Part shown: positions 1 to 64,000 of the stretch, one piece after another
How the letters are laid out: the number at the start of each line of letters is the position of its first letter
Numbering within the stretch: position 1 is the first letter of the stretch
From: Rhodothermales bacterium
Lineage (GTDB): Bacteria; Bacteroidota; Rhodothermia; Rhodothermales; UBA10348
Direction: 5' to 3'
DNA length: 64,000 nucleotides
Assembly (NCBI GenBank): GCA_017643395.1
Contig: JAEPNP010000003.1
Coordinates: 186,001-250,000, forward strand
Program-made: the position numbers and the translations under genes
Notes under the pieces: model-generated
What the model saw: only the letters and a program-made list of their open reading frames with translations
Databases searched by the model: none
Told to the model about the DNA's origin: nothing

Positions 1-1
1 G

Positions 2-1015
2 CACCTGACCAGCAGCGGGACCATCGCCAACCTGGAGGCCCTGTTCGTAGCCCGGGAGCTGCATCCCGACAAGACCGTGGCCTTCAGCCAGGACGCGCAC
101 TACACGCATGCCCGGATGTGCCACGTGCTGGGGGTGAAGACGCGCAAGGTGCCGACGGATGCTGTCGGGCGCATGGACGTGTTGGCGCTGAGGCGAGCGC
201 TGCAGGACGGCAACGTGGGTACTGTCGTGGCCACGGCCGGCACCACCGGGCAGGGTCTGGTGGATCCGATTGAGGACATTGTGGCGGCCTGCAGCGAGTT
301 CGGCGTGCGAGTGCACGTGGACGCGGCCTATGGCGGATTCTACTGCCTCTTGGCGGACTCAGAGCTCCTGGAGCCCGATACGCGGCGCCACTACAAGGCC
401 ATCTCCGGCGCAGACTCCGTGGTGGTGGACCCCCACAAACACGGCCTGCAGCCCTACGGCTGCGGCGCGATCCTCTTTGCCGACCCCAAGGTGGGCAAGT
501 TCTACAAGCACGACAGTCCGTACACCTACTTCACCAGTGACCAGCTGCACTTGGGAGAGATTTCGCTGGAGTGCTCGCGACCGGGGGCCGCTGCCGGGGC
601 GTTCTGGATGACGCTGAAACTGTTACCGCTGACCCGGGATGGTCTGGGCGATGTGCTGGCGGCGTGCCGGCGGGCGGCGCTGGGCTGGTATGATGAGCTG
701 CAGAAGAGCAGCCGGTTCGACCCGGTGGTGAAGCCGGAGCTGGACATTGTGACGTTCTTCCCGAGCGATGGGGTCGCGGCGGCGTCCGCGATTTCAGAGG
801 CGAGTCAGGAAGTGTTTGAGCGGACGATGGCGGGGGAGGACCCGCTGTTCTTGAGTACGCTGCGGGTGCCTACGCGCCGGGTGCGGGTGAGCGGAAGGCC
901 GGTGAAGCGGGATAAGGTGGAGACGGTGGTGTTGCGGGCGGTGTTGATGAAGCCTGAGATGGAGGGTGCATTCGATGAACGCTTACATGGCCTGAAGTAT
1001 CTGGCGGAAGTCTAA
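2..1015 (+). CDS. Group II PLP-dependent decarboxylase, 5' truncated by window edge
   Basis: The reading frame is open from base 2, so the true start lies outside the window and about 338 C-terminal residues are visible. Motifs seen are TSSGTIANLEAL (counterpart of the family's SGGTEANL cofactor-phosphate loop), HVDAAYGG, and DPHKHG, whose Lys should form the Schiff base with pyridoxal phosphate. The family decarboxylates amino acids (glutamate, aspartate, aromatic amino acids); substrate cannot be read from this fragment. It converges on the CHAT gene, the two overlapping by about 4 bases at their stops. Family assignment is secure, substrate unknown. Confidence 0.88.
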   Translation, partial: HLTSSGTIANLEALFVARELHPDKTVAFSQDAHYTHARMCHVLGVKTRKVPTDAVGRMDVLALRRALQDGNVGTVVATAGTTGQGLVDPIEDIVAACSEFGVRVHVDAAYGGFYCLLADSELLEPDTRRHYKAISGADSVVVDPHKHGLQPYGCGAILFADPKVGKFYKHDSPYTYFTSDQLHLGEISLECSRPGAAAGAFWMTLKLLPLTRDGLGDVLAACRRAALGWYDELQKSSRFDPVVKPELDIVTFFPSDGVAAASAISEASQEVFERTMAGEDPLFLSTLRVPTRRVRVSGRPVKRDKVETVVLRAVLMKPEMEGAFDERLHGLKYLAEV

Positions 1016-3969
1016 CCCTCTCCAACAAGAATGAAGGCCGCCCAAAGACCCGGGCGTGCCGCTACGTTGGGGTCCTCCATCAGCTTCAACTTCGCGTTCC
1101 GAAGAGCATCTGCTTTTGGCTGCCCAGAGAGCATGTTTTCGTAGAAGTGTCCCATGGCGGCGGCGGTGTAGGCGTCGGAGGCATTCCAGAGAGACGCAAC
1201 AACGGACTTCGCTCCAGCAAACATGAAGGCCCGTCCGAGCCCAACTAGTCCATCCCCCGCATCCGTAGAGTTGACCCCCGTGCGGCAGGCACTAAGAACT
1301 ACCAATTCGGCGTTCAATTCGAGGCCCAGAACTTCACCGATGTGAAGGACGCCATCTTCGCCGTTTCCCTCGTTGAATAGCAGGCCTGAGAGGCTGGGCT
1401 GTTGGGGGTTCGCATAGCCGTGCGTCGCGAGGTGTAGGTACTGATAGTCAAAAAGGCGAGCGGACTTTATTGCCTGCTCAGAGGCCGCCCTATCCGAGAG
1501 GATGGTGCTGCTGGCGTCAAAAAGCATTCGGTTGGCATCGAAGAGCCTATCTATGGCTACTATCTCCTCTAGCGCTGCCGGAAGCGGCCCGAAATGGATA
1601 GGGTCATTGTCGGGCGGGTAACCGAGAAGATGCGGACTGACCAAGACTCCTTCGGAGAAACTCGGAGCGGCGGCAAAAAGTGAGTGCTCAGACCTGAACT
1701 CTGCGGCTCGGTTCGGCCTCTCCGAGACGGAGTACTTGTACCGGATTGTTTTCGAGGCGATCAAGAACTCGGACGCGGCACTTGCCGAATCTCTCAGGGC
1801 CTCGAACGGGACGTTCAGAAGCCTAGCATATCCTGCGATAGTCAGCCTGGGTGCTCCGAGGCTGGGCAGCAGAGGTCGAACCAGTCTGTCATACAGCTGG
1901 GACGCCATTCTTTGGCCGGCGAGCAAGTCCCCCAGCTCTAGGGTCGGACCGAACGAGTCGGCCTCATCGGCAATGGAAGACCAATTCCCTAGCGGAACAA
2001 TGTGACGGTCTCCCGAGAAAGGGAAAACGAGTGCGTGTAGCTGGCTGTCTACTACCTGATAGACGACGAGGTCTTCACCTTCCAAGCGGCGATGGGTACG
2101 AGCGGCGCTATCGATACCTTCGTTAAAGCTGGCAGCCCCCAGCATCGTCGCAGCCGGCGCCCGGAGCGCCGCTCTCAACGCTTTGAGGCTGTCTCGATAC
2201 TGAAAAACTTCGGCGGCTGGAGACATAGCATGCGGCCCCCTCCCGGGATTCCTCAGCTGCCAGATGAGATGTTCCTTTTCGGCGTTCTCAAGATGTCGCA
2301 CTAGAGCGCGTTCTCGAGAAAGCATAGACTGTTCAGCGACGAGAGGGGAATATCGAGCGGCGCTGTACAGGCTCTGCCGGTCGTCCGCGAGCAACAATTC
2401 AGAGAACCTGTATGCACGGTCAAAGAGTGCGAAGTCGGGGGACTCGTAGTAGGCGGCCAGTGATCGTGACAAGGCCAGTGCCAGGGTGTTGCGATACAAC
2501 TCAGCGGCCCGCGCATTGTCTTGACGAATGTGCCAGAGCAGCTGGGCGACTCGGTCGAAGCTCCACTCCGGAGACTCGGACAGGGACGAGAGAGCCAGTT
2601 CTCGATGCCTTATCCAAAGCGAGGCCGAGCGGAGCAACTGGGGAAGACTTACAGCGCTCGGTGCCGTAGCGGGATGCCAGTCCGGTCCTAGGTTACTTGC
2701 AAGTGCAGCACCTATGTGGGGCAGTGCTTTATCGGGCTGGCCTCTATCGAGGTGACGGCTGGCGATTTCATTGGAAGCCTGTATCAGGAGAGGATTGCGA
2801 CTTGAAAAAGCTCGATTCAGCCAATCTCTAGCCACAGCTAGCACCGAGTCGGCCTCAGCGATCCGCCCCGTGGAGTAGATCGCGTTAGACAACTGGATCA
2901 GCTCCAGACCAACGTCCGGCCTGTCTGCCGCAGCCAGCTTATCGATGCCAGACTTGATTAAGCTCAGTCCCTCAGTGGAATTGCCCTCGTGAAGAGCAAC
3001 CGTGCCTTGGTGAATCTGAGCAATTCCGAATGACGGGTGGTTAGTGCCGACAACCTCGGCAAACGTTTGCCGAGACTCGTCAAGCAGCCCCCGCGCTTCA
3101 TCGAACCGCCCTAGGCGCACCAACAGGTCCCCAAGATTGTCTTGGGTCTTTGCAACAAACAGACGGTTCGTGGTGCCCCGAGAGTAGATCTCCAGGGCCT
3201 GTCGGTACGAAAATTCTGCACGAAGCGTGTCTCCCACAATCGCATGCAGGTTCCCAAGATTGCCCAGGCTTACGGCGAGGTCTGAATCAGACGGCTCGAG
3301 AATCTGACGCTTAATGCCGTACGCCGCTTGGTGTAGCGCCAGCGCTTCTGAGTAGTGGCCGAGGCGCCATTGAACATTCGCGATATTGTTGATCGTTGCC
3401 GCGACCTCGCGCGAGTACCGCCCGTGCACCCTGGTTCGGACCTCTAGAGCGGCTTCATAGCCAGTCTGCGCGCCCAACAGGTCGCCCGACTCGTGATCAG
3501 CCAGCGCTCGGTAGTGGAGAAGATGTCCGACGTCTGGGTGATCGATTCCATAGGCGCTTTCGGCTAGGTCCCTGGCCAGATCAAGCCTTGATCGGGCCTC
3601 AGGAAACTTACCGAGCCTCAAGTTTGATCTGCCGAGCAGCGTTAGGTGCCTAATCAGAACAGAATCGCTGGTTGACTCCCAAAAGGGCTGCGTCTGCATC
3701 AGCTCTAGCTGATGGACTGCCGTACTGTAGGCCCCCTTGCGAATCGCCAGCTCGGCGAGAGAAAGATTGAGCTCCGCAACAACATCGGGCAACAGGCTTC
3801 CCGCGGAGAGCGCGGAATCCACAAGGGCCTCGCCCGATTCGAGGTCGTTCGCAACAATGGCGGCCTCGGCTCGGGTAGCCAGGTCGCGTATGTCGGCTGA
3901 TTCCGTTGGTCGATCGATCTCCTGGCAGCCAAACAGACTGACCAACACAACAATGCAGGGAGAACGCAT
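1012..3969 (-). CDS. TPR-CHAT caspase-like lipoprotein
   Basis: 985 residues. A short hydrophobic N-terminus ends in LFGC, a plausible lipobox, so the protein is probably a lipoprotein facing the periplasm or surface. Residues about 60-430 hold tandem tetratricopeptide-like repeats (for example NIANVQWRLGHYSEALALHQ). The last 300 residues are a CHAT domain, a separase/caspase-like cysteine peptidase fold: His850 lies in HLATHG and Cys895 in LSACRTG, and the G-RAFMFAGAKSVVASLW stretch is typical. Both catalytic residues are present, so it is probably active. Known TPR-CHAT proteins are cytoplasmic effectors or partners; an exported one is less usual. Its codon mix looks less GC-biased than that of neighbouring genes. 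No CRISPR or effector gene is nearby. Confidence 0.9.
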   Translation of the reverse strand: MRSPCIVVLVSLFGCQEIDRPTESADIRDLATRAEAAIVANDLESGEALVDSALSAGSLLPDVVAELNLSLAELAIRKGAYSTAVHQLELMQTQPFWESTSDSVLIRHLTLLGRSNLRLGKFPEARSRLDLARDLAESAYGIDHPDVGHLLHYRALADHESGDLLGAQTGYEAALEVRTRVHGRYSREVAATINNIANVQWRLGHYSEALALHQAAYGIKRQILEPSDSDLAVSLGNLGNLHAIVGDTLRAEFSYRQALEIYSRGTTNRLFVAKTQDNLGDLLVRLGRFDEARGLLDESRQTFAEVVGTNHPSFGIAQIHQGTVALHEGNSTEGLSLIKSGIDKLAAADRPDVGLELIQLSNAIYSTGRIAEADSVLAVARDWLNRAFSSRNPLLIQASNEIASRHLDRGQPDKALPHIGAALASNLGPDWHPATAPSAVSLPQLLRSASLWIRHRELALSSLSESPEWSFDRVAQLLWHIRQDNARAAELYRNTLALALSRSLAAYYESPDFALFDRAYRFSELLLADDRQSLYSAARYSPLVAEQSMLSRERALVRHLENAEKEHLIWQLRNPGRGPHAMSPAAEVFQYRDSLKALRAALRAPAATMLGAASFNEGIDSAARTHRRLEGEDLVVYQVVDSQLHALVFPFSGDRHIVPLGNWSSIADEADSFGPTLELGDLLAGQRMASQLYDRLVRPLLPSLGAPRLTIAGYARLLNVPFEALRDSASAASEFLIASKTIRYKYSVSERPNRAAEFRSEHSLFAAAPSFSEGVLVSPHLLGYPPDNDPIHFGPLPAALEEIVAIDRLFDANRMLFDASSTILSDRAASEQAIKSARLFDYQYLHLATHGYANPQQPSLSGLLFNEGNGEDGVLHIGEVLGLELNAELVVLSACRTGVNSTDAGDGLVGLGRAFMFAGAKSVVASLWNASDAYTAAAMGHFYENMLSGQPKADALRNAKLKLMEDPNVAARPGLWAAFILVGEG

Positions 3970-4286
3970 CTTGTGGCCCGTTTTTTCTGGTAGAGGCTAG
4001 AGCCTACTAATTTGTAACAGGACACCACAAAAAAAAGCGCCCCTTCCGAGGGAGCACTTCGCTGCTGGGCACTGCGACCGAGTCGCCGGGCTCTCATGTT
4101 CTGCTTTCAGGCGGTTGGCTCTACCCAAGGCAGGAGAAATCATTTGAACTCAGACGCGACTTGGCACACTGAAATCCGCCCAACCGCACAACGCGTAAAT
4201 CCGAAACGAAATTCGTCGGACATACGATGCGTATCAAACCCTCCCTTAAGCAACAGTTCTGCTGCGGAACATGATTCAATAAGAAA
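3970..4286. other. Intergenic region upstream of the CHAT gene
   Basis: About 320 bases without a supportable gene. It separates the repeat lipoprotein's terminator from the CHAT gene and should contain the CHAT promoter on the minus strand, but no clear -35/-10 pair could be picked. An A-run lies near 4030. Confidence 0.4.
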
Positions 4287-4311
4287 GGGGTGCCCCGAGC
4301 TGGGACACCCC
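4287..4311 (-). terminator. Rho-independent terminator of the repeat lipoprotein gene
   Basis: GGGGTG/CACCCC and CCC/GGG arms form a stem with one bulged A at 4305. On the minus strand the stem is followed by TTTCTT. It lies about 20 bases past the stop at 4333. Confidence 0.65.
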
Positions 4312-4332
4312 CTATTGAGGAATCCGGAAATC

Positions 4333-4743
4333 TCAGCGGCCGACTTGGTTCGTTCCGTCGGAGCCTTGGTTCGTTCCGTCGGAGCCTTGGTTCGTCCCGT
4401 CGGAGCCCTGGTTCGTTCCATCGGAGCCCTGGTTCGTTCCATCGGAGCCCTGGTTCGTTCCATCGGAGCCCTGGTTCGTGCCATCGGAGCCCTGGTTCGT
4501 GCCATCGGAGCCCTGGTTCGTGCCGTCGGAGCCTTGGTTCGTGCCGTCGGAGCCCTGGTTCGTGCCGTCAGAGCCCTGGTTCGTGCCATCAGAGCCCTGG
4601 TTCGTGCCGTCGGAACCCTGGTTCGTCCCGTCAGACACCCAAACCACATCCTCTTCCGCACCAACAAGTGCTTCGGGGCTGCATCCGGTCATCGGGATTG
4701 CGAAGGCGGCGATCAGGGCGAGGGTGAGGAGCTGGCGTGTCAT
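4333..4743 (-). CDS. Lipoprotein of tandem SDGTNQG heptapeptide repeats
   Basis: 136 residues: a signal peptide with lipobox MTGC (Cys21), a 15-residue linker, then 13 perfect SDGTNQG units and a final SDGTNQ followed by VGR and the stop. The repeat has no variant residue, although its codons vary. It is Asp/Asn/Gly/Ser/Thr/Gln-rich, has no hydrophobic residue, and should be very soluble; a calcium-binding, spacer or adhesive role is possible but not shown. It lies downstream of hisA on the same strand (143-base gap) and has its own terminator. The signal peptide and lipobox argue for a real gene despite the low complexity. Function unknown. Confidence 0.8.
   Translation of the reverse strand: MTRQLLTLALIAAFAIPMTGCSPEALVGAEEDVVWVSDGTNQGSDGTNQGSDGTNQGSDGTNQGSDGTNQGSDGTNQGSDGTNQGSDGTNQGSDGTNQGSDGTNQGSDGTNQGSDGTNQGSDGTNQGSDGTNQVGR
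4345..4635 (-). repeat. 21-bp in-frame tandem repeat, about 14 copies
   Basis: The unit encodes SDGTNQG. Synonymous variants occur in blocks (GTTCCGTC, GTCCCGTC, GTTCCATC, GTGCCATC, GTGCCGTC at the same place in successive units). This indicates growth by local duplication of neighbouring units with selection on the protein. Because the unit is a multiple of three, copy-number change keeps the frame. Confidence 0.97.
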
Positions 4744-4886
4744 GGTATCGGGGAAGTCTTTGGTTGCTCAGGGGCTTCACTTGGGGAAACGGAAACCCGG
4801 CGCACCGCACGACACGCAAAACCAAAAAAAATGCGTCCGAGACCCCAATCGCCTCAAACGCACTCAAAACCGCAGAAAAAACTTGC

Positions 4887-5666
4887 CTACGCCCGCTCCT
4901 GCGCGGTGCTATAGCAGTCCAGGTCCACTTCTTCCTTGTAATTCCAGCACCACGTCTTCTGACACGGGAAGGTGTCTTCATACAGCGCGCGGCCTACAAT
5001 CACGGAATCCACCCCATCGCCCTTGAGCTCCTGCAGGGCCAACAGGTCATGGAAACTGCCCACGCCGCCTGATGCGGTGATCCGGCACCGCTTCAGCTCC
5101 GCCGCCAGTCTACGGTAGGCCTCCACGTTCGGGCCTTCCATGGTCCCATCGCGCGAGATGTCCGTGTAGACAATGCGCCGGCACCCGCGGGCTTCCATGT
5201 CCTTGGCCATCTCAATGGCATCCAGTCCGGAGCCTTCCGTCCAGCCCTGCACCTTGACCTCGCCGCCCCGGGCGTCGATGCCCACCACGATCTTGCCGGA
5301 GCCGTGCTTCTCCACGGCCTGTGACACCAGGTCCGGATTGCGCACGGCGGCCGTACCCAGGATCACGCGATACACCCCGGCCGCCAGCGCGGCGTCAATG
5401 TCGTCCATGGTCCGGATGCCACCGCCTACCTGTACCGGAATGTCCAGGCACTGGGCGATGCGCTTGATCACGTCCCGGTTGTGCGCGCCCTGCCCGAGCG
5501 CCGCGTCCAGGTCCACCACGTGCAGCACCTTGCAGTTCTGCACGCGCCATAGCTTGGCCATCTTGACGGGGTCGTCAAAGTAGACGGTCTCCTTGGAGTA
5601 CTCCCCCTGGTGCAGGCGCACGCATTTGCCGCCCCGCAGGTCAATGGCCGGAATGATCAGAAACAT
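4887..5666 (-). CDS. hisA: HisA, phosphoribosylformimino-AICAR-P isomerase
   Basis: 259 residues. Converts ProFAR to PRFAR, the fourth step of histidine biosynthesis, in the cytoplasm. The (beta/alpha)8-barrel signatures are visible: IPAIDLRGGKCVRL at the N-terminus with the catalytic Asp, VQVGGGIR, TDISRDGTMEGPN with the second catalytic Asp, and ASGGVGS for phosphate binding. A C-terminal extension after about residue 230 (rich in Trp, Cys, Glu) goes beyond the usual end. No other his gene is in the window; upstream genes may lie elsewhere. It is divergent from the padR operon, and the intergenic region carries two inverted repeats. Confidence 0.96.
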   Translation of the reverse strand: MFLIIPAIDLRGGKCVRLHQGEYSKETVYFDDPVKMAKLWRVQNCKVLHVVDLDAALGQGAHNRDVIKRIAQCLDIPVQVGGGIRTMDDIDAALAAGVYRVILGTAAVRNPDLVSQAVEKHGSGKIVVGIDARGGEVKVQGWTEGSGLDAIEMAKDMEARGCRRIVYTDISRDGTMEGPNVEAYRRLAAELKRCRITASGGVGSFHDLLALQELKGDGVDSVIVGRALYEDTFPCQKTWCWNYKEEVDLDCYSTAQERA

Positions 5667-5694
5667 GGCCAGCCTCTAAAGCGGGGCGGGGTAG

Positions 5695-5715
5695 CGGGTT
5701 TCGTGAACGAACCCG
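5695..5715. promoter_or_regulatory. Inverted repeat CGGGTT-N9-AACCCG upstream of hisA
   Basis: Six-base perfect arms separated by nine bases, 29 bases upstream of the hisA start. It could be a hairpin in the hisA leader or an operator. Seen directly; role inferred. Confidence 0.4.
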
Positions 5716-5726
5716 TAACATTCTGA

Positions 5727-5745
5727 TGTTCTATTCGATAGAACA
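5727..5745. promoter_or_regulatory. Probable PadR operator palindrome
   Basis: TGTTCTATTCGATAGAACA is a perfect 19-base palindrome (eight-base arms, TCG centre), 30 bases upstream of the padR start and between it and hisA. PadR proteins commonly bind such dyads over their own promoters, so autoregulation of the padR-permease operon is the simplest reading. Confidence 0.7.
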
Positions 5746-5774
5746 AATCGCTTCAGAAACGACCCGGCTCCCTC

Positions 5775-6104
5775 ATGTCCCTGCTTTCCCGCACTGAGGA
5801 ACTGCTTCTGCTCTCTGTTTGGCATCTCCAGGAAGACGCCTACGGGCTGGCCGTCAGGGACCGCATGCGACAACTCCTGGACCGCAAACTCTCGGTGGGC
5901 GCGGTCTATGTGCCCCTGGAGCGACTGGCCCGCAAGGGTTTCCTGGCCTCCCGCGAGGCCGACCCGACTCCCGAGCGGGGCGGGCGGCGCACGCGCTACT
6001 ACCGCCTGACGGAGAAAGGCGTGGCCGCGCTCGCCCACGTGCGCTCCGTCACGGAAGAGGCCTGGGCCGGCGTGCCGTCGCCGCTCAGCCCCTCGGTGCG
6101 GTGA
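5775..6104 (+). CDS. PadR family transcriptional regulator
   Basis: 109 residues with the PadR winged helix: TEELLLLSVWHLQEDAYGLAVRDRM (helices 1-2), SVGAVYVPLERLARKGFL (recognition helix and first wing strand) and GRRTRYYRLTEKG (wing). It lacks the long C-terminal dimerisation domain of larger PadR proteins. Its TGA overlaps the GTG of the permease gene by four bases (GTGA), so the two are translationally coupled. This pairing of small PadR regulators with large FtsX-type permeases recurs in Acidobacteria and Rhodothermota-like genomes. It probably represses the operon through the dyad at 5727-5745. Confidence 0.92.
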   Translation: MSLLSRTEELLLLSVWHLQEDAYGLAVRDRMRQLLDRKLSVGAVYVPLERLARKGFLASREADPTPERGGRRTRYYRLTEKGVAALAHVRSVTEEAWAGVPSPLSPSVR

Positions 6105-8680
6105 AGGCGCTCCTCCGCATCCTGGACGCCCTCCTGGGTCCCGCCCACAGCACGCTGATCGGGGACCTGGCGGCCTGCTACCACGAGGAGCGGCGCGCCC
6201 GCGGGCTGCTCCTGGCCTCTCTCTGGCTAACCGGCCAACTCCTGCTTGCCGTGCCGCGCGTCCTATGGCTCAACCTCATCTGGGAACGAGAAATGCTCAA
6301 AAACTATGTGACCGTGGCCCTGCGCCAGATGCGCCGCGCCTGGAGCTTCAGCCTCATCAACGTGCTGGGGCTGGCCATGAGTCTGGCCGTGTGCCTGGTC
6401 ATCCTGAGCCTGCTGCACGATCAGCGCGGCTTCGACACGTTCCACCCCGATGGCGATCAGGTCTACCGCGTCACGTCCCGGGTGACGGAGTCCTTCGGCA
6501 CCTTCAGCATGGCCACGTCTTCAGGGCCGCTGGGTCCGGAACTCGTGGCGGCGAGCGATGACGTTGAGGCCCTGGTCCAGCTCCGCCGCACGTGGGGCCA
6601 CCTGCAGCGCGAGGACGGTTTCCGGGTGGACTTCGCAGGCCTCTACGCTCCTCCGGGTTTCTTCGACCTGTTCGGCTTTCCGCTGGAGGGCTCCATCCCG
6701 TCCCAGGCGCTGGACGATCCGTTTGAGGTAGTGATCTCGCGCGATGTCGCCGAGAGCCTCTTCCCGGGGCAGGACCCCATCGGCCGCACCCTGGAGTGGG
6801 AAGGCATGTTTCCGGTGGTGGTGGGCGGCGTCATGGCCCCGCCGCCCGGCAAGACCCACCTGCGCGCGGATGTGCTGGTCTCCTTTGAAACGCTGCACGC
6901 CCGCGCCGCGCGGGGCAGCGAGATGGCGCTCGAGGACTGGAACCGCAATACGGCCTACTACAACTACCTGCGCCTGAAGCCGGGCGCCGACCCCGCGGCC
7001 ATTGCCGCCATGGCCAATACGCTGAGCCTGTCGCACTACACGGGCGATGGGGAGTCGCCCACCTTTGCCATGCAGTCTCTGGGCTCGATCAACCTGGGCC
7101 GGGACCTGTCGAATCAGATCGCCGAGGTGATGCCGCGCGGGTTTGCCATCATCCTGTCGGCGCTGGCGCTGGTGTTGGTCCTGACGGCGGTCTTCAACTA
7201 TGTGAACCTGACCATTGCGCGGTCCTTGAGGCGCACCCGGGAGCTGGGCATCCGTAAGGTGGTGGGGGCGCGCCGCGGGCAGCTTATGCAGCAGCTCGTG
7301 GCCGAGGCCGTGCTGACCGCGCTCCTGGCCCTGGCCATTGCGGGGGCGGCGCTGACGTGGCTCCTGCCGCAGTTCAACAATCTGTCGGCGGTGAGCGCGG
7401 ATGCGGTGATGCGCGTGGAGAGCATCAGCTCGGGGCTGGTGCTGCAGTTTGTGCTCTTGGCCGTTGTGCTCGGCGTGCTGGCCGGGCTGGTTCCGGCCTG
7501 GCGCATGTCACGCGTGGCGCCGGCGCTGTCCGTCAAGGGTCGCCTGTCTGCGCCGCGCCGCGGCCGGTTCGGCGTGCGCAAGGCCCTGGTGGTCGTGCAG
7601 TTTGTGGTGTCAATGGTGGCCATTTCCGTTACCGTGCTCCTGCACCGGCAGATTGACTTCATTTCCGGGTCGGAGTTGGGGTTCGATGAGGCCACGCTGG
7701 TCAACGTGGACCTGCAGGGCCTGGACCCGGATCTGGTGCGCGCGGAGCTCCTGGCCGTGCCGGGGGTGGAGCAGGTCTCCCTGATGTCGGCGCCGCCGTC
7801 CAGCGGCACGCGCACTACCACGGACATCCAGACGGATCGCATGACCGATCCCATGCTGCTTCCCCGCTATTCGGTCGATGCGCACTTCTTGGATCAGTAC
7901 CGGGTGCAGCTCCTGGCCGGCCGCGAATTGCGTGAGGGTGCTCAGGCGGAGCTTCTTCTCAATGAGGCGGGCGTGGCCGCTCTGGATCTCGGCCCGCCGG
8001 AACAGGCCGTGGGCACCATCCTGACGTTTGACGAGGCGCTGGTGCAGGCGCCGGCGACACTGGTCGGCGTGGTCACCAACTTCTACGCAGACGGTGTAGA
8101 ACGCGGGTACCAGCCCGTCGCACTCGTGAGTAGACCCGCGCTGTACACCACCGCCTCCGTGCGCATGGCCGCCGGATCGGTGCGCGGGGCCATGGAGCGC
8201 CTTGGGGGCGCATGGGAACGACTCGCTCCGGGCACGACGCTGGAGGCCGCGTTCTTTGATGCACAGATCCAGGAGTCCTACCGCGACATGCGTGCCACCG
8301 GCCGCATTCTCGGCACGTTCGTAGTGCTGATAGTGATGATCGCCGGTCTTGGCCTGCTGGGCATGGTCGGCTACGCCGCTGAGGTTCGCGTGCGCGAGGT
8401 GGGCATCCGCAAGGTGGTGGGTGCCACCATGGGTCAGCTTGTTGGCCTCCTGTCGCGGGAGTACCTGATGCTGGTGGGCATCGCGCTGGTGCTGGCCATG
8501 CCGGTGGCGTGGATCATCACGAATCGGCTACTGGAGCAGTACGCCCAACATGTCGTGCACACGCCGTGGGGGCTGCTGCTGAGCGTATCGCCCGTGATTG
8601 TGGCGGCGCTGGTGATTGTGGTGTCGCAGACGCTGAGGGCCGCGCTTACGAACCCGGTGGAGGTGCTGCGGAGCGAGTAG
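6101..8680 (+). CDS. MacB/FtsX-type ABC permease, duplicated, PadR-linked
   Basis: 859 residues from the GTG at 6101, chosen because it overlaps the padR stop; the frame is open further upstream but only as a shadow of padR. A roughly 60-residue N-terminal prefix with one membrane segment is followed by two MacB-like halves. Each half has a large periplasmic domain and FtsX membrane segments, with the repeated signature RELGIRKVVGARRGQL (first half) and REVGIRKVVGATMGQL (second). No ATPase gene is adjacent, so it is an orphan permease that must borrow an ATPase or act differently. Substrate unknown. Confidence 0.9.
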   Translation: MKALLRILDALLGPAHSTLIGDLAACYHEERRARGLLLASLWLTGQLLLAVPRVLWLNLIWEREMLKNYVTVALRQMRRAWSFSLINVLGLAMSLAVCLVILSLLHDQRGFDTFHPDGDQVYRVTSRVTESFGTFSMATSSGPLGPELVAASDDVEALVQLRRTWGHLQREDGFRVDFAGLYAPPGFFDLFGFPLEGSIPSQALDDPFEVVISRDVAESLFPGQDPIGRTLEWEGMFPVVVGGVMAPPPGKTHLRADVLVSFETLHARAARGSEMALEDWNRNTAYYNYLRLKPGADPAAIAAMANTLSLSHYTGDGESPTFAMQSLGSINLGRDLSNQIAEVMPRGFAIILSALALVLVLTAVFNYVNLTIARSLRRTRELGIRKVVGARRGQLMQQLVAEAVLTALLALAIAGAALTWLLPQFNNLSAVSADAVMRVESISSGLVLQFVLLAVVLGVLAGLVPAWRMSRVAPALSVKGRLSAPRRGRFGVRKALVVVQFVVSMVAISVTVLLHRQIDFISGSELGFDEATLVNVDLQGLDPDLVRAELLAVPGVEQVSLMSAPPSSGTRTTTDIQTDRMTDPMLLPRYSVDAHFLDQYRVQLLAGRELREGAQAELLLNEAGVAALDLGPPEQAVGTILTFDEALVQAPATLVGVVTNFYADGVERGYQPVALVSRPALYTTASVRMAAGSVRGAMERLGGAWERLAPGTTLEAAFFDAQIQESYRDMRATGRILGTFVVLIVMIAGLGLLGMVGYAAEVRVREVGIRKVVGATMGQLVGLLSREYLMLVGIALVLAMPVAWIITNRLLEQYAQHVVHTPWGLLLSVSPVIVAALVIVVSQTLRAALTNPVEVLRSE

Positions 8681-8682
8681 GG

Positions 8683-9498
8683 CTAGGAACCCAGTTCCTT
8701 GCTGCGTGCGGTGGCCGTCGCCACGGCATTGATCAGCATGGTGCGCAGGCCGTGGCTCTCCAGGTCGGCGACAGCGGCGATGGCCGTGCCGCCTGGCGTG
8801 GTCACCTCATCCCGCAGGATGGCGGGGTGCTTGCCCGAGTCAAGCACCAGCTTGGCTGCGCCGAACACGGTCTGGGCCGCAAGGCGGAAGGCCTGTGGGC
8901 GCGGGATGCCCTGCTTCACGCCGCCGTCTGTCAGCGCCTCAATAAACATATAGACGTAGGCCGGGCCGCTGCCAGACAGGCCCGTCACGGCGTCCATCAA
9001 ATACTCCGGCACGGTTTCCACGCGGCCGACGCTTTCGAAGAGTGCGGTGGCGGCGGCAAAGTGCTCATCGCCCGCATGGGAGCCTGCGGCCAGCGCGGTG
9101 GCGCCCTCATCCACGATCATCGGCGTGTTGGGCATGGTGCGGATGACCGGGAAGTCGCGGCCGAGCGCCTGTTCGATGGCGTCCGTGGACAGCCCGGCCA
9201 GTACGGACACAAGCAGGGTGCCGGGGGAGAGGTCGTCCTTGATTTCGGCAAGCACGGTAGCCGCGCCCTGGGGCTTGACGGCCAGCACTACGATGGACGC
9301 GCCGCGCACGGCCTCACGGTTGTCCGTGGTGGTGACGATGCCGGGGAACTGCGCCTCGAGGGCTTCCAGCGCGGCCGGGTTGCGACGCGCCGCGCGGATG
9401 CGGCTGGGGGGCAGATCGTGTCCTTTGAGCATGCCGCCAATCAGCGCCCGGCCGATGTTGCCGGCGCCGATGATGGCTATGGTGTGGTCGTGCAGCAT
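8683..9498 (-). CDS. proC: ProC, pyrroline-5-carboxylate reductase
   Basis: 271 residues, typical length. Reduces pyrroline-5-carboxylate to proline with NAD(P)H. N-terminal Rossmann motif IGAGNIGRALIGGM, VLAVKPQ, MPNTP, and the C-terminal dimerisation domain with LSGSGPAYVYMFIEALTDGGVK and the DEVTTPGGTAIA signature. It converges on the permease gene with two bases between stops. No proA or proB is in the window. Confidence 0.97.
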   Translation of the reverse strand: MLHDHTIAIIGAGNIGRALIGGMLKGHDLPPSRIRAARRNPAALEALEAQFPGIVTTTDNREAVRGASIVVLAVKPQGAATVLAEIKDDLSPGTLLVSVLAGLSTDAIEQALGRDFPVIRTMPNTPMIVDEGATALAAGSHAGDEHFAAATALFESVGRVETVPEYLMDAVTGLSGSGPAYVYMFIEALTDGGVKQGIPRPQAFRLAAQTVFGAAKLVLDSGKHPAILRDEVTTPGGTAIAAVADLESHGLRTMLINAVATATARSKELGS

Positions 9499-10436
9499 GG
9501 CAGCGGGGAGTTTGGAGGCGCGAAACTCCCCAGGCGGCGCGAGGATGCGTCAATTTGGAGGGAAGGGCGGGAAGGCCCCAGCCGGCGGCAGACCCTGCTA
9601 GCCCTTAAAGCTTCCCCTGCCGCCAGCCGCCGACAGAATTGGTCCAAGTACGACCCCACCAACGGCGCTGACCTCAGCCTCGGCTCCATATTACTGCTCA
9701 ATCTCGACGAGTCGCTTGGTGGTTGCGAGGGGCACCTCTTGGTTCGTCTCAGCCGACATTCAGCGCCGACTAGCTCCTGATCCCTGCCGTCGGCGAAACG
9801 TGACTCCATTCACGCCACGTTTACCGAAGAGCCGGACCACGCGCGCGATACCTGGTCTACCCCCGAAAGGTGAACTCGTTGGGTTGATGGGAGAAGCTCC
9901 CTGGAGAGAGACGAGCCAGCCGGCTGTCCGTAGCGGGCGCGACCGGGAAGCTCCGTTTCTACTCGGCTGTGTTGCAGAGGCTGCTTGGGGACGACAGGCC
10001 CCGAGGTCATATCAATCGGCAAACTGGCGCTGTTCCGGGCCTTCCGGTCGCTTCTTTCGACAACCTCTCCTCGATTCCTGGATCCCATGATCAGTCCTGA
10101 GGCCAAACCGGCCCCGAAACCCACGATAATCAACGTCGGCAAAGACGGTCGCGCGCACACCGCTCGCCAGTCGGGTGCCGCCGCCCGCTCCTTCCCGAAA
10201 GGCCAGAAAGCGTTCGCCAAAACGGCTCCCAAGAAGGTTGCCCAATAGGCTCAGATCCAGGCCTATGCCGCCACTCATCTGACTTGGCCCGGGGTTGTTC
10301 GCTTCCCCTGGGCCTTGTTGTATCCGGCAGAGATCAGTGTGTGGGGCCACTGCGGACCATAGACTGCAACCGAGACTCGATTTCCTGTCCTGGAGACCGG
10401 GTTCGTACCGTGTGGTCTCACTTGACGAGGTTTACG
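9499..10436. other. Gene-poor interval, possibly a degenerate coding relic
   Basis: About 940 bases without a gene I can support. A minus-strand frame near 10080-10230 encodes a short hydrophobic glycine-rich stretch (PTLIIVGFGAGLASGLIMG) without a convincing start or continuation. Frames on both strands are open but have shadow-like composition. GGCGGCAG near 9582 pairs with CTGCCGCC near 9620, a weak stem downstream of nothing obvious. It should contain the proC promoter. Confidence 0.35.
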
Positions 10437-11396
10437 ATGCTCAGAACCTACCCAATCGGACTTCTCCTTCTTTTTCTGACGCCCTCCCTTGGGCTTTCTC
10501 AGTCGCCAGATCAACGCACATTTGATCCGGTCACCAGCACCGGTCTAGCCACCCTCGATCCCTACGACGCGTGTGAGTCCGCGACGGACGCGTTTGCGCG
10601 GGTAGAATGCAAACTCGATTTGGTTTGGGCTCGCATGGACGCGTCAAGGGAGCCGGCCCCCACAGCAGAATCGGTAACCACCGTTTGCTTAAAGTGGAAC
10701 ACCATGGTCAAGTCGCCTTACACCTTGAGAGCCGCGGTAAAGGCTGAAGCGGACGCGAATGCTGGAGTGGAGGCGCTCGGGACGGGAGCGAAAATCTGGG
10801 CGGCCTTGAAGGCCTTGGCATCCGCGGAGATAGCGCTGGAGAATCGAATCATTGTGGAGCCGAGGCATTGCTGGTCTTGGAACTGGGGCGCGGAAGGAGA
10901 CGAGGCAGGCATACCTCAAGAGGTTCAAATGTTGGCCGAGACAATGTCGGGTGCGGAGTCACTGCTCGTCGCTGCGGCGACACCAGTCAATGAGAGGCTC
11001 AGCAGCGTAACGCGTTCAGCCTCAGGCCTGGGCTCTGTCATTCGAGACGGCTTTGGCGGTGGCCTCCATGGATTCGCCACTGGCGATCCCGCAACTAGGA
11101 ATCAGCTGTCTCAATTCAGTGGGTTGATGTCTGGTGACATTGACCTGCTGAATGTTCCCAGCACGTTCTTCGCTCGGCTACCTCAGCCATGCCCACTTTT
11201 CAGAGCCATATCGGTTACCGACGCGCATATTAACTCCTTCTGCGACGGTCGATACAACCTCACCAACCTGGAGAGCGCCCGCGCGGATTTTTTGGCTGAC
11301 CGGAGAAAGGCATCTGAAGCGCTAAGGGCGATACGGGGAGTCGCGGGGGGCCTGGGACAAGCTTGGCCGGCTTTTGATTTCGGTCCGCGAGACTGA
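10437..11396 (+). CDS. Secreted hypothetical protein with six cysteines
   Basis: 319 residues from the ATG at 10437, chosen because it begins a clean signal peptide (MLRTYPIGLLLLFLTPSLGLSQ) and is preceded by GACGAGG. The mature part has six cysteines (DAC, VEC, TVC, RHC, QPC, SFC contexts), compatible with three disulfides, and an alanine-rich helical middle (residues about 90-210). No known domain was recognised. Codon use is more mixed than in neighbours, suggesting a lineage-specific or acquired gene. Isolated between two gene-poor stretches. Confidence 0.75.
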   Translation: MLRTYPIGLLLLFLTPSLGLSQSPDQRTFDPVTSTGLATLDPYDACESATDAFARVECKLDLVWARMDASREPAPTAESVTTVCLKWNTMVKSPYTLRAAVKAEADANAGVEALGTGAKIWAALKALASAEIALENRIIVEPRHCWSWNWGAEGDEAGIPQEVQMLAETMSGAESLLVAAATPVNERLSSVTRSASGLGSVIRDGFGGGLHGFATGDPATRNQLSQFSGLMSGDIDLLNVPSTFFARLPQPCPLFRAISVTDAHINSFCDGRYNLTNLESARADFLADRRKASEALRAIRGVAGGLGQAWPAFDFGPRD

Positions 11397-11841
11397 TAGG
11401 GCGTGCCCCTTCGGGTCGCCAGGCTTCGCTCTGGAGGCTGGTTGATCGTGTTCAGGGACCTATCTGAGTCGCTGGATCTCCATTGCTCGTGGGCGCCATT
11501 AGGTGGACGTGAAGGCAATGAGGGGGACGACACGGCGTGTGGATGTGAAGCGGATTGTTCTGGCAGCCCGACGAAGTCTTCCTGCCATGAGCAGGCACCC
11601 AACATTCACCCTCCTGCTCGCCGTCGATTGATATCGCCCTGCGTAGTTCCAACACATTTACGCTGACCGTAGAGAACTAGAGCGCGCGCTTCGGAGCGTC
11701 AGCTACAGCCGGACACCTAGTCGGATTCTCCCCAGCACCATGCATCAATAGGCCGGTAATCGCGTTCTTGCGGCCCCGGCTCGGGTCCTGCTGAGAGGAC
11801 GCGGGCGGCTCGGACCACATCGCCCGAAAAGAACCTCCTTC
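11397..11841. other. Intergenic region upstream of metG
   Basis: About 445 bases with no supportable gene on either strand and no clear T-box or riboswitch. It must contain the promoter of metG-sbtA-sbtB. AAAAGAACC lies just before the metG start as a weak ribosome-binding candidate. Confidence 0.35.
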
Positions 11842-13929
11842 ATGGCCTCCACTCCCAAACGCACGCTGGTCACGGCCGCGCTGCCCTATGCCAACGGACC
11901 GATTCACATCGGCCACCTGGCGGGCGCGTACCTGCCCAGCGACATCTACTGCCGGTACAAGCGCATTGCCGGTGAGGACATTGTCTTCATCTGCGGCTCC
12001 GACGAGATGGGCGTGGCCATCATGGTGCGGGCGCGCAAGGAGGGCACCACGCCGCAGGAGATTGTGGACCGCTATCATCCGGTGATCGAGGATGCGTTCC
12101 AGCGGTTCGGGATGAGCTTCGATCACTACGGGCGCACCACCAGTCCGAAGCATGCCGAGACGAGTCGGGAATTCTTCCGCACGCTGGCTGGCAAGGACGT
12201 GTTCGTGACGCGCACCGAGCAGCAGCTGTTTGACCCCGAGGCGGGCATCTTCCTCGCGGATCGCTTTGTGATCGGTACGTGTCCCAACTGCGGGCACACG
12301 GACGCCTACGGGGACCAGTGCGAGAAGTGCGGCACGGCCCTCAGCCCGATGGAGCTGATTGATCCGCGCTCCACCATCACGGACGCGCGCCCCGAGCTGC
12401 GCGAAACCACACACTGGTACCTGCCGCTGGAGGACTTTCAGGAGCGGCTGGAGGCGTGGATTGCCACCAAGCCGGACTGGAAGCCCAACGTGTTGGGGCA
12501 GGTCAAGTCCTGGCTGAACGATGGGCTGCGTGCCCGCGCCATCACGCGGGACGTGCCCTGGGGCGTGCCGGTGCCGGAGGACGTCGCAGAGGCGGCCGGC
12601 GTGTCTGCCGAAGGCAAGGTGATCTATGTCTGGTTCGATGCGCCCATCGGCTACATCTCCGCCACGCGCGAGTGGGCGGAGGCGCGGGGCGATGCGGACC
12701 TCTGGAAGTCGTACTGGCAGGGTGACGATGCGCGCCTGCTGCACTTCATCGGCAAGGACAACATTGTCTTCCACTGCCTGATGTTTCCGGCGATGCTCAT
12801 GGCGCACGGCGACTACGTGCTGCCGGAGAACGTGCCCGCCAACGAATTCCTGAATCTGGAGGGGGACAAGCTGTCCACCTCCCGCAACTGGGCAGTCTGG
12901 CTGCACGAGTACCTGGAGGAATTCCCGCCGGATCTCCTGCGATACGCTCTGGCCACGACACTGCCCGAGACCAAGGACGCGGACTTCTCCTGGAACGACT
13001 TCCAGAGCCGGGTCAACTCGGAGCTGGCCGATGTGCTGGGCAACTTTGTGCACCGCTCGCTGACGTTTGCGGGGCGGTTCTTCGACGGGGTGGTGCCGCC
13101 GTTGTCGGAGCCCTCTCAGATGGACCTCGACACGCTGAAGGCGCTTGAGGAATTCCCGCGGCGCATCGGCGATGCCTATGACGCTTACCGATTCCGGGAG
13201 GGCGTCTTCGAGTCGATGGCGCTGGCGCGGCTGGGCAACAAGTACTTCAACGACACCGAGCCCTGGAAGACGCGCAAGGCGGATCCGCAGGCGTGTGCGA
13301 ACACGGTGCACGTGTCGCTGCAGCTGTGTGCGTCGTTGGCGGTGCTGCTGGATCCGGTGCTGCCGCACACGGCGGCGGCGCTGCGCGGCATGCTCAATCT
13401 GGAAGGCGTTCGCAGTGGCATGCCGGGTGCGCGCGGAGAGATCGGCTGGGCCGATGCCGGGCGCCCTCTGCTGAAGGCCGGGCAGGCGGTGAACCAGCCG
13501 GAGATCCTGTTCACCAAGATCGAAGACGAGGTGATTCAGGCGCAGATCGACAAGCTGGGCGGCGGATCATCGGACGAGGATGCCGGCGAGCCGTACGAGG
13601 AAGTCCGGGAGGTCGCAACGTTTGACGACTTCCTCAAGCTGGACCTGCGAGCGGGTGTGATCACGGCCGCCGAGGCGGTGCCAAAGTCCAAGAAGCTGCT
13701 TCGCCTGGAGGTGGATCTGGGTTTTGCGACCCGGCAGATCCTGTCCGGCGTGGCGCAGCACTGGAAGCCGGAGGAGTTGATCGGCAAGCACGTCTCCGTG
13801 GTGGCCAACCTGGCACCGCGCAAGATGATGGGCCTGGAAAGTCAGGGCATGGTCTTGATGGCAGAGGATCGAGACGGGACCTTGCACCTGTTGGAATCCA
13901 CAGGAGAAGCAGGGGGCGTCATCCGCTGA
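11842..13929 (+). CDS. metG: MetG, methionyl-tRNA synthetase
   Basis: 695 residues. Charges tRNA-Met in the cytoplasm. Class I HIGH motif at residues 22-25, a zinc knuckle with CxxC pairs at Cys147/150 and Cys160/163, and the second signature as KLSTS at 343-347 (KMSKS variant). The anticodon-binding helical domain follows, and the C-terminal 105 residues are the Trbp111-like OB-fold dimerisation/tRNA-binding domain (LDLRAGVI, NLAPRKMMGLESQGM). Only one base separates its stop from sbtA, so the synthetase and bicarbonate uptake genes look co-transcribed. Confidence 0.98.
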   Translation: MASTPKRTLVTAALPYANGPIHIGHLAGAYLPSDIYCRYKRIAGEDIVFICGSDEMGVAIMVRARKEGTTPQEIVDRYHPVIEDAFQRFGMSFDHYGRTTSPKHAETSREFFRTLAGKDVFVTRTEQQLFDPEAGIFLADRFVIGTCPNCGHTDAYGDQCEKCGTALSPMELIDPRSTITDARPELRETTHWYLPLEDFQERLEAWIATKPDWKPNVLGQVKSWLNDGLRARAITRDVPWGVPVPEDVAEAAGVSAEGKVIYVWFDAPIGYISATREWAEARGDADLWKSYWQGDDARLLHFIGKDNIVFHCLMFPAMLMAHGDYVLPENVPANEFLNLEGDKLSTSRNWAVWLHEYLEEFPPDLLRYALATTLPETKDADFSWNDFQSRVNSELADVLGNFVHRSLTFAGRFFDGVVPPLSEPSQMDLDTLKALEEFPRRIGDAYDAYRFREGVFESMALARLGNKYFNDTEPWKTRKADPQACANTVHVSLQLCASLAVLLDPVLPHTAAALRGMLNLEGVRSGMPGARGEIGWADAGRPLLKAGQAVNQPEILFTKIEDEVIQAQIDKLGGGSSDEDAGEPYEEVREVATFDDFLKLDLRAGVITAAEAVPKSKKLLRLEVDLGFATRQILSGVAQHWKPEELIGKHVSVVANLAPRKMMGLESQGMVLMAEDRDGTLHLLESTGEAGGVIR

Positions 13930-13930
13930 T

Positions 13931-14896
13931 ATGGAACAGCTCGCGAGTCTCGCGTCGAACCTGCTGTCTCCGGTCATCCTGGCGTTTGCGCTGGGCATCA
14001 TCGCTGCGCTGGTTCGGTCGGATCTGCGGCTGCCGGGTGCGATCTACCAGGCGCTCTCCATCTACCTGCTCCTTGCGATCGGACTGAAGGGCGGCGTGGA
14101 GCTAGCCAAGACGCCCTTTCTGGAGTTTCTGGCGCCGGCGCTTCTGACCCTGGGGCTGGGCATTGTCACGCCCATCATTGCCTACAACGTGCTCCGGCGC
14201 CTGGGCAAGATGGACCGGCCGAACTCGGCGGCGATCGCGGCGCACTACGGCTCGGTGTCGGCGGTGACATTCATCGTGTCCGTGTCGTTTGTGGCGTCCC
14301 AGGGCGTGGACGCGGCCGGGTACATGCCGGCGCTGGTGGCCATCCTGGAGGTGCCCGCCATCATGGTGGCGCTGATGATTGCCTACACCCGCGACAAGCG
14401 CGCGGGATCGTGGCAGGACGCCATGCATGAGGCGGCCACCGGGCCGTCGATCATTCTGCTTGTCGGCGGGCTGTTGATTGGACTCGCCGTGGGACCGTCC
14501 GGGTTTGAGCCGGTGGAGCCGTTCTTTGTCAACGGTTTCCAGGGCGCGCTGGTGCTCTTCCTGATGGAGATGGGCATCGTAGCCGGGCAGCGCCTGAAGG
14601 ACCTGAAGCAGGCCGGCGCGTTTCTGGTGGCCTTCGGCATTTTCCTGCCGATTGTGCACGGATTCCTGGCGGTCTGGACGGCCGGGCTGATCGGCATGTC
14701 CGTGTCTTCGGCGGCCGTGCTGGCGGCGATGGTGTCGAGTGCTTCCTACATCGCGGCGCCTGCTGCGGTGCGCATCGCCCTCCCGGAAGCCAATCCCACG
14801 CTTTACCTCACCGCATCCCTGGGCATCACGTTTCCGTTCAATGTGACCCTGGGCATTCCACTGTATTACTTGATGGCCGAATGGCTGATAGCCTGA
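13931..14896 (+). CDS. sbtA: SbtA-type sodium-dependent bicarbonate permease
   Basis: 321 residues, about ten membrane segments in two inverted halves, as in the SbtA (DUF897) family of Na+/bicarbonate symporters. Family-like stretches include YLLLAIGLKGGVELA, AAHYGSVSAVTF in the first half and ASYIAAPAAVRIALPEANP near the end. It starts one base after metG and is followed four bases later by sbtB, the usual SbtA partner. The product should raise cytoplasmic bicarbonate, here probably for carboxylases of a heterotroph since no carboxysome or RuBisCO gene is seen. Other sodium-coupled substrates cannot be excluded. Confidence 0.9.
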   Translation: MEQLASLASNLLSPVILAFALGIIAALVRSDLRLPGAIYQALSIYLLLAIGLKGGVELAKTPFLEFLAPALLTLGLGIVTPIIAYNVLRRLGKMDRPNSAAIAAHYGSVSAVTFIVSVSFVASQGVDAAGYMPALVAILEVPAIMVALMIAYTRDKRAGSWQDAMHEAATGPSIILLVGGLLIGLAVGPSGFEPVEPFFVNGFQGALVLFLMEMGIVAGQRLKDLKQAGAFLVAFGIFLPIVHGFLAVWTAGLIGMSVSSAAVLAAMVSSASYIAAPAAVRIALPEANPTLYLTASLGITFPFNVTLGIPLYYLMAEWLIA

Positions 14897-14900
14897 ACCC

Positions 14901-15212
14901 ATGAAGACCACCACGCCACTCAAGCTCGTCACCATTGTGACTGAGCGCATTCTCGAGGATCGCCTGCTGCGCAAGCTGGAAGAGTTCGGGGTGTCCGGGT
15001 ACACGTTGACCCAGGCCACCGGGCGCGGGTCACGCGGGGTGCGCGCCAGCGAGTGGGAGGGGCCGGACACCAAGATTGAAACGCTGGTGTCGGCCGAGGT
15101 GGCGGAGAAGATTGTGGACCACGTGTCGCAGAAGTTTTTTGAGCACTATGCGGTGATTGTGTACGTGCTGGACGCGCATGTGGTGCGTGGGGAGAAGTAC
15201 GTGAAAGGGTAG
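14901..15212 (+). CDS. sbtB: SbtB-like PII-family regulator of SbtA
   Basis: 103 residues with a ferredoxin-like PII fold. The N-terminal strand is LKLVTIVTERILEDRLLRKLEEFGVSGYTL, the flexible T-loop region is ATGRGSRGVRASEWEGPDTKIETL, and FFEHYAVIVYVLDAHV ends the core. SbtB trimers bind adenyl nucleotides and plug SbtA. The cysteine-containing CGPxGC C-terminal loop of cyanobacterial SbtB is absent; the chain ends GEKYVKG with no cysteine. Directly downstream of sbtA. Confidence 0.9.
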   Translation: MKTTTPLKLVTIVTERILEDRLLRKLEEFGVSGYTLTQATGRGSRGVRASEWEGPDTKIETLVSAEVAEKIVDHVSQKFFEHYAVIVYVLDAHVVRGEKYVKG

Positions 15213-15250
15213 GTGCGTGCCTGCGGCGCTGGCGCGCGCCCGCCGCCGCT

Positions 15251-15302
15251 GGATTGGGTGTAAATGGGTGTAATTGGGTATAAATGGGTGTAAATGGGTG
15301 TA
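15251..15302 (+). repeat. 10-bp tandem direct repeats overlapping the fic start
   Basis: Five consecutive 10-base units with consensus TAAATGGGTG (15251, 15261, 15271, 15281, 15291), the first and third being variants, and a diverged sixth starting at 15301. The period matches one DNA helical turn. The ATG used for fic lies in the last good unit at 15294; TATATTCG follows at 15301. Confidence 0.9.
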
Positions 15303-16349
15303 TATTCGGGTGTGCAAGCGCCAGCAGCCATACCCGTCTCCGCCGATATCCTGCGCCTGATTGGCCGGATCGACGAGTTCAAGGGTGCCTGGAAGGCTCT
15401 GGGAGACATGGCCCTGGAGCGCCTGGATGCCCTCAAGCGCGTGGCGACCATTGAAAGCATAGGCTCCTCCACCCGCATTGAGGGTGCCCGCCTGAGCGAC
15501 TCGGAAGTGGAGCGGCTTCTGGCCAACCTGGAAGTCGGCAGTTTCGAGACCCGGGATGAGCAGGAGGTTGCCGGCTACGCAGAGGTAATGGACACCATCT
15601 TCGGGTCCTGGCAGGACCTCCCGGTGTCAGAGAATTACATCCTGCAGCTTCACGGCATCCTGCTCAGACACAGCGAAAAGGACGCGTGGCACCATGGTCG
15701 GTACAAGTCGTCGCCGAACCATGTCGTGACGCGGGATGCGTCCGGGCAGGAGGTGGGGGTGGTGTTCGAGACCGCATCGCCCGTGGAGACGCCCGTGCGC
15801 ATGGCAGAGCTCGTCGACTGGTACAATGGCACTCGGACCGAGAACCATGCGCTCCTGCGCATCGCCACGTTTGTCGTGGTTTTCCTGGCGATCCACCCTT
15901 TCCAGGACGGAAATGGCCGCCTCTCCCGGGCACTTACGACCTTGCTGCTGCTGAAAGCCGGCTACGCCTACGTGCCGTTCAGCTCTCTGGAAAGCGTCAT
16001 CGAGGGCAGCAAACAGCAGTACTACGTGGCGCTTCGTCGGACTCAGTCCACCCTGCGGTCAGAGGAGCCCGACTTCATGCCGTGGTTGCGCTACTTCCTC
16101 CAGTCACTGGATGAGCAGGCGGTGCGACTGGCGCGCAAGCTCGAGGCGCAATCGGGGCCGCCGCTACCCGAGCTGTCCGCCGCCATTATTGCGATGGCGC
16201 GGCGTACTGGCCGGGTCACCATGAGCGATGCCGTGCGGGCGACAGGGGCCAGCCGCAACACCCTCAAGGGTCACTTCCGGAGTCTGGTTGAGCAGGGCCT
16301 GCTGAGGCTGCATGGGGCCGGCCGAGGGGCGTGGTACGAGCGCGGCTGA
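15294..16349 (+). CDS. Fic family protein with intramolecular inhibitory motif
   Basis: 351 residues. Fic enzymes transfer AMP (or other phosphate-containing groups) to hydroxyl side chains. The active-site motif HPFQDGNGR begins at His201 and matches HPFx(D/E)GNGR fully. An N-terminal SSTRIEG at about 58-64 matches the (S/T)xxxE(G/N) inhibitory helix, making it a class II, self-inhibited Fic. The C-terminal 70 residues carry a winged-helix-like segment (RTGRVTMSDAVRATGASRNTLKGHFRSL shortened here to its helix positions 300-330), so it may bind DNA. Start uncertain: ATG 15294 lies inside 10-bp repeats, and GTG 15312 is an alternative. Confidence 0.92.
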   Translation: MGVYSGVQAPAAIPVSADILRLIGRIDEFKGAWKALGDMALERLDALKRVATIESIGSSTRIEGARLSDSEVERLLANLEVGSFETRDEQEVAGYAEVMDTIFGSWQDLPVSENYILQLHGILLRHSEKDAWHHGRYKSSPNHVVTRDASGQEVGVVFETASPVETPVRMAELVDWYNGTRTENHALLRIATFVVVFLAIHPFQDGNGRLSRALTTLLLLKAGYAYVPFSSLESVIEGSKQQYYVALRRTQSTLRSEEPDFMPWLRYFLQSLDEQAVRLARKLEAQSGPPLPELSAAIIAMARRTGRVTMSDAVRATGASRNTLKGHFRSLVEQGLLRLHGAGRGAWYERG

Positions 16350-16415
16350 GGTCTGCGTTACAAATCTCCGCACGATGGGCTCTATCTCCCAAACCCCGGG
16401 CCCATGAAACCATTT

Positions 16416-16460
16416 GACTGGCAAAACGAAAAACGACTGGCAAAAACTACATCGCCAGTC
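16416..16460. promoter_or_regulatory. Probable VapB operator: three 7-bp arms at 19-bp spacing
   Basis: GACTGGC at 16416-16422 and 16435-16441, and its inverse GCCAGTC at 16454-16460. The starts are exactly 19 bases apart, nearly two helical turns. The array ends three bases before the ATG at 16464. MazE/VapB-type antitoxins autoregulate by binding such sites. Confidence 0.65.
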
Positions 16461-16463
16461 AAT

Positions 16464-16721
16464 ATGCTCGCCAAAATCGGCCGGAGAGGCCAACTGACGA
16501 TTCCGAAGGCCATCCGGGAGCGGTTTGGCCTGGAGGAGGGGCACTCGCTTGCGTTCTATGTGGATGGGGATGGCATCCGGGTGCGGCCGGTCACGAAGGA
16601 CATTTTTGATTGGGTGGGGGCGTTTGAGCTTCCCGAGGAATGGAAAGGGCTGTCCTGGGAGGAAATCATGGCAAAGACCCGGCAGGAGATGGCAGACCAC
16701 ATCGCCAGACAAGGCCGATGA
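16464..16721 (+). CDS. vapB: VapB-type antitoxin, AbrB/MazE fold
   Basis: 85 residues from ATG 16464. An upstream in-frame ATG at 16404 would read through the operator-like array and adds no domain, so the shorter form is preferred. The swapped-hairpin DNA-binding motif is MLAKIGRRGQLTIPKAIRERFGL, seen at residues 1-23 (key residues G6, R7, R8, G9, I13, P14). The C-terminal part (WVGAFELPEEWKG onward) should wrap the toxin. Its TGA overlaps the toxin ATG (ATGA), the standard toxin-antitoxin arrangement. Confidence 0.88.
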   Translation: MLAKIGRRGQLTIPKAIRERFGLEEGHSLAFYVDGDGIRVRPVTKDIFDWVGAFELPEEWKGLSWEEIMAKTRQEMADHIARQGR

Positions 16722-17128
16722 GAATCCTGGTCGACACGAATGTCTGGATTCGGTTGGTCGCGCGAGACGATCCCGGGCAGGCAGAGGCGGCGGCGAAGCT
16801 GATCGGAGAATCGCTTCAGCGTGGGTATCAGCTTGTTCTGTCCACGGTCATTGCGGCAGAGTTGGCATGGGTGCTGGGCAACAAGTTCAAGCTCTCCTGG
16901 ACGGCAGTCGCCGACTTCTTCCAGGGGCTTTCGGCCACGTCCGGAGTGGAGTTGGAAAATGAGGGCACCGTGCTCGCGGCGTGCCACCTTGCCTCAAGGG
17001 AAAACGTGGACTTCGCCGACGCCTACAACGCTCTATGGGCTCAGGAGCAGGGCATCACGACCGCCTTCACCTTCGATACCAAACACTTCCGTCGACTGGG
17101 TTTCGAGGCGGTGCAGGCTCCCGGCTGA
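16718..17128 (+). CDS. vapC: VapC-type PIN-domain toxin
   Basis: 136 residues from the ATG at 16718 overlapping the antitoxin stop. VapC toxins are Mg2+-dependent RNases that cut tRNA or rRNA. The PIN acidic residues are visible: Asp6 in ILVDTNVWIRL, Glu in ELAWVL, and Asp in ENVDFADAYNALWA with a further Asp in FDTKHF near the end. Length is typical. Active unless bound by the antitoxin. Confidence 0.92.
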   Translation: MRILVDTNVWIRLVARDDPGQAEAAAKLIGESLQRGYQLVLSTVIAAELAWVLGNKFKLSWTAVADFFQGLSATSGVELENEGTVLAACHLASRENVDFADAYNALWAQEQGITTAFTFDTKHFRRLGFEAVQAPG

Positions 17129-17244
17129 GCGAAGGTTCAGATCGCCCAAACTGACCGGGACGAGCGGGTGGGTGGAGTATCACCGGGATTTTTTGAGTCA
17201 GCGTGCGACAAGCGGCTCGGGGTGCGGATGAGCGGCTGAACGTC

Positions 17245-17261
17245 ACGGAAAGCGCTTCCGT
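17245..17261. promoter_or_regulatory. Inverted repeat abutting the carbonic anhydrase SD
   Basis: ACGGAA-N5-TTCCGT, immediately followed by AAAGGAG at 17262-17268. This is one of the strongest Shine-Dalgarno matches in the window, and its spacing to the ATG at 17273 supports that start over the ATG at 17297. The dyad could be an operator or a small hairpin setting translation. Confidence 0.45.
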
Positions 17262-17272
17262 AAAGGAGCCTC

Positions 17273-18004
17273 ATGTTCACCTACTCATTGCTTCCGATGA
17301 AGAAGTTCAGTTTGTTCGCCGCCATTTTCGTGCTGGCCGCCTGTACCACTCCCGCAGACGAGCCCGTGGTGATGGAGCCGGAAGTCACGGCCCAGACCGC
17401 CGCGACCCAGGCCGAAATCACGCCCGAGATGGCCATACAGATGCTCAAGGACGGTAACCAGCGGTTTGTAACCGGGGACCAGTATGAGCGTGATCTGTCC
17501 CAGGAGGTAGCTACGACAGCGTCCGGCCAGTATCCCTACGCCGTGGTGCTCGGCTGCATCGACTCCCGCGTCCCGCCGGAAATTGTGTTTGACGCCGGGA
17601 TCGGCGACATCTTCTCGGCACGCGTGGCAGGCAACTTCGAGAACGAGGACATTCTCGGATCGATGGAGTTCGCTACCGCCGTGGCCGGATCCAAGGCCAT
17701 TGTCGTGCTCGGGCACACCGAATGTGGAGCCGTGAAGGGGGCCTGTGACAACGTCGAAGTCGGCAACATCACGCCGATGCTCGCCAACATCACGCCCGCG
17801 GTGGACGCCGTCGAGATGGACGGGGACCGCAGCTCCGCCAACAAGGCCTTCGTCGACGAGGTTGTGCACATGAACGTCACCATGACCATGGCAGACATCC
17901 TGGAGCGCAGCGACATCATCCGCGAGCAGGTCGAGTCCGGTGAGGTAGCACTCGTTGGTGCCATCCATGACGTGACCACCGGCCAGGTCACCTTCCTGCA
18001 GTAG
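17273..18004 (+). CDS. Beta-class carbonic anhydrase, lipoprotein form
   Basis: 243 residues. Interconverts CO2 and bicarbonate. Zinc ligands and catalytic pair are in place: Cys95, Asp97, Arg99 (CIDSR), His148 and Cys151 (HTEC). The N-terminus is a signal peptide ending in LAAC, so it should be lipid-anchored outside the cytoplasm, whereas most beta-CAs are cytoplasmic. The start at 17273 is chosen for the adjacent AAAGGAG; a start at 17297 gives a more standard signal peptide. Lies 2.8 kb after sbtAB on the same strand; a joint role in inorganic-carbon supply is inferred. Confidence 0.93.
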   Translation: MFTYSLLPMKKFSLFAAIFVLAACTTPADEPVVMEPEVTAQTAATQAEITPEMAIQMLKDGNQRFVTGDQYERDLSQEVATTASGQYPYAVVLGCIDSRVPPEIVFDAGIGDIFSARVAGNFENEDILGSMEFATAVAGSKAIVVLGHTECGAVKGACDNVEVGNITPMLANITPAVDAVEMDGDRSSANKAFVDEVVHMNVTMTMADILERSDIIREQVESGEVALVGAIHDVTTGQVTFLQ

Positions 18005-18028
18005 CCATGAACGCGGCGGCTGCCGGAC

Positions 18029-18832
18029 CTAATCCAGTTCCTCGAACGTCCTGTTCAGGATCGGATACCGGCGCCAGTCCTGGTGGTCGAAGTGCCACCA
18101 CTCCGCACTGTACACGGAGAAGCCCTCAGCTTCCATCGCAGTCCGGAGAAGGTCCCGCAGCCGCCGCTGTTCTTCCGTCCCGCCTTCGAAGTCGGCGTAC
18201 GCGCGCTCGGTAAACTCGTCGTAGCCGGACGGCATCACTACAGGCTCACCCGTCTCCAGGTCATACAGGGTGAGATCCACGGCTGAGCCCCGGTTGTGAC
18301 GGGATCCGTCCGCCGGATTAGCCACGAACGTCCTCTGCTCCTCGGGCGTAGCGTCCCAGAACATCCTGGTCACGTACCAGGGCCGGTAGGCATCATGGAT
18401 CAGCAGCCCGTATCCGTGCTCCGCAAGTGAGCGATGGGCTCGTGCCACGCCTTCGGCCGCCGGCCGCTGCATGAATGCGTGCTCGGACTGGTAGAAGACG
18501 GCCTGCATGAAGTTGTTCGTGCCCGCATACCGGATGTCGTACTTGATGCCGGGTTCAAGCTCCCGAAGCTCCACCAGATCGGGCGCCAGAAAGTCGCCGG
18601 CCTCGGCAGGTGGTGTGGCTCGAAGCGCTTCAGTACGCAGTTCTTCGACCGGTCGAAGCGGCGTAATGGTAAACGTGCCGGGATCGGCGGGCATGGCAGG
18701 GGTGCTTGGTTCAGGGGAAGCCGCGTCAGGTACCGAAGCCGTAATGGAATCCGGTGCGGCAGTGTCGGTGTCGGAGGTCGCCTGGCCTCCGCAGCCCACC
18801 AGTAGCAGGCTCGTGATCAGCAGTCGTCGCAT
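18029..18832 (-). CDS. VanX/DdpX-like D-Ala-D-Ala dipeptidase, lipoprotein
   Basis: 267 residues. The signal peptide ends in LVGC, so it is a lipoprotein, followed by a 50-residue Ser/Thr/Pro/Ala linker and the M15D domain. Zinc and catalytic residues: His179 and Asp186 in SRHNRGSAVD, Glu244 and His247 in EWWHFD. The family hydrolyses D-Ala-D-Ala. In a periplasmic lipoprotein this is more likely for recycling or scavenging wall peptides than for vancomycin resistance, and no vanH/vanA is present. Confidence 0.92.
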   Translation of the reverse strand: MRRLLITSLLLVGCGGQATSDTDTAAPDSITASVPDAASPEPSTPAMPADPGTFTITPLRPVEELRTEALRATPPAEAGDFLAPDLVELRELEPGIKYDIRYAGTNNFMQAVFYQSEHAFMQRPAAEGVARAHRSLAEHGYGLLIHDAYRPWYVTRMFWDATPEEQRTFVANPADGSRHNRGSAVDLTLYDLETGEPVVMPSGYDEFTERAYADFEGGTEEQRRLRDLLRTAMEAEGFSVYSAEWWHFDHQDWRRYPILNRTFEELD

Positions 18833-18861
18833 GGGTAGGGAAGATGGCCGGGACGGAGATT

Positions 18862-18999
18862 ATGTTATCGCGCATGGAAATGCCCGATGAACACCATCAC
18901 GATCACGAGCACGAGTTTGCCATTCCGACGGTAGTCAAGATCGTGGTGCTGCTGGCGATCGCGGCCGCGTCGATAGCGCTGGGGTACTACCTGCGCTGA
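18862..18999 (+). CDS. Small His-rich single-pass membrane protein
   Basis: 45 residues from ATG 18862, or 41 from ATG 18874; the first is closer to GGAG at 18855. Residues 9-18 are acidic and histidine-rich (DEHHHDHEHEF), then a single hydrophobic helix (VVKIVVLLAIAAASIALGYYL) reaches almost to the C-terminus. Such a layout suggests an N-terminal metal-binding tail on a membrane anchor; that is inference. It is divergent from the VanX-like gene and ends before a bidirectional terminator shared with lpdA. Confidence 0.6.
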   Translation: MLSRMEMPDEHHHDHEHEFAIPTVVKIVVLLAIAAASIALGYYLR

Positions 19000-19026
19000 G
19001 GCGGGCGCGGAGCCCATCGCACGAAA

Positions 19027-19059
19027 AAAGCCCCGACCACCAACGGCAGCCGGGGCTTT
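19027..19059. terminator. Bidirectional Rho-independent terminator
   Basis: AAAGCCCCG and CGGGGCTTT form a nine-base stem with a 15-base loop. It is followed by a strong T-run on the minus strand (for lpdA) and a short one on the plus strand (for the small membrane protein gene). Confidence 0.85.
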
Positions 19060-19078
19060 CCCAAGGACGCGGGGTGCG

Positions 19079-20491
19079 TCAGATGTTGATGGCCTTGCCG
19101 TAGGCGGCCTTGGTGGCTTCCATAACGGCTTCCGACAGGGTCGGGTGCGGGTGGACGGCCTCCATGATCTCCGCCGCGGTTGTCTCCAGCACGCGTGCGG
19201 TCACGGCCTCGGCAATCAGCTCGGTCGCGTCATAGCCGATGATGTGGCAGCCGAGAAGCTCGCCGTATTTCGCGTCGTAGATGACTTTGACGAAGCCCTC
19301 GGTGTGGCCTGCGGCGGATGCTTTTCCGGATGCCGAGAACGGGAATTTGCCGACCTTGATGTCGTAGCCGGCTTCTTTGGCCTTCGCTTCCGTCATGCCC
19401 ACGGACGCGATCTGCGGCTGGCAATAGGTGCAGCCGGGGATGTTGTCGGTGGTGAACTCGTGGTGGCTTTCACCGGCGATGGCCTCGATGCAGTTGATGC
19501 CCTCGTGCGAGGCCTTGTGCGCCAGCCACGGCGGGCCGGCCACGTCGCCGATGGCGTAGATGCCTTCCACGCCGGTACGGCCATACCCGTCCACCTTGAT
19601 GGTGCCGCGCTCGGGCTTGATGCCCACCTTGTCCAGGTTGAGGTCTTCAACGTTGCCCTGCACGCCCACGGCGGACAGGACCTGGTCAGTTTCGATGACC
19701 TCTTCTCCCTTCTTGGTCTTCACCTTGACCTTGAGCACTTTGCCGGAGGTGTCGACGCTTTGCACCTGCGCATCGGTCATCACATTGATGCCCATTTTGC
19801 GGAAGGTGCGCCCGAGTTCCTTGGAGACGTCCTCGTCTTCGATGGGCACCAGGCGGTCCATGACCTCGACAATGGTGACTTCGGTGCCCATGTTGTGGTA
19901 GAAGTAGGCGAACTCGACACCGATGGCGCCAGCGCCGACCACCACGAGCCGCTTGGGCTGATCCTTCTGGAGCATCGCCTCCTTGTAGGAGAGGATCTTC
20001 TTGCCGTCCACGGGGAGCGGCGGAATCTCCCGGGCGCGGGCGCCGGTGGCGATGATGATGTGCTTGGCGGACACGGTGGTCTTTTCACCGACCTTCTTGC
20101 CGTCCATGTCGGTGGAGGGCTCGATCTCCAGCTTGCCCTTGCCGGCAAACCGGGCATGGCCCATGAGGACGTCGATCTTGTTCTTCTTCATGAGGAACGT
20201 GACGCCCTTGTTCATCTTGTCGGCGACGCCGCGGCTGCGGTCAATCACCTTGCCGAAGTCCGCCTTGACCTCACCGGAGAGTCCGTAGGATTCCAGGTGG
20301 CGGGCGTTCTCCATCATCTCGGCGCTCTTCAGCAGCGCCTTGGTGGGGATACAGCCGATGTTCAGACACACGCCGCCGAGTTTGTTCTTCTCGATGACGG
20401 CCGTCTTGAAGCCGAGCTGGCTCGCGCGAATGGCGGTTTCATAGCCGCCGGGGCCGGTACCAATGACGACGACGTCGTAGTTGGAAGCCAT
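19079..20491 (-). CDS. lpdA: Dihydrolipoyl dehydrogenase (E3)
   Basis: 470 residues, standard length. Reoxidises dihydrolipoamide of 2-oxoacid dehydrogenase or glycine cleavage complexes, reducing NAD+. FAD motif GTGPGGYETA near the N-terminus, redox disulfide Cys42/Cys47 in GGVCLNIGCIPTKALL, NAD motif GAGAIGVEFA, YAIGDVAG, and the catalytic His-Glu pair in HPHPTLSE. No E1 or E2 gene is adjacent. Its Shine-Dalgarno sequence lies inside a 12-base palindrome. Confidence 0.98.
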   Translation of the reverse strand: MASNYDVVVIGTGPGGYETAIRASQLGFKTAVIEKNKLGGVCLNIGCIPTKALLKSAEMMENARHLESYGLSGEVKADFGKVIDRSRGVADKMNKGVTFLMKKNKIDVLMGHARFAGKGKLEIEPSTDMDGKKVGEKTTVSAKHIIIATGARAREIPPLPVDGKKILSYKEAMLQKDQPKRLVVVGAGAIGVEFAYFYHNMGTEVTIVEVMDRLVPIEDEDVSKELGRTFRKMGINVMTDAQVQSVDTSGKVLKVKVKTKKGEEVIETDQVLSAVGVQGNVEDLNLDKVGIKPERGTIKVDGYGRTGVEGIYAIGDVAGPPWLAHKASHEGINCIEAIAGESHHEFTTDNIPGCTYCQPQIASVGMTEAKAKEAGYDIKVGKFPFSASGKASAAGHTEGFVKVIYDAKYGELLGCHIIGYDATELIAEAVTARVLETTAAEIMEAVHPHPTLSEAVMEATKAAYGKAINI

Positions 20492-20496
20492 ATTCT

Positions 20497-20508
20497 ATCT
20501 CCGGAGAT
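20497..20508. promoter_or_regulatory. Palindrome containing the lpdA ribosome-binding site
   Basis: ATCTCCGGAGAT is a perfect 12-base palindrome. On the minus strand it contains GGAG about eight bases before the lpdA ATG, so self-pairing would hide the SD. Confidence 0.5.
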
Positions 20509-20735
20509 CAGGTTCTTTAGAGGACGCAGCGGCGGGCCGCCGCAGCCGAAATAATACCCCTGGCCCGTGCCGGTGTTCGTGAATGGATTGCTGAAAACGG
20601 TGGGGTTGGTGTGGCGCCGGCGCGGACACTGCAGAAAGGCCGATTCGCCTTATTGGCCGGTTCCTGCCAGGGGGTTAGTGTGGGGCTTCTGCCACCACCA
20701 CAGCGGGTTCGGTGGTTTCACCTGCATCTCCGGAC

Positions 20736-21509
20736 ATGCTCCACGCCAGTAACCACGAGAAGGACCGGGATCGGTCAGCCGGTCGGGGATGGCGCGCGCT
20801 CACGACAGGGGCACTCGTTTGGATCCTGATGCTCGCCGCCTGTGACTCCGGGCCCGCGATGATTCCGGAGCGGCCGCTTGTCTGCACCCACAAACCCGAG
20901 CCGAGTGTGCTCTGGCCTTTGACCGTCGGCAACTTCTGGGAGTACGACTACTACCGGAAGGGCGAGCTGACGGACACCATCCGGTTCGAGGTCACGGAGG
21001 AGTTTGAGCCCGGGCGATTTGGGCCCCTGGAGTCCTTTCTGGTGGAGCGTCGCGGGGTCACGGGAGAGACTCAGGAAAGAATCGAAATGTGGTCAAATGG
21101 TGCTGACGGAGCGATACTCGTCGGCATCGTGGGCCGAACGGACACGGTTCGGGGCGGCCCCATCTTGACGTATCCCTACCCCGCACAGAAGGGGCAGGAG
21201 TTTGAAGCCTATAGCTACTCTCGGGACATCCGGACAGACGACCCTTTCGAGATCTCCGATACGACCATGTACTACGTGCATGACACGGACGAGGAGATCC
21301 GCACAGGCGTCGGACTTTTCCGCACCTACGTCTACCGATACCTCCGCCGCCCGAACCTGGACGCCTTCGGAGACAGCATCTACGTGTCCTATGCGCCCGG
21401 CTACGGGCCAGTGAATCTGGCAGCCTACCACCAGCGGCGCGGCCGCACGGTTACTCCCGGCTGGTGGCTCCGCCTCCGGGATTACTGCATCAAGCAGCCC
21501 GCGCCCTGA
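20736..21509 (+). CDS. Lipoprotein of unknown function
   Basis: About 257 residues from ATG 20736; the frame is also open from ATG 20712 and no SD decides. A basic N-region leads to ALVWILMLAAC, a clear lipobox. The mature part starts with PLTVGNFWEYDYY, a motif often seen in Bacteroidota secreted beta-sandwich proteins that begin with a phrase like 'WPLxxGNxWxY', followed by beta-strand-rich sequence. No catalytic motif seen. Divergent from lpdA; convergent with rpiB. Confidence 0.8.
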   Translation: MLHASNHEKDRDRSAGRGWRALTTGALVWILMLAACDSGPAMIPERPLVCTHKPEPSVLWPLTVGNFWEYDYYRKGELTDTIRFEVTEEFEPGRFGPLESFLVERRGVTGETQERIEMWSNGADGAILVGIVGRTDTVRGGPILTYPYPAQKGQEFEAYSYSRDIRTDDPFEISDTTMYYVHDTDEEIRTGVGLFRTYVYRYLRRPNLDAFGDSIYVSYAPGYGPVNLAAYHQRRGRTVTPGWWLRLRDYCIKQPAP

Positions 21510-21530
21510 GCAGAGGCCGCGCCGCTGTCT

Positions 21531-22178
21531 TCAGCCCTGCTTCCCCCGATACGCCTCGTCCACATCGCCAATCTTGCCCACGCGCTTGGCGTGGCGGCCG
21601 CCTTCGAAGTCCGTCTCCAGGAACGTGCGCACAATCGCTTTGACGACCTCGATGCCCAGCGTGCGCGCACCAAGGGTCAGCACGTTGGCGTCATTGTGCG
21701 CCCTGGCATTCCAGGCCGTGAACTCGTTGTAGGGACAGGCCGCGCGGATTCGGTACACCTTGTTGCACACCATCGCCGATCCGATGCCGGCCCCGTCGAT
21801 CATGATGCCGAAACGGGCCCGTCCGTTCGTGACCATGCGCGCCGTGGCGTAGGCAAAGTCCGGATAGTCGCAGGAGTCGGCGCTGTGCGTGCCCACGTCA
21901 TGCACGGACCAGCCCATCTGCTCCAGAAACGTCACGAGTTCGGCCTTCATCTGGAAGCCGCCGTGGTCGCTGCCGATTGCCACGGCTCGTGGACCGGAAG
22001 GCGGCGGGGGTGGGGCGTCCGGGTGCTCGGAGGCCTTGCGAAATTCCACGCCCAGGGCGCGGGCCGCATCGCGCGCAAGAGGCGTGATGAGCGCATTGTC
22101 CGGCACGACCACAAAGCCGTCCCCGCTGCGGTGCGCATCCCGCACCTTCTGCTCCGATATCACCACTCTGCGCGCCAC
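21531..22178 (-). CDS. rpiB: RpiB-family sugar-phosphate isomerase with N-terminal extension
   Basis: 215 residues against about 150 for ordinary RpiB. The RpiB/LacAB core starts at about residue 64 (VAIGSDHGGFQMK, SCDYPDFA, NARAHNDANVLTLGAR). Residues 1-62 are an extra segment containing VVVPDNALITPLARDAARALGVEF and a proline-rich linker; similar short 'TPLARD-A-LG' modules occur in microcompartment-linked enzymes. The loop that carries the proton-transfer Cys in E. coli RpiB (CGTGIG) reads DGAGIG here (Asp128). Substrate may therefore differ from ribose 5-phosphate. Confidence 0.85.
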   Translation of the reverse strand: MARRVVISEQKVRDAHRSGDGFVVVPDNALITPLARDAARALGVEFRKASEHPDAPPPPPSGPRAVAIGSDHGGFQMKAELVTFLEQMGWSVHDVGTHSADSCDYPDFAYATARMVTNGRARFGIMIDGAGIGSAMVCNKVYRIRAACPYNEFTAWNARAHNDANVLTLGARTLGIEVVKAIVRTFLETDFEGGRHAKRVGKIGDVDEAYRGKQG

Positions 22179-22324
22179 GGATCGAAGCTACGGCGCGGCG
22201 GGAGGGGAGGAAAGCGGGCGATGGGGGCTGCGGCGGTCCCGAGCGCGGCGGCGGCCAAAACCGCGGCGGCGGCCCCGAGCGCCGCGGCTCCGGGCAGGGC
22301 AGCGCCGACCCAGAGCGCGGTACC

Positions 22325-23524
22325 CTACTTCAACCAGGCCGCCGGATCCACAAAGCCGTCCTTGGACAGCCCGAAGAAGTAGCCAGCGCCGTACGGATCG
22401 GATTCGGTCCCGGCCTGCCCGACCAGTTGTCCGGCAGTCAGTGCCTGCTGGGGCGTGACGTACACCTTGGACAGGTTGCCGTACACCGTGACGTAATCCC
22501 CGTGCGACACCATCACGTACGTGCCGTACACCGGCATCGCGTCAATGCCGATGACGCGGCCCTCAAACACAGAGCGCACATCGGCGGCGGGTGTGGTGGC
22601 CACCACGATGCCCTGGTTGGTGGTGCGGGTGCCGTATTCCTCGTTTACCTGCACGCCAAATCGTTCCACCACGGTGCCTCGCGCGGGCCAGGGCAGACGG
22701 CCTCGATTGGTCTCGAAGCTACCCGTGAGCGCCGCGAACTCGGCGGCATTGAATCCTGTGTTGCCGGCGGCCAGGGCGCGGCGACGTTCCTCTGCGATCA
22801 GCGCTTCCAGCCTGCCGGCCAGATCCTCTTCAGCTTTGCGCCGCTGGGCCAACTGGGTTTCCAGCTTGCCCTTTTCCTGCCTGAGCGCGCGCACCACCCG
22901 CTGGCGCTCGCGCTTCTGGTCAAACAGCTGCTCGCGTTCCTGTCGTGCCTCGGCCAGAGTTTCCTCGGTGTAGGCGAGGGTTTCCAGCAGGTCACGACGA
23001 CGGTCCTCGAGTATGTTGGTGGTCTCGCGAATCTCGTCGACCTGCTTGCGACGGGCATCCGAGAACCGGTTCAGGTAGTTGACGCGCACCAGCATCTGGT
23101 TGATGGATGCCGCCGAAAAGATCAGCGCCAGGTCATGCATGCGGCCGTACTTGTAGGCGTGCGTGGCCCGGGCCTGATACTCTTCCTTCAGCGCCTGAAT
23201 CTCCGTGGACAGATGCTCAACCTGGGCAAAGACCGAGTCCCGTTCGTTCGTCAACTGGGCGATGCGCGCTTCAAACGTGCGCACCACCTCTTCCCTTAGA
23301 GCGATGTCCCGATTGAGCTGCGTGAGCATGCGCAGCGAGCTGGATTCCCGGTTTTTGGTTTGATTCAGCGCTTTCTCGGTGGCCGAGATTTTCGAGCGCA
23401 GATCATCCAGTTCGGCCTGAAACGAGGCCCTCGTGTCCCTGAGCCCGGACTCCGCCGACAGCTGGGCCGCCGCGGTGTCCACGACCAGTAGCAGCGCGAG
23501 CGGCAGGAGAAACCGGAGGGGCAT
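22325..23524 (-). CDS. EnvC-like murein hydrolase activator, degenerate LytM domain
   Basis: 399 residues: signal peptide (ends near TAAAQ), a long coiled coil at about 25-255, and a C-terminal M23/LytM fold (about 275-399; RLPWPARGTVVERFG onward). The zinc ligands are missing: the first His-x-Asp site reads NQGIVVAT, the HxH region reads VMVSHGDYVTVYGNLS, and the final HF-L reads FFGL. This is the pattern of EnvC, which activates amidases rather than cutting itself. Its ATG overlaps the stop of the DUF4292 gene by one base. An Ami_3-type amidase is encoded at 61.2 kb and is a possible partner. Confidence 0.9.
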   Translation of the reverse strand: MPLRFLLPLALLLVVDTAAAQLSAESGLRDTRASFQAELDDLRSKISATEKALNQTKNRESSSLRMLTQLNRDIALREEVVRTFEARIAQLTNERDSVFAQVEHLSTEIQALKEEYQARATHAYKYGRMHDLALIFSAASINQMLVRVNYLNRFSDARRKQVDEIRETTNILEDRRRDLLETLAYTEETLAEARQEREQLFDQKRERQRVVRALRQEKGKLETQLAQRRKAEEDLAGRLEALIAEERRRALAAGNTGFNAAEFAALTGSFETNRGRLPWPARGTVVERFGVQVNEEYGTRTTNQGIVVATTPAADVRSVFEGRVIGIDAMPVYGTYVMVSHGDYVTVYGNLSKVYVTPQQALTAGQLVGQAGTESDPYGAGYFFGLSKDGFVDPAAWLK

Positions 23525-24282
23525 CAGTACACGGGGACACGTTCGACATCACTTCTGAGGCCGAGGTCGAACGACAGTCGATCCGGGTCCGGCGTGAGCC
23601 GTCGGATGGTGATGCTGGCCCGCACGTCCTGATCGGGGCGAGACGTCACAATCCGGCGCGGCACATACAGCCCGTCGATGCGCTCGAAATCGGTAAAGCG
23701 TCTCTGATCAACAAGCATGCCACTGGCATCTCGAGTGTCGGAGGCGATGATGCGCCACGGGCCGGGGTCCACAATCACGGTGCGGTCGCCCCGGGTGAGC
23801 ACATACCACGTGCTGTCCGTGGACAACTCCCAGCCGCCGGCATCCAGGGTCTCGAACCCGAAGACGGCCGCCGCCACATCGCTCCGCCAGAATCCGATGG
23901 GTAGCATGGCATCCGCCACGCCTCGCTCACCGACATACAGTTTGCGGGCCACCCGGTCATACACAAACATGGAGTCCTGCGTAACCAGAGCGCGGGATAC
24001 TTCCAGTCCGAGCGGCGCGCGGAATCGCATGAGTACCGAGTCCGCCCGACGGTAGCTGACGCGCGCGTTTACGGTACCGCGATCACCGGGCATACTGTAG
24101 GCGATGGCCAGGTCTCCCGCGAAACTGCCCCACAGGGAATCCGGGGGCGGCAGCCGCTGGACGATCTCCTCAACCGAGTGGTTGGGAAATCCTGCCGACG
24201 GCGGGATGTAAGCAACCTGACGAGAGCCGGAGCACCCAACCGCAAGCACGGCGAGCAGGCCGAGCAGAGGATATCGTTTCAC
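23524..24282 (-). CDS. DUF4292 lipoprotein
   Basis: 252 residues from the GTG at 24282, selected because it overlaps the upstream stop as GTGA and begins a signal peptide ending in LAVGC. The mature part is beta-rich and LolA/LolB-like in look (GDLAIAYSM, RFRAPLGLEVSRALVTQDSM), as known for DUF4292. Middle gene of the TPR-DUF4292-EnvC operon, overlapped at both ends. Likely periplasmic, possibly lipoprotein or lipid handling; function is inference. Confidence 0.88.
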   Translation of the reverse strand: MKRYPLLGLLAVLAVGCSGSRQVAYIPPSAGFPNHSVEEIVQRLPPPDSLWGSFAGDLAIAYSMPGDRGTVNARVSYRRADSVLMRFRAPLGLEVSRALVTQDSMFVYDRVARKLYVGERGVADAMLPIGFWRSDVAAAVFGFETLDAGGWELSTDSTWYVLTRGDRTVIVDPGPWRIIASDTRDASGMLVDQRRFTDFERIDGLYVPRRIVTSRPDQDVRASITIRRLTPDPDRLSFDLGLRSDVERVPVY

Positions 24283-25520
24283 TGCAGGCGCGACAGCAAC
24301 AGGGGACTGTCCGGCGCGCCCTCCAGAGCGCGTCGCCACGATCGCACGGCGGCCGCGTCCTGGCCCTGTCGTTCCAGCGCATCGCCGCGAAGCAGCCACT
24401 CAAGCGGGCTGCGATCCTCGGCGTCCGCGCCGGTGCGCAGGGAGCCGGTGGCCGGAAGCTGCACGGCCGGTTCACTGCCCGACTCCAGTGCCTGGAGCAG
24501 GTCGCGCAGCGCGGCCCCGCCACCAACGCCTTCCAGCAGATCACGGGCCTCTTCAAGGCGCAGCTGGTGCAGTCGCAGTTCGGCCCCGAGCATCGCCAGC
24601 GCCTGCTGCCCGGGGAAGAACAGCAAGCCGTCCTCCAGCAGCCGCTCGGCCGTAGCGAAGTCGCGCGCGCTGAGGTTGGCAGCAAGCGCCCGTACGCGCA
24701 GCCCCACATCGCGCAGATTCTCCTCTGCCTCCTGCGCCATGGCGGCGGGGTCCAGGGCGGGCGGCTCCGGGGTGGCCTCCGGCGCGAGTTCTGCCAGCGC
24801 CTCGCGTGCCTCCTGATTGGCTGGGTCAAGGGTCAGCGCCAGTTGCATGCTCTCGATGGCCTCCTCCGTCCGGCCCAACTGAACCAGAATCTGGCCGCGG
24901 GTCAACGCCACGGGTGCCGCGGGCTCGGCAGACAGCATGCGTTCTGTGAGTGAAACCGCCTCCTGCAATTCGCCGAGATCAATGTGCACCTCCAGAAGCT
25001 CACCCAGCACAGGCGTGGGTAGCGGCGCCAGGTCATCGGCGAGCGCGTAGGCGGCGCGTGCTTCGCCGCGTTGTTCCAGGGCTACCAGCACGCGGGCCCG
25101 CTCCACGTGAGCCGCCGACTCCCGTGGGCGCACGCCCACCAGGGTATCGAGTGCCTCGAGCGATCCGACCAGATCCCCCGTGGTGCGCCTCAGCCGGGAT
25201 GCCAGGCGGAGGTGTTCGGGACCCTCCGGCGCGAGGGAAAGCGCGCGCTCGGCGTAGAAACTGGCCTGGTTGAGGTCTCCCTGAGTCTCATGCACTTCCG
25301 CGATGGCGCCGTGAATGGCCGCATCGTCCGGCTGCAGTCTCAGGGCCTGGTCAAACAGCGCCAGGGCACCATCGTAGTCTCCCAGGAAGCTGCGCGTCAT
25401 ACCCCGTACCAGCAGGCGCGATGCAGTGAGCACGGGGTCCTGCGGCACCTGCGCGGACGCCTCCGGTGTGAGGGAGGTGCCGAGCACGGCCACGAGCAGG
25501 GCAAATGTGAAGGCGCGCAT
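24279..25520 (-). CDS. Secreted TPR protein
   Basis: 413 residues: signal peptide (cleavage likely after ASA at about residue 23), then tandem TPR units in two blocks, about 27-240 (for example GDYDGALALFDQALRLQPDD, LGRTEEAIESMQLALTLDPAN) and 260-413. No catalytic domain. First gene of a tightly overlapping operon with the DUF4292 lipoprotein and the EnvC-like activator. This parallels the common Bacteroidota order of TPR protein, DUF4292 protein and M23-family protein. Probably a scaffold in envelope assembly or cell separation. Confidence 0.9.
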   Translation of the reverse strand: MRAFTFALLVAVLGTSLTPEASAQVPQDPVLTASRLLVRGMTRSFLGDYDGALALFDQALRLQPDDAAIHGAIAEVHETQGDLNQASFYAERALSLAPEGPEHLRLASRLRRTTGDLVGSLEALDTLVGVRPRESAAHVERARVLVALEQRGEARAAYALADDLAPLPTPVLGELLEVHIDLGELQEAVSLTERMLSAEPAAPVALTRGQILVQLGRTEEAIESMQLALTLDPANQEAREALAELAPEATPEPPALDPAAMAQEAEENLRDVGLRVRALAANLSARDFATAERLLEDGLLFFPGQQALAMLGAELRLHQLRLEEARDLLEGVGGGAALRDLLQALESGSEPAVQLPATGSLRTGADAEDRSPLEWLLRGDALERQGQDAAAVRSWRRALEGAPDSPLLLSRLQ

Positions 25521-25559
25521 GCATGCAAAACGTGGCCCGGGTAGGGCAAGTTTCGCGGC

Positions 25560-25573
25560 CAGAAGCGCTTCTG
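25560..25573. promoter_or_regulatory. 14-bp palindrome in a divergent intergenic region
   Basis: CAGAAGCGCTTCTG is perfect and lies between the TPR operon and the GCS2-CBS gene. Operator candidate only. Confidence 0.35.
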
Positions 25574-25642
25574 AGGCTGTTCGCGCGTTGATTAACGGCC
25601 CTCCGGGGCGTACTCTGCCGTGCCCTCAGCAATCATCGAGTC

Positions 25643-27565
25643 ATGGGAGAGCACAACGTCCACAAGACTGTTGACCCGGCCGCCACGCGCCGCTTTACCC
25701 GGCAGGTGATTCAGGACGTGCGTGCGCTGGAATACATGCTGGACAAAGGCATGTTCGAGACCGGCGTTGCACGCATCGGCGCGGAGCAGGAGCTGTTCCT
25801 GGTGGACCCCAGCGGGCAGCCTGCCAACACCGTGCTGGAGATCCTGAAGCGCGCCGATGACGAGCGCCTGGTCACCGAGTTGACCCGCTTCAACATCGAG
25901 TTCAACCTGGATCCCTGCGACCTCGGCGGGGACTGCATGAGCAAGCTCGAGAAGCAGATCAACGAGGTGTTGGCCTACGTGCGACAGGTCGCCCGCGAAG
26001 AGGGGTCCCGTGTAGTGATGACCGGCATTCTGCCCACGCTGCACCTGTCGGACCTCACGCTGGAGAACATGACGCCCATGCCGCGCTACTACGCGCTGAA
26101 TGACGCGATCATGGGACTGCGAACGGGGCCGGCCCAGTACGCCATTCGTGGCACGGACGAGCTCTTCTTCCAGCATGACAACATCATGGTGGAAGGCTGC
26201 AACACGTCCTTCCAGACCCACTTTCAGGTGGATCCGGACGACTTTGCGCACACCTACAACGTGGCGCAGCTGGTCGCCGCGCCCGTGCTGGCGGCGGCCG
26301 CAAACTCGCCGACGCTCTTCGGGAAACGGCTGTGGCGGGAGACGCGCATCGCCCTCTTCCAGCAGGCCGTGGACACCCGTTCCAGCAACCTGTACCTGCG
26401 CGAGATGAGTCCGCGCGTGCACTTCGGCACGTGTTGGGTCAACGAGTCGGTCACCGAGCTCTACAAAGAGGACATCGCCCGCTTCCGGGTGATCATGACG
26501 AGTGACTTCGACGATCCGTTCGACATCCTGCGGCAGGGCCAGATTCCCAAGCTCAAGGCCCTCGGGGTGCACAATGGCACCGTGTACCGCTGGAACCGCG
26601 CCATCTACGGCGTCGCTGGTGGCAAGCCGCACCTGCGCATCGAAAACCGGGTCCTGCCCTCGGGTCCCAGTGTGATCGATGAGGTGGCCAATTCGGCCTT
26701 CTGGTTCGGACTGGTTCTGGGGCTGCGCAAAGCATACAAGGACATCCGGCCGCTCATGGATTTTGACGAGGCCCAGTCCAACTTCGTGGCGGCCTCACGG
26801 CTGGGGCTCGGCGCGAATCTCCGCTGGCTCGACGGAGGACGGTACTCCACGCCGGAATTGATCACGGATGAGCTGATCCCCATCGCTCGTGAGGGCTTGA
26901 AAGATGCGGGCATTGACGCCGCGGACATCAGCCGGTACCTGGACATTGTGGATGCCCGTGTGCGCACCCGCATGAACGGGGCTCAATGGCAACTGGAATC
27001 ACTGGCGGCGATGAAGCGCGAGGGCTCAACCCGGGCCGAACGTCTGGATGCGCTGGTTGCGGCGACGATTGCCCGCCAGGAGACCGGAGCGCCGGGGCAT
27101 GAGTGGGGACTGGCCTCGCTGGCCGAAAGCACCACACTGAAGCGTCTGCGCGAGACCCGAGTGGAGCACTACATGTCCACGGACCTGTTCACGGTGCACC
27201 AGGATGAAGCGGTGGACTTTGTGGCCGTGCTCATGGACTGGCGCAACATTCGCCACGTCGTCGTGGAGGACAACCAACACCGGTTGGTGGGGCTGATTCC
27301 GCACAAGCGCATCCTGCGCTACCTGTCTTCGCGCGATACGGTGTACGCCGACAACCCGGACGTCGTGGTCAAGGACATCATGATCACCAACCCGGTTGCC
27401 GTCTCGCCGACGACCTCCATTCAGGAGGCCGTTTCACTGATGCGGGAACGCAAGGTCGGGGCGCTGCCGGTGGTGCGCGACGGGCAGCTGGTGGGCATCA
27501 TCACCGAGTCCGACTTCTCCCGCATTGCCGGGAAACTGCTCGACGAGCGCCTGGAGGCGGAGTAG
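25643..27565 (+). CDS. Glutamate-cysteine ligase (GCS2) fused to two CBS domains
   Basis: 640 residues. The N-terminal about 450 residues are the GCS2 family, which makes gamma-glutamylcysteine or related gamma-glutamyl compounds with ATP; GAEQE at 46-50, MPRYYALN and NSPTLFGKRLWRETR are visible. The C-terminal part holds a CBS pair: VEHYMSTDLFTV to LIPHKRILRYL, then VKDIMITNPVAVSPT to VGIITESDFSRI. CBS pairs bind adenosyl ligands, so the ligase is probably controlled by nucleotide state. No glutathione synthetase gene is adjacent, so the end product is uncertain. Confidence 0.93.
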   Translation: MGEHNVHKTVDPAATRRFTRQVIQDVRALEYMLDKGMFETGVARIGAEQELFLVDPSGQPANTVLEILKRADDERLVTELTRFNIEFNLDPCDLGGDCMSKLEKQINEVLAYVRQVAREEGSRVVMTGILPTLHLSDLTLENMTPMPRYYALNDAIMGLRTGPAQYAIRGTDELFFQHDNIMVEGCNTSFQTHFQVDPDDFAHTYNVAQLVAAPVLAAAANSPTLFGKRLWRETRIALFQQAVDTRSSNLYLREMSPRVHFGTCWVNESVTELYKEDIARFRVIMTSDFDDPFDILRQGQIPKLKALGVHNGTVYRWNRAIYGVAGGKPHLRIENRVLPSGPSVIDEVANSAFWFGLVLGLRKAYKDIRPLMDFDEAQSNFVAASRLGLGANLRWLDGGRYSTPELITDELIPIAREGLKDAGIDAADISRYLDIVDARVRTRMNGAQWQLESLAAMKREGSTRAERLDALVAATIARQETGAPGHEWGLASLAESTTLKRLRETRVEHYMSTDLFTVHQDEAVDFVAVLMDWRNIRHVVVEDNQHRLVGLIPHKRILRYLSSRDTVYADNPDVVVKDIMITNPVAVSPTTSIQEAVSLMRERKVGALPVVRDGQLVGIITESDFSRIAGKLLDERLEAE

Positions 27566-27591
27566 GGGCGGCACAGGCTCTGCGGCCCGTG

Positions 27592-28464
27592 TCAGCCGGC
27601 CCGGTTAACCGTCCAGTCGTACTGGAAGTCCGCGTCGATTTCCTCGGCCATGCGGCCGCGGAGGTGCTCCCGTAGTTCGGCATACTGAGGCCGATCCTCG
27701 CTCATGTGGGCGAGCAGCCAGTCTCCGGCCGGCATGCCGGCGCGGTCAAAGTCTTCGGCAAACCACTTGAGCAGACTGCTGGCGATGAGCTTGCCGTCCT
27801 CGACGCGAAAATGCTGCGGGCTGTTGACGTACTCGCGCATGGCCTTGTCCAACTGGGCTTCCAGCTTGTCCGCCTGGTACGCCTCGGGCCAGAGACGCGG
27901 GCAGGAAATGGCCGCGCAGTTCAGCGATACATGGATGCGCGGATCGAACTGCGATGGGCGCAGTGCCTCAAATGCCGCTTCGCCCTCGCGGAGCAGGTCA
28001 TGCTCTATCTGGTCGAGCGTCAGCATCTGGCCGGCCACACGCACCGGACGCTTGAAAAACACCGTGCCCAGGTCCTTGCCGAGCACATTGTCTCTACCCG
28101 GGCGGTCCAGCACCAGGTTCATCATGTGCACGTTGTAGGCGTTCAGCCAGAAGGCCAGCTTCCTGGCGTCCGTGTCAGCCGTCGAAAAGTCGAACTGCTC
28201 GATGCCCTCGACCACGGTCGGCCAGTCCGGGTGCTTGGACAGCAGATCGTAGTGCACCAGACCTTCCGCAGTCAGAACGTCTGCCAGGACACGGGTGTAG
28301 GTGGTCTCGTAGGCGGTCACACTGCCGCCCTCGAGCACGCCCTGCACCAGCGCTTCCTCATCGGGACCGGTCACAACGGCTTTGGCGACCTCCCGATAGG
28401 GCTCGGGCAGGGCTACAAAGCCAACCAGCAGAATCGCGACAAGGGTAAAAAGTGCAGTGCGCAT
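27592..28464 (-). CDS. DUF547 secreted protein
   Basis: 290 residues with an N-terminal hydrophobic signal or anchor (LFTLVAILLVGFVALPEPY). DUF547 signatures are clear: KLAFWLNAYNVHMMNLVL, TLDQIEHDLLRE, DPRIHVSLNCAAISCPRL and the closing LKWFAEDF. The conserved Asn-Cys and Cys residues and the E/H positions suggest an enzyme, possibly transglutaminase/papain-like, but no activity is established to my knowledge. Convergent with the GCS2-CBS gene, divergent from the SDR gene. Confidence 0.92.
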   Translation of the reverse strand: MRTALFTLVAILLVGFVALPEPYREVAKAVVTGPDEEALVQGVLEGGSVTAYETTYTRVLADVLTAEGLVHYDLLSKHPDWPTVVEGIEQFDFSTADTDARKLAFWLNAYNVHMMNLVLDRPGRDNVLGKDLGTVFFKRPVRVAGQMLTLDQIEHDLLREGEAAFEALRPSQFDPRIHVSLNCAAISCPRLWPEAYQADKLEAQLDKAMREYVNSPQHFRVEDGKLIASSLLKWFAEDFDRAGMPAGDWLLAHMSEDRPQYAELREHLRGRMAEEIDADFQYDWTVNRAG

Positions 28465-28581
28465 GCCTCTAAGAATGCGCGGGTGGGCAATGCGTTACGG
28501 CACATCCGTTTAGCGGCTGTGAAATCGCGCCGGGCGGCTGCACGCGGCGTCGGCTATGTATGTGGCGGCTAGATTGCGCGC

Positions 28582-29310
28582 ATGAATCGCTGTGTACTGA
28601 TCACGGGCGCCTCCCGCGGGATCGGGGCTGCGGCAGCCCGCGCGTTTGCCGAAGCGGGCGACCGCGTCGCGCTTGTTTATCGTTCGGGGGCCGACGAGGC
28701 GGCTGAAGTGCAGGCCTCCCTGGCCGGAACCGGACACCTGCTGGTCATGGGGGACGTCGCCACAGAGGCGGAGCGCATAGTGCATCAGGCCGCGCGAGGA
28801 CTCGGCGGGCTGGACGTGCTGGTCAACAATGCGGCCGTGCGGGGGCACCATCCCATCGCCCGGACGGATTTTGCGGACTGGCAGGCCGACTGGAAGCGCA
28901 TTCTGGCCGTAAACCTGCTGGGGCCGGCGGACCTGTGTTTTCAGGCGGCGCGGCAGATGCGGAATGGCGGGGCGATTGTCAACGTGTCCTCACGCGGGGC
29001 CTTTCGCGGCGAGCCGGACATGCCGGCGTATGGGGCCTCGAAGGCAGCGCTGAATTCCCTGACGCAGTCCCTGGCGCTGGCGCTGGGTTCGCAGGGCATT
29101 CGCGTAAGCGCCGTCGCGCCCGGTTTTGTGCAGACCGAAGGCACGGCGGAACGACTGGCAGGGCCGGAGGGCGATGGGATCCGCGCCCAGTCGCCGCTCG
29201 GCAGGGTGGCCACCGCGGAGGAGGTGGCGGAGGCCATTGTCTATCTGGCCGGCGCGGAGATGGCGACGGGGACCATTCTGGATCTGAACGGCGGGAGCTA
29301 CATGCGCTAG
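28582..29310 (+). CDS. SDR family oxidoreductase (FabG-like)
   Basis: 242 residues. Classical short-chain dehydrogenase: TGASRGIGAAAARAFAEAG cofactor loop, NNAAVRG, catalytic Ser in NVSSRGAF, and YGASKAAL with the catalytic Tyr and Lys. The arginine after the first strand of the dinucleotide fold (VALVYRSG) favours NADP(H). Substrate not readable. Its stop shares the four-base CTAG with the stop of the M1 peptidase gene on the other strand. Confidence 0.94.
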   Translation: MNRCVLITGASRGIGAAAARAFAEAGDRVALVYRSGADEAAEVQASLAGTGHLLVMGDVATEAERIVHQAARGLGGLDVLVNNAAVRGHHPIARTDFADWQADWKRILAVNLLGPADLCFQAARQMRNGGAIVNVSSRGAFRGEPDMPAYGASKAALNSLTQSLALALGSQGIRVSAVAPGFVQTEGTAERLAGPEGDGIRAQSPLGRVATAEEVAEAIVYLAGAEMATGTILDLNGGSYMR

Positions 29311-30950
29311 CGGGCTCGCAGGGTCCAGTTGGCCATGAGCACGGTGCGCGGGTCGACAACGACGCGCTCAATCTCGCCGTCGTAGCGCACGGCGTGATCT
29401 GACGCCCCAGGCCGCACTGGAAGCGAGAAAACCTCCGGCGTGTCGCTGCCCGGCGCGTAGATCCCGATCTCCACGGGCAGGATGAAATCGCTGGACTGGT
29501 TCACACGCACGCGAAGTTGACCGTCACGACCGCGCGCCCACACGACCTCCAGATCAGGATGCCCCCCTCTCCGCAGCCACTGGTCAAAGAACGCCTGCAG
29601 CTCCATGCCGGACGCCTCCTCCATGTGGCGCATGAAGTCCTCGGTGGTGGCGTTGAGGTTCATGAACTCGGCGTAGTAGGTCCGGATGCCCTGCCACCAG
29701 GACTCATCGCCCACCAGGTTGCGCAGCATGTGCAGCACCCACGCGCCGCGCAGATACGTGATCTGGTACGTGGTGACCGTGCCGCGGCTGATGGGGTCGA
29801 GGTTGTCGTGGATGGTGCGGAATTCCGTGCCGTTTTCGGCGATCCACCTGCGAAAACCCTCGCGATGATCCTTCAGGCCGGCCACAAAGTCCTCGCGGCC
29901 GTAGGCGTGCTCGCGGAACAGCAGGGTGAAGTAGGTGGCGAAGCTTTCGCTCAGCCAGACGTCATCCCAATCTGATTCGGTGACCGCGTTGCCGAACCAC
30001 TGGTGGGCCACCTCATGGATGATGATGTTGCGCCAGCGCACCTCCCGGTTGCCCGTCACGCTGCGGTCCCCGTAGAAGATGTTGGTGGCCGCCTCCATAC
30101 CGCCGCCCACGGAGTTGGACTGGATGTTGGCCAGGCGCTCGTAGGCGTACGGGCCCACGTAGTCGGAGAAGAACTCCATGGCGTGCGGCGTGGGCACGGC
30201 GAAGTCATAAAAGCCGGCGTCACGGTCCTGACGGTAGACCCAGGTTTCGATGGGCACCCCTCGAAAGTCGGTGACATGCTGCACCGCGAATTCGGCGGCG
30301 GCGAGCGCATAGAGCCACGTGGCGATGGGCACCGAGTTCTTCCAGTGTGTCAGCTTCCGGCCGCCCTCCAGGTTGGTCTCTTCGATCTGGATGCCATTGC
30401 AGGCAATCTGGTAGTGGCCGGGCGCGGTGACGATGAACTCATTCGTGGCCTTGTCATAGGGATGGTCCACCGTCGGTAGCCAGTCCCTCGCCCAGTTGGG
30501 CCAGTTGTCGCTGAAAAAGGTGCGGTCCCCGTGCTTGTTGGGGCCGATGAGCAGGCCGCGTGCCGGCACGCCCCCGTAGCGCACCTCAAACTGTCCGTAC
30601 TGGTCTTCCGCCGAGACGCCGGGCACATCGACCCAGAGCACGTTGTCTTCGTGGCGATGTCCGGTGGTGGTTCCGTTCCACAGCACCTCCGCGACGGCCA
30701 TGCCGGTAGCACCCTCCACGCTCGTGAGATCCAGTCTCAGGCTATCGACGCCCGCACCCCGGAAGGCGACGTCAATCACGGCCCGGCCCTCGATGCGGTC
30801 GGTATCGTCCGACAGCGTGAGGTGGAACGCGTAGTTGAGCATGTCTACCCGGTAGTCCTTGGGGTAGACGTCGGTTTTTGCTGGCGCTTGGGCGACGTGC
30901 GAACCGGCAAGCAGGATCAGGCCTGCTACTGCCGGAAGGCTGATAGGCAT
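29307..30950 (-). CDS. M1 family metallopeptidase, secreted
   Basis: 547 residues with a signal peptide (MPISLPAVAGLILLAGSHVAQA). Zinc aminopeptidase motif HEVAHQWFGN at His312, Glu313, His316, and the third ligand Glu335 in WLSESFATYF, exactly the HExxH-x18-E spacing. The exopeptidase GAMEN motif reads GGGMEAAT. N-terminal beta-domain and catalytic domain are present; the long C-terminal helical domain of classical M1 enzymes is replaced by a short beta-rich tail. Probably trims peptides in the periplasm or outside. Confidence 0.95.
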   Translation of the reverse strand: MPISLPAVAGLILLAGSHVAQAPAKTDVYPKDYRVDMLNYAFHLTLSDDTDRIEGRAVIDVAFRGAGVDSLRLDLTSVEGATGMAVAEVLWNGTTTGHRHEDNVLWVDVPGVSAEDQYGQFEVRYGGVPARGLLIGPNKHGDRTFFSDNWPNWARDWLPTVDHPYDKATNEFIVTAPGHYQIACNGIQIEETNLEGGRKLTHWKNSVPIATWLYALAAAEFAVQHVTDFRGVPIETWVYRQDRDAGFYDFAVPTPHAMEFFSDYVGPYAYERLANIQSNSVGGGMEAATNIFYGDRSVTGNREVRWRNIIIHEVAHQWFGNAVTESDWDDVWLSESFATYFTLLFREHAYGREDFVAGLKDHREGFRRWIAENGTEFRTIHDNLDPISRGTVTTYQITYLRGAWVLHMLRNLVGDESWWQGIRTYYAEFMNLNATTEDFMRHMEEASGMELQAFFDQWLRRGGHPDLEVVWARGRDGQLRVRVNQSSDFILPVEIGIYAPGSDTPEVFSLPVRPGASDHAVRYDGEIERVVVDPRTVLMANWTLRAR

Positions 30951-31057
30951 GTCGTGTCGAACTAAAAAAGGTCAAAAAATGCCAACCAGAATAGTGTTAA
31001 ACGACTACTCACGGGCGCGTCCGGAGGGCTATTTCATCACGGCGTTGATCTGGACAA

Positions 31058-31387
31058 ATGGCAGAAGCAGTGTACATCCTACAGGCAATCGACGAGCAAA
31101 TCGCCCAGGTGGAGGGTGGACCCGAACTGGCCGTCGCGCTTGGCGTCTCCTACGATGACGCTCGGAGGACCGTGAAGCGGGATACCGGCGAGTCTCTAGG
31201 CTCGCATATTGAGAAACGCAGGGTCGATCTGATGAAACGATTGCTTCGCACAACCACGCTGCAATGCGGAGAAATCGCGCAGGTTGTCGGATATAGGCGA
31301 GTAGAGACGGCCTTTCGGGCGTTCAAGAGGAGGTGTGGAATGACAATGTCCGAGTACCGATCTGTCATCATCCGCGGGAGATTCTGA
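31058..31387 (+). CDS. AraC-type DNA-binding domain protein (stand-alone)
   Basis: 109 residues, only the double helix-turn-helix of AraC/XylS regulators: first HTH around GPELAVALGVSYDDARRTVK, linker GESLGSHIEKRRVDLMKRLL, second HTH in GEIAQVVGYRRVETAFRAFK and the terminal MTMSEYR. No sensor domain. Divergent from the M1 peptidase gene and 129 bases upstream of the thioredoxin-propeller-peptide genes, which it probably controls. Codon use (CTA, ATA, AGG) is less GC-biased than upstream genes, as through the whole 31-34.5 kb block. Confidence 0.82.
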   Translation: MAEAVYILQAIDEQIAQVEGGPELAVALGVSYDDARRTVKRDTGESLGSHIEKRRVDLMKRLLRTTTLQCGEIAQVVGYRRVETAFRAFKRRCGMTMSEYRSVIIRGRF

Positions 31388-31516
31388 CGGCGATATCAGA
31401 CCGGGAGATGCCCTCATTCTAGAACGGGAGTCTGTGGCCCAAAATCGTCAAACAATTTGCGTTGCAAGACCCTTCGTCCGGCCGGTATTGTGACTTCCGA
31501 CCACGCATCAGGCCAT

Positions 31517-32125
31517 ATGCGAAGCCGAGACCGACTCCTCGCGACCATCCGTCCCATCCTCCTGGTGGTCGCAACTATCCTGGCTGTTATCTCGGGCAGC
31601 TTTCTGGGAAGTGCATTTTTTTCCGACTTGGGGGCGAGTGCCGAGAGTCCCGTCGGAGCCTCCACTGTGGCAGGGTTCCCTGCCTCTATTGTCCTTCCCT
31701 CCGCTATGCCGGACTTGGTGTCGGGCGCGAGTTCTGCCATCCGGCAAGACAAAGAGTTCTATGTCGTCAGTTTCTTGACTCCAACCTGCATGCAGTGCAT
31801 CTCTAATCTGGCAGACTGGATGTACTACCGCGACGGAACTCTGACTGAGCTCGGAGCAGAGTTGATTCTAATCGTGAACGGTCCGTCGCGGGCCTATTCG
31901 GCGGCCGTGACCAGAGACTATCTGGAGGACCTCCCCATCACGATTCACTACGATTCTCTAGGCCTTTTCTCCAGCGCTGCCGGGTTGCCACCCGGCAAGA
32001 TTCCATCCACTGTCCTCCTCGATAAGGAGGGAAGCGTCCTCCTTAGCGGGACCCCAATCGGAGCTCCGCGCATCGCCAGCGAATACGAGAGGCGGATGAG
32101 GCCAGCGGAACCTCTGGGCTCCTGA
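31517..32125 (+). CDS. Membrane-anchored thioredoxin-like protein
   Basis: 202 residues from ATG 31517, the start that precedes the membrane anchor (ILLVVATILAVISGSFLG at about 13-30); an in-frame ATG at 31457 exists. The periplasmic part has a thioredoxin-like fold with TPTCMQCISN (CxxC) and a cis-Pro strand KIPSTVLLDKEG. TlpA-like proteins reduce or oxidise thiols in the periplasm. The next gene begins 13 bases later. First structural gene of the cysteine-rich-peptide locus. Confidence 0.8.
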   Translation: MRSRDRLLATIRPILLVVATILAVISGSFLGSAFFSDLGASAESPVGASTVAGFPASIVLPSAMPDLVSGASSAIRQDKEFYVVSFLTPTCMQCISNLADWMYYRDGTLTELGAELILIVNGPSRAYSAAVTRDYLEDLPITIHYDSLGLFSSAAGLPPGKIPSTVLLDKEGSVLLSGTPIGAPRIASEYERRMRPAEPLGS

Positions 32126-32138
32126 AACCGGTAGCGAA

Positions 32139-33152
32139 ATGCCACTACTTCGCTTGCTTATCGTTCTCTCGGTGTTTCGGGGCACGGTTGCGTACTCCCA
32201 ACCCTCTCCGACATACATCATTGTGGAAGAGGGTCGCATTGGCTCGCTCGAGAATGATGACTCGATCTTCGGACTCATTCGAGGAGTTGAGGTTGACTCG
32301 AAGGGGCGAGTTCACGTTCTCGATGGGATTCGCCGTGACATTCGGAGGTTTTCGTCCGCCGGTCAGCTTGAACGGCTCTTCAATCTGACGACTGGAAGCG
32401 GTCCCGGGGAATTCCAGATGCCCTGGTCATTCGCCTTGTCTGAAGATGAGCACAAGTACTATGTCTGGGATCAAGAGGAGCGGCGAATCTCTCTTCTGGA
32501 TGTCGAGTCAGGAGCGTTTTTGGGGGCTTTCACCGTCAGTCGGGGGGCTGGATTGTGGCTAAGAGGGCACCGCGATGGAACGGTAGCTGCAACATTCGCC
32601 CAGAGGGTGCTACCCCCCGAGGGTCACATCGTTCGCGTCTTCTCCGAGGAGGGTGAAGAGTTGAACTCCTTTGGGGAAAAGCACCCGCTGTACTACGAGT
32701 ACCTGAATGCTGACCTGCAGGACTTCAGGGAGGTCAGCCTAGCCTACGCCAGCGGACGCTGGTTCCTGAGTTTTGCCCTGCCGTACGAGATTCGGAGCTT
32801 TGACGAATCGGGGACTCCTCTCAGTGAGATCTCGCGTGACGTCGATTTCTTTGGGTCGACCTACGAAGAGGGCGAATGGACGTTTCCCACCGGAGTAGGC
32901 CGAAGCGTCTTCGTTCCCACTCCGGGCGTGCTGGCTCACGCAGTGGAAGACCGTCGTGCCGGGAGAACGCTACTAATTCTCTACGACTTTGAGGGCAAGA
33001 GACTCGGAGAACTGCCCTTATCCGGGAGCGGGACCAACAAAGCATTCTTTTTTCCGAGTGCAACCGATGGGGCGGGCCTCGTCTACGGACTAGTGTCGGA
33101 GCCCTTCCCGCAATTGATTCGGTTCAGTTTCGGTACGCGCTCGGGTGATTAG
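32139..33152 (+). CDS. Secreted six-bladed beta-propeller protein
   Basis: 337 residues with a signal peptide ending near VAYSQ. Repeated blade motifs such as GVEVDSKGRVHVLDGIRRDIRRFSS, ALSEDEHKYYVWDQEERRISLLD and VSLAYASGRWFLSFALPYEIRSFD fit the NHL-like 6-bladed propeller family frequent in Bacteroidota. There, as I recall it, such genes often neighbour small secreted (for example NVEALA-type) peptides. No lipobox. Probably binds the peptide encoded next or another ligand; not demonstrated. Confidence 0.8.
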   Translation: MPLLRLLIVLSVFRGTVAYSQPSPTYIIVEEGRIGSLENDDSIFGLIRGVEVDSKGRVHVLDGIRRDIRRFSSAGQLERLFNLTTGSGPGEFQMPWSFALSEDEHKYYVWDQEERRISLLDVESGAFLGAFTVSRGAGLWLRGHRDGTVAATFAQRVLPPEGHIVRVFSEEGEELNSFGEKHPLYYEYLNADLQDFREVSLAYASGRWFLSFALPYEIRSFDESGTPLSEISRDVDFFGSTYEEGEWTFPTGVGRSVFVPTPGVLAHAVEDRRAGRTLLILYDFEGKRLGELPLSGSGTNKAFFFPSATDGAGLVYGLVSEPFPQLIRFSFGTRSGD

Positions 33153-33190
33153 CCCGAGACTTCTTCGATCACCAAAAAAGACCAGGTCCT

Positions 33191-33457
33191 ATGGAAAGAA
33201 CCGCCAGAATCTCCACCATGCTGATAGCCGTCGCATTTGTGATTGGCCTTGGCTGGGGCGCCTTGGCCCAGGATTTGTCCTCGGCCTCGATTGAGCCCAT
33301 AATGCCGGACTGCTGCGCTCAATGCAACGACTACTGCTACTGTACTGTGAATCAATACCTGCCTGCCTGTAGATCCCATCATTGTGCGAGCGATCCCGCA
33401 GAATGCAATGGTGTGGGCAGCAAGTGTTGTCTACCCGAAGAGTCAGGACCCGAATAG
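33191..33457 (+). CDS. Secreted cysteine-rich peptide
   Basis: 88 residues. Signal peptide to about Gln27 (ISTMLIAVAFVIGLGWGALAQ region), then a mature peptide of about 61 residues with ten cysteines at 41, 42, 45, 49, 51, 60, 65, 72, 79 and 80, including two CC pairs. Five disulfides or a metal site are possible. Acidic C-terminus (LPEESGPE). No family recognised. It lies between the beta-propeller (38 bases) and the double-thioredoxin gene (52 bases), on the same strand, which argues strongly for a functional unit. Confidence 0.82.
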   Translation: MERTARISTMLIAVAFVIGLGWGALAQDLSSASIEPIMPDCCAQCNDYCYCTVNQYLPACRSHHCASDPAECNGVGSKCCLPEESGPE

Positions 33458-33509
33458 GCAGGATCGATTCCGGGCGCCAGGCCCGTCGCCCGGAATCGCA
33501 GCAATTATC

Positions 33510-34538
33510 ATGGGAACTGGTAGGAGGAGCATTCTGGACACCGCACTTCTCGTCGGCCTCTCCACGCTGGTCGCAGTCCTGTTGCTCCGGAGTTCCGACT
33601 TGGCGGACGCTGAGAAGGAGTCCTCCGAACTCGTCAATCAACTGGTCGAACGCACGGGCTCGATGTCGATGTCCTGGGGATATAGTGGCCGGAGATTTCC
33701 GAGGGTGTGGGTCGCCGACGAGGAGCGAGTTGGGGCCCGGGGAAGGGAGCTAATTCTGTTATTTGGCTCCGGTGGCTGCCTCTCCTGTCTTGAGCGCGAG
33801 GTAGCTTTCCTCGACTCGCTTAGTCAGGTAGCCCCCAAGGGCGTGAGTTTCGCCGGATTGTACTACAACGACGAGCTTTCCAACTCGGAGCGACCCCGAA
33901 TACTGCCCTCGTTTCCCGTCTATGACACACAGGACAGTCGCTTGCACTGGTTCGTTGGCAGCGTGGAACTGCCCTTGCTGTTCTACGTGGTCGATGGCAC
34001 GATCGTCTCCAGTTTCAAACCGCTTGACGACGACGAGTCGTTGTCGAGGGCCTTCTACGCAACTCTGGCCGCGACTTGGGGCTCGGAGCTTCCGGCCTTC
34101 AGTGACAGTGACCTCGTTGGTGTGGAAAGCTCGGTTTTTGTAGACCCACTGTCCTGGAGCGTTCAGGCGATGCCACCCTCTGAAGCACCTCCCGTCCGAG
34201 GCAAGCCTATCGTCGTCAATTTCTGGGCTACTTGGTGCGGAGCGTGCATTGAGGAGCTCCCCGAGTTTGAGATCCTCTATGAGGACCTCGCGGGAGAGGT
34301 GGACTTTTTCTTCATCACCACGGAGTCCGAGGAAACTGTTGGCAGATTTCTCAGGCGTAATCCTTACCGGCTGCCTTGGTATACCGTTAACGAGCGAGAT
34401 CTGCCTACCGCCGTCCGGCCGGAGGTTTGGCCAACTACTCTTCTTGTGAATTCGGGCAACCAACTAGTCGCTCGACATGTCGGTGCTGCAAGGTGGAATG
34501 ACCCGCGGGTGAAGAGCCTCCTCCTCGGCTTGGAATGA
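33510..34538 (+). CDS. Membrane protein with two tandem thioredoxin domains
   Basis: 342 residues from ATG 33510, placed just before the membrane anchor (ILDTALLVGLSTLVAVLLL); the frame is open further upstream but overlaps the peptide gene. First domain: ELILLFGSGGCLSCLE with CLSC and a cis-Pro in VELPLLFYVVDG. Second domain is a standard TlpA fold: VVNFWATWCGACIEELPEF with CGAC and WPTTLLVN. Two different active sites in one chain could relay electrons (as in multi-domain oxidoreductases) or combine oxidase and isomerase roles. Last gene of the locus. Confidence 0.85.
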   Translation: MGTGRRSILDTALLVGLSTLVAVLLLRSSDLADAEKESSELVNQLVERTGSMSMSWGYSGRRFPRVWVADEERVGARGRELILLFGSGGCLSCLEREVAFLDSLSQVAPKGVSFAGLYYNDELSNSERPRILPSFPVYDTQDSRLHWFVGSVELPLLFYVVDGTIVSSFKPLDDDESLSRAFYATLAATWGSELPAFSDSDLVGVESSVFVDPLSWSVQAMPPSEAPPVRGKPIVVNFWATWCGACIEELPEFEILYEDLAGEVDFFFITTESEETVGRFLRRNPYRLPWYTVNERDLPTAVRPEVWPTTLLVNSGNQLVARHVGAARWNDPRVKSLLLGLE

Positions 34539-34796
34539 GGCAGCGAAAGGGCTCCGGCGTCTGAACTCCGCAGGCTGACGCAAGACTCAAGTGGCATCAG
34601 AGCGGAACAGGCTGGAGATGCGGAGGTCGATTGCCCGGCGTCGGGGCCCGGCCTAAGACCGTTTCTACCGCCCTTTCTAGGTACGATCTGGCAGTGGGTC
34701 CATGAAGTCGCGAGACTCGTGCGTCTGAGAAGCGATCCCAGACACTATGACGTTGATGCGGCGCCGATTGCTGGCACCATACTCCACCTCTTTCAG

Positions 34797-37202
34797 ATGC
34801 GCATCGTTACGGTCTGCCTCGTCCTTTTCGAACTGGCTGGCTCGCCTACTGCCAACGCCCAGGAGGTCGACGTGCCCGGCCTGGACCAGCCTGTGGAGGT
34901 GCTACGCGACCCGTGGGGCATCAACCACATCTACGCCGAGACGGAGCACGATCTGTTCTTTGCGCAAGGCTACATGGCCGCGCGGGATCGGCTCTTCCAG
35001 TTTGAGGTGTGGCGGCGGCAGGCCACAGGCACGGTGGCGGAGCTGCTGGGACCGCGTGAGTTGGAGCGCGACATCGGCACGCGCCTATTCCGGTTCCGGG
35101 GCGATATCACCGACGAGATGAACCACTACCACGACCGGGGTGCGGCCATCATCACGGCGTTCGTGGACGGGGTGAACGCGTACATCGCCGAGACCGAACG
35201 GGACCCTTCGTTGCTGCCCATCGAGTTCGAACTGCTGGGTACGCGGCCTGAGCTATGGACGCCGGACGTCGTGATTTCACGGCATCAGGGGCTGTTGGGC
35301 AACATCAACGCGGAGCTTCGCTACGGTCGCGCCGTGGCGGCTGCCGGACCCGAGGAGGTGCTGAAGGTCGCGGGCTTCGAGCCGGGCACTCCCGACATCG
35401 CCCTGGACCCGGCCATTGATGGCGATGCGCTCTCTGCCGACATCCTGGGCATCTACAATGCCTACCGCCGGCCGGTGCGGTTTCAGCCGGAGGATCTGGC
35501 AGCTGCCCATCGCCCGAATCCGGATGCGTGGGAGCACCTGGCCGCCATATGGAACGATGAGATTCCGCTGGATGACCGTGAGAATCTGGGCAGCAACAAC
35601 TGGGTGGTGGACAGCCGGCTGTCGGTGTCCGGCTTCCCGATGATGGCCAATGACCCGCACCGCACGCAGGCGGCGCCGTCCCTGCGATACTGGGCGCATC
35701 TGGTGGGGCCTGGCTGGGACGTGATCGGTGGCGGCGAGCCGGAGATCCCGGGCATCTCCATTGGCCACAACGGGTTCGGGGCGTGGGGGCTGACCGTCTT
35801 CCAGACGGACGCGGAGGACCTGTATGTCTACGAGACCAACCCGGATAACCCGGACCAGTACCGGTATCGTGGCGCGTGGGAGAACATGGAGGTCGAGGTG
35901 GACACCATCCACGTGCGGGGTGCTGACCCGGTTGTGGTGCGCCACCGGTATACCCGGCACGGTCCCGTGACGTATCAGGACGGAACGACTGCGTACGCGG
36001 TGCGGGCGGGGTGGCTGGAGATCGGCGGATCGCCGTACCTGGCGAGTCTGCGCATGGACCAGGCCCAGTCGTGGGAGGAATTCCGGGAGGCCTGCGCCTA
36101 CTCCCACATTCCGGGGGAGAACATGATCTGGGCTGACGCCGACGGCACAATCGGCTGGCAGTCGGTGGGCATCGCCCCGGTGCGGCCGAACTGGAGCGGG
36201 TTGGTGCCCGTGCCGGGAGACGGCCGCTACGAGTGGGACGACTATCTGCCCATGCTCGAGAAGCCCTGGGAGGCCGAGCCGGATCGCGGTTGGATTGCCA
36301 CGGCCAACAACGAGCTGGTTCCGGACGGCTACCCGCATCGCGACGCGGTGGGGTGGGAGTGGTCCGATCCGTTTCGCTACAACCGCATCGCCGAGGAGTT
36401 GTCGAGCGGGCGTATCCATTCGGTGGCGGACATGATGACGCTGCAGACGGACTACCTGTCCATTCCCGCGCGCACGCTGGTGCCGATGCTGCGGCATATC
36501 GGTGCGCCGGATGTCCGCACGGCCTCCGAGGCGCTCGCTCTCGTGGAGTGGGATTACCTGCTCACGGCCGAATCTCGTGAGGCGGCCGTCTATGTAGTCT
36601 GGGAGGGCCGCGTGCGCCGCGCGGTGTCGGACGTGGTGATATCGGAATCGGTGCAGCCCTACATCGGCAGTCTTTCGATGTCCCAGGTACTGTCCCATCT
36701 GGCCGCGCCGGGACCGGAGTTTGCGGCGCTGTGCTCATCGTGCAATCCGCTGGAGGGGCGCGATGCGCTGCTGATGCGCGAGTTGGGCGGCGCGCTGGAG
36801 GACCTGGATCGGGACCTGGGCGGTGATCCGGCGGACTGGCAGTTCGGTCACTGGAAGACCATCACCATGCGGCACCCCATGACGGCGGCTGTGGGCGATG
36901 AGATGCGCAATCTCCTGGATGTCGGCGTGCTGCCCCGAGGTGGCAACAGCTACACGGTCAATCAGACCGGCGGCGGGCGTGTGCAGCGCTCCGGCGCATC
37001 ATTCCGCATCATTGTGGACACCGGCAACTGGGATGCGTCCGTGGGCATGAATGCGCCGGGGCAGTCTGGCGACCCGTCCAGTCCGTACTACCGCAATCTG
37101 TTTGGCACGTGGGCGGCCGATGGGTTCTTCCCGGTGTACTACTCCCGGGAAAAGGTGGAGGCGGCGGCTGAGGAACGCCTGGGGCTACAACCGAAACGAT
37201 GA
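34797..37202 (+). CDS. Penicillin acylase family N-terminal-nucleophile hydrolase
   Basis: 801 residues from ATG 34797, which begins a signal peptide (MRIVTVCLVLFELAGSPTANA). Ntn-hydrolase precursor: alpha subunit, then spacer and beta subunit. The conserved nucleophile is Ser266 in NLGSNNWVVD, preceded by Gly where autocleavage occurs. NDPHRT, GHNGFGAWGLT and the late GGNSYTVNQTGGG are family motifs. Family members cleave amide bonds of penicillins, acyl-homoserine lactones or acyl-amino acids; substrate unknown. Its stop overlaps the next gene's ATG. Confidence 0.94.
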   Translation: MRIVTVCLVLFELAGSPTANAQEVDVPGLDQPVEVLRDPWGINHIYAETEHDLFFAQGYMAARDRLFQFEVWRRQATGTVAELLGPRELERDIGTRLFRFRGDITDEMNHYHDRGAAIITAFVDGVNAYIAETERDPSLLPIEFELLGTRPELWTPDVVISRHQGLLGNINAELRYGRAVAAAGPEEVLKVAGFEPGTPDIALDPAIDGDALSADILGIYNAYRRPVRFQPEDLAAAHRPNPDAWEHLAAIWNDEIPLDDRENLGSNNWVVDSRLSVSGFPMMANDPHRTQAAPSLRYWAHLVGPGWDVIGGGEPEIPGISIGHNGFGAWGLTVFQTDAEDLYVYETNPDNPDQYRYRGAWENMEVEVDTIHVRGADPVVVRHRYTRHGPVTYQDGTTAYAVRAGWLEIGGSPYLASLRMDQAQSWEEFREACAYSHIPGENMIWADADGTIGWQSVGIAPVRPNWSGLVPVPGDGRYEWDDYLPMLEKPWEAEPDRGWIATANNELVPDGYPHRDAVGWEWSDPFRYNRIAEELSSGRIHSVADMMTLQTDYLSIPARTLVPMLRHIGAPDVRTASEALALVEWDYLLTAESREAAVYVVWEGRVRRAVSDVVISESVQPYIGSLSMSQVLSHLAAPGPEFAALCSSCNPLEGRDALLMRELGGALEDLDRDLGGDPADWQFGHWKTITMRHPMTAAVGDEMRNLLDVGVLPRGGNSYTVNQTGGGRVQRSGASFRIIVDTGNWDASVGMNAPGQSGDPSSPYYRNLFGTWAADGFFPVYYSREKVEAAAEERLGLQPKR

Positions 37203-38023
37203 TGAGAACACTGCTTTTCCTGTCCCTGCTTTGGGTCGCGATGCCGTCTCAGGCGCAGTGGATCGAGCGCCCGACCGGACCGGCTTACTTCGCGGTGCTC
37301 GGCAGCGACCTGGATGCGCTGGAGGCCTGGTACCTGGAGGCCTTCGGTGGGTATCGCGAATCAGCGGCCTCCGGAGACGGCTTCGAGATCCGCAACCTGA
37401 TTTCGCCGGGAGCGCGCATTGAGCTGATCATGGATCAGCGCATGGCGGACGCCGGGGAGCGTGCCAGGGGATTCTTCAAGCTGGGGGTGTCTACGGGCGA
37501 CCTGGACGGCATGGCGGATCGAGTGGAAGCATCTACCGGGGAGCGGCCGCGTGTCTTGTCGATCGGCTCAGCGCGCTTCCTGCAGTTGCGCGATCCCGAA
37601 GGCAATCGCGTGCAGATTTTCGAGTCATCGCCGCGGCGCGACGAGGTCTTGCTGCTGGCCATGCACGCCGAATTGCTGCGCGCTCATCGCGACAATGACG
37701 TCGAGGCCTGGATGGCCATCGAAGCGGACACCACGCTCTCGGTCAACGGCGGCGAGATTTCGTTCTCGCATGCCGCAGAACGGCGCTCCGAACGGGAGGC
37801 CTACCTGGGCTCCGCGGAGTTTGAAATCTACCGGGACGTAGCGGAGCCGGAGGTCACCGTTTCAGTCGACGGCACGCTCGCGTGGCTGGCCGCGGAGGTT
37901 GAGGTGCGCGGCCGCATGGGGGATGCCACGTTCCACGATGTGTGGGCGTGGGTAGAGCTGTACCGAAAGACGGACGCCGGGTGGAAACTGGTGGGGAACG
38001 CTTCGAATCGGCGGGATCCGTAG
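37199..38023 (+). CDS. VOC (glyoxalase-like) and SnoaL-like fusion, secreted
   Basis: 274 residues. Signal peptide MMRTLLFLSLLWVAMPSQAQ. Residues about 28-145 are a VOC-fold domain (YFAVLGSDLDALEAWYLEAFGG ... FLQLRDPEGNRVQIFE). Residues about 155-270 form a SnoaL/DUF4440-like domain (AHRDNDVEAWMAIEADTTLSVNGGEI ... WAWVELYRKTDAGWKLVG). Translationally coupled to the acylase gene (ATGA overlap), so possibly acting on its product. Convergent with the M28 gene with no base between the stops. Confidence 0.83.
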   Translation: MMRTLLFLSLLWVAMPSQAQWIERPTGPAYFAVLGSDLDALEAWYLEAFGGYRESAASGDGFEIRNLISPGARIELIMDQRMADAGERARGFFKLGVSTGDLDGMADRVEASTGERPRVLSIGSARFLQLRDPEGNRVQIFESSPRRDEVLLLAMHAELLRAHRDNDVEAWMAIEADTTLSVNGGEISFSHAAERRSEREAYLGSAEFEIYRDVAEPEVTVSVDGTLAWLAAEVEVRGRMGDATFHDVWAWVELYRKTDAGWKLVGNASNRRDP

Positions 38024-39577
38024 CTACCGTCCGCTGGACCTGACCACGTCCCGACAGCCGCGCCACGAACGCGCCATGCCGTTACGCGATGGCGGCAGCA
38101 GGGCCTTCTCACGACCAAACCGGCGCTCGTCCTCGCTGGCCATGTAGGCCACGATGGCCGCCGTGGTTGCATTCATGGCCAGGTGGTCAAACATGACCTT
38201 GTCGAAGGTGTCGCGGTTGGTATGCCAGGTGTACTGGCGATACTCGTCGTACGGAGACTGCAGGCGGAAGCTGGGGATGCCGGCACACACAAAGCTGGTG
38301 TGATCCGAGCCGGCGTTGTTCTGTGCACCCGGCACTTCGACAACCATGCGCGCCTGCCATTCGGCGGGTAGTGCGCCCGCCCATCGCGGAAGAAACATGG
38401 GAGATTCCGCAAACGCCTGGCCCTCGAGTCGCTCAAACGCCCACGTGCCGTTGTCCTGGTTGAACATGGCCTGCACGCCTTCCATGATTTCCGGGTTGTC
38501 TTCGCGGAATGCCGCAGAGCCGACAAGGCCGACTTCTTCGTTGGCCCAGTGACCGATAAGAATCGTGCGGCGCGGATTCGGGTAGGTCTCTTTCAGAATG
38601 CGGGCCGCCTCCAGCATGGTGAGCGTGCCGGTGCCGTTGTCGGTGGCACCGGTGGCGGCGTGCCATGAATCAAGGTGGGCCCCCAGGATCACGTATTCGT
38701 CGGGCAGTTCGCTACCCTCCATGCGGGCGATGACGTTGAACTGCGGCACCTCGCCTCCGAACTCAGCCTCGGCGTTGACGCGCAGACGCACGGGCGTTCC
38801 ATTGGCCACCAGGCGATAGAGCAGTCCGTAGTCCTCACAGGATACGTCCAGGGACACCGCCTGCTGATTGTTGGTAGCGAACACCTTGTTGACGCCCCAG
38901 CCGCCAGACCACCGAGACTCGAGTGTGCCGGCGGCTCCGAGCGAGTCCACCAGGCTCGCCGCAGACGCGGCGGCTCGGAAGGCGTTGCCAAGTCCGGTCA
39001 GATGCTGCAGCCGGGCGGCGTGCGCTCTTGCGGTGCCGACACGGCGATCGTTGAGCGCCGAGATTTCGGCCTCCTGCGCGTTGGCTTCCAGTTCCTGCCG
39101 GGCGCGGCACATTTCCTCAGGCGCCGACAGCAGCACGAAGTTGCCGGCGACGTTCGCCTTCCAGGCTTCGATGTCGCCGTCCGAGGGGGGCAGGAGCACA
39201 TCGCCCGTGACAGGACCGTTCGTGGCCGGGCTCCAGGCTTTCAATTCAGCCTCCAGGCTCGTGACGCGCGGAGCCAGCATGTCCACGTGCAGGATGCCGC
39301 CCTTCCAGCGAGACCACGTGCCGATCTCCTGTTTTTCGGTGGCCACGCCCCACTCCTGGTAGGTCTCGATCAGCCAGTCCTGGGACTGCTCGAGGCCTTC
39401 GCTGCCCGCAAGCCGGGGGCCGATCACGTCCAGCAGCTGATGAGCCAGCGCGCGGGTTTGTGACTCGTCAATGCCTACGCGATACATCTCGCGCAGCGTG
39501 TCGTCGTCGTAGTAGAAAGTCTGGGCGGTGGCGGAAACAGTCAGCAGTGCCGTGAGCAGGCAGGCCAGTAGACGCAT
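38024..39577 (-). CDS. M28 family zinc peptidase, secreted
   Basis: 517 residues with signal peptide (MRLLACLLTALLTVSATAQ). A protease-associated-like insert lies at about 130-240. Dizinc M28 residues are in LGAHLDSWHAATGATDNGTG, ANEEVGLVGS, FNQDNGT, GSDHTSFV and WHTNRDTFDKV. Aminopeptidase or carboxypeptidase Q-like; specificity unknown. A second, shorter M28 peptidase is encoded at 52.3 kb. Confidence 0.93.
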   Translation of the reverse strand: MRLLACLLTALLTVSATAQTFYYDDDTLREMYRVGIDESQTRALAHQLLDVIGPRLAGSEGLEQSQDWLIETYQEWGVATEKQEIGTWSRWKGGILHVDMLAPRVTSLEAELKAWSPATNGPVTGDVLLPPSDGDIEAWKANVAGNFVLLSAPEEMCRARQELEANAQEAEISALNDRRVGTARAHAARLQHLTGLGNAFRAAASAASLVDSLGAAGTLESRWSGGWGVNKVFATNNQQAVSLDVSCEDYGLLYRLVANGTPVRLRVNAEAEFGGEVPQFNVIARMEGSELPDEYVILGAHLDSWHAATGATDNGTGTLTMLEAARILKETYPNPRRTILIGHWANEEVGLVGSAAFREDNPEIMEGVQAMFNQDNGTWAFERLEGQAFAESPMFLPRWAGALPAEWQARMVVEVPGAQNNAGSDHTSFVCAGIPSFRLQSPYDEYRQYTWHTNRDTFDKVMFDHLAMNATTAAIVAYMASEDERRFGREKALLPPSRNGMARSWRGCRDVVRSSGR

Positions 39578-39590
39578 CAGTCGGGTCGGG

Positions 39591-40118
39591 TTAGTTCAGA
39601 TTCTGGAATCCGGACATGCGCTCGTCAATCAGTTGTTTGAATACGCTGTCGAGCTCCGCGCGCATCTCCACGCGGTCCAGTCCGGGTTCGAATCCGTCTT
39701 TCTCTCGTTCGGCAACGGAGAAGCCGTAACGCCGGAAAAAGTTTTCTGTGTGCTGGCTGGTTTCCAGCCGGACGGCTCGGGCAGGACTCTGAATGATGGC
39801 CAGGAGGCGGTAGAGCATGAGGGCATCTCCGAAGCCCTTGCCCTGGTAGTCTGCCCGCACCATGCCCCAACAGAGGTCGGCCGTGTCGCCGCGCAAGGCA
39901 AAGCCGCCGCAGGCCAGAACCTCCCCGCGGTCGAGCATTACCAGGTATGGGCCCTTGTCCGCCTCAACATGCTTCAGAAAGTCCGGTAGCTCGTTGCTGG
40001 AGAAGTACTTGGGCACATTGCTGCGAAAGCAGGCGATCACGCCACCCCGGTGTTCTGCGGAATACGGGAGAATCTCGATGTCGCCGGGGAGCGGTCCTTG
40101 GAATGAAGCGTTAGGCAC
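39591..40118 (-). CDS. GNAT family N-acetyltransferase
   Basis: 175 residues. Acetyl-CoA loop in VRADYQGKGFGDALMLYRLL (Q/RxxGxG/A pattern), preceding strand LACGGFALRGDTADLCWGMV, and late RLETSQHTENFFRRYGFSV. Substrate not readable. It lies 13 bases upstream of the M28 peptidase gene on the same strand, so the two may be co-transcribed, and is divergent from the aldehyde dehydrogenase gene. Confidence 0.9.
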   Translation of the reverse strand: MPNASFQGPLPGDIEILPYSAEHRGGVIACFRSNVPKYFSSNELPDFLKHVEADKGPYLVMLDRGEVLACGGFALRGDTADLCWGMVRADYQGKGFGDALMLYRLLAIIQSPARAVRLETSQHTENFFRRYGFSVAEREKDGFEPGLDRVEMRAELDSVFKQLIDERMSGFQNLN

Positions 40119-40147
40119 GGGAAATCAGAAAAAATCAGGCACTGGTG

Positions 40148-41719
40148 ATGGAAGCTACCACCGAAGCACGCGCTTTTCTCGACACGCTCGGCATCTCCGA
40201 GATCAACGCCGGCGGTTTTGACGGCGAATGGATTGGATCCGGCCCTCTGCTGGACGTGACGACGCCCATCGACGGCTCGCACATCGCGAGCGTGCGGCAG
40301 GTCACCACGGAGGAGTACAACCGTGTCGTGGACAGCGCGCACCAGGCGTTCCTGGAATGGCGCAAGGTGCCGGGGCCCAAGCGCGGCGAAGTGGTGCGGC
40401 AGTTAGGCGATGCGCTCCGTGCCCACAAGCACGAACTCGGTGCGCTGGTGACCCTGGAGATGGGCAAGATCCTGGCCGAGGGTGAGGGCGAGGTGCAGGA
40501 GATGATCGACATCTGCGATTTTGCGACCGGTCTCTCCCGGCAGCTCTACGGGCTGACCATGCCGTCCGAGCGGCCTGACCACCACATGAAGGAGCAATGG
40601 CATCCCCTGGGCGTGGTGGGCATCATTTCCGCCTTCAACTTCCCGGTGGCGGTCTGGGCCTGGAATTCTGCCCTGGCAGCCGTTTGCGGCGACTCCACCG
40701 TGTGGAAGCCGTCTGAGGCCACGCCGCTCACGGCCATTGCCTGCACCAGGATTGCGCAGCAGGTCTGCATCGACAATGATGTGAACCCGGCCATCTTCTC
40801 GCTGGTGATCGGCGACGTGCCGACGGTGGGCGAGCCGATGCTGGCCGACAAGCGCATTCCGCTCATTTCCGCTACAGGAAGCTGCCGCATGGGGTATCGC
40901 GCGGCGAGCGTGGTCGGACAGCGCCTTGGCAAGACCATCCTCGAACTGGGCGGCAACAACGCCATCATCGTCACGCCGCACGCCAACATGGACATGGTGC
41001 TGCCGGCGATTCTCTTCGGTTCGGTAGGTACGGCCGGTCAGCGCTGTACGTCCACGCGACGCATCATCGTGCACGAATCCATGCGCGAGGAGCTGGAGAC
41101 CCGCCTGGTGCGCGCCTACAAGGATGTGCGCATCGGCGACCCGAGCGATCCCTCCACGCTGATGGGTCCGCTGGTCAATCAGCGCTCGGTGGATGACCTC
41201 ATGCGGGCCAAGGAGCAGGTTGTTGCCGAGGGCGGCGAAATCCTGTACGGTGGCGAGCTGCTGGAAGGGCCCGACTATCCCGGCGGGCTGTACGTCACGC
41301 CGTGTATCGCGCGCGCCAAGAACGACTTTGCCATCGTGCAGAACGAGACCTTCGGGCCGATTCTCTACATCATCGGCTACGGCGATGCCAACTCCTCGCC
41401 GCGCGAAGCGGTCGATGAGCTGGAGGAGGCCATGCGCCTGCACAACGATGTGCCGCAGGGACTGTCCTCCGCCATCTTTACCGGCCACGTCCGTGAGGCG
41501 GAGTACTTCCTGTCCCACCGCGGGTCCGATTGCGGTATTGCCAACGTCAACATCGGCACCTCCGGTGCAGAGATCGGGGGAGCGTTTGGTGGCGAGAAGG
41601 AGACCGGGGGTGGACGCGAGTCCGGTTCCGATTCCTGGAAGGTGTATATGCGCCGCCAGACCAACACGGTGAACTGGAGCACGGAGCTGCCGCTGGCGCA
41701 GGGAATCAGCTTCGGCTGA
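40148..41719 (+). CDS. ALDH7-type aldehyde dehydrogenase (aminoadipate semialdehyde)
   Basis: About 523 residues; the preceding GTG at 40145 is also possible. Catalytic Cys in GTAGQRCTSTRRI, general base Glu in LELGGNNA, cofactor region NFPVAVWAWNSALA. The C-terminal NVNIGTSGAEIGGAFGGEKE and RRQTNTVNWS are characteristic of the ALDH7 (antiquitin/AmaB/Pcd) group, which oxidises alpha-aminoadipate semialdehyde in lysine breakdown. No other lysine catabolic gene is nearby. Family firm, physiological substrate inferred. Confidence 0.93.
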   Translation: MEATTEARAFLDTLGISEINAGGFDGEWIGSGPLLDVTTPIDGSHIASVRQVTTEEYNRVVDSAHQAFLEWRKVPGPKRGEVVRQLGDALRAHKHELGALVTLEMGKILAEGEGEVQEMIDICDFATGLSRQLYGLTMPSERPDHHMKEQWHPLGVVGIISAFNFPVAVWAWNSALAAVCGDSTVWKPSEATPLTAIACTRIAQQVCIDNDVNPAIFSLVIGDVPTVGEPMLADKRIPLISATGSCRMGYRAASVVGQRLGKTILELGGNNAIIVTPHANMDMVLPAILFGSVGTAGQRCTSTRRIIVHESMREELETRLVRAYKDVRIGDPSDPSTLMGPLVNQRSVDDLMRAKEQVVAEGGEILYGGELLEGPDYPGGLYVTPCIARAKNDFAIVQNETFGPILYIIGYGDANSSPREAVDELEEAMRLHNDVPQGLSSAIFTGHVREAEYFLSHRGSDCGIANVNIGTSGAEIGGAFGGEKETGGGRESGSDSWKVYMRRQTNTVNWSTELPLAQGISFG

Positions 41720-41857
41720 GCTCCCGCATCGGGCGGTCGGAATTGTCCTACACGGGTTTGCGCGATCCTCTGATCGCCAAATCCCACATGGGCTTACAGG
41801 CGCGCGCGACCTGATCTGCTAGCTTGTCCAGCAGGATTAGTTATCAGTTTTCAGGTC

Positions 41858-43519
41858 ATGGTAGTCGTCATTCAAATTCTCCGCCTGCTGCTTTTTACCC
41901 AGCTTCTGGGGCTCACCCCGCAAGCCGATCCGGACAACTGGCCGGCCGCGGCAGATTCCGCGGTCGTACGCTTGCTGGAAACGACTCTCGAGGAGTCGCC
42001 GGGCTTTGATGCCCAGTATCCATGGGCTCGCCCAGTGGATGAGGACATCCAGCAGTTCTATGCGGCCAACGCATACAGAGCCGCCTGGATGGACGGTCCC
42101 GAGCCGACCCGGCTCGCCGAGATGCTGATGCGGGAGATTGAAGCGTCTGAGCAGGATGGATTTCGTCCTGAGGCATTCGGGCTAACTGCCCTGCATGAGG
42201 CCACTGAGTTGGTGGAAGAGGATCCGGTGCCGCGCAATGCGGTCGCCGCCGAGCTGGAGTTCTCGCGGGCCTTCATACAGTTTGCCGGCGCGCACCTCGA
42301 AGGGCGTGTCGACCCGCGCGGGCTGGGGTCTGAGGTGTACCTGACCGTCCCTCGTGCCCAGATGGATTCGATTCTTACCGAGGTCCTTTCAGGGAGTCCG
42401 CCACGCTCGCTGCGCACACTGCTTGTGCCGGAGTCGCCGCGGTATGAGAACCTCGTGGATGCGCTCGCCCGGTATCGCGAAATAGCGGACCGAGGAGGGT
42501 GGCAGCCCGTTTCCGACGGAGATGAGTTGATTCGTCCCGGAGACCTGGACCCGCGCGTTCCGGCACTGCGGGCACGCCTGAGTGCCAGTGGAGACCTGGC
42601 ATCGGGCGCCATGTCCGACTCGACATTTGATGGAGCGATTCAATCCGCTCTCGCGCGCTTTCAGGAGAGAAACGGCCTCGTGGTGGACAGTACGGTCGGT
42701 CCTGCCACGTTGGCTGCCCTCAACACCACGGTGGAGGAGCGGATTCGCCAGATCGAAATGAGCATGGAGCGACTTCGCTGGCTGCCCAGGGACCTGGGAG
42801 ATCGCCACATCTTCGTCAACATCCCCGAATTCAAGGTCTACGGTTATGATGAGGGCCGTGAGTCTCTCGAGATGCGGGTGGTCGTGGGCTCGGAATACGG
42901 TGGTCGCGAGACGCCCGTCTTCCAGGATGAGATGGACCACGTGGTCTTCAATCCCTACTGGAACGTGCCGAGGAGTATCACCATGGGGGAGATTCTGCCC
43001 AACGTGAAGGAGGATCCGGGCTATCTGGCTTCCCGCGGCTATGAGGGTGTGGACGGCGACGGAGACGTGGTTCCGGGTGCTGCGGTGACTGTGGACGACA
43101 TCGAATCAGGTGCTGTGCGCATTCGGCAGCAGCCTGGAACCAACAATGCGCTGGGTCAGGTGAAGTACATGTTTCCCAATCGCCACGCCATCTACCTGCA
43201 CGATACTCCGGCCGACCACTTGTTCTCCGAGGCCGAGCGTGACTTCAGCCACGGGTGCATCCGCCTGGAGGATCCGCCGGGATTCGGTGAGTACGTGCTT
43301 GGTCAGGAGGGTTGGGGGCTGTTGGACGTCGAGAGTGCCATTGCTTCCAACGAGCGCCAGGTGGTCCGGCTTTCAGAGACCATCCCGGTGTACATCATGT
43401 ACCTGACGGCGTTCGAGGACGATGGTCTCATTGCCTTCCGCGGTGACATCTATGACAACGACCGGGCCCTTCTGACGGCCCTGGAGCGATACGAAGGACA
43501 GGTGACGGCGTCAAAATGA
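41858..43519 (+). CDS. L,D-transpeptidase, YcbB-like
   Basis: 553 residues. An N-terminal hydrophobic segment exports it. An N-terminal scaffold region comes first, then a peptidoglycan-binding helix bundle (LARFQERNGLVVDSTVGPATLAALN), then the YkuD domain with PRSITMGEILP, HAIYLHDTP and the catalytic SHGCIRLED (His465, Cys467). It makes 3-3 cross-links or attaches proteins to peptidoglycan. Its TGA overlaps the ATG of the M15 peptidase gene, coupling cross-linking with a peptidase. Confidence 0.94.
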   Translation: MVVVIQILRLLLFTQLLGLTPQADPDNWPAAADSAVVRLLETTLEESPGFDAQYPWARPVDEDIQQFYAANAYRAAWMDGPEPTRLAEMLMREIEASEQDGFRPEAFGLTALHEATELVEEDPVPRNAVAAELEFSRAFIQFAGAHLEGRVDPRGLGSEVYLTVPRAQMDSILTEVLSGSPPRSLRTLLVPESPRYENLVDALARYREIADRGGWQPVSDGDELIRPGDLDPRVPALRARLSASGDLASGAMSDSTFDGAIQSALARFQERNGLVVDSTVGPATLAALNTTVEERIRQIEMSMERLRWLPRDLGDRHIFVNIPEFKVYGYDEGRESLEMRVVVGSEYGGRETPVFQDEMDHVVFNPYWNVPRSITMGEILPNVKEDPGYLASRGYEGVDGDGDVVPGAAVTVDDIESGAVRIRQQPGTNNALGQVKYMFPNRHAIYLHDTPADHLFSEAERDFSHGCIRLEDPPGFGEYVLGQEGWGLLDVESAIASNERQVVRLSETIPVYIMYLTAFEDDGLIAFRGDIYDNDRALLTALERYEGQVTASK

Positions 43520-44643
43520 ACGCACGGAGAATCCTGCCTCTCACCCTGTTTCTGATCGCACTGTTTGTCGCCGTATGGCACTGGAGCGTGGAGAATGACC
43601 GGGCCCGCGTCGCTACGGCGCGGGCCCATGTCGAGCAGCCCGTGCTCGAGAAGGCACCCCCGCTTGATCCGGATGAAGCCGTTGAGCGCGAGGCCGAGCT
43701 GGCCGCAGCGGCCGGGCTGCCTCTCGAGCCGGCCGCCGTGGGAGATCCTCACGTGCCGGCCGTTTCCGAACCGGTGGAGACCGGCCCGAGGGCCAGCTTT
43801 GCCGTGCAGGTCAAAGACCTGGTGGTGCCGTACTCGGTGATGGGGCTGTTCGTGCTTCCGGGTGAGGAAGTAGAATTTGAAACCGTGTTTGAGCGGCCGG
43901 AGGCCGAGTACAGTCTGCTGACCGAGTCGGGCACTCTGCTGGAGGCTTCGGACGGGCAGTGGATCTGGAAGGCACCAGAACAACCGGGCTATTACCCACT
44001 GTTCGTCGAAGGTCCGGTGGATCGCATTCAGTTCAATGTGCTGGTCCAGGAGCCCTTCAGAAACGGACCCGCGCTGTTCAACGGCTACCGCATCGGGGCC
44101 TACCAGAGCAAGCCGCTCCGTGGCGACGTGCGCTTCAACCCGCCGGAGGGATTGATTCCGGTCACGGAAGAGACCGCAGCCGTACGCGTATCTCCAAGTT
44201 TCACGCTTGCGTCGTTCGCGTCCCACCAGCCCGGAAACCCGCGCTACATGATTCTGGACGAGCGATTGCTGATCAAGCTGGAGATGCTCCTGGACGAATT
44301 GCAGAGCGACGGGTTTGACGTCACCACGTTCACGGTGATGAGCGCCTTCCGCACTCCGTGGTACAACGCATCCATCGGCAACACCACGCGATACTCGCTG
44401 CACCTGTATGGGCGCGCCGCCGACATCTTCATCGATGAAGATGGCGATGGCCGGATGGATGATCTCAACGGCAACGGCCGGGAGGACATCGGCGACGCCC
44501 GGGTACTGTACGACTTCATCGACCGGATGAAGGAACAGGCCTGGTATCAGCCCTTCCTCGGCGGCATGGGACTGTACGGCCCCAAGCCGCACCGCGGGCC
44601 ATTCGTGCACGTGGATGTTCGGGGCTACGTGGCGCGCTGGTAG
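43516..44643 (+). CDS. M15-type D,D/L,D-carboxypeptidase-like protein
   Basis: 375 residues, membrane anchor ILPLTLFLIALFVAVWHW near the N-terminus, an acidic linker, a beta domain (about 95-200) and a C-terminal peptidase M15A-like domain. Zinc and catalytic residues: His296 and Asp303 in SLHLYGRAADI, His365 in FVHVDVRG. Inside the domain an Asp/Asn/Gly loop (DEDGDGRMDD) resembles an EF-hand/dockerin calcium loop. Co-translated with the L,D-transpeptidase, so it probably trims the same stem peptides. Confidence 0.88.
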   Translation: MNARRILPLTLFLIALFVAVWHWSVENDRARVATARAHVEQPVLEKAPPLDPDEAVEREAELAAAAGLPLEPAAVGDPHVPAVSEPVETGPRASFAVQVKDLVVPYSVMGLFVLPGEEVEFETVFERPEAEYSLLTESGTLLEASDGQWIWKAPEQPGYYPLFVEGPVDRIQFNVLVQEPFRNGPALFNGYRIGAYQSKPLRGDVRFNPPEGLIPVTEETAAVRVSPSFTLASFASHQPGNPRYMILDERLLIKLEMLLDELQSDGFDVTTFTVMSAFRTPWYNASIGNTTRYSLHLYGRAADIFIDEDGDGRMDDLNGNGREDIGDARVLYDFIDRMKEQAWYQPFLGGMGLYGPKPHRGPFVHVDVRGYVARW

Positions 44644-44649
44644 TCCGCA

Positions 44650-44760
44650 TGTAGGACGCGACAGACACCTGTAGGAATCGCCCTACGGGGCGACGGGCAC
44701 GCGTCCTATCCGGACTCGCAAAATGGGCCTACAGACAGCCTGGGGCCGCTTTTGTACCAT
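44650..44760 (+). promoter_or_regulatory. Promoter module A of the DUF1328 cluster
   Basis: TGTAGGA at 44650 and 44670 (the latter forming GTAGG-N6-CCTAC), GTCCTA at 44703, TACAGAC at 44730 and a -10-like TACCAT at 44755. The 33-, 27- and 25-base steps from 44670 are repeated exactly in modules B and C. CAGAC sits where a -35 box would be. Confidence 0.7.
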
Positions 44761-44850
44761 GTAAATGCGAGTCAATGATAGCTCGCGGCGAGTCAATGTT
44801 TCTGCTCGCGATCATGGATACAAGTACACTTGAGGGAGGAATAGACAGAC

Positions 44851-45039
44851 ATGCTGAGGGCGGCACTTTTACTTTTCGTTCTGATGGTCCTGGCGACCAT
44901 CTTTGGCCTGGGAGGCCTCACGCTTGCAGCGCTGAAATTTGTCAAGACTGCGTTCATCATCTTCATGGTCCTGACGGCCATTACGCTTCTGTTTGAGCGT
45001 GCGGTGCCCGCGGAGAGCCACCGCTACGATTTTGAGTAA
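44851..45039 (+). CDS. DUF1328 (YtjA-type) small membrane protein 1
   Basis: 62 residues. Two hydrophobic helices (LLLFVLMVLATIFGLGG and FVKTAFIIFMVLTAITLLF) with the family start MLRAALL and glycine-rich turn. An unusual charged tail (PAESHRYDFE) follows. AGGGAGGA lies 14 bases upstream. DUF1328 proteins are small stress- or envelope-associated membrane proteins of unknown action. First of three consecutive paralogues, each with its own promoter module and terminator. Confidence 0.9.
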   Translation: MLRAALLLFVLMVLATIFGLGGLTLAALKFVKTAFIIFMVLTAITLLFERAVPAESHRYDFE

Positions 45040-45076
45040 GGCAGCTTTGAGTAAGGCAGCGAAGAGCTGCGATGTC

Positions 45077-45109
45077 AGCCCCGGCGGATCCGCTCCGCCG
45101 GGGCTTTTC
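45077..45109 (+). terminator. Terminator after DUF1328 gene 1
   Basis: AGCCCCGGCGGA and TCCGCCGGGGCT form a perfect 12-base stem with a five-base loop, followed by TTTTCT. The T-run directly abuts the first TGTAGGA of module B. Confidence 0.95.
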
Positions 45110-45221
45110 TGTAGGATCACCTGACACGGCTGTAGGACCCGCCTGACAACCGGAAGGGCCAACGTCCTAAGGCAGTAGGGACGGCCTGCCTACAGACCAA
45201 CTGACGGGGTGCCCGTATACT
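45110..45221 (+). promoter_or_regulatory. Promoter module B of the DUF1328 cluster
   Basis: TGTAGGA at 45110 and 45131, GTCCTA at 45164, TACAGAC at 45191, -10-like TATACT at 45216. Distances 33, 27 and 25 from 45131 equal those in modules A and C. Confidence 0.7.
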
Positions 45222-45286
45222 TGAATCGCGGGTCGGCAATACGGCTTCGCGCTATTGATTGACTGACCGCAGCAGGTCCACAACCC

Positions 45287-45457
45287 ATGATTCAGACAGC
45301 GACTCTACTATTTGTATTGACTGTTCTCGCCGCTGTCTTTGGCCTCGCAGGGCTGGGCGGCATGGACGCCGCTCTTGCCAAGCTGGCTTTCGTGGTCATC
45401 CTGCTTCTGGCGGTCGTGTCGCTGCTTCGCAGCCGACGCGCCATGCCGGTCACCTAG
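45287..45457 (+). CDS. DUF1328-like small membrane protein 2
   Basis: 56 residues starting MIQTATLLFVLTVLAAVFGLAG. The first helix, the glycine-rich turn (GLAGLGGMDA) and the second helix (KLAFVVILLLAVVSLL) align with its two neighbours, but the start MIQTA and basic tail (RSRRAMPVT) are divergent. Assigned to the same family by position, layout and promoter module. It has its own terminator. Confidence 0.82.
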   Translation: MIQTATLLFVLTVLAAVFGLAGLGGMDAALAKLAFVVILLLAVVSLLRSRRAMPVT

Positions 45458-45527
45458 TAGTACACAAGAAGTCGAAGAAGGTAGAGATCGAACCCGCGTT
45501 CTAAGTTTCGTCGCGGGGATGGTGCAT

Positions 45528-45570
45528 CGCCTGGCGGACCCGAGTCAAACTCTGGTCCGCCAGGCGTTTT
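45528..45570 (+). terminator. Terminator after DUF1328 gene 2
   Basis: CGCCTGGCGGACC and GGTCCGCCAGGCG give a perfect 13-base stem, followed by TTTTCTT. Confidence 0.95.
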
Positions 45571-45589
45571 CTTGGCCGGACCGAGAGTG

Positions 45590-45680
45590 TGTAGGAGATC
45601 ACCTACGACGGACAGGGATCCAGTCCTAACTGCCTTTGCTGGATGGACTTACAGACTTTGTCTTCTGGCAGTGGTAGAAT
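45590..45680 (+). promoter_or_regulatory. Promoter module C of the DUF1328 cluster
   Basis: TGTAGGA at 45590 (inverted pair GTAGG-N6-CCTAC), GTCCTA at 45623, TACAGAC at 45650, -10-like TAGAAT at 45675. Same 33/27/25 spacing as modules A and B; the extra upstream TGTAGGA is missing. Confidence 0.7.
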
Positions 45681-45742
45681 GGTAGTGCGTTCGGGATAGA
45701 GCGCGCCAGAGTTCAACAATCAAGTTTGGAGGACCCATTATT

Positions 45743-45907
45743 ATGCTTAGGGCAGCCCTAGTTCTTTTTGTGATCGCCATCATTGCCGCATTGCTCGGCT
45801 TCGGCGGCATCGCAGGTGCCGCAACCGGAATTGCGAAGATTGCTTTCTTCGTCTTCCTCGTGCTGGCCATTATCTCGCTCGTGACAGGAAGAAGCGTCAC
45901 AGCGTAG
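45743..45907 (+). CDS. DUF1328 (YtjA-type) small membrane protein 3
   Basis: 54 residues, the most canonical of the three: [22 protein letters not shown], then [25 protein letters not shown]. It is preceded by TGGAGGA at a good distance (45727-45733). Upstream module C and a strong downstream terminator make it an independent transcription unit. Confidence 0.92.
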
Positions 45908-45932
45908 CGTAACGCGCCAGCTAACAGCTGCT

Positions 45933-45981
45933 GCCCTGGCGGATCGGGAATCACACCACCCGGTCCGCCAGGGCTTTTTTT
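45933..45981. terminator. Terminator after DUF1328 gene 3
   Basis: GCCCTGGCGGA and TCCGCCAGGGC arms followed by seven T. The stem resembles that of the previous terminator. It may also serve the minus-strand TPR gene ending at 46001. Confidence 0.9.
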
Positions 45982-46000
45982 GTGGGTACGGGTGCGGTGC

Positions 46001-46930
46001 CTAACGCAGTCTGGCCAGGTCTGCTTCTGCTGCGATGTACCCGAAGGCGGGCCAGAAGCCGGTGTCCAGCACGCCTGCGAACGTGGTCAGAGCGCGGGCC
46101 GTATCGCCCTCTACCAGGTAGTAATTCCCCACGCCGTAGCCCTGAGTGGCCATTTCGAGCGCGGCCCCATCGCCCAGGAGGCTGTCCGGCTCCATCATTC
46201 CGCGATACATGAGGATGCGCCGGTGGTAGCTGTGGTTCTCGAGGATTTCGAGTTCCGGCGTCACAAAGGAGACCGCCGCGTCCGCAAGCGTCTCCATGCC
46301 CTGTCGCCGGTAAGCCATGTAGAGCCAATCCGCGGCGGCGACCCGCATGTCATTGTTGGCGGCCAGGTCGAAGCAGGTCTTCATCGCCGCTGCGGCCGCG
46401 TCGAATTCGCCTTTGTAGTAGTGAGCCAGTGCGAGGTGATACCAGATGTTGGTCTGCAGCGTGGACGTGGGAATGCCGGCAGCATTGGGCTGGCCGTCCG
46501 GTTCGACCTCGTCCGGTTGCCCGTCGGTCAATGCCGCAGCGCGTTCGAAATCGGCGATGGCGTTGTCGAACTCGCGCACTGACAGATAGCGGTGCCCCCG
46601 GTGCCGCAGCAGGTGCGGGGAGTCCGGGTGCTTGTCGAGTCCTTCGGTGTAGGTGGCAATGGCGTCCCGGTAGCGTCCCATGTAGGCCATGCGGCGTCCT
46701 ACCCAGACGTAGGAGTCGACTTCATCGGGAGCGGCGTCAAAATTAGCCTGTGCCTCCTCCAGTTGCGCGGTCTGGCGGGCCACCGTGGCGGAGTCGCCCG
46801 GGACCGGGAAGAGCGCATCGCCCAGGAGAGAGGTCGCTTCCGGCTCCGGGGTATCGAGCGGAGCCTCTGAGTCTGTGGATTCAGCGCAGCCCATCAGAAG
46901 GAGGGCAGTTGCGAGCAGGAGATGTTTCAT
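46001..46930 (-). CDS. TPR lipoprotein
   Basis: 309 residues. Signal peptide with lipobox LMGC (Cys15), acidic Ser/Pro linker, then TPR-like helices (RRMAYMGRYRDAIATYTEGLDKHPDS, HRGHRYLSVREFDNAIADFERA, YHLALAHYYKGEFDAAAAAMKT). No catalytic domain. It starts two bases after the outer-membrane-barrel gene's stop, so they form a two-gene operon. Function unknown. Confidence 0.88.
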   Translation of the reverse strand: MKHLLLATALLLMGCAESTDSEAPLDTPEPEATSLLGDALFPVPGDSATVARQTAQLEEAQANFDAAPDEVDSYVWVGRRMAYMGRYRDAIATYTEGLDKHPDSPHLLRHRGHRYLSVREFDNAIADFERAAALTDGQPDEVEPDGQPNAAGIPTSTLQTNIWYHLALAHYYKGEFDAAAAAMKTCFDLAANNDMRVAAADWLYMAYRRQGMETLADAAVSFVTPELEILENHSYHRRILMYRGMMEPDSLLGDGAALEMATQGYGVGNYYLVEGDTARALTTFAGVLDTGFWPAFGYIAAEADLARLR

Positions 46931-46932
46931 GG

Positions 46933-47436
46933 TCAGTATCCGAGGGCGATGCCGCCCAGTAAGATGGCACCCTGGCCGACGGCCTCGCCCTGGGTTCGCA
47001 CGTTGATTTCAGCTCCGAGGCCCAGACTGAAGTCCAGGTCTGCCTTTCCCAGCGACAGGGTCCAGCCGGCCCTGGCCGTGGGCTGGGCTACGGTGACTTT
47101 GGACTCACCGACGCGCCCATCGTCAATCCAGTCGATGGTCAACTGCCAGACATCCATACGCAGGCCTACCCACGGCCCGGATCGTCTGCCCTGCAGGTAC
47201 CGGTGACCAGCCACGCCGAGACCGAAGCCGGCACCCCGTTCATCGTCATGTTCGCCCCAGTCGCGCCGGCTGGTCGCGTTCATTCCGGCGTGGATGTGGA
47301 CCCGGGAAGAGTCTGCCGTGTCGAGGGAGTAGCGGGCGGTCACGATCACGCCGGCCGGGTAGGCTTCAAAGGACGGGCCTACCTGCTGCGCGGAGACGGG
47401 TAGCGCCAGAAGCAGGCAGAGGGGGAGCAGTCGCAT
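46933..47436 (-). CDS. Predicted outer-membrane beta-barrel protein
   Basis: 167 residues from ATG 47436 (signal peptide MRLLPLCLLLALPVSAQ); a start at 47469 is possible but adds no sensible sequence. Alternating strands such as GVIVTARYSLDTADSSRVHIHAG, GWTLSLGKADLDFSLGLGAEINV and the terminal GGIALGY suit a small barrel. No family name recognised. First gene of an operon with a TPR lipoprotein; divergent from ppa. Confidence 0.72.
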   Translation of the reverse strand: MRLLPLCLLLALPVSAQQVGPSFEAYPAGVIVTARYSLDTADSSRVHIHAGMNATSRRDWGEHDDERGAGFGLGVAGHRYLQGRRSGPWVGLRMDVWQLTIDWIDDGRVGESKVTVAQPTARAGWTLSLGKADLDFSLGLGAEINVRTQGEAVGQGAILLGGIALGY

Positions 47437-47543
47437 GGAAGCAGTATACGTCGCGCATCTTCTCCCCATCTTGCGATTGCGCCTGCAACGAGTAAGACTG
47501 GGGACCGCATACTACCCTCAACCCCCATCCCGAGGAGGTCAGC

Positions 47544-48077
47544 ATGGCACATCCCTGGCACGACATCCCCATCGGCCCCGAGGCGCCGGAATGGATTCAA
47601 GCGGTGGTGGAGATCCCGAAAGGCTCCAAGGTCAAGTATGAGCTCGATAAGGAGACCGGGCTGCTGCGGGTGGACCGCATGCTGTATTCGTCCGTGATCT
47701 ACCCGGCCAACTACGGATTCATTCCGCAGACGCTGGGCGACGACAACGATCCGCTGGACATCCTGGTGCTCATGCAGGAACCGGTGGTGCCGCTATCGAC
47801 CCTGCGGGCGCGGCCCATCGGCCTGATGAACATGCATGATCAGGGCGAGGGCGACGAGAAGATCATCAGCGTTCACCTGGATGACCCGGCGTTCAACGGG
47901 TACTACCACATCTGGGAGCTGCAGGAGCACCATCTGAAGGAATTGCGGCGCTTCTTCCTGGACTACAAGGTGCTCGAGGAGAAGGAGGTGGTGGTCGAGG
48001 ACTTTCTGGGACCGGACAAGGCACGGGCCGTTATCCAGGACGGCATGGCGCGATACCGTCAGACAATCCGGGACTGA
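47544..48077 (+). CDS. ppa: Inorganic pyrophosphatase, family I
   Basis: 177 residues. Hydrolyses pyrophosphate in the cytoplasm, driving biosynthesis. Metal site [10 protein letters not shown] matches the DxDPxD signature; [17 protein letters not shown] and [12 protein letters not shown] are family hallmarks. AGGAGG-like sequence (CCGAGGAGGTCAGC) precedes the ATG, one of the better SDs here. Monocistronic, convergent with the SLC12-like gene. Confidence 0.97.
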
Positions 48078-48108
48078 CGGGCGATGGGAACTGAGGCCCG
48101 CGGGCCCT

Positions 48109-50328
48109 CTAGTCGATGTCCACCGGCCGCGGGGCTCGCACGAACAGCACCTCGGTGAGCTCGGGGTGGTTCTCGAATACCGCGGCTCTTCGTTCTTTCA
48201 GCCCCTCAAGATCGAATCCGAAGATGGTGAGGCAGGCCTCTCCGGACCGGCGGATCACCTCATCGCGATACTCCTCCACCGAGTCCAGCGCCAGGTACTG
48301 GATGTTCTTTTCGGAGACGGGCAGCCTTCCGGTCTCCACGGACGAGTCCATTTTACTCTTCTCCAGCCCCACACGACCCGGAGGCAGGGCTACGAACACG
48401 CGGATTTCAGCGTCTGCCCACTCGGGGTGGCCGACCAGGATATAGGCCAGCAGGATCATCATGTTGGCGTTGGTCGCGTCGTTCCACGTGATCCAGACGT
48501 GGATGGACTTGCGGTCGCCGAAGAAATTGTCGCCGTGCCGCAGGACCATGGAGGTCATGTCCGTCGAGGCCGCGAAAATGCAGGAATCGACCACGGATTC
48601 GCGGGCCTGAGCGTCGTCGTGCACGCTGAAGGAGAACAGCACGGTGTTGTTGGGCAGGCCGGAGATGCCAGGCAGCTGCAGGGTCTGTGCCAGCGCACTG
48701 GTCATCGACGGACTTACCACCGTGTCCATGTAGACCGGGCTCTTCTGCTCCCGGGCCAGCCGGATGAGTCTTGCGCGCACGCGCTCGCTCTCGAGGAAGC
48801 TCTCGCGCTGCAGCATGCCGGGGATGAAGTGCAGGTAGGTGCCGAAGCCCTGGCGTGCGCACAGCCATCGCATCAGGGCCAGAGGGGCCTTTCGTTCAAA
48901 CGTGTGCTGATTGACCGATATGATGCTGGGTCGCCATTCCTCCGCGGCCTCTTCCGGAGTCCGCCGCTGCAGGCGCAGGTGAAACTTGCGGTTCAGCTGC
49001 GTCATCACCCCCTCAAAAATGGCCGCGAGGTCATTGCCGCTCTGGGATCGCCGCGCAATCACGATGTACATCGCCACCATCACGCCGATGGCGAGAATGG
49101 CGAACAGCGGATCCATCTGGAACATCAGCAGGAAGCACATCACTGCGCCAAAGAGACTGATGTACCAACGCGAGCGGAACGAGGGACGGTAGCCGGGCCG
49201 CGCCGCAAAGTGCTCCAGGAAGGAGATCGCGCAGAGGGAGCCGTAGGTGATCATGAAGAACATCGAGATCAGCCGGGCAACGATATCCACGTTACCCGCG
49301 GCGATCGTGATGAGGGCCACCACGCCCGTCACCAACGTGGCGTTGCGGGGCTCGTTGACGGAGCCGACCCCCCGCGATACCCAGCGGTTGGCGCGGCTCA
49401 TCGGGACCGCATCGTCCGCTCCCAGCGCCTGCAGCGTGCGCGGCGCAACCAGAATGGAGCCCAGCGCCGAGGACACCGTGGCCGCAATCAGTCCCGCGCG
49501 AACCACCCAGTCGAACACGGCGATCTTGCCCATCACCATCTGGTCTCCGGCCAGTAGTTCGGCCGGTGCCGAGACCGAGAGCTTGTACACGATCGCGACG
49601 TAGGTCAGCATGCCGACAATGGTCGCTGCGATCGTGCCGCGAGGGATGGACTTGCGGGGATTTGCGAGATCCCCGGACAGACCGACGCCGGCCGTCATGC
49701 CGGTGAAAGCGGGGAAACAGATGGCAAATACTATGATGAACGGGTCTGCGTCGACGATCGTGCCCGCCAACTGGCCGCCGGGTTCGTAGCCGTCCACCGG
49801 CCCCCCGGCGAAGAAGGCCACCAGCGATACGCCGAGGATCGCCACGACCCCGTAGAGCACCATCACACCCAGGTCGGCACCCTTTGTAAACATCAGGACC
49901 AGCAGGAGGGCCAGGGCCGGCATCGAGATGATGCGCGGATCGAAGAACCCGAACCAGGACTGGAAAAAGGGTGCTACAAAGTCGAAGGCCTCGGCGAAGG
50001 CAATCAGGTAGAAGGCGACCGAAACGGCCTGCGAGAGGTACAGCGATACCCCGATAACGCTTCCAATGGTGGTGCCGAACGAGCGCGAGATGATGTAGTA
50101 CTCGCCGCCACCCTCCACACGACGGTTTGTGGCGATCTCGGCCAGCGCAAGGGCTGTGGGGATGGTCACCATGTGCCCGATCGCAATGATCAGGAGCGCC
50201 CCGCTGAAGCCGACATTGCCCACCGCGTAGCCGAAGCGGAGAAACATGATCGCACCAAGAATGGTGCTGATTCCCGCGAAGAAGACGGGGGCGGTGCCGA
50301 AGCCGTGCCCTCGGTCGTTTTCAGCCAT
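48109..50328 (-). CDS. SLC12-like cation-chloride cotransporter / APC permease
   Basis: 739 residues: about 12 membrane segments (residues 10-420) of the amino acid-polyamine-cation superfamily, starting GTAPVFFAGISTILGAIMFLRFG, the hallmark helix 1 of the Na-K-Cl cotransporter group. A cytoplasmic C-terminal domain of about 300 residues follows (USP-like, with YMDTVVSPSMTSAL and ILLAYILVGHPEW). Such bacterial homologues may move K+, Cl- or amino acids. Only three bases separate it from the preceding outer-membrane protein gene. Confidence 0.9.
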   Translation of the reverse strand: MAENDRGHGFGTAPVFFAGISTILGAIMFLRFGYAVGNVGFSGALLIIAIGHMVTIPTALALAEIATNRRVEGGGEYYIISRSFGTTIGSVIGVSLYLSQAVSVAFYLIAFAEAFDFVAPFFQSWFGFFDPRIISMPALALLLVLMFTKGADLGVMVLYGVVAILGVSLVAFFAGGPVDGYEPGGQLAGTIVDADPFIIVFAICFPAFTGMTAGVGLSGDLANPRKSIPRGTIAATIVGMLTYVAIVYKLSVSAPAELLAGDQMVMGKIAVFDWVVRAGLIAATVSSALGSILVAPRTLQALGADDAVPMSRANRWVSRGVGSVNEPRNATLVTGVVALITIAAGNVDIVARLISMFFMITYGSLCAISFLEHFAARPGYRPSFRSRWYISLFGAVMCFLLMFQMDPLFAILAIGVMVAMYIVIARRSQSGNDLAAIFEGVMTQLNRKFHLRLQRRTPEEAAEEWRPSIISVNQHTFERKAPLALMRWLCARQGFGTYLHFIPGMLQRESFLESERVRARLIRLAREQKSPVYMDTVVSPSMTSALAQTLQLPGISGLPNNTVLFSFSVHDDAQARESVVDSCIFAASTDMTSMVLRHGDNFFGDRKSIHVWITWNDATNANMMILLAYILVGHPEWADAEIRVFVALPPGRVGLEKSKMDSSVETGRLPVSEKNIQYLALDSVEEYRDEVIRRSGEACLTIFGFDLEGLKERRAAVFENHPELTEVLFVRAPRPVDID

Positions 50329-50331
50329 GGG

Positions 50332-51735
50332 TCAGAATCGCACGACGATGTTGGGGGCGATGCGGGTCTGCTTGCTCTGCCCTACGATACGACCCAATCG
50401 CTCAACGGGCTCAAACGTCTGTCGGAAGCGAAAGCCGAGCAGAAGTTTTTCCCAGAATGCGTAGGCCAGTTCGAGCCGCATGATGCCATTCTCGGACGGA
50501 CCGTTCCAGATGTCCTCGATCTCGTCCATGTTGATGCGGTCGAAGGTGAAACGGATCTGGTAGGGCAGGTCGCGGTCGTAGACGCGCAAGTCGATGTGAA
50601 ACCAGTCCGATGCGGCCTTATTCCAGGTGCGCTCGAAGCTGGTGCGAACCCTGTAGCGGCGGCGCACGGAGGCCTCCACGGCGATGAAACTGCCGATCAG
50701 TGTCTCGTTCTGTCCGGCCAACTGGTTGCGCTTCGACTGGAAGGCCTCGATCTCCCGGTCGCCTGCATCGACGGTGGCGCGTTGCACGCGTTCCACTTCG
50801 TACAGGGAGTTGAAGTAGGAGGGCAGGTACTGGCTGCCGATCAGGCGCTGCTCCAGCCAACCCTCGACGAACAGATCGCCGCGGCGCCGCTGACCGTTGA
50901 GGCCCAGAGACAGGCCCTGGCCGAATCCGACGATCTTGGCCACCTCCGAGTAGACAAGCAGCTTGTCAACGTGGCGATAATGGAGGGGCATGGCCGCATC
51001 CAGAGCGATCATAACCAGGGCGCCGTCGCTTTCGCCGGGCACCACGCCGATGAGCGGGTTGCCGACCTCATCGTCCGCCACATAGGGGACGCCTGCGCGG
51101 TCCGGGTTGACCAGGCGGCCCTGATTGTCGAGATCTCCGGCCAGTGTGGCACCGACGACCGCCTCCCGGAACCGGGAGTCCTGCCTGTCCTCAAACGGCC
51201 ACACAGCGCCCCGCGCACCAAATAGTCCCGGGTCGGTGATACTTGAGAACAGACCCTGCAGGAAGACGTCGCGGCGACCCTGTGATCCGGTCACACCGAT
51301 CTTGGGGTTGTCGACCGAGATGGTATTCCGATACTCGCTGATGAGCTGGCCATAGCCAAAGGTGACCTCCTCAATTTCGCCGCCAAGCACATGGCGAGGA
51401 GAGCGTTTGTCCTCCGTCTCAGGCTCTTCGCCAAACTGCACGAAACGGGCAATGGACAGGATGTCGGCCAGCGAGTTGTAGTCCTCGGACCGAAACCCAC
51501 CCTGATTCACGCGAAACTTGATCCGGGCGCCGACCGCCCAGTCTCCCTTACTGAACGTCGGCAACAGGACCGTTGAGAAGAACGATTCCTTGTCGCCGGC
51601 CTCGTTTTCGATGCTGAGAAGGCCTATTTCGGCGTCTATGTCGGTTCGCCAGGTGGCTGAACGGGTAGAGTCCTGGCTCTGTGCGGAGTGCGCGACGGCA
51701 GTCAGGACCAGAAGCAGCAGGAAACGTCGATTCAT
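50332..51735 (-). CDS. Predicted outer-membrane protein coupled to the SLC12-like transporter
   Basis: 467 residues: signal peptide (MNRRFLLLLVLTAVAHSAQS), beta-strand-rich sequence throughout with alternating polar and hydrophobic residues, and a C-terminal Phe in NIVVRF, the usual outer-membrane insertion signal. A helical stretch lies at about 300-335. No named family recognised. Same operon as the transporter (three-base gap), so perhaps the outer-membrane entry for its substrate. Confidence 0.78.
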   Translation of the reverse strand: MNRRFLLLLVLTAVAHSAQSQDSTRSATWRTDIDAEIGLLSIENEAGDKESFFSTVLLPTFSKGDWAVGARIKFRVNQGGFRSEDYNSLADILSIARFVQFGEEPETEDKRSPRHVLGGEIEEVTFGYGQLISEYRNTISVDNPKIGVTGSQGRRDVFLQGLFSSITDPGLFGARGAVWPFEDRQDSRFREAVVGATLAGDLDNQGRLVNPDRAGVPYVADDEVGNPLIGVVPGESDGALVMIALDAAMPLHYRHVDKLLVYSEVAKIVGFGQGLSLGLNGQRRRGDLFVEGWLEQRLIGSQYLPSYFNSLYEVERVQRATVDAGDREIEAFQSKRNQLAGQNETLIGSFIAVEASVRRRYRVRTSFERTWNKAASDWFHIDLRVYDRDLPYQIRFTFDRINMDEIEDIWNGPSENGIMRLELAYAFWEKLLLGFRFRQTFEPVERLGRIVGQSKQTRIAPNIVVRF

Positions 51736-51795
51736 GGAGGGCCGGGTACGTTGCGCATGGAAACAACCGCTCTATATTCAGCCAAGCAAGTCCAC

Positions 51796-52314
51796 ATGAC
51801 CCATACTTCGATGGTGCGCAATTCCCTTACCGTTCTGCTTCTGATCTTCTTTGTCGCTGCGTTCACGCCGAGCGACGCGTTCGCGCAGCCGCGACTGGGT
51901 GTGCATGTCGGCCTGAACACAGAAGGCACGGACCTTCTTCTTGGCGGACAGGCCCAATTCGGCATTGACCTCGGAGAACGCTCCGGAATGGGTCAGCTCG
52001 GTTTCGAGATTTATCCGTTCATCGACGGTGCTTTTCTCTCCCGGATCAACGCCAACGTGCTGTTCAACCTGATTGAGAGTGCGGGTGCTGAAATCTACGG
52101 TGGCGGCGGCCTGATGATCGGCCTGACTCGCTTCGACGAACCCCTTCCCAATGGTGACGAGACGGATTCTGACATCGGATTCAACATTCTTGGTGGGGTG
52201 GTTCTCAGCGGCGCAGATCGCAACTACCGTCCGTTCATCGAACTCAATCAGACGGTCGGCGGCGGGACCGACTTTGCCATTCGCGGAGGCGTGTTCTTCA
52301 AGCTCGGTAGCTGA
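51796..52314 (+). CDS. Small outer-membrane beta-barrel protein
   Basis: 172 residues from ATG 51796 (alternative 51811); signal peptide SLTVLLLIFFVAAFTPSDAFAQ. An OmpA/opacity-like eight-stranded barrel is suggested by LGVHVGLNTEGTDLLLGGQAQFGIDL, EIYGGGGLMIGLTRF, FIELNQTVGGGTDFAIRGGVFFKL. Its TGA overlaps the ATG of the M28 gene by one base. Divergent from the 50.3 kb operon. Confidence 0.8.
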   Translation: MTHTSMVRNSLTVLLLIFFVAAFTPSDAFAQPRLGVHVGLNTEGTDLLLGGQAQFGIDLGERSGMGQLGFEIYPFIDGAFLSRINANVLFNLIESAGAEIYGGGGLMIGLTRFDEPLPNGDETDSDIGFNILGGVVLSGADRNYRPFIELNQTVGGGTDFAIRGGVFFKLGS

Positions 52315-53666
52315 TGCGGGCCTGTCTTCTGGCCCTGCTTCTGGCCGTTCCGACGGTTGCGGCACAGCCCGCGTGGCTGGATGATCACCGCGCCGATGCG
52401 GAGCGGCTGATCGAGGCCGCGATGGACGGCGAGGACTCCTATGAGCGCCTGGCCTACCTCACCGATACGTTTGGACCGCGCTTCAGCGGCACGCAGGCGC
52501 TTGAGGATGCGATAGACTGGATCCTGGCCGAGATGGAGTCTGACGGCCTGGAGAACGTGCGCGGTGAGCCCGTTATGGTGCCCCGCTGGGTTCGCGGCAA
52601 CGAGTCGCTGACCTTGCTCGAGCCGCGGGAGGCATCGCTGGGCATTCTCGGACTCGGCAACTCCATTGGGACTCCTGCCGGTGGACTGACGGGCGATGTG
52701 CTCGTCGTCAAGACCTTCCGGGAACTGGAATCCCGGGCGGAAGAGGCCAAGGGCAAGATTGTTCTTTTCAATGCAGCGTTTCTGACCTACGGGGCCACGG
52801 TTCAGTACCGCACCCGGGGGGCGATTGAAGCGGCCCGGGTCGGTGCCATCGCGAGCCTGGTGCGCAGCGTCGGGCCACGCTCGATGTACACCCCGCATAC
52901 CGGCAACTCTGCCTATGAGGAGGGGGTGCCCCGCATCCCTCACGCCGCGGTTACCGTGGAGGATGCGATGATGATGCAGCGCATGCAGGACCGCGGGCAG
53001 CCGGTTCGGGTGCGCCTCTACATGGAAGCGCGCCATGAGCCGGATGTGCTCTCTCGCAATGTCGTCGGAGAGATTGTCGGATCAGAGTTTCCGGAGCAGG
53101 TGGTCGTGTTCGGCGGCCACATCGACTCGTGGGACGTGGGGACCGGAGCGATGGATGATGCCGGCGGCTGCGTGGCTGCGTGGGATGCGCTTCGCCTCAT
53201 GAAGGAGTTGGGCATCCGCCCCAAACGCACCATCCGCGTGGTTCTCTGGACGAATGAGGAGAACGGCCTGCGGGGCGCAAATGCCTACCGTGACACGCAT
53301 ATGGACGCGCTGGATGACCATATCGCGGCCATGGAGTCGGATTCAGGCGTGTTCACCCCGCGCGGATTCGGTTTCACCGGGTCGGACGCAGCCTTTGAAA
53401 TTGTCCAGGCGATAGGCTCGTTGCTGGAGCCCATCGGATCAGACACGATTACACGTGGCGGCGGTGGCGCGGACATCGGCCCCATCATGCGCGAAGGCGT
53501 GCCCGGAATGGGGCTCCAGGTCGAGGGTCGGGAGTATTTCTGGTACCACCACACCAAAGCCGACATGGTGGACAAGCAGACCCCGGATGACCTGAACCGC
53601 GTAGTGGCTACGATGGGGGTCATGGCGTTGACGTTGGCGAACCTGGAGGAGCGGCTGCCGCGGTGA
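52314..53666 (+). CDS. M28 family peptidase, carboxypeptidase Q-like
   Basis: 450 residues with signal peptide (MRACLLALLLAVPTVAAQ). Protease-associated insert at about 120-235 (GLTGDVLVVKTFRELESRAEEAKGKIVLFN). Zinc residues in FGGHIDSWDVGTGAMDDAGG, WTNEENGLRGANAY, MESDSGV and the late EYFWYHHTKADMVDK. Cleaves dipeptides or peptide ends outside the cytoplasm. Coupled to the barrel gene before and the hypothetical gene after. Confidence 0.94.
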   Translation: MRACLLALLLAVPTVAAQPAWLDDHRADAERLIEAAMDGEDSYERLAYLTDTFGPRFSGTQALEDAIDWILAEMESDGLENVRGEPVMVPRWVRGNESLTLLEPREASLGILGLGNSIGTPAGGLTGDVLVVKTFRELESRAEEAKGKIVLFNAAFLTYGATVQYRTRGAIEAARVGAIASLVRSVGPRSMYTPHTGNSAYEEGVPRIPHAAVTVEDAMMMQRMQDRGQPVRVRLYMEARHEPDVLSRNVVGEIVGSEFPEQVVVFGGHIDSWDVGTGAMDDAGGCVAAWDALRLMKELGIRPKRTIRVVLWTNEENGLRGANAYRDTHMDALDDHIAAMESDSGVFTPRGFGFTGSDAAFEIVQAIGSLLEPIGSDTITRGGGGADIGPIMREGVPGMGLQVEGREYFWYHHTKADMVDKQTPDDLNRVVATMGVMALTLANLEERLPR

Positions 53667-54235
53667 ACGAGGTCGGGGTTGGCAGGCTGCTGGTCCTGCT
53701 TGGCGTGCCCCTCATTCTGGGGGGCGTCCTGCTGCTCCAGAAGTGGCGGCGGCGAGAAGAGAAGCCTGATCCCAAGGTCGCCCGCGAGCGACGCAGAAGG
53801 CGGCTTGCCTGGATAATGCCGGTTGTATTCCTGCTCGGGCCTCTGAGCGACACCTCTCCGGTCCGCTGGCTCGATGAGTTCTTCCGCACGCCCCTTCCGC
53901 CCGAGCAGGCCGGTCTCGTGGTCCAGGCGGGGCAGCGCGCCCTGTCAGACGGAAGGGTCGCCTACGACCGCTCCGACCGTGACGGCTACGTGCTCTACCT
54001 CAGGAACGACAGCGACTGGATTGTCACCAGCGTGTGGGGCACGATTGAGTTTGAGTTTGAAGGGCTGCCGCCTCGCTCAGTCTCCGGCCTGCTGCCCATG
54101 TATGTTCAGTCCTCTCGCCACAACGTGTCCTGGCCGCAGAGCGACTTCAGCTTGATTGAACTCGATCTGGATCTGGGCGAAGACCCCATCGCCCAGACAC
54201 TGACCGTCGAGAGTGTGCGGGGGTACCGGCGCTGA
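53663..54235 (+). CDS. Two-segment membrane protein, unknown
   Basis: 190 residues from the GTG at 53663 overlapping the peptidase stop. Hydrophobic segments at about 8-25 (LLVLLGVPLILGGVLLL) and 49-61, with a very basic stretch between them (KVARERRRRR), then a soluble beta-rich domain (VLYLRNDSDWIVTSVWGTIEFEF). No family recognised. Last gene of the 51.8-54.2 kb operon. Confidence 0.75.
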   Translation: MNEVGVGRLLVLLGVPLILGGVLLLQKWRRREEKPDPKVARERRRRRLAWIMPVVFLLGPLSDTSPVRWLDEFFRTPLPPEQAGLVVQAGQRALSDGRVAYDRSDRDGYVLYLRNDSDWIVTSVWGTIEFEFEGLPPRSVSGLLPMYVQSSRHNVSWPQSDFSLIELDLDLGEDPIAQTLTVESVRGYRR

Positions 54236-54354
54236 GCGATTTGGCGACGATGTGGAATTCGGTGGCGCGGTTATGTTTGTGGCTTCTCTCGGCCGGTGAA
54301 GGTGGAGAATGGGGGTGGTTTTACACATGGGCCAGATTGCGCTCCGGCCGTGAA

Positions 54355-54379
54355 GTGTAATCGGGGGCCAGTATTACAC
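54355..54379. promoter_or_regulatory. Inverted repeat GTGTAAT-N11-ATTACAC
   Basis: Perfect seven-base arms 133 bases upstream of the OmpA-family gene. A further TTACAC half-site lies at 54321. Probable operator of the envelope operon. Confidence 0.55.
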
Positions 54380-54511
54380 GTCGGCGCCAAATGCGGCGCG
54401 CGCGAAGCCCGCCGGAGCGACCCCAACCTTAAAAAGCCGACAGCCTACCGTTGACTTTTCGTGAAGGGGCGGTTATTTCTCGCTGCCCCCTCCTGAATCA
54501 ACACAGGCACC

Positions 54512-55363
54512 ATGCGATCCACGATCCCCCTGTTCGTGGGCCTCATTCTGATCGCCCTCCTGACGCTGGTATGCTCGTGCCACGTGGAGCGCGACGTCCA
54601 GGCAACCGCCGACGCGGCCCTCGCGGCCGGCGGGTATGACTGGGCCACGGCGGAAGCCGATGGCCGTTGGATCACGCTGACCGGTACGGCTCCGAACCAG
54701 GATGTCGTCGCGGCCGCCGTGTCCGCGGTTCACGGCACCGAAGCTGTGACGGAGGTCTACGACCAGACTCTCGTCCACGAAATGAGCGACAACGACGTCG
54801 ACCCGGTGCGTGAGGCGCTGAGCGACGCAGATTTCGGCTGGGTTGGTATTGAGCGGGATGACCGTACGCTGGAAATGTCGGGCGTGGCGACGGATGCCTC
54901 CCAGGCCGACGAGGCCGAGTCCGTGGCCAGACCTCAGTGGCCCTGGGGCCCCCTGGACAACCAGATCCGCACCGCGGAGACCGAGGCAGATCGCCAGCTG
55001 TTGGCCTGCCGGGGAAGCCTGGAGCAGGTTCTGGCCGAGGGTACCGTCAACTTCGAATCGGGGAGCGCGGCTCTCACTCCTGCGGACCGCCTGATTTTGG
55101 ACCAGATGGTCTCCGTGCTTGACGACTGCGCAGACACGCGTGTGCAGATTGAGGCGCACACCGACAACACAGGTGGGTTCGATTCCAACATGACCTTGAG
55201 CCGCGCCAGGGCGCAATCCGTCGTGGACTTCCTGGTGCGGCGAGGACTGGATGCGAATCGTTTCACGTCCGTGGGGTACGGGGAGACCCGGCCCATCGCC
55301 ACCAACGCGACCGAAGACGGTCGTGCCCGTAACCGCCGTGTAGAATTCCGATTCGGTCTGTAG
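54512..55363 (+). CDS. OmpA/BON domain lipoprotein
   Basis: 283 residues. The N-terminal hydrophobic segment ends in LVCSC, a probable lipobox. Residues about 30-120 resemble BON domains (GYDWATAEADGRWITLTGTAPNQ, GWVGIERDDRTLEMSGVA). The C-terminal third is an OmpA peptidoglycan-binding domain: TVNFESGSAALTP, IEAHTDNTGG, NMTLSRARAQSVVDFL, GYGETRPIATN, NRRVEF. It should tether the outer membrane to the wall. First gene of an operon with the HhH protein and MscS. Confidence 0.92.
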   Translation: MRSTIPLFVGLILIALLTLVCSCHVERDVQATADAALAAGGYDWATAEADGRWITLTGTAPNQDVVAAAVSAVHGTEAVTEVYDQTLVHEMSDNDVDPVREALSDADFGWVGIERDDRTLEMSGVATDASQADEAESVARPQWPWGPLDNQIRTAETEADRQLLACRGSLEQVLAEGTVNFESGSAALTPADRLILDQMVSVLDDCADTRVQIEAHTDNTGGFDSNMTLSRARAQSVVDFLVRRGLDANRFTSVGYGETRPIATNATEDGRARNRRVEFRFGL

Positions 55364-55365
55364 CC

Positions 55366-55875
55366 ATGTCGTATCTCCTCCTCCAGATCCTTATCTGCCT
55401 GCTCATTGCGTTTGCGATCGGCCTCTTCATCGGTTGGCTGATCTGGCGTAACTCCAATCGAGACCGTGTCGAGGAACTCGAGGCGGCGCTCAAGAAATGC
55501 CGGGAGTCAAAGGCGGCACCGGCAGCCGCTCCTGTCGTGGCTGCAGCTCCGGTACCCGCAGCCGGCGCTGCCGCGGCCGTTGCCGCTGCCTCCGGGGGCG
55601 GAAAGGACGACCTGAAGATCATCTGGGGCATCGGTCCAAAGATGGAGCAACTCCTCAACAACGCCGGCATCGAGACGTTTGCGGAGTTGTCGCGCACGCC
55701 AGTACCGCGCCTCCAGGAAATCGTGCGCGCGTACGGCTCAAAACGGCTCACCGACATCGCCAACGAGGAAGTCTGGCCGGACCAGGCCGCGATGGCCGCG
55801 CGTGGCGACTGGGATGCACTCAAGGCCTACCAGAAAGACTTGAGCTGGCGCGAAGGCGGCGGCAAGCCGCAATAA
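55366..55875 (+). CDS. Membrane-anchored helix-hairpin-helix protein
   Basis: 169 residues. One N-terminal membrane helix (LLQILICLLIAFAIGLFIGWLIW), a short coiled segment, an Ala/Pro/Val-rich linker (about 50-78), and a helix-hairpin-helix domain of the predicted 5'-flap endonuclease-like type (DDLKIIWGIGPKMEQLLNNAGIETFAELS). Such domains occur in membrane-tethered proteins without known enzyme activity. Two bases after the OmpA/BON gene, four before mscS. Confidence 0.88.
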   Translation: MSYLLLQILICLLIAFAIGLFIGWLIWRNSNRDRVEELEAALKKCRESKAAPAAAPVVAAAPVPAAGAAAAVAAASGGGKDDLKIIWGIGPKMEQLLNNAGIETFAELSRTPVPRLQEIVRAYGSKRLTDIANEEVWPDQAAMAARGDWDALKAYQKDLSWREGGGKPQ

Positions 55876-55878
55876 TCC

Positions 55879-56703
55879 ATGGAGCTTGAAAATGAAGTCC
55901 TGGTCGGCATTCTGGACTTGCTGGCCAGATTTGGTGGGCGCCTGATCGGATCGCTCACGATCCTCTTTATCGGGTTGTGGGCCGCGCGCAAGCTGTCGAC
56001 GCTCTCCGGCAAGGCCACCAGCAAGTGGGATCTGGACGAAACGGGGATTCGTTTCGTAGCCAACATCGTTTTCTACGTGCTCTTTGCCGTAGTCGCGCTC
56101 ATCGCGGTCAACAACCTGGGCGTGGAGATCTCGGCCATCCTGGCCGCCCTGGGTGCGGCCGGTCTGGCTGTGGGCCTGGCCCTGACAGGGGCGCTCACAA
56201 ACCTCGCCGCCGGCCTGGTGATCGCCGTGCTGCGGCCGTTCAGCATCGGCAATCACGTGGAGACGTGCGATGCCGAAGGCGAAGTCGTGGACATCGACAT
56301 CTTCTCGACGACACTACGCACGCTCGATAACGAGACCATTGTCTTGCCCAACGCCGAGGTCATTGGAGGGCCGATCACCAACTATTCCACGGCAGAGTTT
56401 GTGCGCGTGGAAGTGCCGCTGTCCGTCTCGGTGAACGCAGACCTTGACGCGGTGACCCAGCACCTGATGGATGCGGCCGCGGCCTGCAGCCGCGTGATCC
56501 CGGAGCCTGTGCCTGAAGTACAGATCTCCGAATTTGGAGAAAACGCCATTCGCCTCCAATTGGAGGTGTCGGTGCTTCCGGTGGATCGCGAGGACGTCAT
56601 TTTCGATGTGAATCGTGCGCTGGGCAGCCACTATCGCGCCGGCGGCTGGGCACCCCGGAAACTGGTTCAGCTCCACGAAGCGCCGAGTGCGGACACTCTG
56701 TAA
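55879..56703 (+). CDS. mscS: MscS family mechanosensitive channel
   Basis: 274 residues, close to E. coli MscS. Three membrane helices, the third carrying the pore-lining glycine/alanine pattern (ILAALGAAGLAVGLALTGALTNLAAGLVI). The beta domain follows with RPFSIGNHVE and NAEVIGGPITNYS, then a C-terminal alpha/beta domain. Releases osmolytes on hypo-osmotic shock. Its place in the operon with OmpA/BON fits an envelope-stress or osmotic role. Confidence 0.95.
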   Translation: MELENEVLVGILDLLARFGGRLIGSLTILFIGLWAARKLSTLSGKATSKWDLDETGIRFVANIVFYVLFAVVALIAVNNLGVEISAILAALGAAGLAVGLALTGALTNLAAGLVIAVLRPFSIGNHVETCDAEGEVVDIDIFSTTLRTLDNETIVLPNAEVIGGPITNYSTAEFVRVEVPLSVSVNADLDAVTQHLMDAAAACSRVIPEPVPEVQISEFGENAIRLQLEVSVLPVDREDVIFDVNRALGSHYRAGGWAPRKLVQLHEAPSADTL

Positions 56704-56753
56704 AGACGTGTGCGGGTGATTCTGTCCGGGCTTCGGCCCTGCTATCATCCGGC

Positions 56754-58037
56754 GTGACGCCGAACCGCTTCAGCACATCGTTTCTACTGGCGATGGGGAA
56801 AAACCCCATGCGCGCGCTCCTGGAAGTTGCTCGCGAGGACCGTCCGTTTTGTCGCCTGGAGTCCGGTCCGTTCCGGTGTTTCATTGTGACGGACCCGGAG
56901 GTAGCGGCCAAGGCCCTCACCGGCCCGGGTGAGCTCTACAGACGCACCCCGGATCTGGCGTTCTGGTTTCCCCCGGCGGGTGAGGGGGTCGCGTCCTCGC
57001 CGCATGAGAAGTGGAAGCGCCAGCGTCGACTCCTGGCGCCGTACTTCAAGGCTTCCGCGGAGGATCGGCTGGCCGCCATCACGGAGGGGGAAGCGAAGCG
57101 TTTGATCGCGCGTATTACGGACGATGGGCCCGTGGTTGATCTTCAGGCACTGGTCATGGAGACCACCCTGCGAACGGCTGTGCAGCACCTGCTTGTGAAG
57201 CCGTTTCCCGGTCCTTCCGGCCGCATCTCGGAGGCGATCCAGACCGCGATGCACTACGCCACCCCCGGGCGCGCCATACGCTACCGGGTCCTGGCACCGG
57301 TCAACAGGCCACTGGCCAGGAGATTCCTGCATCCCCGTGCAAAGCGGCGTGCTCTGGCTGTGCTCGATGCATTCGTGGATGAGATGATCGCCACGGCTCG
57401 CAAGGAAGTTTCGGTGCGGGCACCGCTGATGGAAGGCCTTCTGGACGCCGAGTCGATGGGGCTGTTGGATGAGGGCGAACTCCGTGACCAGGTGGCGACG
57501 TTTCTTGTCGCCGCCGTCGATTCAGTGGGCTCGGCCGTCACGTGGACGCAGTGGCAGCTCGCCCAGGAATCAGGTCATGCGGAACGAGCGGGCCAGGACC
57601 CGGTGCATGCCGAGGCCTGCGCGCTGGAATCGATGCGGCTGATCCCACCGCTGTGGATCTACTGGCGGGAAATGCGTCGAGAAGAAGAACTGGCCGGCTT
57701 GTCCCTGCGAAAAGGGGACCTGGTGGTCTTCGTTCCGTTCGTTGTGCACATGCGCCCCGACATCTGGCCGGATCCCGAGCAGTTTCTGCCCGATCGGTTT
57801 CTGAATGGCGCAGGCACCACGGGCATTGATGCCTACGCGTACCTGCCCTTCGGACACGGAGCCCATGCATGCCTGGGTCGCAGAATGGCGATCAGTGAGG
57901 CCCGAATCCTGACGCACCAGCTGCAGGAGCACTTTCGCTTCGAGCTGCAAGACCGGCCGCGTGGAGAGGCGCCGGTCGAAGTGCGCGTAGCGGTCCTGAT
58001 GGATGGGGGGATGCCCGTGCGGGCGGAGCGGCGCTGA
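56754..58037 (+). CDS. Cytochrome P450
   Basis: 427 residues from GTG 56754. Heme-binding FGHGAHACLG with axial Cys373, ExxR helix ESMRL, and an I-helix FLVAAVDSVGSAVTW in which Asp-Ser replaces the usual Asp/Glu-Thr pair. HEKWKRQRRLLAPYF is typical of the CYP4/CYP102-like fatty acid hydroxylase clan. No signal peptide, no adjacent ferredoxin or reductase. Fifty bases after mscS, so possibly co-transcribed. Substrate unknown. Confidence 0.95.
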   Translation: MTPNRFSTSFLLAMGKNPMRALLEVAREDRPFCRLESGPFRCFIVTDPEVAAKALTGPGELYRRTPDLAFWFPPAGEGVASSPHEKWKRQRRLLAPYFKASAEDRLAAITEGEAKRLIARITDDGPVVDLQALVMETTLRTAVQHLLVKPFPGPSGRISEAIQTAMHYATPGRAIRYRVLAPVNRPLARRFLHPRAKRRALAVLDAFVDEMIATARKEVSVRAPLMEGLLDAESMGLLDEGELRDQVATFLVAAVDSVGSAVTWTQWQLAQESGHAERAGQDPVHAEACALESMRLIPPLWIYWREMRREEELAGLSLRKGDLVVFVPFVVHMRPDIWPDPEQFLPDRFLNGAGTTGIDAYAYLPFGHGAHACLGRRMAISEARILTHQLQEHFRFELQDRPRGEAPVEVRVAVLMDGGMPVRAERR

Positions 58038-58082
58038 CGTACGCGCGCCCGGCGGATGGGCCGTGAGCGCTCACACGCAGGG

Positions 58083-60974
58083 TCACTGTTGAGTCGGCAC
58101 CGGCTCCGCCACCTGCTGATTGATGAAGAAGTTCAGCGACGGGGTACCGTCCGGGGCCAGTCCGAAAACCATGAAATCCAGGTCTCCGTCCAGATTGTAG
58201 TCACCGGCCACCAGGTCCCCGTTCAGCGCGCCCTGGAAGTCCAATTCTGCCACGAATCGACCTTCCTGATTGCGGAAAACCCGGCCAATCTGTTCGCCGA
58301 GGACAGAGGTGGCACCGGAGATGAGAATATCCAGATCCCCATCACCCTCATAGTCACCCCACAACGCTCGGCCACCCATGAGCTGATTCAAGGGCGTGCT
58401 TACAATTTCAAAATCCCACGGGGCCCGCTGCCGAAGCAACACCGTGGTGCCTACCAACAACTCGCTGGTCAGCGCGCCGCCTGATATCAGCAGGTCTCCC
58501 AGTCCGTCATTGTCGTAGTCGGCCCAGGCGGCACTCGAGAACATGAGGCCGGGCACCGGTAGCGTAATTTCGGCAAAGGAGTCCCCGTCATTGCGATAGA
58601 CAGCAGTCACAGGGTTACCGATGTCCGCATCCCCCGTCAGGGCGAGGTCGAGGTCCCCGTCGCCGTCTGCGTCAAACCAATCGGCGTCTCCGAACATGGC
58701 GCCGGGAAGTGTAGCCAGCTCGACGAACGTGTCGTCGACGCGCTCAAGTATGACGGTCGCTGCCGCGTAGGGTGGTGCGTTCGTTGTGCTGCCCGAGATC
58801 AGTAGATCGCTGTCTCCGTCGCCGTCGATATCGGCAATTTCAAGGGGCCCGCCCCAGCGTGCGGCGGCACCCAAGCCGCCTGAGACCATACTGCCTTCGA
58901 AGTTGAAATAGAGCGTCAGGGTCGGTTCCCCAGAGTCCCGATGGATCCCGGTTACGATGGCGTCCGTGTCTCCGTCTGAATCGAAATCGCCTACGGTCAG
59001 TCGGGGGTCGAGCACAGGCTCGAGCCCTGTCCCGGTATTGGCCAGGCTCTTGAAAAAGAACTCTGCACCTCCAGTGGTTGTCGTTACACCCTGATCGGTG
59101 GCCCGGTAGACCCCGCCCAGAGGTTGCTGCCCCGTTGACCCGACCAGGAAGAGATCCAGGTCCAGGTCTCCGTCCAGATCAAAGAAACGAGCCTGCCCGC
59201 TCTCCATGCCCGCAAGCGAGTGGTTGAACAAGGCCGGCGCCGTGATGGTCGAAACTGCCCGTGCGGGATCGCCAAAAGTGAATGTGCGAATGTTCGTACT
59301 TGGGCGGGCGCTGAATCCGTCCCAGGCTACCACCGACCACGAGTAGACCTGATCCTTGCCGAGTACATCCGTGTCGACGCTCAGCGAAGGCGATGTGAGA
59401 TTCGGGAAGCGCAGGGTGGTACCCGGTGCGCGAATATGCAGCGTATAGGAGACCGCGTCCGCGTCGGTCGCAGGCTCCCAGGAAAAGTCGATCGCCGTGC
59501 GGGAGGTGTCGAAGAAGGCGGCATCATCGGGCGCGTTCACCAGGAAGCGTGAGGGGGGAGGATTGAGGCCTCCCCCTCGGCCGATCATCAGCAGCTGATT
59601 CGCCGGCTGCCCGGTAAGTACATCTTCCACACCGTCCTGCCAGGTCACCCGGATTTCGTCAATCTGTGCCGCATCGCCCAGGCCGAAGTGCAGCAGGGCG
59701 TCCTGACCCTGAGAGACACTGCCGCCGCCCGGCACCATCACCTTTGTCTGGGTGAGCCCGCCGGCTGTGACTCGAACCCGGGCGCCGAGTCCCTGCCTGT
59801 TCGGGCTGGAATCGCGCAGCGCGATCCGGGCCCAGTTGTTGGTTCCATCATTCAGGAACAGGCGATTCCCGGAGGGCGATCCGAACATGATGTCGACCCA
59901 CCCGTCATCATTCACATCGGCGGCAATGAACCGGGACAACACGGGCTGCACGGGGAAAACCTCCCGCCTGACGTCCACGAAGGTCCCATCGCCCTGATTC
60001 ATGAACACATGATGCCCGCCGCCATCGGTGGTAACCATGATGTCGGTCCACCCGTCGTTGTTGAAGTCTGCGGCGGCCGAATGCCTGCGCCTGGCGGTCG
60101 GGGTGCCTTCAATTCCGGCCGTTCCCGAGACGTCCTCAAAGCGGTTGCCGCCCAGATTGCGGAACAGCTGATTGCTGCCGTTCTCAATGTCGTTGCGCGC
60201 ATTTACGACAAAGAGGTCCTGCCAGCCGTCATTGTCGTAGTCCAGGAACACCGCACTGTGCGAGAAGCGGGTCGTAGCAACCTGAAACGTCTGCGCGCCC
60301 TCATTGAACCGGTCGCGGACGTGGTCATACACCAGCAGGCTGTTTCGGGTATTGCTGCCACAGGCTGCGACATACACGTCCAGGTCAAGGTCATTGTCGA
60401 TGTCGTTGACGGCGATCCCGCAGCCGCCTCCAAAACTGTTGGTTCTCTTTGTCTGGGAGACGTTGGTGAACTGGCCACCACTCGAAGTCAGGAACAGTTC
60501 GTGCGCGCCGTCCGCTGAGCCTACAAACAGGTCAATCCGGCCGTCCACATCAAAGTCACCCCAGGCACCGCCAATAGAGAGCGTCCTCGTATTCAGGTTT
60601 CGTTCCCCGTTCGCCAGCAGGTACCTATAGGCCGTTGAGTTCTCGTAGTAGCGCGAATTGGGCGCCTGATTGAGAATCACGATGTCCGGCAGGCCGTCCA
60701 CGTTCGGATCACCGGGAAGCGCAAGAAGCGGCGCAAGACCCTCGGCCGTGATGCCCGAGGCCCCGATTACGTTGATAAACGTGCCGTCCGGCTGCTGACG
60801 ATAAAGTGTGCCTGCCTGGTAGATGTCGGATCGTCCGTCACCGTCCAGATCGGCGACGGTCATCCTGATGAGTCCGGTGGGCTTGTCGAGCAGTAATTCG
60901 CTTGCCTCCGTGAAGGACTGAGCGTTTGCGCTATGAGCGAGAATCAGGAGCGCGACGCCGAAAACAAGGCGCAT
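58083..60974 (-). CDS. Large secreted FG-GAP / ASPIC-UnbV protein
   Basis: 963 residues from ATG 60974 (signal peptide MRLVFGVALLILAHSANAQ); an in-frame ATG at 61028 adds an Arg-rich stretch. Residues about 30-370 are FG-GAP/VCBS propeller repeats with calcium-type loops (DLDGDGRSDIY, DIDNDLDLDVYV, DYDNDGWQDLF, DFNNDGWTDIM). Next comes an ASPIC/UnbV domain (NRQGLGARVRVTAGG, FGLGDAAQIDEIRVTW), a fibronectin III-like segment (about 480-570) and a second FG-GAP propeller to the end. No type IX secretion tail was recognised. Probably a surface or extracellular binding protein. Confidence 0.93.
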   Translation of the reverse strand: MRLVFGVALLILAHSANAQSFTEASELLLDKPTGLIRMTVADLDGDGRSDIYQAGTLYRQQPDGTFINVIGASGITAEGLAPLLALPGDPNVDGLPDIVILNQAPNSRYYENSTAYRYLLANGERNLNTRTLSIGGAWGDFDVDGRIDLFVGSADGAHELFLTSSGGQFTNVSQTKRTNSFGGGCGIAVNDIDNDLDLDVYVAACGSNTRNSLLVYDHVRDRFNEGAQTFQVATTRFSHSAVFLDYDNDGWQDLFVVNARNDIENGSNQLFRNLGGNRFEDVSGTAGIEGTPTARRRHSAAADFNNDGWTDIMVTTDGGGHHVFMNQGDGTFVDVRREVFPVQPVLSRFIAADVNDDGWVDIMFGSPSGNRLFLNDGTNNWARIALRDSSPNRQGLGARVRVTAGGLTQTKVMVPGGGSVSQGQDALLHFGLGDAAQIDEIRVTWQDGVEDVLTGQPANQLLMIGRGGGLNPPPSRFLVNAPDDAAFFDTSRTAIDFSWEPATDADAVSYTLHIRAPGTTLRFPNLTSPSLSVDTDVLGKDQVYSWSVVAWDGFSARPSTNIRTFTFGDPARAVSTITAPALFNHSLAGMESGQARFFDLDGDLDLDLFLVGSTGQQPLGGVYRATDQGVTTTTGGAEFFFKSLANTGTGLEPVLDPRLTVGDFDSDGDTDAIVTGIHRDSGEPTLTLYFNFEGSMVSGGLGAAARWGGPLEIADIDGDGDSDLLISGSTTNAPPYAAATVILERVDDTFVELATLPGAMFGDADWFDADGDGDLDLALTGDADIGNPVTAVYRNDGDSFAEITLPVPGLMFSSAAWADYDNDGLGDLLISGGALTSELLVGTTVLLRQRAPWDFEIVSTPLNQLMGGRALWGDYEGDGDLDILISGATSVLGEQIGRVFRNQEGRFVAELDFQGALNGDLVAGDYNLDGDLDFMVFGLAPDGTPSLNFFINQQVAEPVPTQQ

Positions 60975-61175
60975 GCCAAGGGCGGTTGATTGCAGTCTGC
61001 AAGGTCTGCGTTCGCGTGGCCAAAGCAAATACCGATATGCGTGAACGGTCGGCTGACGATGGTGGGGAGTCGACGTCGCGAACCGAGGTCATGAAACCGC
61101 CTCCGGAAGCGCTTTTTCTTTTTAATCACCGCGGTTTTCGGGCCGATACAAATCGGGATTCAGCTCCCGAAAATC

Positions 61176-62243
61176 ATGCCTCGACTCCCGGCCGTCCTCC
61201 TGCTTTTGTCAGCACTGTTTCTGACGCCGGACGCCTGGGCTCAGACGGCTACGCCGGAGGCAGGTGAAGGAATCTGGGGGCTGCTTCGCCGAAGTGGCAT
61301 CACCCCCAATGCGGCGCGGGTCGAAGCCTTCAAGGCACTGAACGCCGAGCGACTGAAAGGCAGTGATCAGCTCGTGGCGGGGGTCGCCTACCAGCTGCCG
61401 GGCGCGGCTGGCTCGGCCCCGACGACATCGTCGACCGAAACTGTGGCTCAGGCCCCCAAGCCGGCGCCGCAGGCCCGGCGCTACCCGATCTTCGGCCCCG
61501 ACCACGAGATGGTGGTTCGGAAATCCTCCCGGCTGGCGGGCCACGTGTACTATGTGGTGGCCGGGCACGGAGGTCCCGATCCAGGATCGGTAGGTCGTCT
61601 GAACGGCCGCTCCATGCCGGAGGACGAGATTGCGTACGATACCAGTCTGCGCCTCGCCAGACGATTGGTCGAAGAGGGAGGCAAGGTCTACGTCATCGTA
61701 CGGGATTCGAACGATGGGATCCGTGATTCTGAATACCTCCCGCCAGATCGAGACGAGTTCTTCTACGGCAACGTGCGCATGTCGAGCAACTACGTGACCC
61801 GACTGCGTCAGCGCCGCGACGTGATCAACCGTCTCTACGACAAGAATCGGGCAACAGCCAAGTCGCAGCAGGTGATTTCCGTGCACGTGGATGCGATGGC
61901 TGGACGACACCAGCCGCAGATTGATGTGCACTTTGCCTACTCAAGTGACTCCGGACGCTCCCTCGGACGCGTCCTGCAGACTGAAATGCGAGCCCAGTAC
62001 GCGGCCCATCAGCCCGGCCGGGGCTACAACGGCAAGCTGATACGCCGGGACGGACTCATGATTCTGAACAAGACCAAGCCCACGGCGGTGCTCGTGGAAC
62101 TCGGCAACATCCGCCACACCGGCGACCAGATTCGCCTCATCAAACCCGGCAACCGGCAGGCGCTGGCTGAGTGGATCACCGAAGGCCTGCTCCGGCAGGC
62201 AGCGTCGACGCCTTCGCGCGGCAGGTCGCGGGCGGCGCAGTAG
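61176..62243 (+). CDS. N-acetylmuramoyl-L-alanine amidase (Amidase_3) with LysM-like N-terminus
   Basis: 355 residues with signal peptide MPRLPAVLLLLSALFLTPDAWAQ. Residues about 30-75 look LysM-like (GIWGLLRRSGITPNAARVEAFKALN). The Amidase_3 zinc ligands are in VVAGHGGPDPGS (His), PEDEIAYDTSLRLA (Glu), ISVHVDAM (His), and the catalytic Glu in VLVELGNIRH. Cleaves the amide between MurNAc and stem peptide, and could be the client of the EnvC-like activator at 22.3 kb. Its last seven codons and stop lie inside the first 67-bp repeat. Confidence 0.93.
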   Translation: MPRLPAVLLLLSALFLTPDAWAQTATPEAGEGIWGLLRRSGITPNAARVEAFKALNAERLKGSDQLVAGVAYQLPGAAGSAPTTSSTETVAQAPKPAPQARRYPIFGPDHEMVVRKSSRLAGHVYYVVAGHGGPDPGSVGRLNGRSMPEDEIAYDTSLRLARRLVEEGGKVYVIVRDSNDGIRDSEYLPPDRDEFFYGNVRMSSNYVTRLRQRRDVINRLYDKNRATAKSQQVISVHVDAMAGRHQPQIDVHFAYSSDSGRSLGRVLQTEMRAQYAAHQPGRGYNGKLIRRDGLMILNKTKPTAVLVELGNIRHTGDQIRLIKPGNRQALAEWITEGLLRQAASTPSRGRSRAAQ

Positions 62244-62437
62244 CGTGCCCCTGGCGCGCGCTTCGAGAGCGCAGTGGGGTGACACCGGCAGGTCGCGGGC
62301 GGCGCAGTAGCGTGCCGCTGGCGCGCGCTGCGCGAGCGCAGTGCGGTGACACTGGCAGGTCACGGGCGGCGCAGTAGCGTGCCCTGGCGCGCGCTGCGCG
62401 AGCGCAGTGCGGTGACACCGGCAGGTCGCGGGCGGCG
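62220..62437. repeat. 67-bp tandem repeats, 3.3 copies, at the amidase 3' end
   Basis: Units begin at 62220, 62287, 62354 and 62420 (67, 67, 66 bases, then a partial one) with GGCAGGTCGCGGGCGGCG. Copies two and three contain a perfect hairpin CTGCGC-GA-GCGCAG, which is degraded in copy one. The stop codon of the amidase gene is inside copy one. Confidence 0.95.
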
Positions 62438-62521
62438 AAGCACGGCAACTTGGGCGAAGGGTCCGGTAGCCCTGCCGTCGGAAGCGTCGTAGACTCGGGT
62501 TCTCATTATCTCCCGAGACCC

Positions 62522-63820
62522 GTGCGCTTCCTGACTCTCTTCCTGCTCCTGGCCCTCGCCGTCGGCCAGGATGTATTCGCCCAGCCCGTCGCCCTTCAAG
62601 CTTCTGGACTGATTGATGTTGAACGGGGGGAGTTGGTGACCCCTGGCATCGTTGTGGTGGATGGGGAGGAGATCATCCAGATCGGCGGACCGATTCCGGC
62701 CCATACCCGCGTCATCAATCTCGGGGCGCGGGTACTGATGCCCGGCATGATGGATGCCCATACCCACATGCTGCTGTCGACGCAGCAGGCACGCGACTTC
62801 GGACGGTTCTTCATTACCAACGTGCTCGAGAGCACCGCGTATCGCGCCATTCAGGGCACCGCGAACGCGCGCTCCATGCTGGAGTCCGGATTTACGTCCA
62901 TCCGGGACCTTGGCAACAACGGGTACTATGGCGATCTGGATCTGGCCCGCGCAATCCGCGAAGGCTGGGTGGCGGGCCCGGACATGCAAGGGGTCGGCCG
63001 GATCATTGCGCCGTTCGGCGGCCAGTTTCACGTGCCCAAGACCAATCCAGACCTGGTAGAGCCCGAATACATCGTGGCGGACACGCACGATGAGCTCCGA
63101 AAGGGCATCCGGGCCAACCTGCACTACGGCACGGACCTGATCAAGATTGTTGTGGACGACTGGGGATACGTGTATTCCGAAGAGGACGTGCGATTCGTCG
63201 TCGATGAAGTCACGGCAGCCGGAACGAAGGTGGCCGCGCACGTGGCTACATATCGGGGTGCGGCCAACGCGATTGCGGCCGGAGTGCACTCTCTCGAACA
63301 CGCGTGGGAGCTGACCGATCAGAACCTCGCCGACATGGTCGAGAAGGGCATCGTGCTGGTCGGCACCGACTTTCCGAGGTCCTACAGCGGATATTTCACC
63401 GGATACGACGATGAGCTGGCCGAACAGGCCTATCTGTCGCGCATCGAACGGCTGCGCCGAGCCTATGAGGCCGGTGTCACCATCGCGTTCGGCGCTGACG
63501 TCACAGACTACAATCCTGGCGAAACCCGCGGATCGATGACCCTGGAGTTTCTGGATTCCTTCAGGGATGCGGGCGTCACGCCGGCGGATCTGCTGCGCAT
63601 ACTGACCGTGAATCCTGCCGGGCTCATGGGCTGGCAGGACACCAAGGGCACGCTGACCGTCGGGAAACACGCAGACATCATCGCCCTTCCGGGAAATCCC
63701 TTGGAGGATCCGGAGGTGCTCAAGCAGGCCGACTTCGTTATGAAGCGGGGCCTGGTCTACGTGCGCGACGGACAGTTCGTCTGGGACATCCCGCTGGAGC
63801 TGGAGATCCGTGAGAACTGA
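62522..63820 (+). CDS. Secreted amidohydrolase family protein
   Basis: 432 residues from GTG 62522, which starts a good signal peptide (RFLTLFLLLALAVGQDVFAQ); the frame is open upstream into the repeat area. Metal-dependent hydrolase features: MPGMMDAHTHML (HxH), LIKIVVDD with the bridging Lys, VAAHVAT, VHSLEHAWEL, and FGADVTDYN with the last Asp. A closing beta-domain segment reads GTLTVGKHADIIALPGNPLED. Related enzymes are imidazolonepropionase-like hydrolases and prolidases; the substrate is unknown. Confidence 0.93.
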   Translation: MRFLTLFLLLALAVGQDVFAQPVALQASGLIDVERGELVTPGIVVVDGEEIIQIGGPIPAHTRVINLGARVLMPGMMDAHTHMLLSTQQARDFGRFFITNVLESTAYRAIQGTANARSMLESGFTSIRDLGNNGYYGDLDLARAIREGWVAGPDMQGVGRIIAPFGGQFHVPKTNPDLVEPEYIVADTHDELRKGIRANLHYGTDLIKIVVDDWGYVYSEEDVRFVVDEVTAAGTKVAAHVATYRGAANAIAAGVHSLEHAWELTDQNLADMVEKGIVLVGTDFPRSYSGYFTGYDDELAEQAYLSRIERLRRAYEAGVTIAFGADVTDYNPGETRGSMTLEFLDSFRDAGVTPADLLRILTVNPAGLMGWQDTKGTLTVGKHADIIALPGNPLEDPEVLKQADFVMKRGLVYVRDGQFVWDIPLELEIREN

Positions 63821-63895
63821 CGGGCGCACATAGCTCACCCCGTGAAGGGTGGAGAACGCTAAGTGAGGGGGACGCCTAGGAGGCGAAGGAGAAGG

Positions 63896-64000
63896 TTAGC
63901 GGCGCTTGTCCCGCTTTTCCTTCCAGTAAGTGACGGGGTCGTCGGCATTACACCAGCGGAACCACCATCCAAACTGATCCTTCGATGAACTCTTTTCCGG
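63896..64000 (-). CDS. C-terminal end of an unidentified gene (truncated by window edge)
   Basis: A minus-strand frame enters from the right edge and ends at TAA 63896-63898, giving 34 residues that include FGWWFRWCNADDP and end WKEKRDKRR. The Trp-rich and basic composition looks like a genuine protein end rather than a shadow, but no family can be named from this fragment. Confidence 0.5.
   Translation of the reverse strand, partial: PEKSSSKDQFGWWFRWCNADDPVTYWKEKRDKRR

Follow-up and report, generated by a model that had tools for sequence, protein, structure and literature searches.

The DUF1328 gene cluster and its promoter module

The window analysed here is a stretch of 64,000 nucleotides from a Rhodothermales bacterium (assembly GCA_017643395.1, contig JAEPNP010000003.1, positions 186,001 to 250,000). 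On its forward strand lie three small genes at 44851–45039 (gene 1, 62 aa), 45287–45457 (gene 2, 56 aa) and 45743–45907 (gene 3, 54 aa). Gene 3 encodes a DUF1328 protein, which passes the Pfam gathering score of 27 (PF07043, E = 6.5e-13, 49.2 bits). The DUF1328-like small membrane proteins encoded by genes 1 and 2 gave no match in a Pfam search at E ≤ 0.001 and were recognized by alignment to gene 3. As they share 48% (gene 1) and 39% (gene 2) identity with it, they are regarded as diverged paralogs. Each gene is followed on the same strand by an intrinsic-terminator-like hairpin with a T run, read from the sequence (45077–45109, 45528–45570 and 45933–45981 for genes 1, 2 and 3, respectively), and the three genes therefore look like separate transcription units. 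An Rfam search of the window between 41 and 47 kb gave no matches.

Upstream of each gene is a promoter module, for which an earlier note on this DNA had listed four elements with identical start-to-start distances in all three copies. The element starts, 44670/44703/44730/44755, 45131/45164/45191/45216 and 45590/45623/45650/45675, are all exact in the window sequence. Counted from the start of an 18-bp inverted repeat, the layout comprises a middle half-site at +33, a promoter-proximal one (CYTACA) at +58 and a -10 hexamer of the form TAnnnT at +85. Copy 1 consists of TGTAGGAATCGCCCTACG (44670–44687), GTCCTA (44703–44708), CCTACAGAC (44728–44736), which overlaps the -35 position, and TACCAT (44755–44760). 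The corresponding elements of copy 2 are the degenerate repeat TGTAGGACCCGCCTGACA (45131–45148), GTCCTA (45164–45169), CCTACAGAC (45189–45197) and TATACT (45216–45221), and those of copy 3 are TGTAGGAGATCACCTACG (45590–45607), GTCCTA (45623–45628), CTTACAGAC (45648–45656) and TAGAAT (45675–45680), all on the forward strand. Two extra TGTAGGA half-sites, also on this strand, are located 20 bp upstream of operator 1 (44650–44656) and 21 bp upstream of operator 2 (45110–45116).

The earlier note had taken the first element, TGTAGGA, for a half-site. Its position holds, but it does not stand alone: it is the left arm of the 18-bp inverted repeat, which reads TGTAGGA-N4-xCCTACG in copies 1 and 3 and is degenerate in copy 2. 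The idea that one half-site is used on both strands is supported, and so is that of a fixed array. Between copies, 23–24 of the 26 positions in the listed elements are identical, compared with 19–26 of the remaining 65 module positions, which is near background. The genome-wide scan for the module that had been proposed in the same note was run on the 4.5-Mb genome with a 20-base fixed-spacing pattern. Allowing up to three mismatches, it returned just the three reported places, while the reversed pattern, used as control, had no matches in the genome.

The module at other promoters and in related genomes

A genome scan allowing one mismatch revealed a fourth copy of the geometry at 41735/41795/41820 (0/+60/+85), which the earlier note had missed. 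Its inverted repeat GGTCGGAATTGTCCTACA (41735–41752) is followed by the promoter-proximal half-site CTTACAGGC at +58 (41793–41801) and the -10 hexamer TAGCTT at +85 (41820–41825); the middle half-site is weak (CTCTGA). All lie on the forward strand ahead of an L,D-transpeptidase gene (41858–43519) with matches to YkuD, scaffold and PG-binding domains. This first gene of the operon is overlapped by an M15-type peptidase-like gene (43516–44643, same strand; two M15 matches, both below the Pfam cut-off), the end of which directly precedes the DUF1328 cluster. Since the L,D-transpeptidase and M15 genes are unrelated to DUF1328, the common spacing is not merely a leftover of tandem duplication. At the same locus in a genome of the same genus (G001, L030), the L,D-transpeptidase gene and most of the M15 gene are apparently absent between an aldehyde dehydrogenase gene and DUF1328, the M15 tail being the sole remnant ahead of DUF1328.

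Across genomes the repeat has the consensus GTAGGA-N4-TCCTAC, or (T/C/G)GTAGGA-N4-TCCTAC(A/G) with flanks. With one mismatch allowed, the consensus occurs at 15 places in the genome vs 10 for the control. Among its 12 non-exact one-mismatch palindromes, a -10 hexamer at +84 to +86 was found at the window sites only. An alternative form, TGTAGG-N6-CCTACA, was found at 14 places with one mismatch (7 for the control) and was dropped, as most of the extra places were in coding sequence. A weak repeat (9/12 positions) with TACGAT at +85 is also present at window position 31066; a match of this quality is expected about once by chance in the window.

The earlier note had staked its reading beforehand on the spacing being conserved upstream of orthologous genes. 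This is the case in the same-genus genome, where the single DUF1328 copy at this locus is preceded by TGTAGGAGTCGTCCTACG, GTCCTA at +33 and the -10 hexamer TATATT at +86. The spacing also extends beyond the genus: in G045, which belongs to a different family of the order, the DUF1328 gene keeps 0/+60/+85, with the repeat TGTAGGCATGTGCCTACA, CCTACGGGC at +58 and TAAGTT at +85. In the rest of the class, the majority of DUF1328 genes are without the module. A general DUF1328 promoter motif was considered and rejected, as TGTAGG/CCTACA was present within 300 bp upstream in 7 of 80 DUF1328 loci from other phyla, which is no excess; the module thus belongs to the lineage and not to the gene family. 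In the same 300-bp regions (L034–L113), GGAACC was seen in 34 of the 80 loci, a motif resembling the GGAAC found in general-stress promoters of the EcfG type.

A candidate regulator and its proposed regulon

In a same-family genome, a perfect repeat is located at the 3′ end of the gene for a NarL/FixJ response regulator, here called R. In the window's own genome, R is encoded outside the window (C1:206866-207498, reverse strand) and combines a receiver domain (PF00072) with a GerE/LuxR helix-turn-helix domain (PF00196). The best of 94 NCBIfam models is UvrY/SirA/GacA (NF007018), with a score of 176.7 bits that is below the equivalog cut-off of 280 bits. Directly upstream of R is a histidine kinase gene with PAS repeats, HisKA_3 and HATPase domains. 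In the DNA-binding domain, most R proteins of the order have the stretch SVKT(V/I)STYR; f16 homologs have variants such as SPQTIHTYR, and their genomes are mostly without the palindrome.

Exact palindromes overlap the 3′ end of R or are at most about 200 bp away from it in the window's genome (G000), G001 (two), G004, G019, G027, G031 and G045, and G206 has a near-exact one beside R (11/12 positions). These eight genomes span four families. The next gene past the R-side repeat often encodes a lipoprotein or a receiver-only regulator, and in three genomes (G041, G031 and G027) R and DUF1328 are found on one contig a few kb apart. Receiver-only regulators recur beside the repeat, R or DUF1328 at L204 808-1170, L203 1857-2408, L255 after 4378 and L258 6372-6782, and those adjoining any of the three may belong to the system.

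When the class was scanned for exact copies of the repeat, 24 sites were found, spread over 13 of the 240 genomes. R, defined by a match at E ≤ 1e-60, is present in 20 of the 240, seven of which hold 18 of the sites; the other six are single sites among the 220 remaining genomes (7/20 vs 6/220 genomes, Fisher p = 1.2e-5). Of the 13 R-containing genomes without an exact palindrome, some keep just GTAGGA half-sites near R.

Spacing was then analysed outside the discovery set, using all 18 exact palindromes of the genomes with R in both orientations (36 sequences, offsets +19 to +139) and leaving out the window's three copies. CCTA peaked at +34, where it occurred 6 times (the mean for an offset being 0.15); together with the 2 occurrences at +35 the total is 8. 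TAnnnT occurred 4, 2 and 3 times at +84, +85 and +86, being most frequent at +84 and +86, and summed to 9 where 0.93 were expected. The Poisson p-values of ~1e-9 for CCTA and ~6e-7 for TAnnnT are somewhat optimistic, because orthologous promoters of G000 and G001 were counted separately. Neither feature was seen in any of the 12 oriented sequences around exact palindromes from genomes without R. At several non-DUF1328 promoters, conservation of the +58 element is poor.

Could the fixed spacing simply be inherited, one DUF1328 gene having been triplicated in tandem together with its promoter so that the shared elements are leftovers? Genes 1–3 are indeed paralogs and the same-genus genome has one copy at the locus, yet the elements have stayed nearly identical while the bases between them diverged to near background, and the same geometry precedes the L,D-transpeptidase gene, the R-side lipoprotein gene and a histidine kinase gene, and recurs in other families. 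Leftover spacing is therefore very unlikely as an explanation; the genes were triplicated, but the module was maintained by selection. The earlier note had also offered an alternative sigma factor that reads CAGAC at -35 together with the -10 hexamer, which would make the upstream repeats secondary. This fits the three DUF1328 promoters, where CAGAC is 17–18 bp from the -10 hexamer throughout, but CAGAC is not common to most of the other promoters, where the palindrome near -88 and the +34 half-site are kept in its absence. As the -10 hexamers look like ordinary TAnnnT, and exact palindromes in genomes without R have no -10 hexamer at that distance, we consider an alternative sigma factor extremely unlikely.

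A third possibility is that R is merely a neighbour and that the operator is bound by a different NarL/LuxR-type regulator or by an unrelated palindrome binder. Adjacency is not binding, and the genome has many other response regulators (44 matches to R at E ≤ 0.001, whatever their type), one of which could bind the operator instead. Against this, the palindrome adjoins R in eight genomes of four families, its presence tracks that of R, and the site resembles the operator of the family closest to R. Another binder thus appears unlikely, and R is the putative binder on the grounds of adjacency, co-occurrence and family resemblance.

We consider it probable that the module serves as operator and promoter in a two-component regulon, with phosphorylated R binding the array and activating envelope genes. 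The sequences themselves show where the sites are, how they are spaced and conserved, and how they are linked to R across genomes. Points that count against this reading are the 13 genomes with R but no exact palindrome, the weak middle half-site of the L,D-transpeptidase promoter, the variable +58 element and the number of other response regulators. In response to a presumed signal, the PAS-domain histidine kinase would phosphorylate R, and dimers of R-P would bind the palindrome GTAGGA-N4-TCCTAC centred near -88. The half-sites near -62 and over the -35 position would be filled by additional R protomers, the latter half-site covering roughly -39 to -31, where the -35 element is poor (these positions assume a start site ~12 bases after the beginning of the -10 hexamer). 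Such a layout would suit an activator array whose last contact adjoins RNA polymerase, and the array would recruit the ordinary polymerase to a promoter whose -10 hexamer is TAnnnT and whose -35 element is poor. The ruler formed by the palindrome, the half-sites at +33 and +58 and the -10 hexamer at +85 would be held within one base because the sites presumably must keep a set helix position relative to the polymerase.

The earlier expectation of a dedicated regulator with its own regulon is supported, and the regulon is also wider than DUF1328. Elsewhere in the genome, probable targets are the lipoprotein gene adjoining R, a histidine kinase/TMEM164 operon (C1:931503), whose site has an ortholog in G001, and subtilase genes in the vicinity of C1:1913601 and C1:1916703. 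Together with the three DUF1328 genes and the L,D-transpeptidase and M15 genes, the predicted targets are probably mainly envelope genes, and most sites precede protein genes. One exact repeat with a half-site at +34 (C1:267714-267729; L032 2715-3018) is followed by a ~200-nt stretch without open reading frames and a strong terminator. This stretch folds better than shuffled sequences (z = -3.1) and is a possible sRNA target; it was not found in 26 same-family genomes. CsrA (PF02599) was not detected in the genome, and hence this is not a classical Gac/Rsm cascade; the protein genes are more likely to be controlled directly than through sRNAs as in the classical route. A Gac/Rsm-type sRNA branch was accordingly rejected, given the lack of CsrA and the absence of the C1:267714 candidate from the 26 same-family genomes. 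The balance of the evidence leans towards a GacA-like regulator that directly activates an envelope regulon in CsrA-less bacteria through an operator ruler kept across several families of the order.

No description of this regulon was found in a limited search of the open-access literature, and the regulon is probably previously undescribed, with R as its probable regulator. For DUF1328 proteins, which are widespread and functionally obscure small membrane proteins, it would supply a regulon derived by computation and a specific candidate regulator, and would tie them to cell-wall remodelling enzymes. It also suggests a role for a GacA-like system in bacteria that lack the CsrA/sRNA branch. 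Its promoters, with their rigid operator geometry, form a natural series in which the contacts of NarL-type activators to RNA polymerase can be tested.

Comparison with known systems

EvgA of Escherichia coli, a NarL-family regulator involved in acid and osmotic stress, recognizes half-sites of the TCCTACA/TGTAGGA type with letters similar to those seen here. The EvgA half-sites point the opposite way to the palindrome arms of the module, and R scores 97.8 bits on the EvgA model vs 176.7 bits on UvrY/GacA.

The operator also resembles the GacA/UvrY/SirA box. The GacA box is TGTAAG-N6-CTTACA (PMC8523701), and the same 18-bp inverted repeat with the frame TGTnnG-N6-CnnACA is present here. The core differs, being GTAGGA/TCCTAC and not TGTAAG/CTTACA; the exact TGTAAG half-site is not found in this core, and at C1:1916703 TGTAAG stands on one side of the site. 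As in BarA-UvrY and GacS-GacA, the regulator is of NarL/FixJ type, with UvrY/SirA/GacA as best NCBIfam match. Much as proposed here for R, UvrY crosslinks at a distant upstream repeat and near -35 (PMC4682653). The repeat is at about -182 in the GacA/UvrY systems compared with about -88 here, where extra half-sites are fixed to the base. Unlike in the Gac systems, the targets here are mostly protein genes, and the CsrA-titrating sRNA route was not found.

A further parallel is CrbR and its ACTU motif at acs of Pseudomonas fluorescens, where a LuxR-type response regulator is paired with an imperfect inverted repeat (PMC5715377). CrbR has a single repeat at -52 to -36 and acts on acetate genes, but the two systems share the type of regulator, an inverted repeat just upstream of the promoter and a regulon that was found by its motif.
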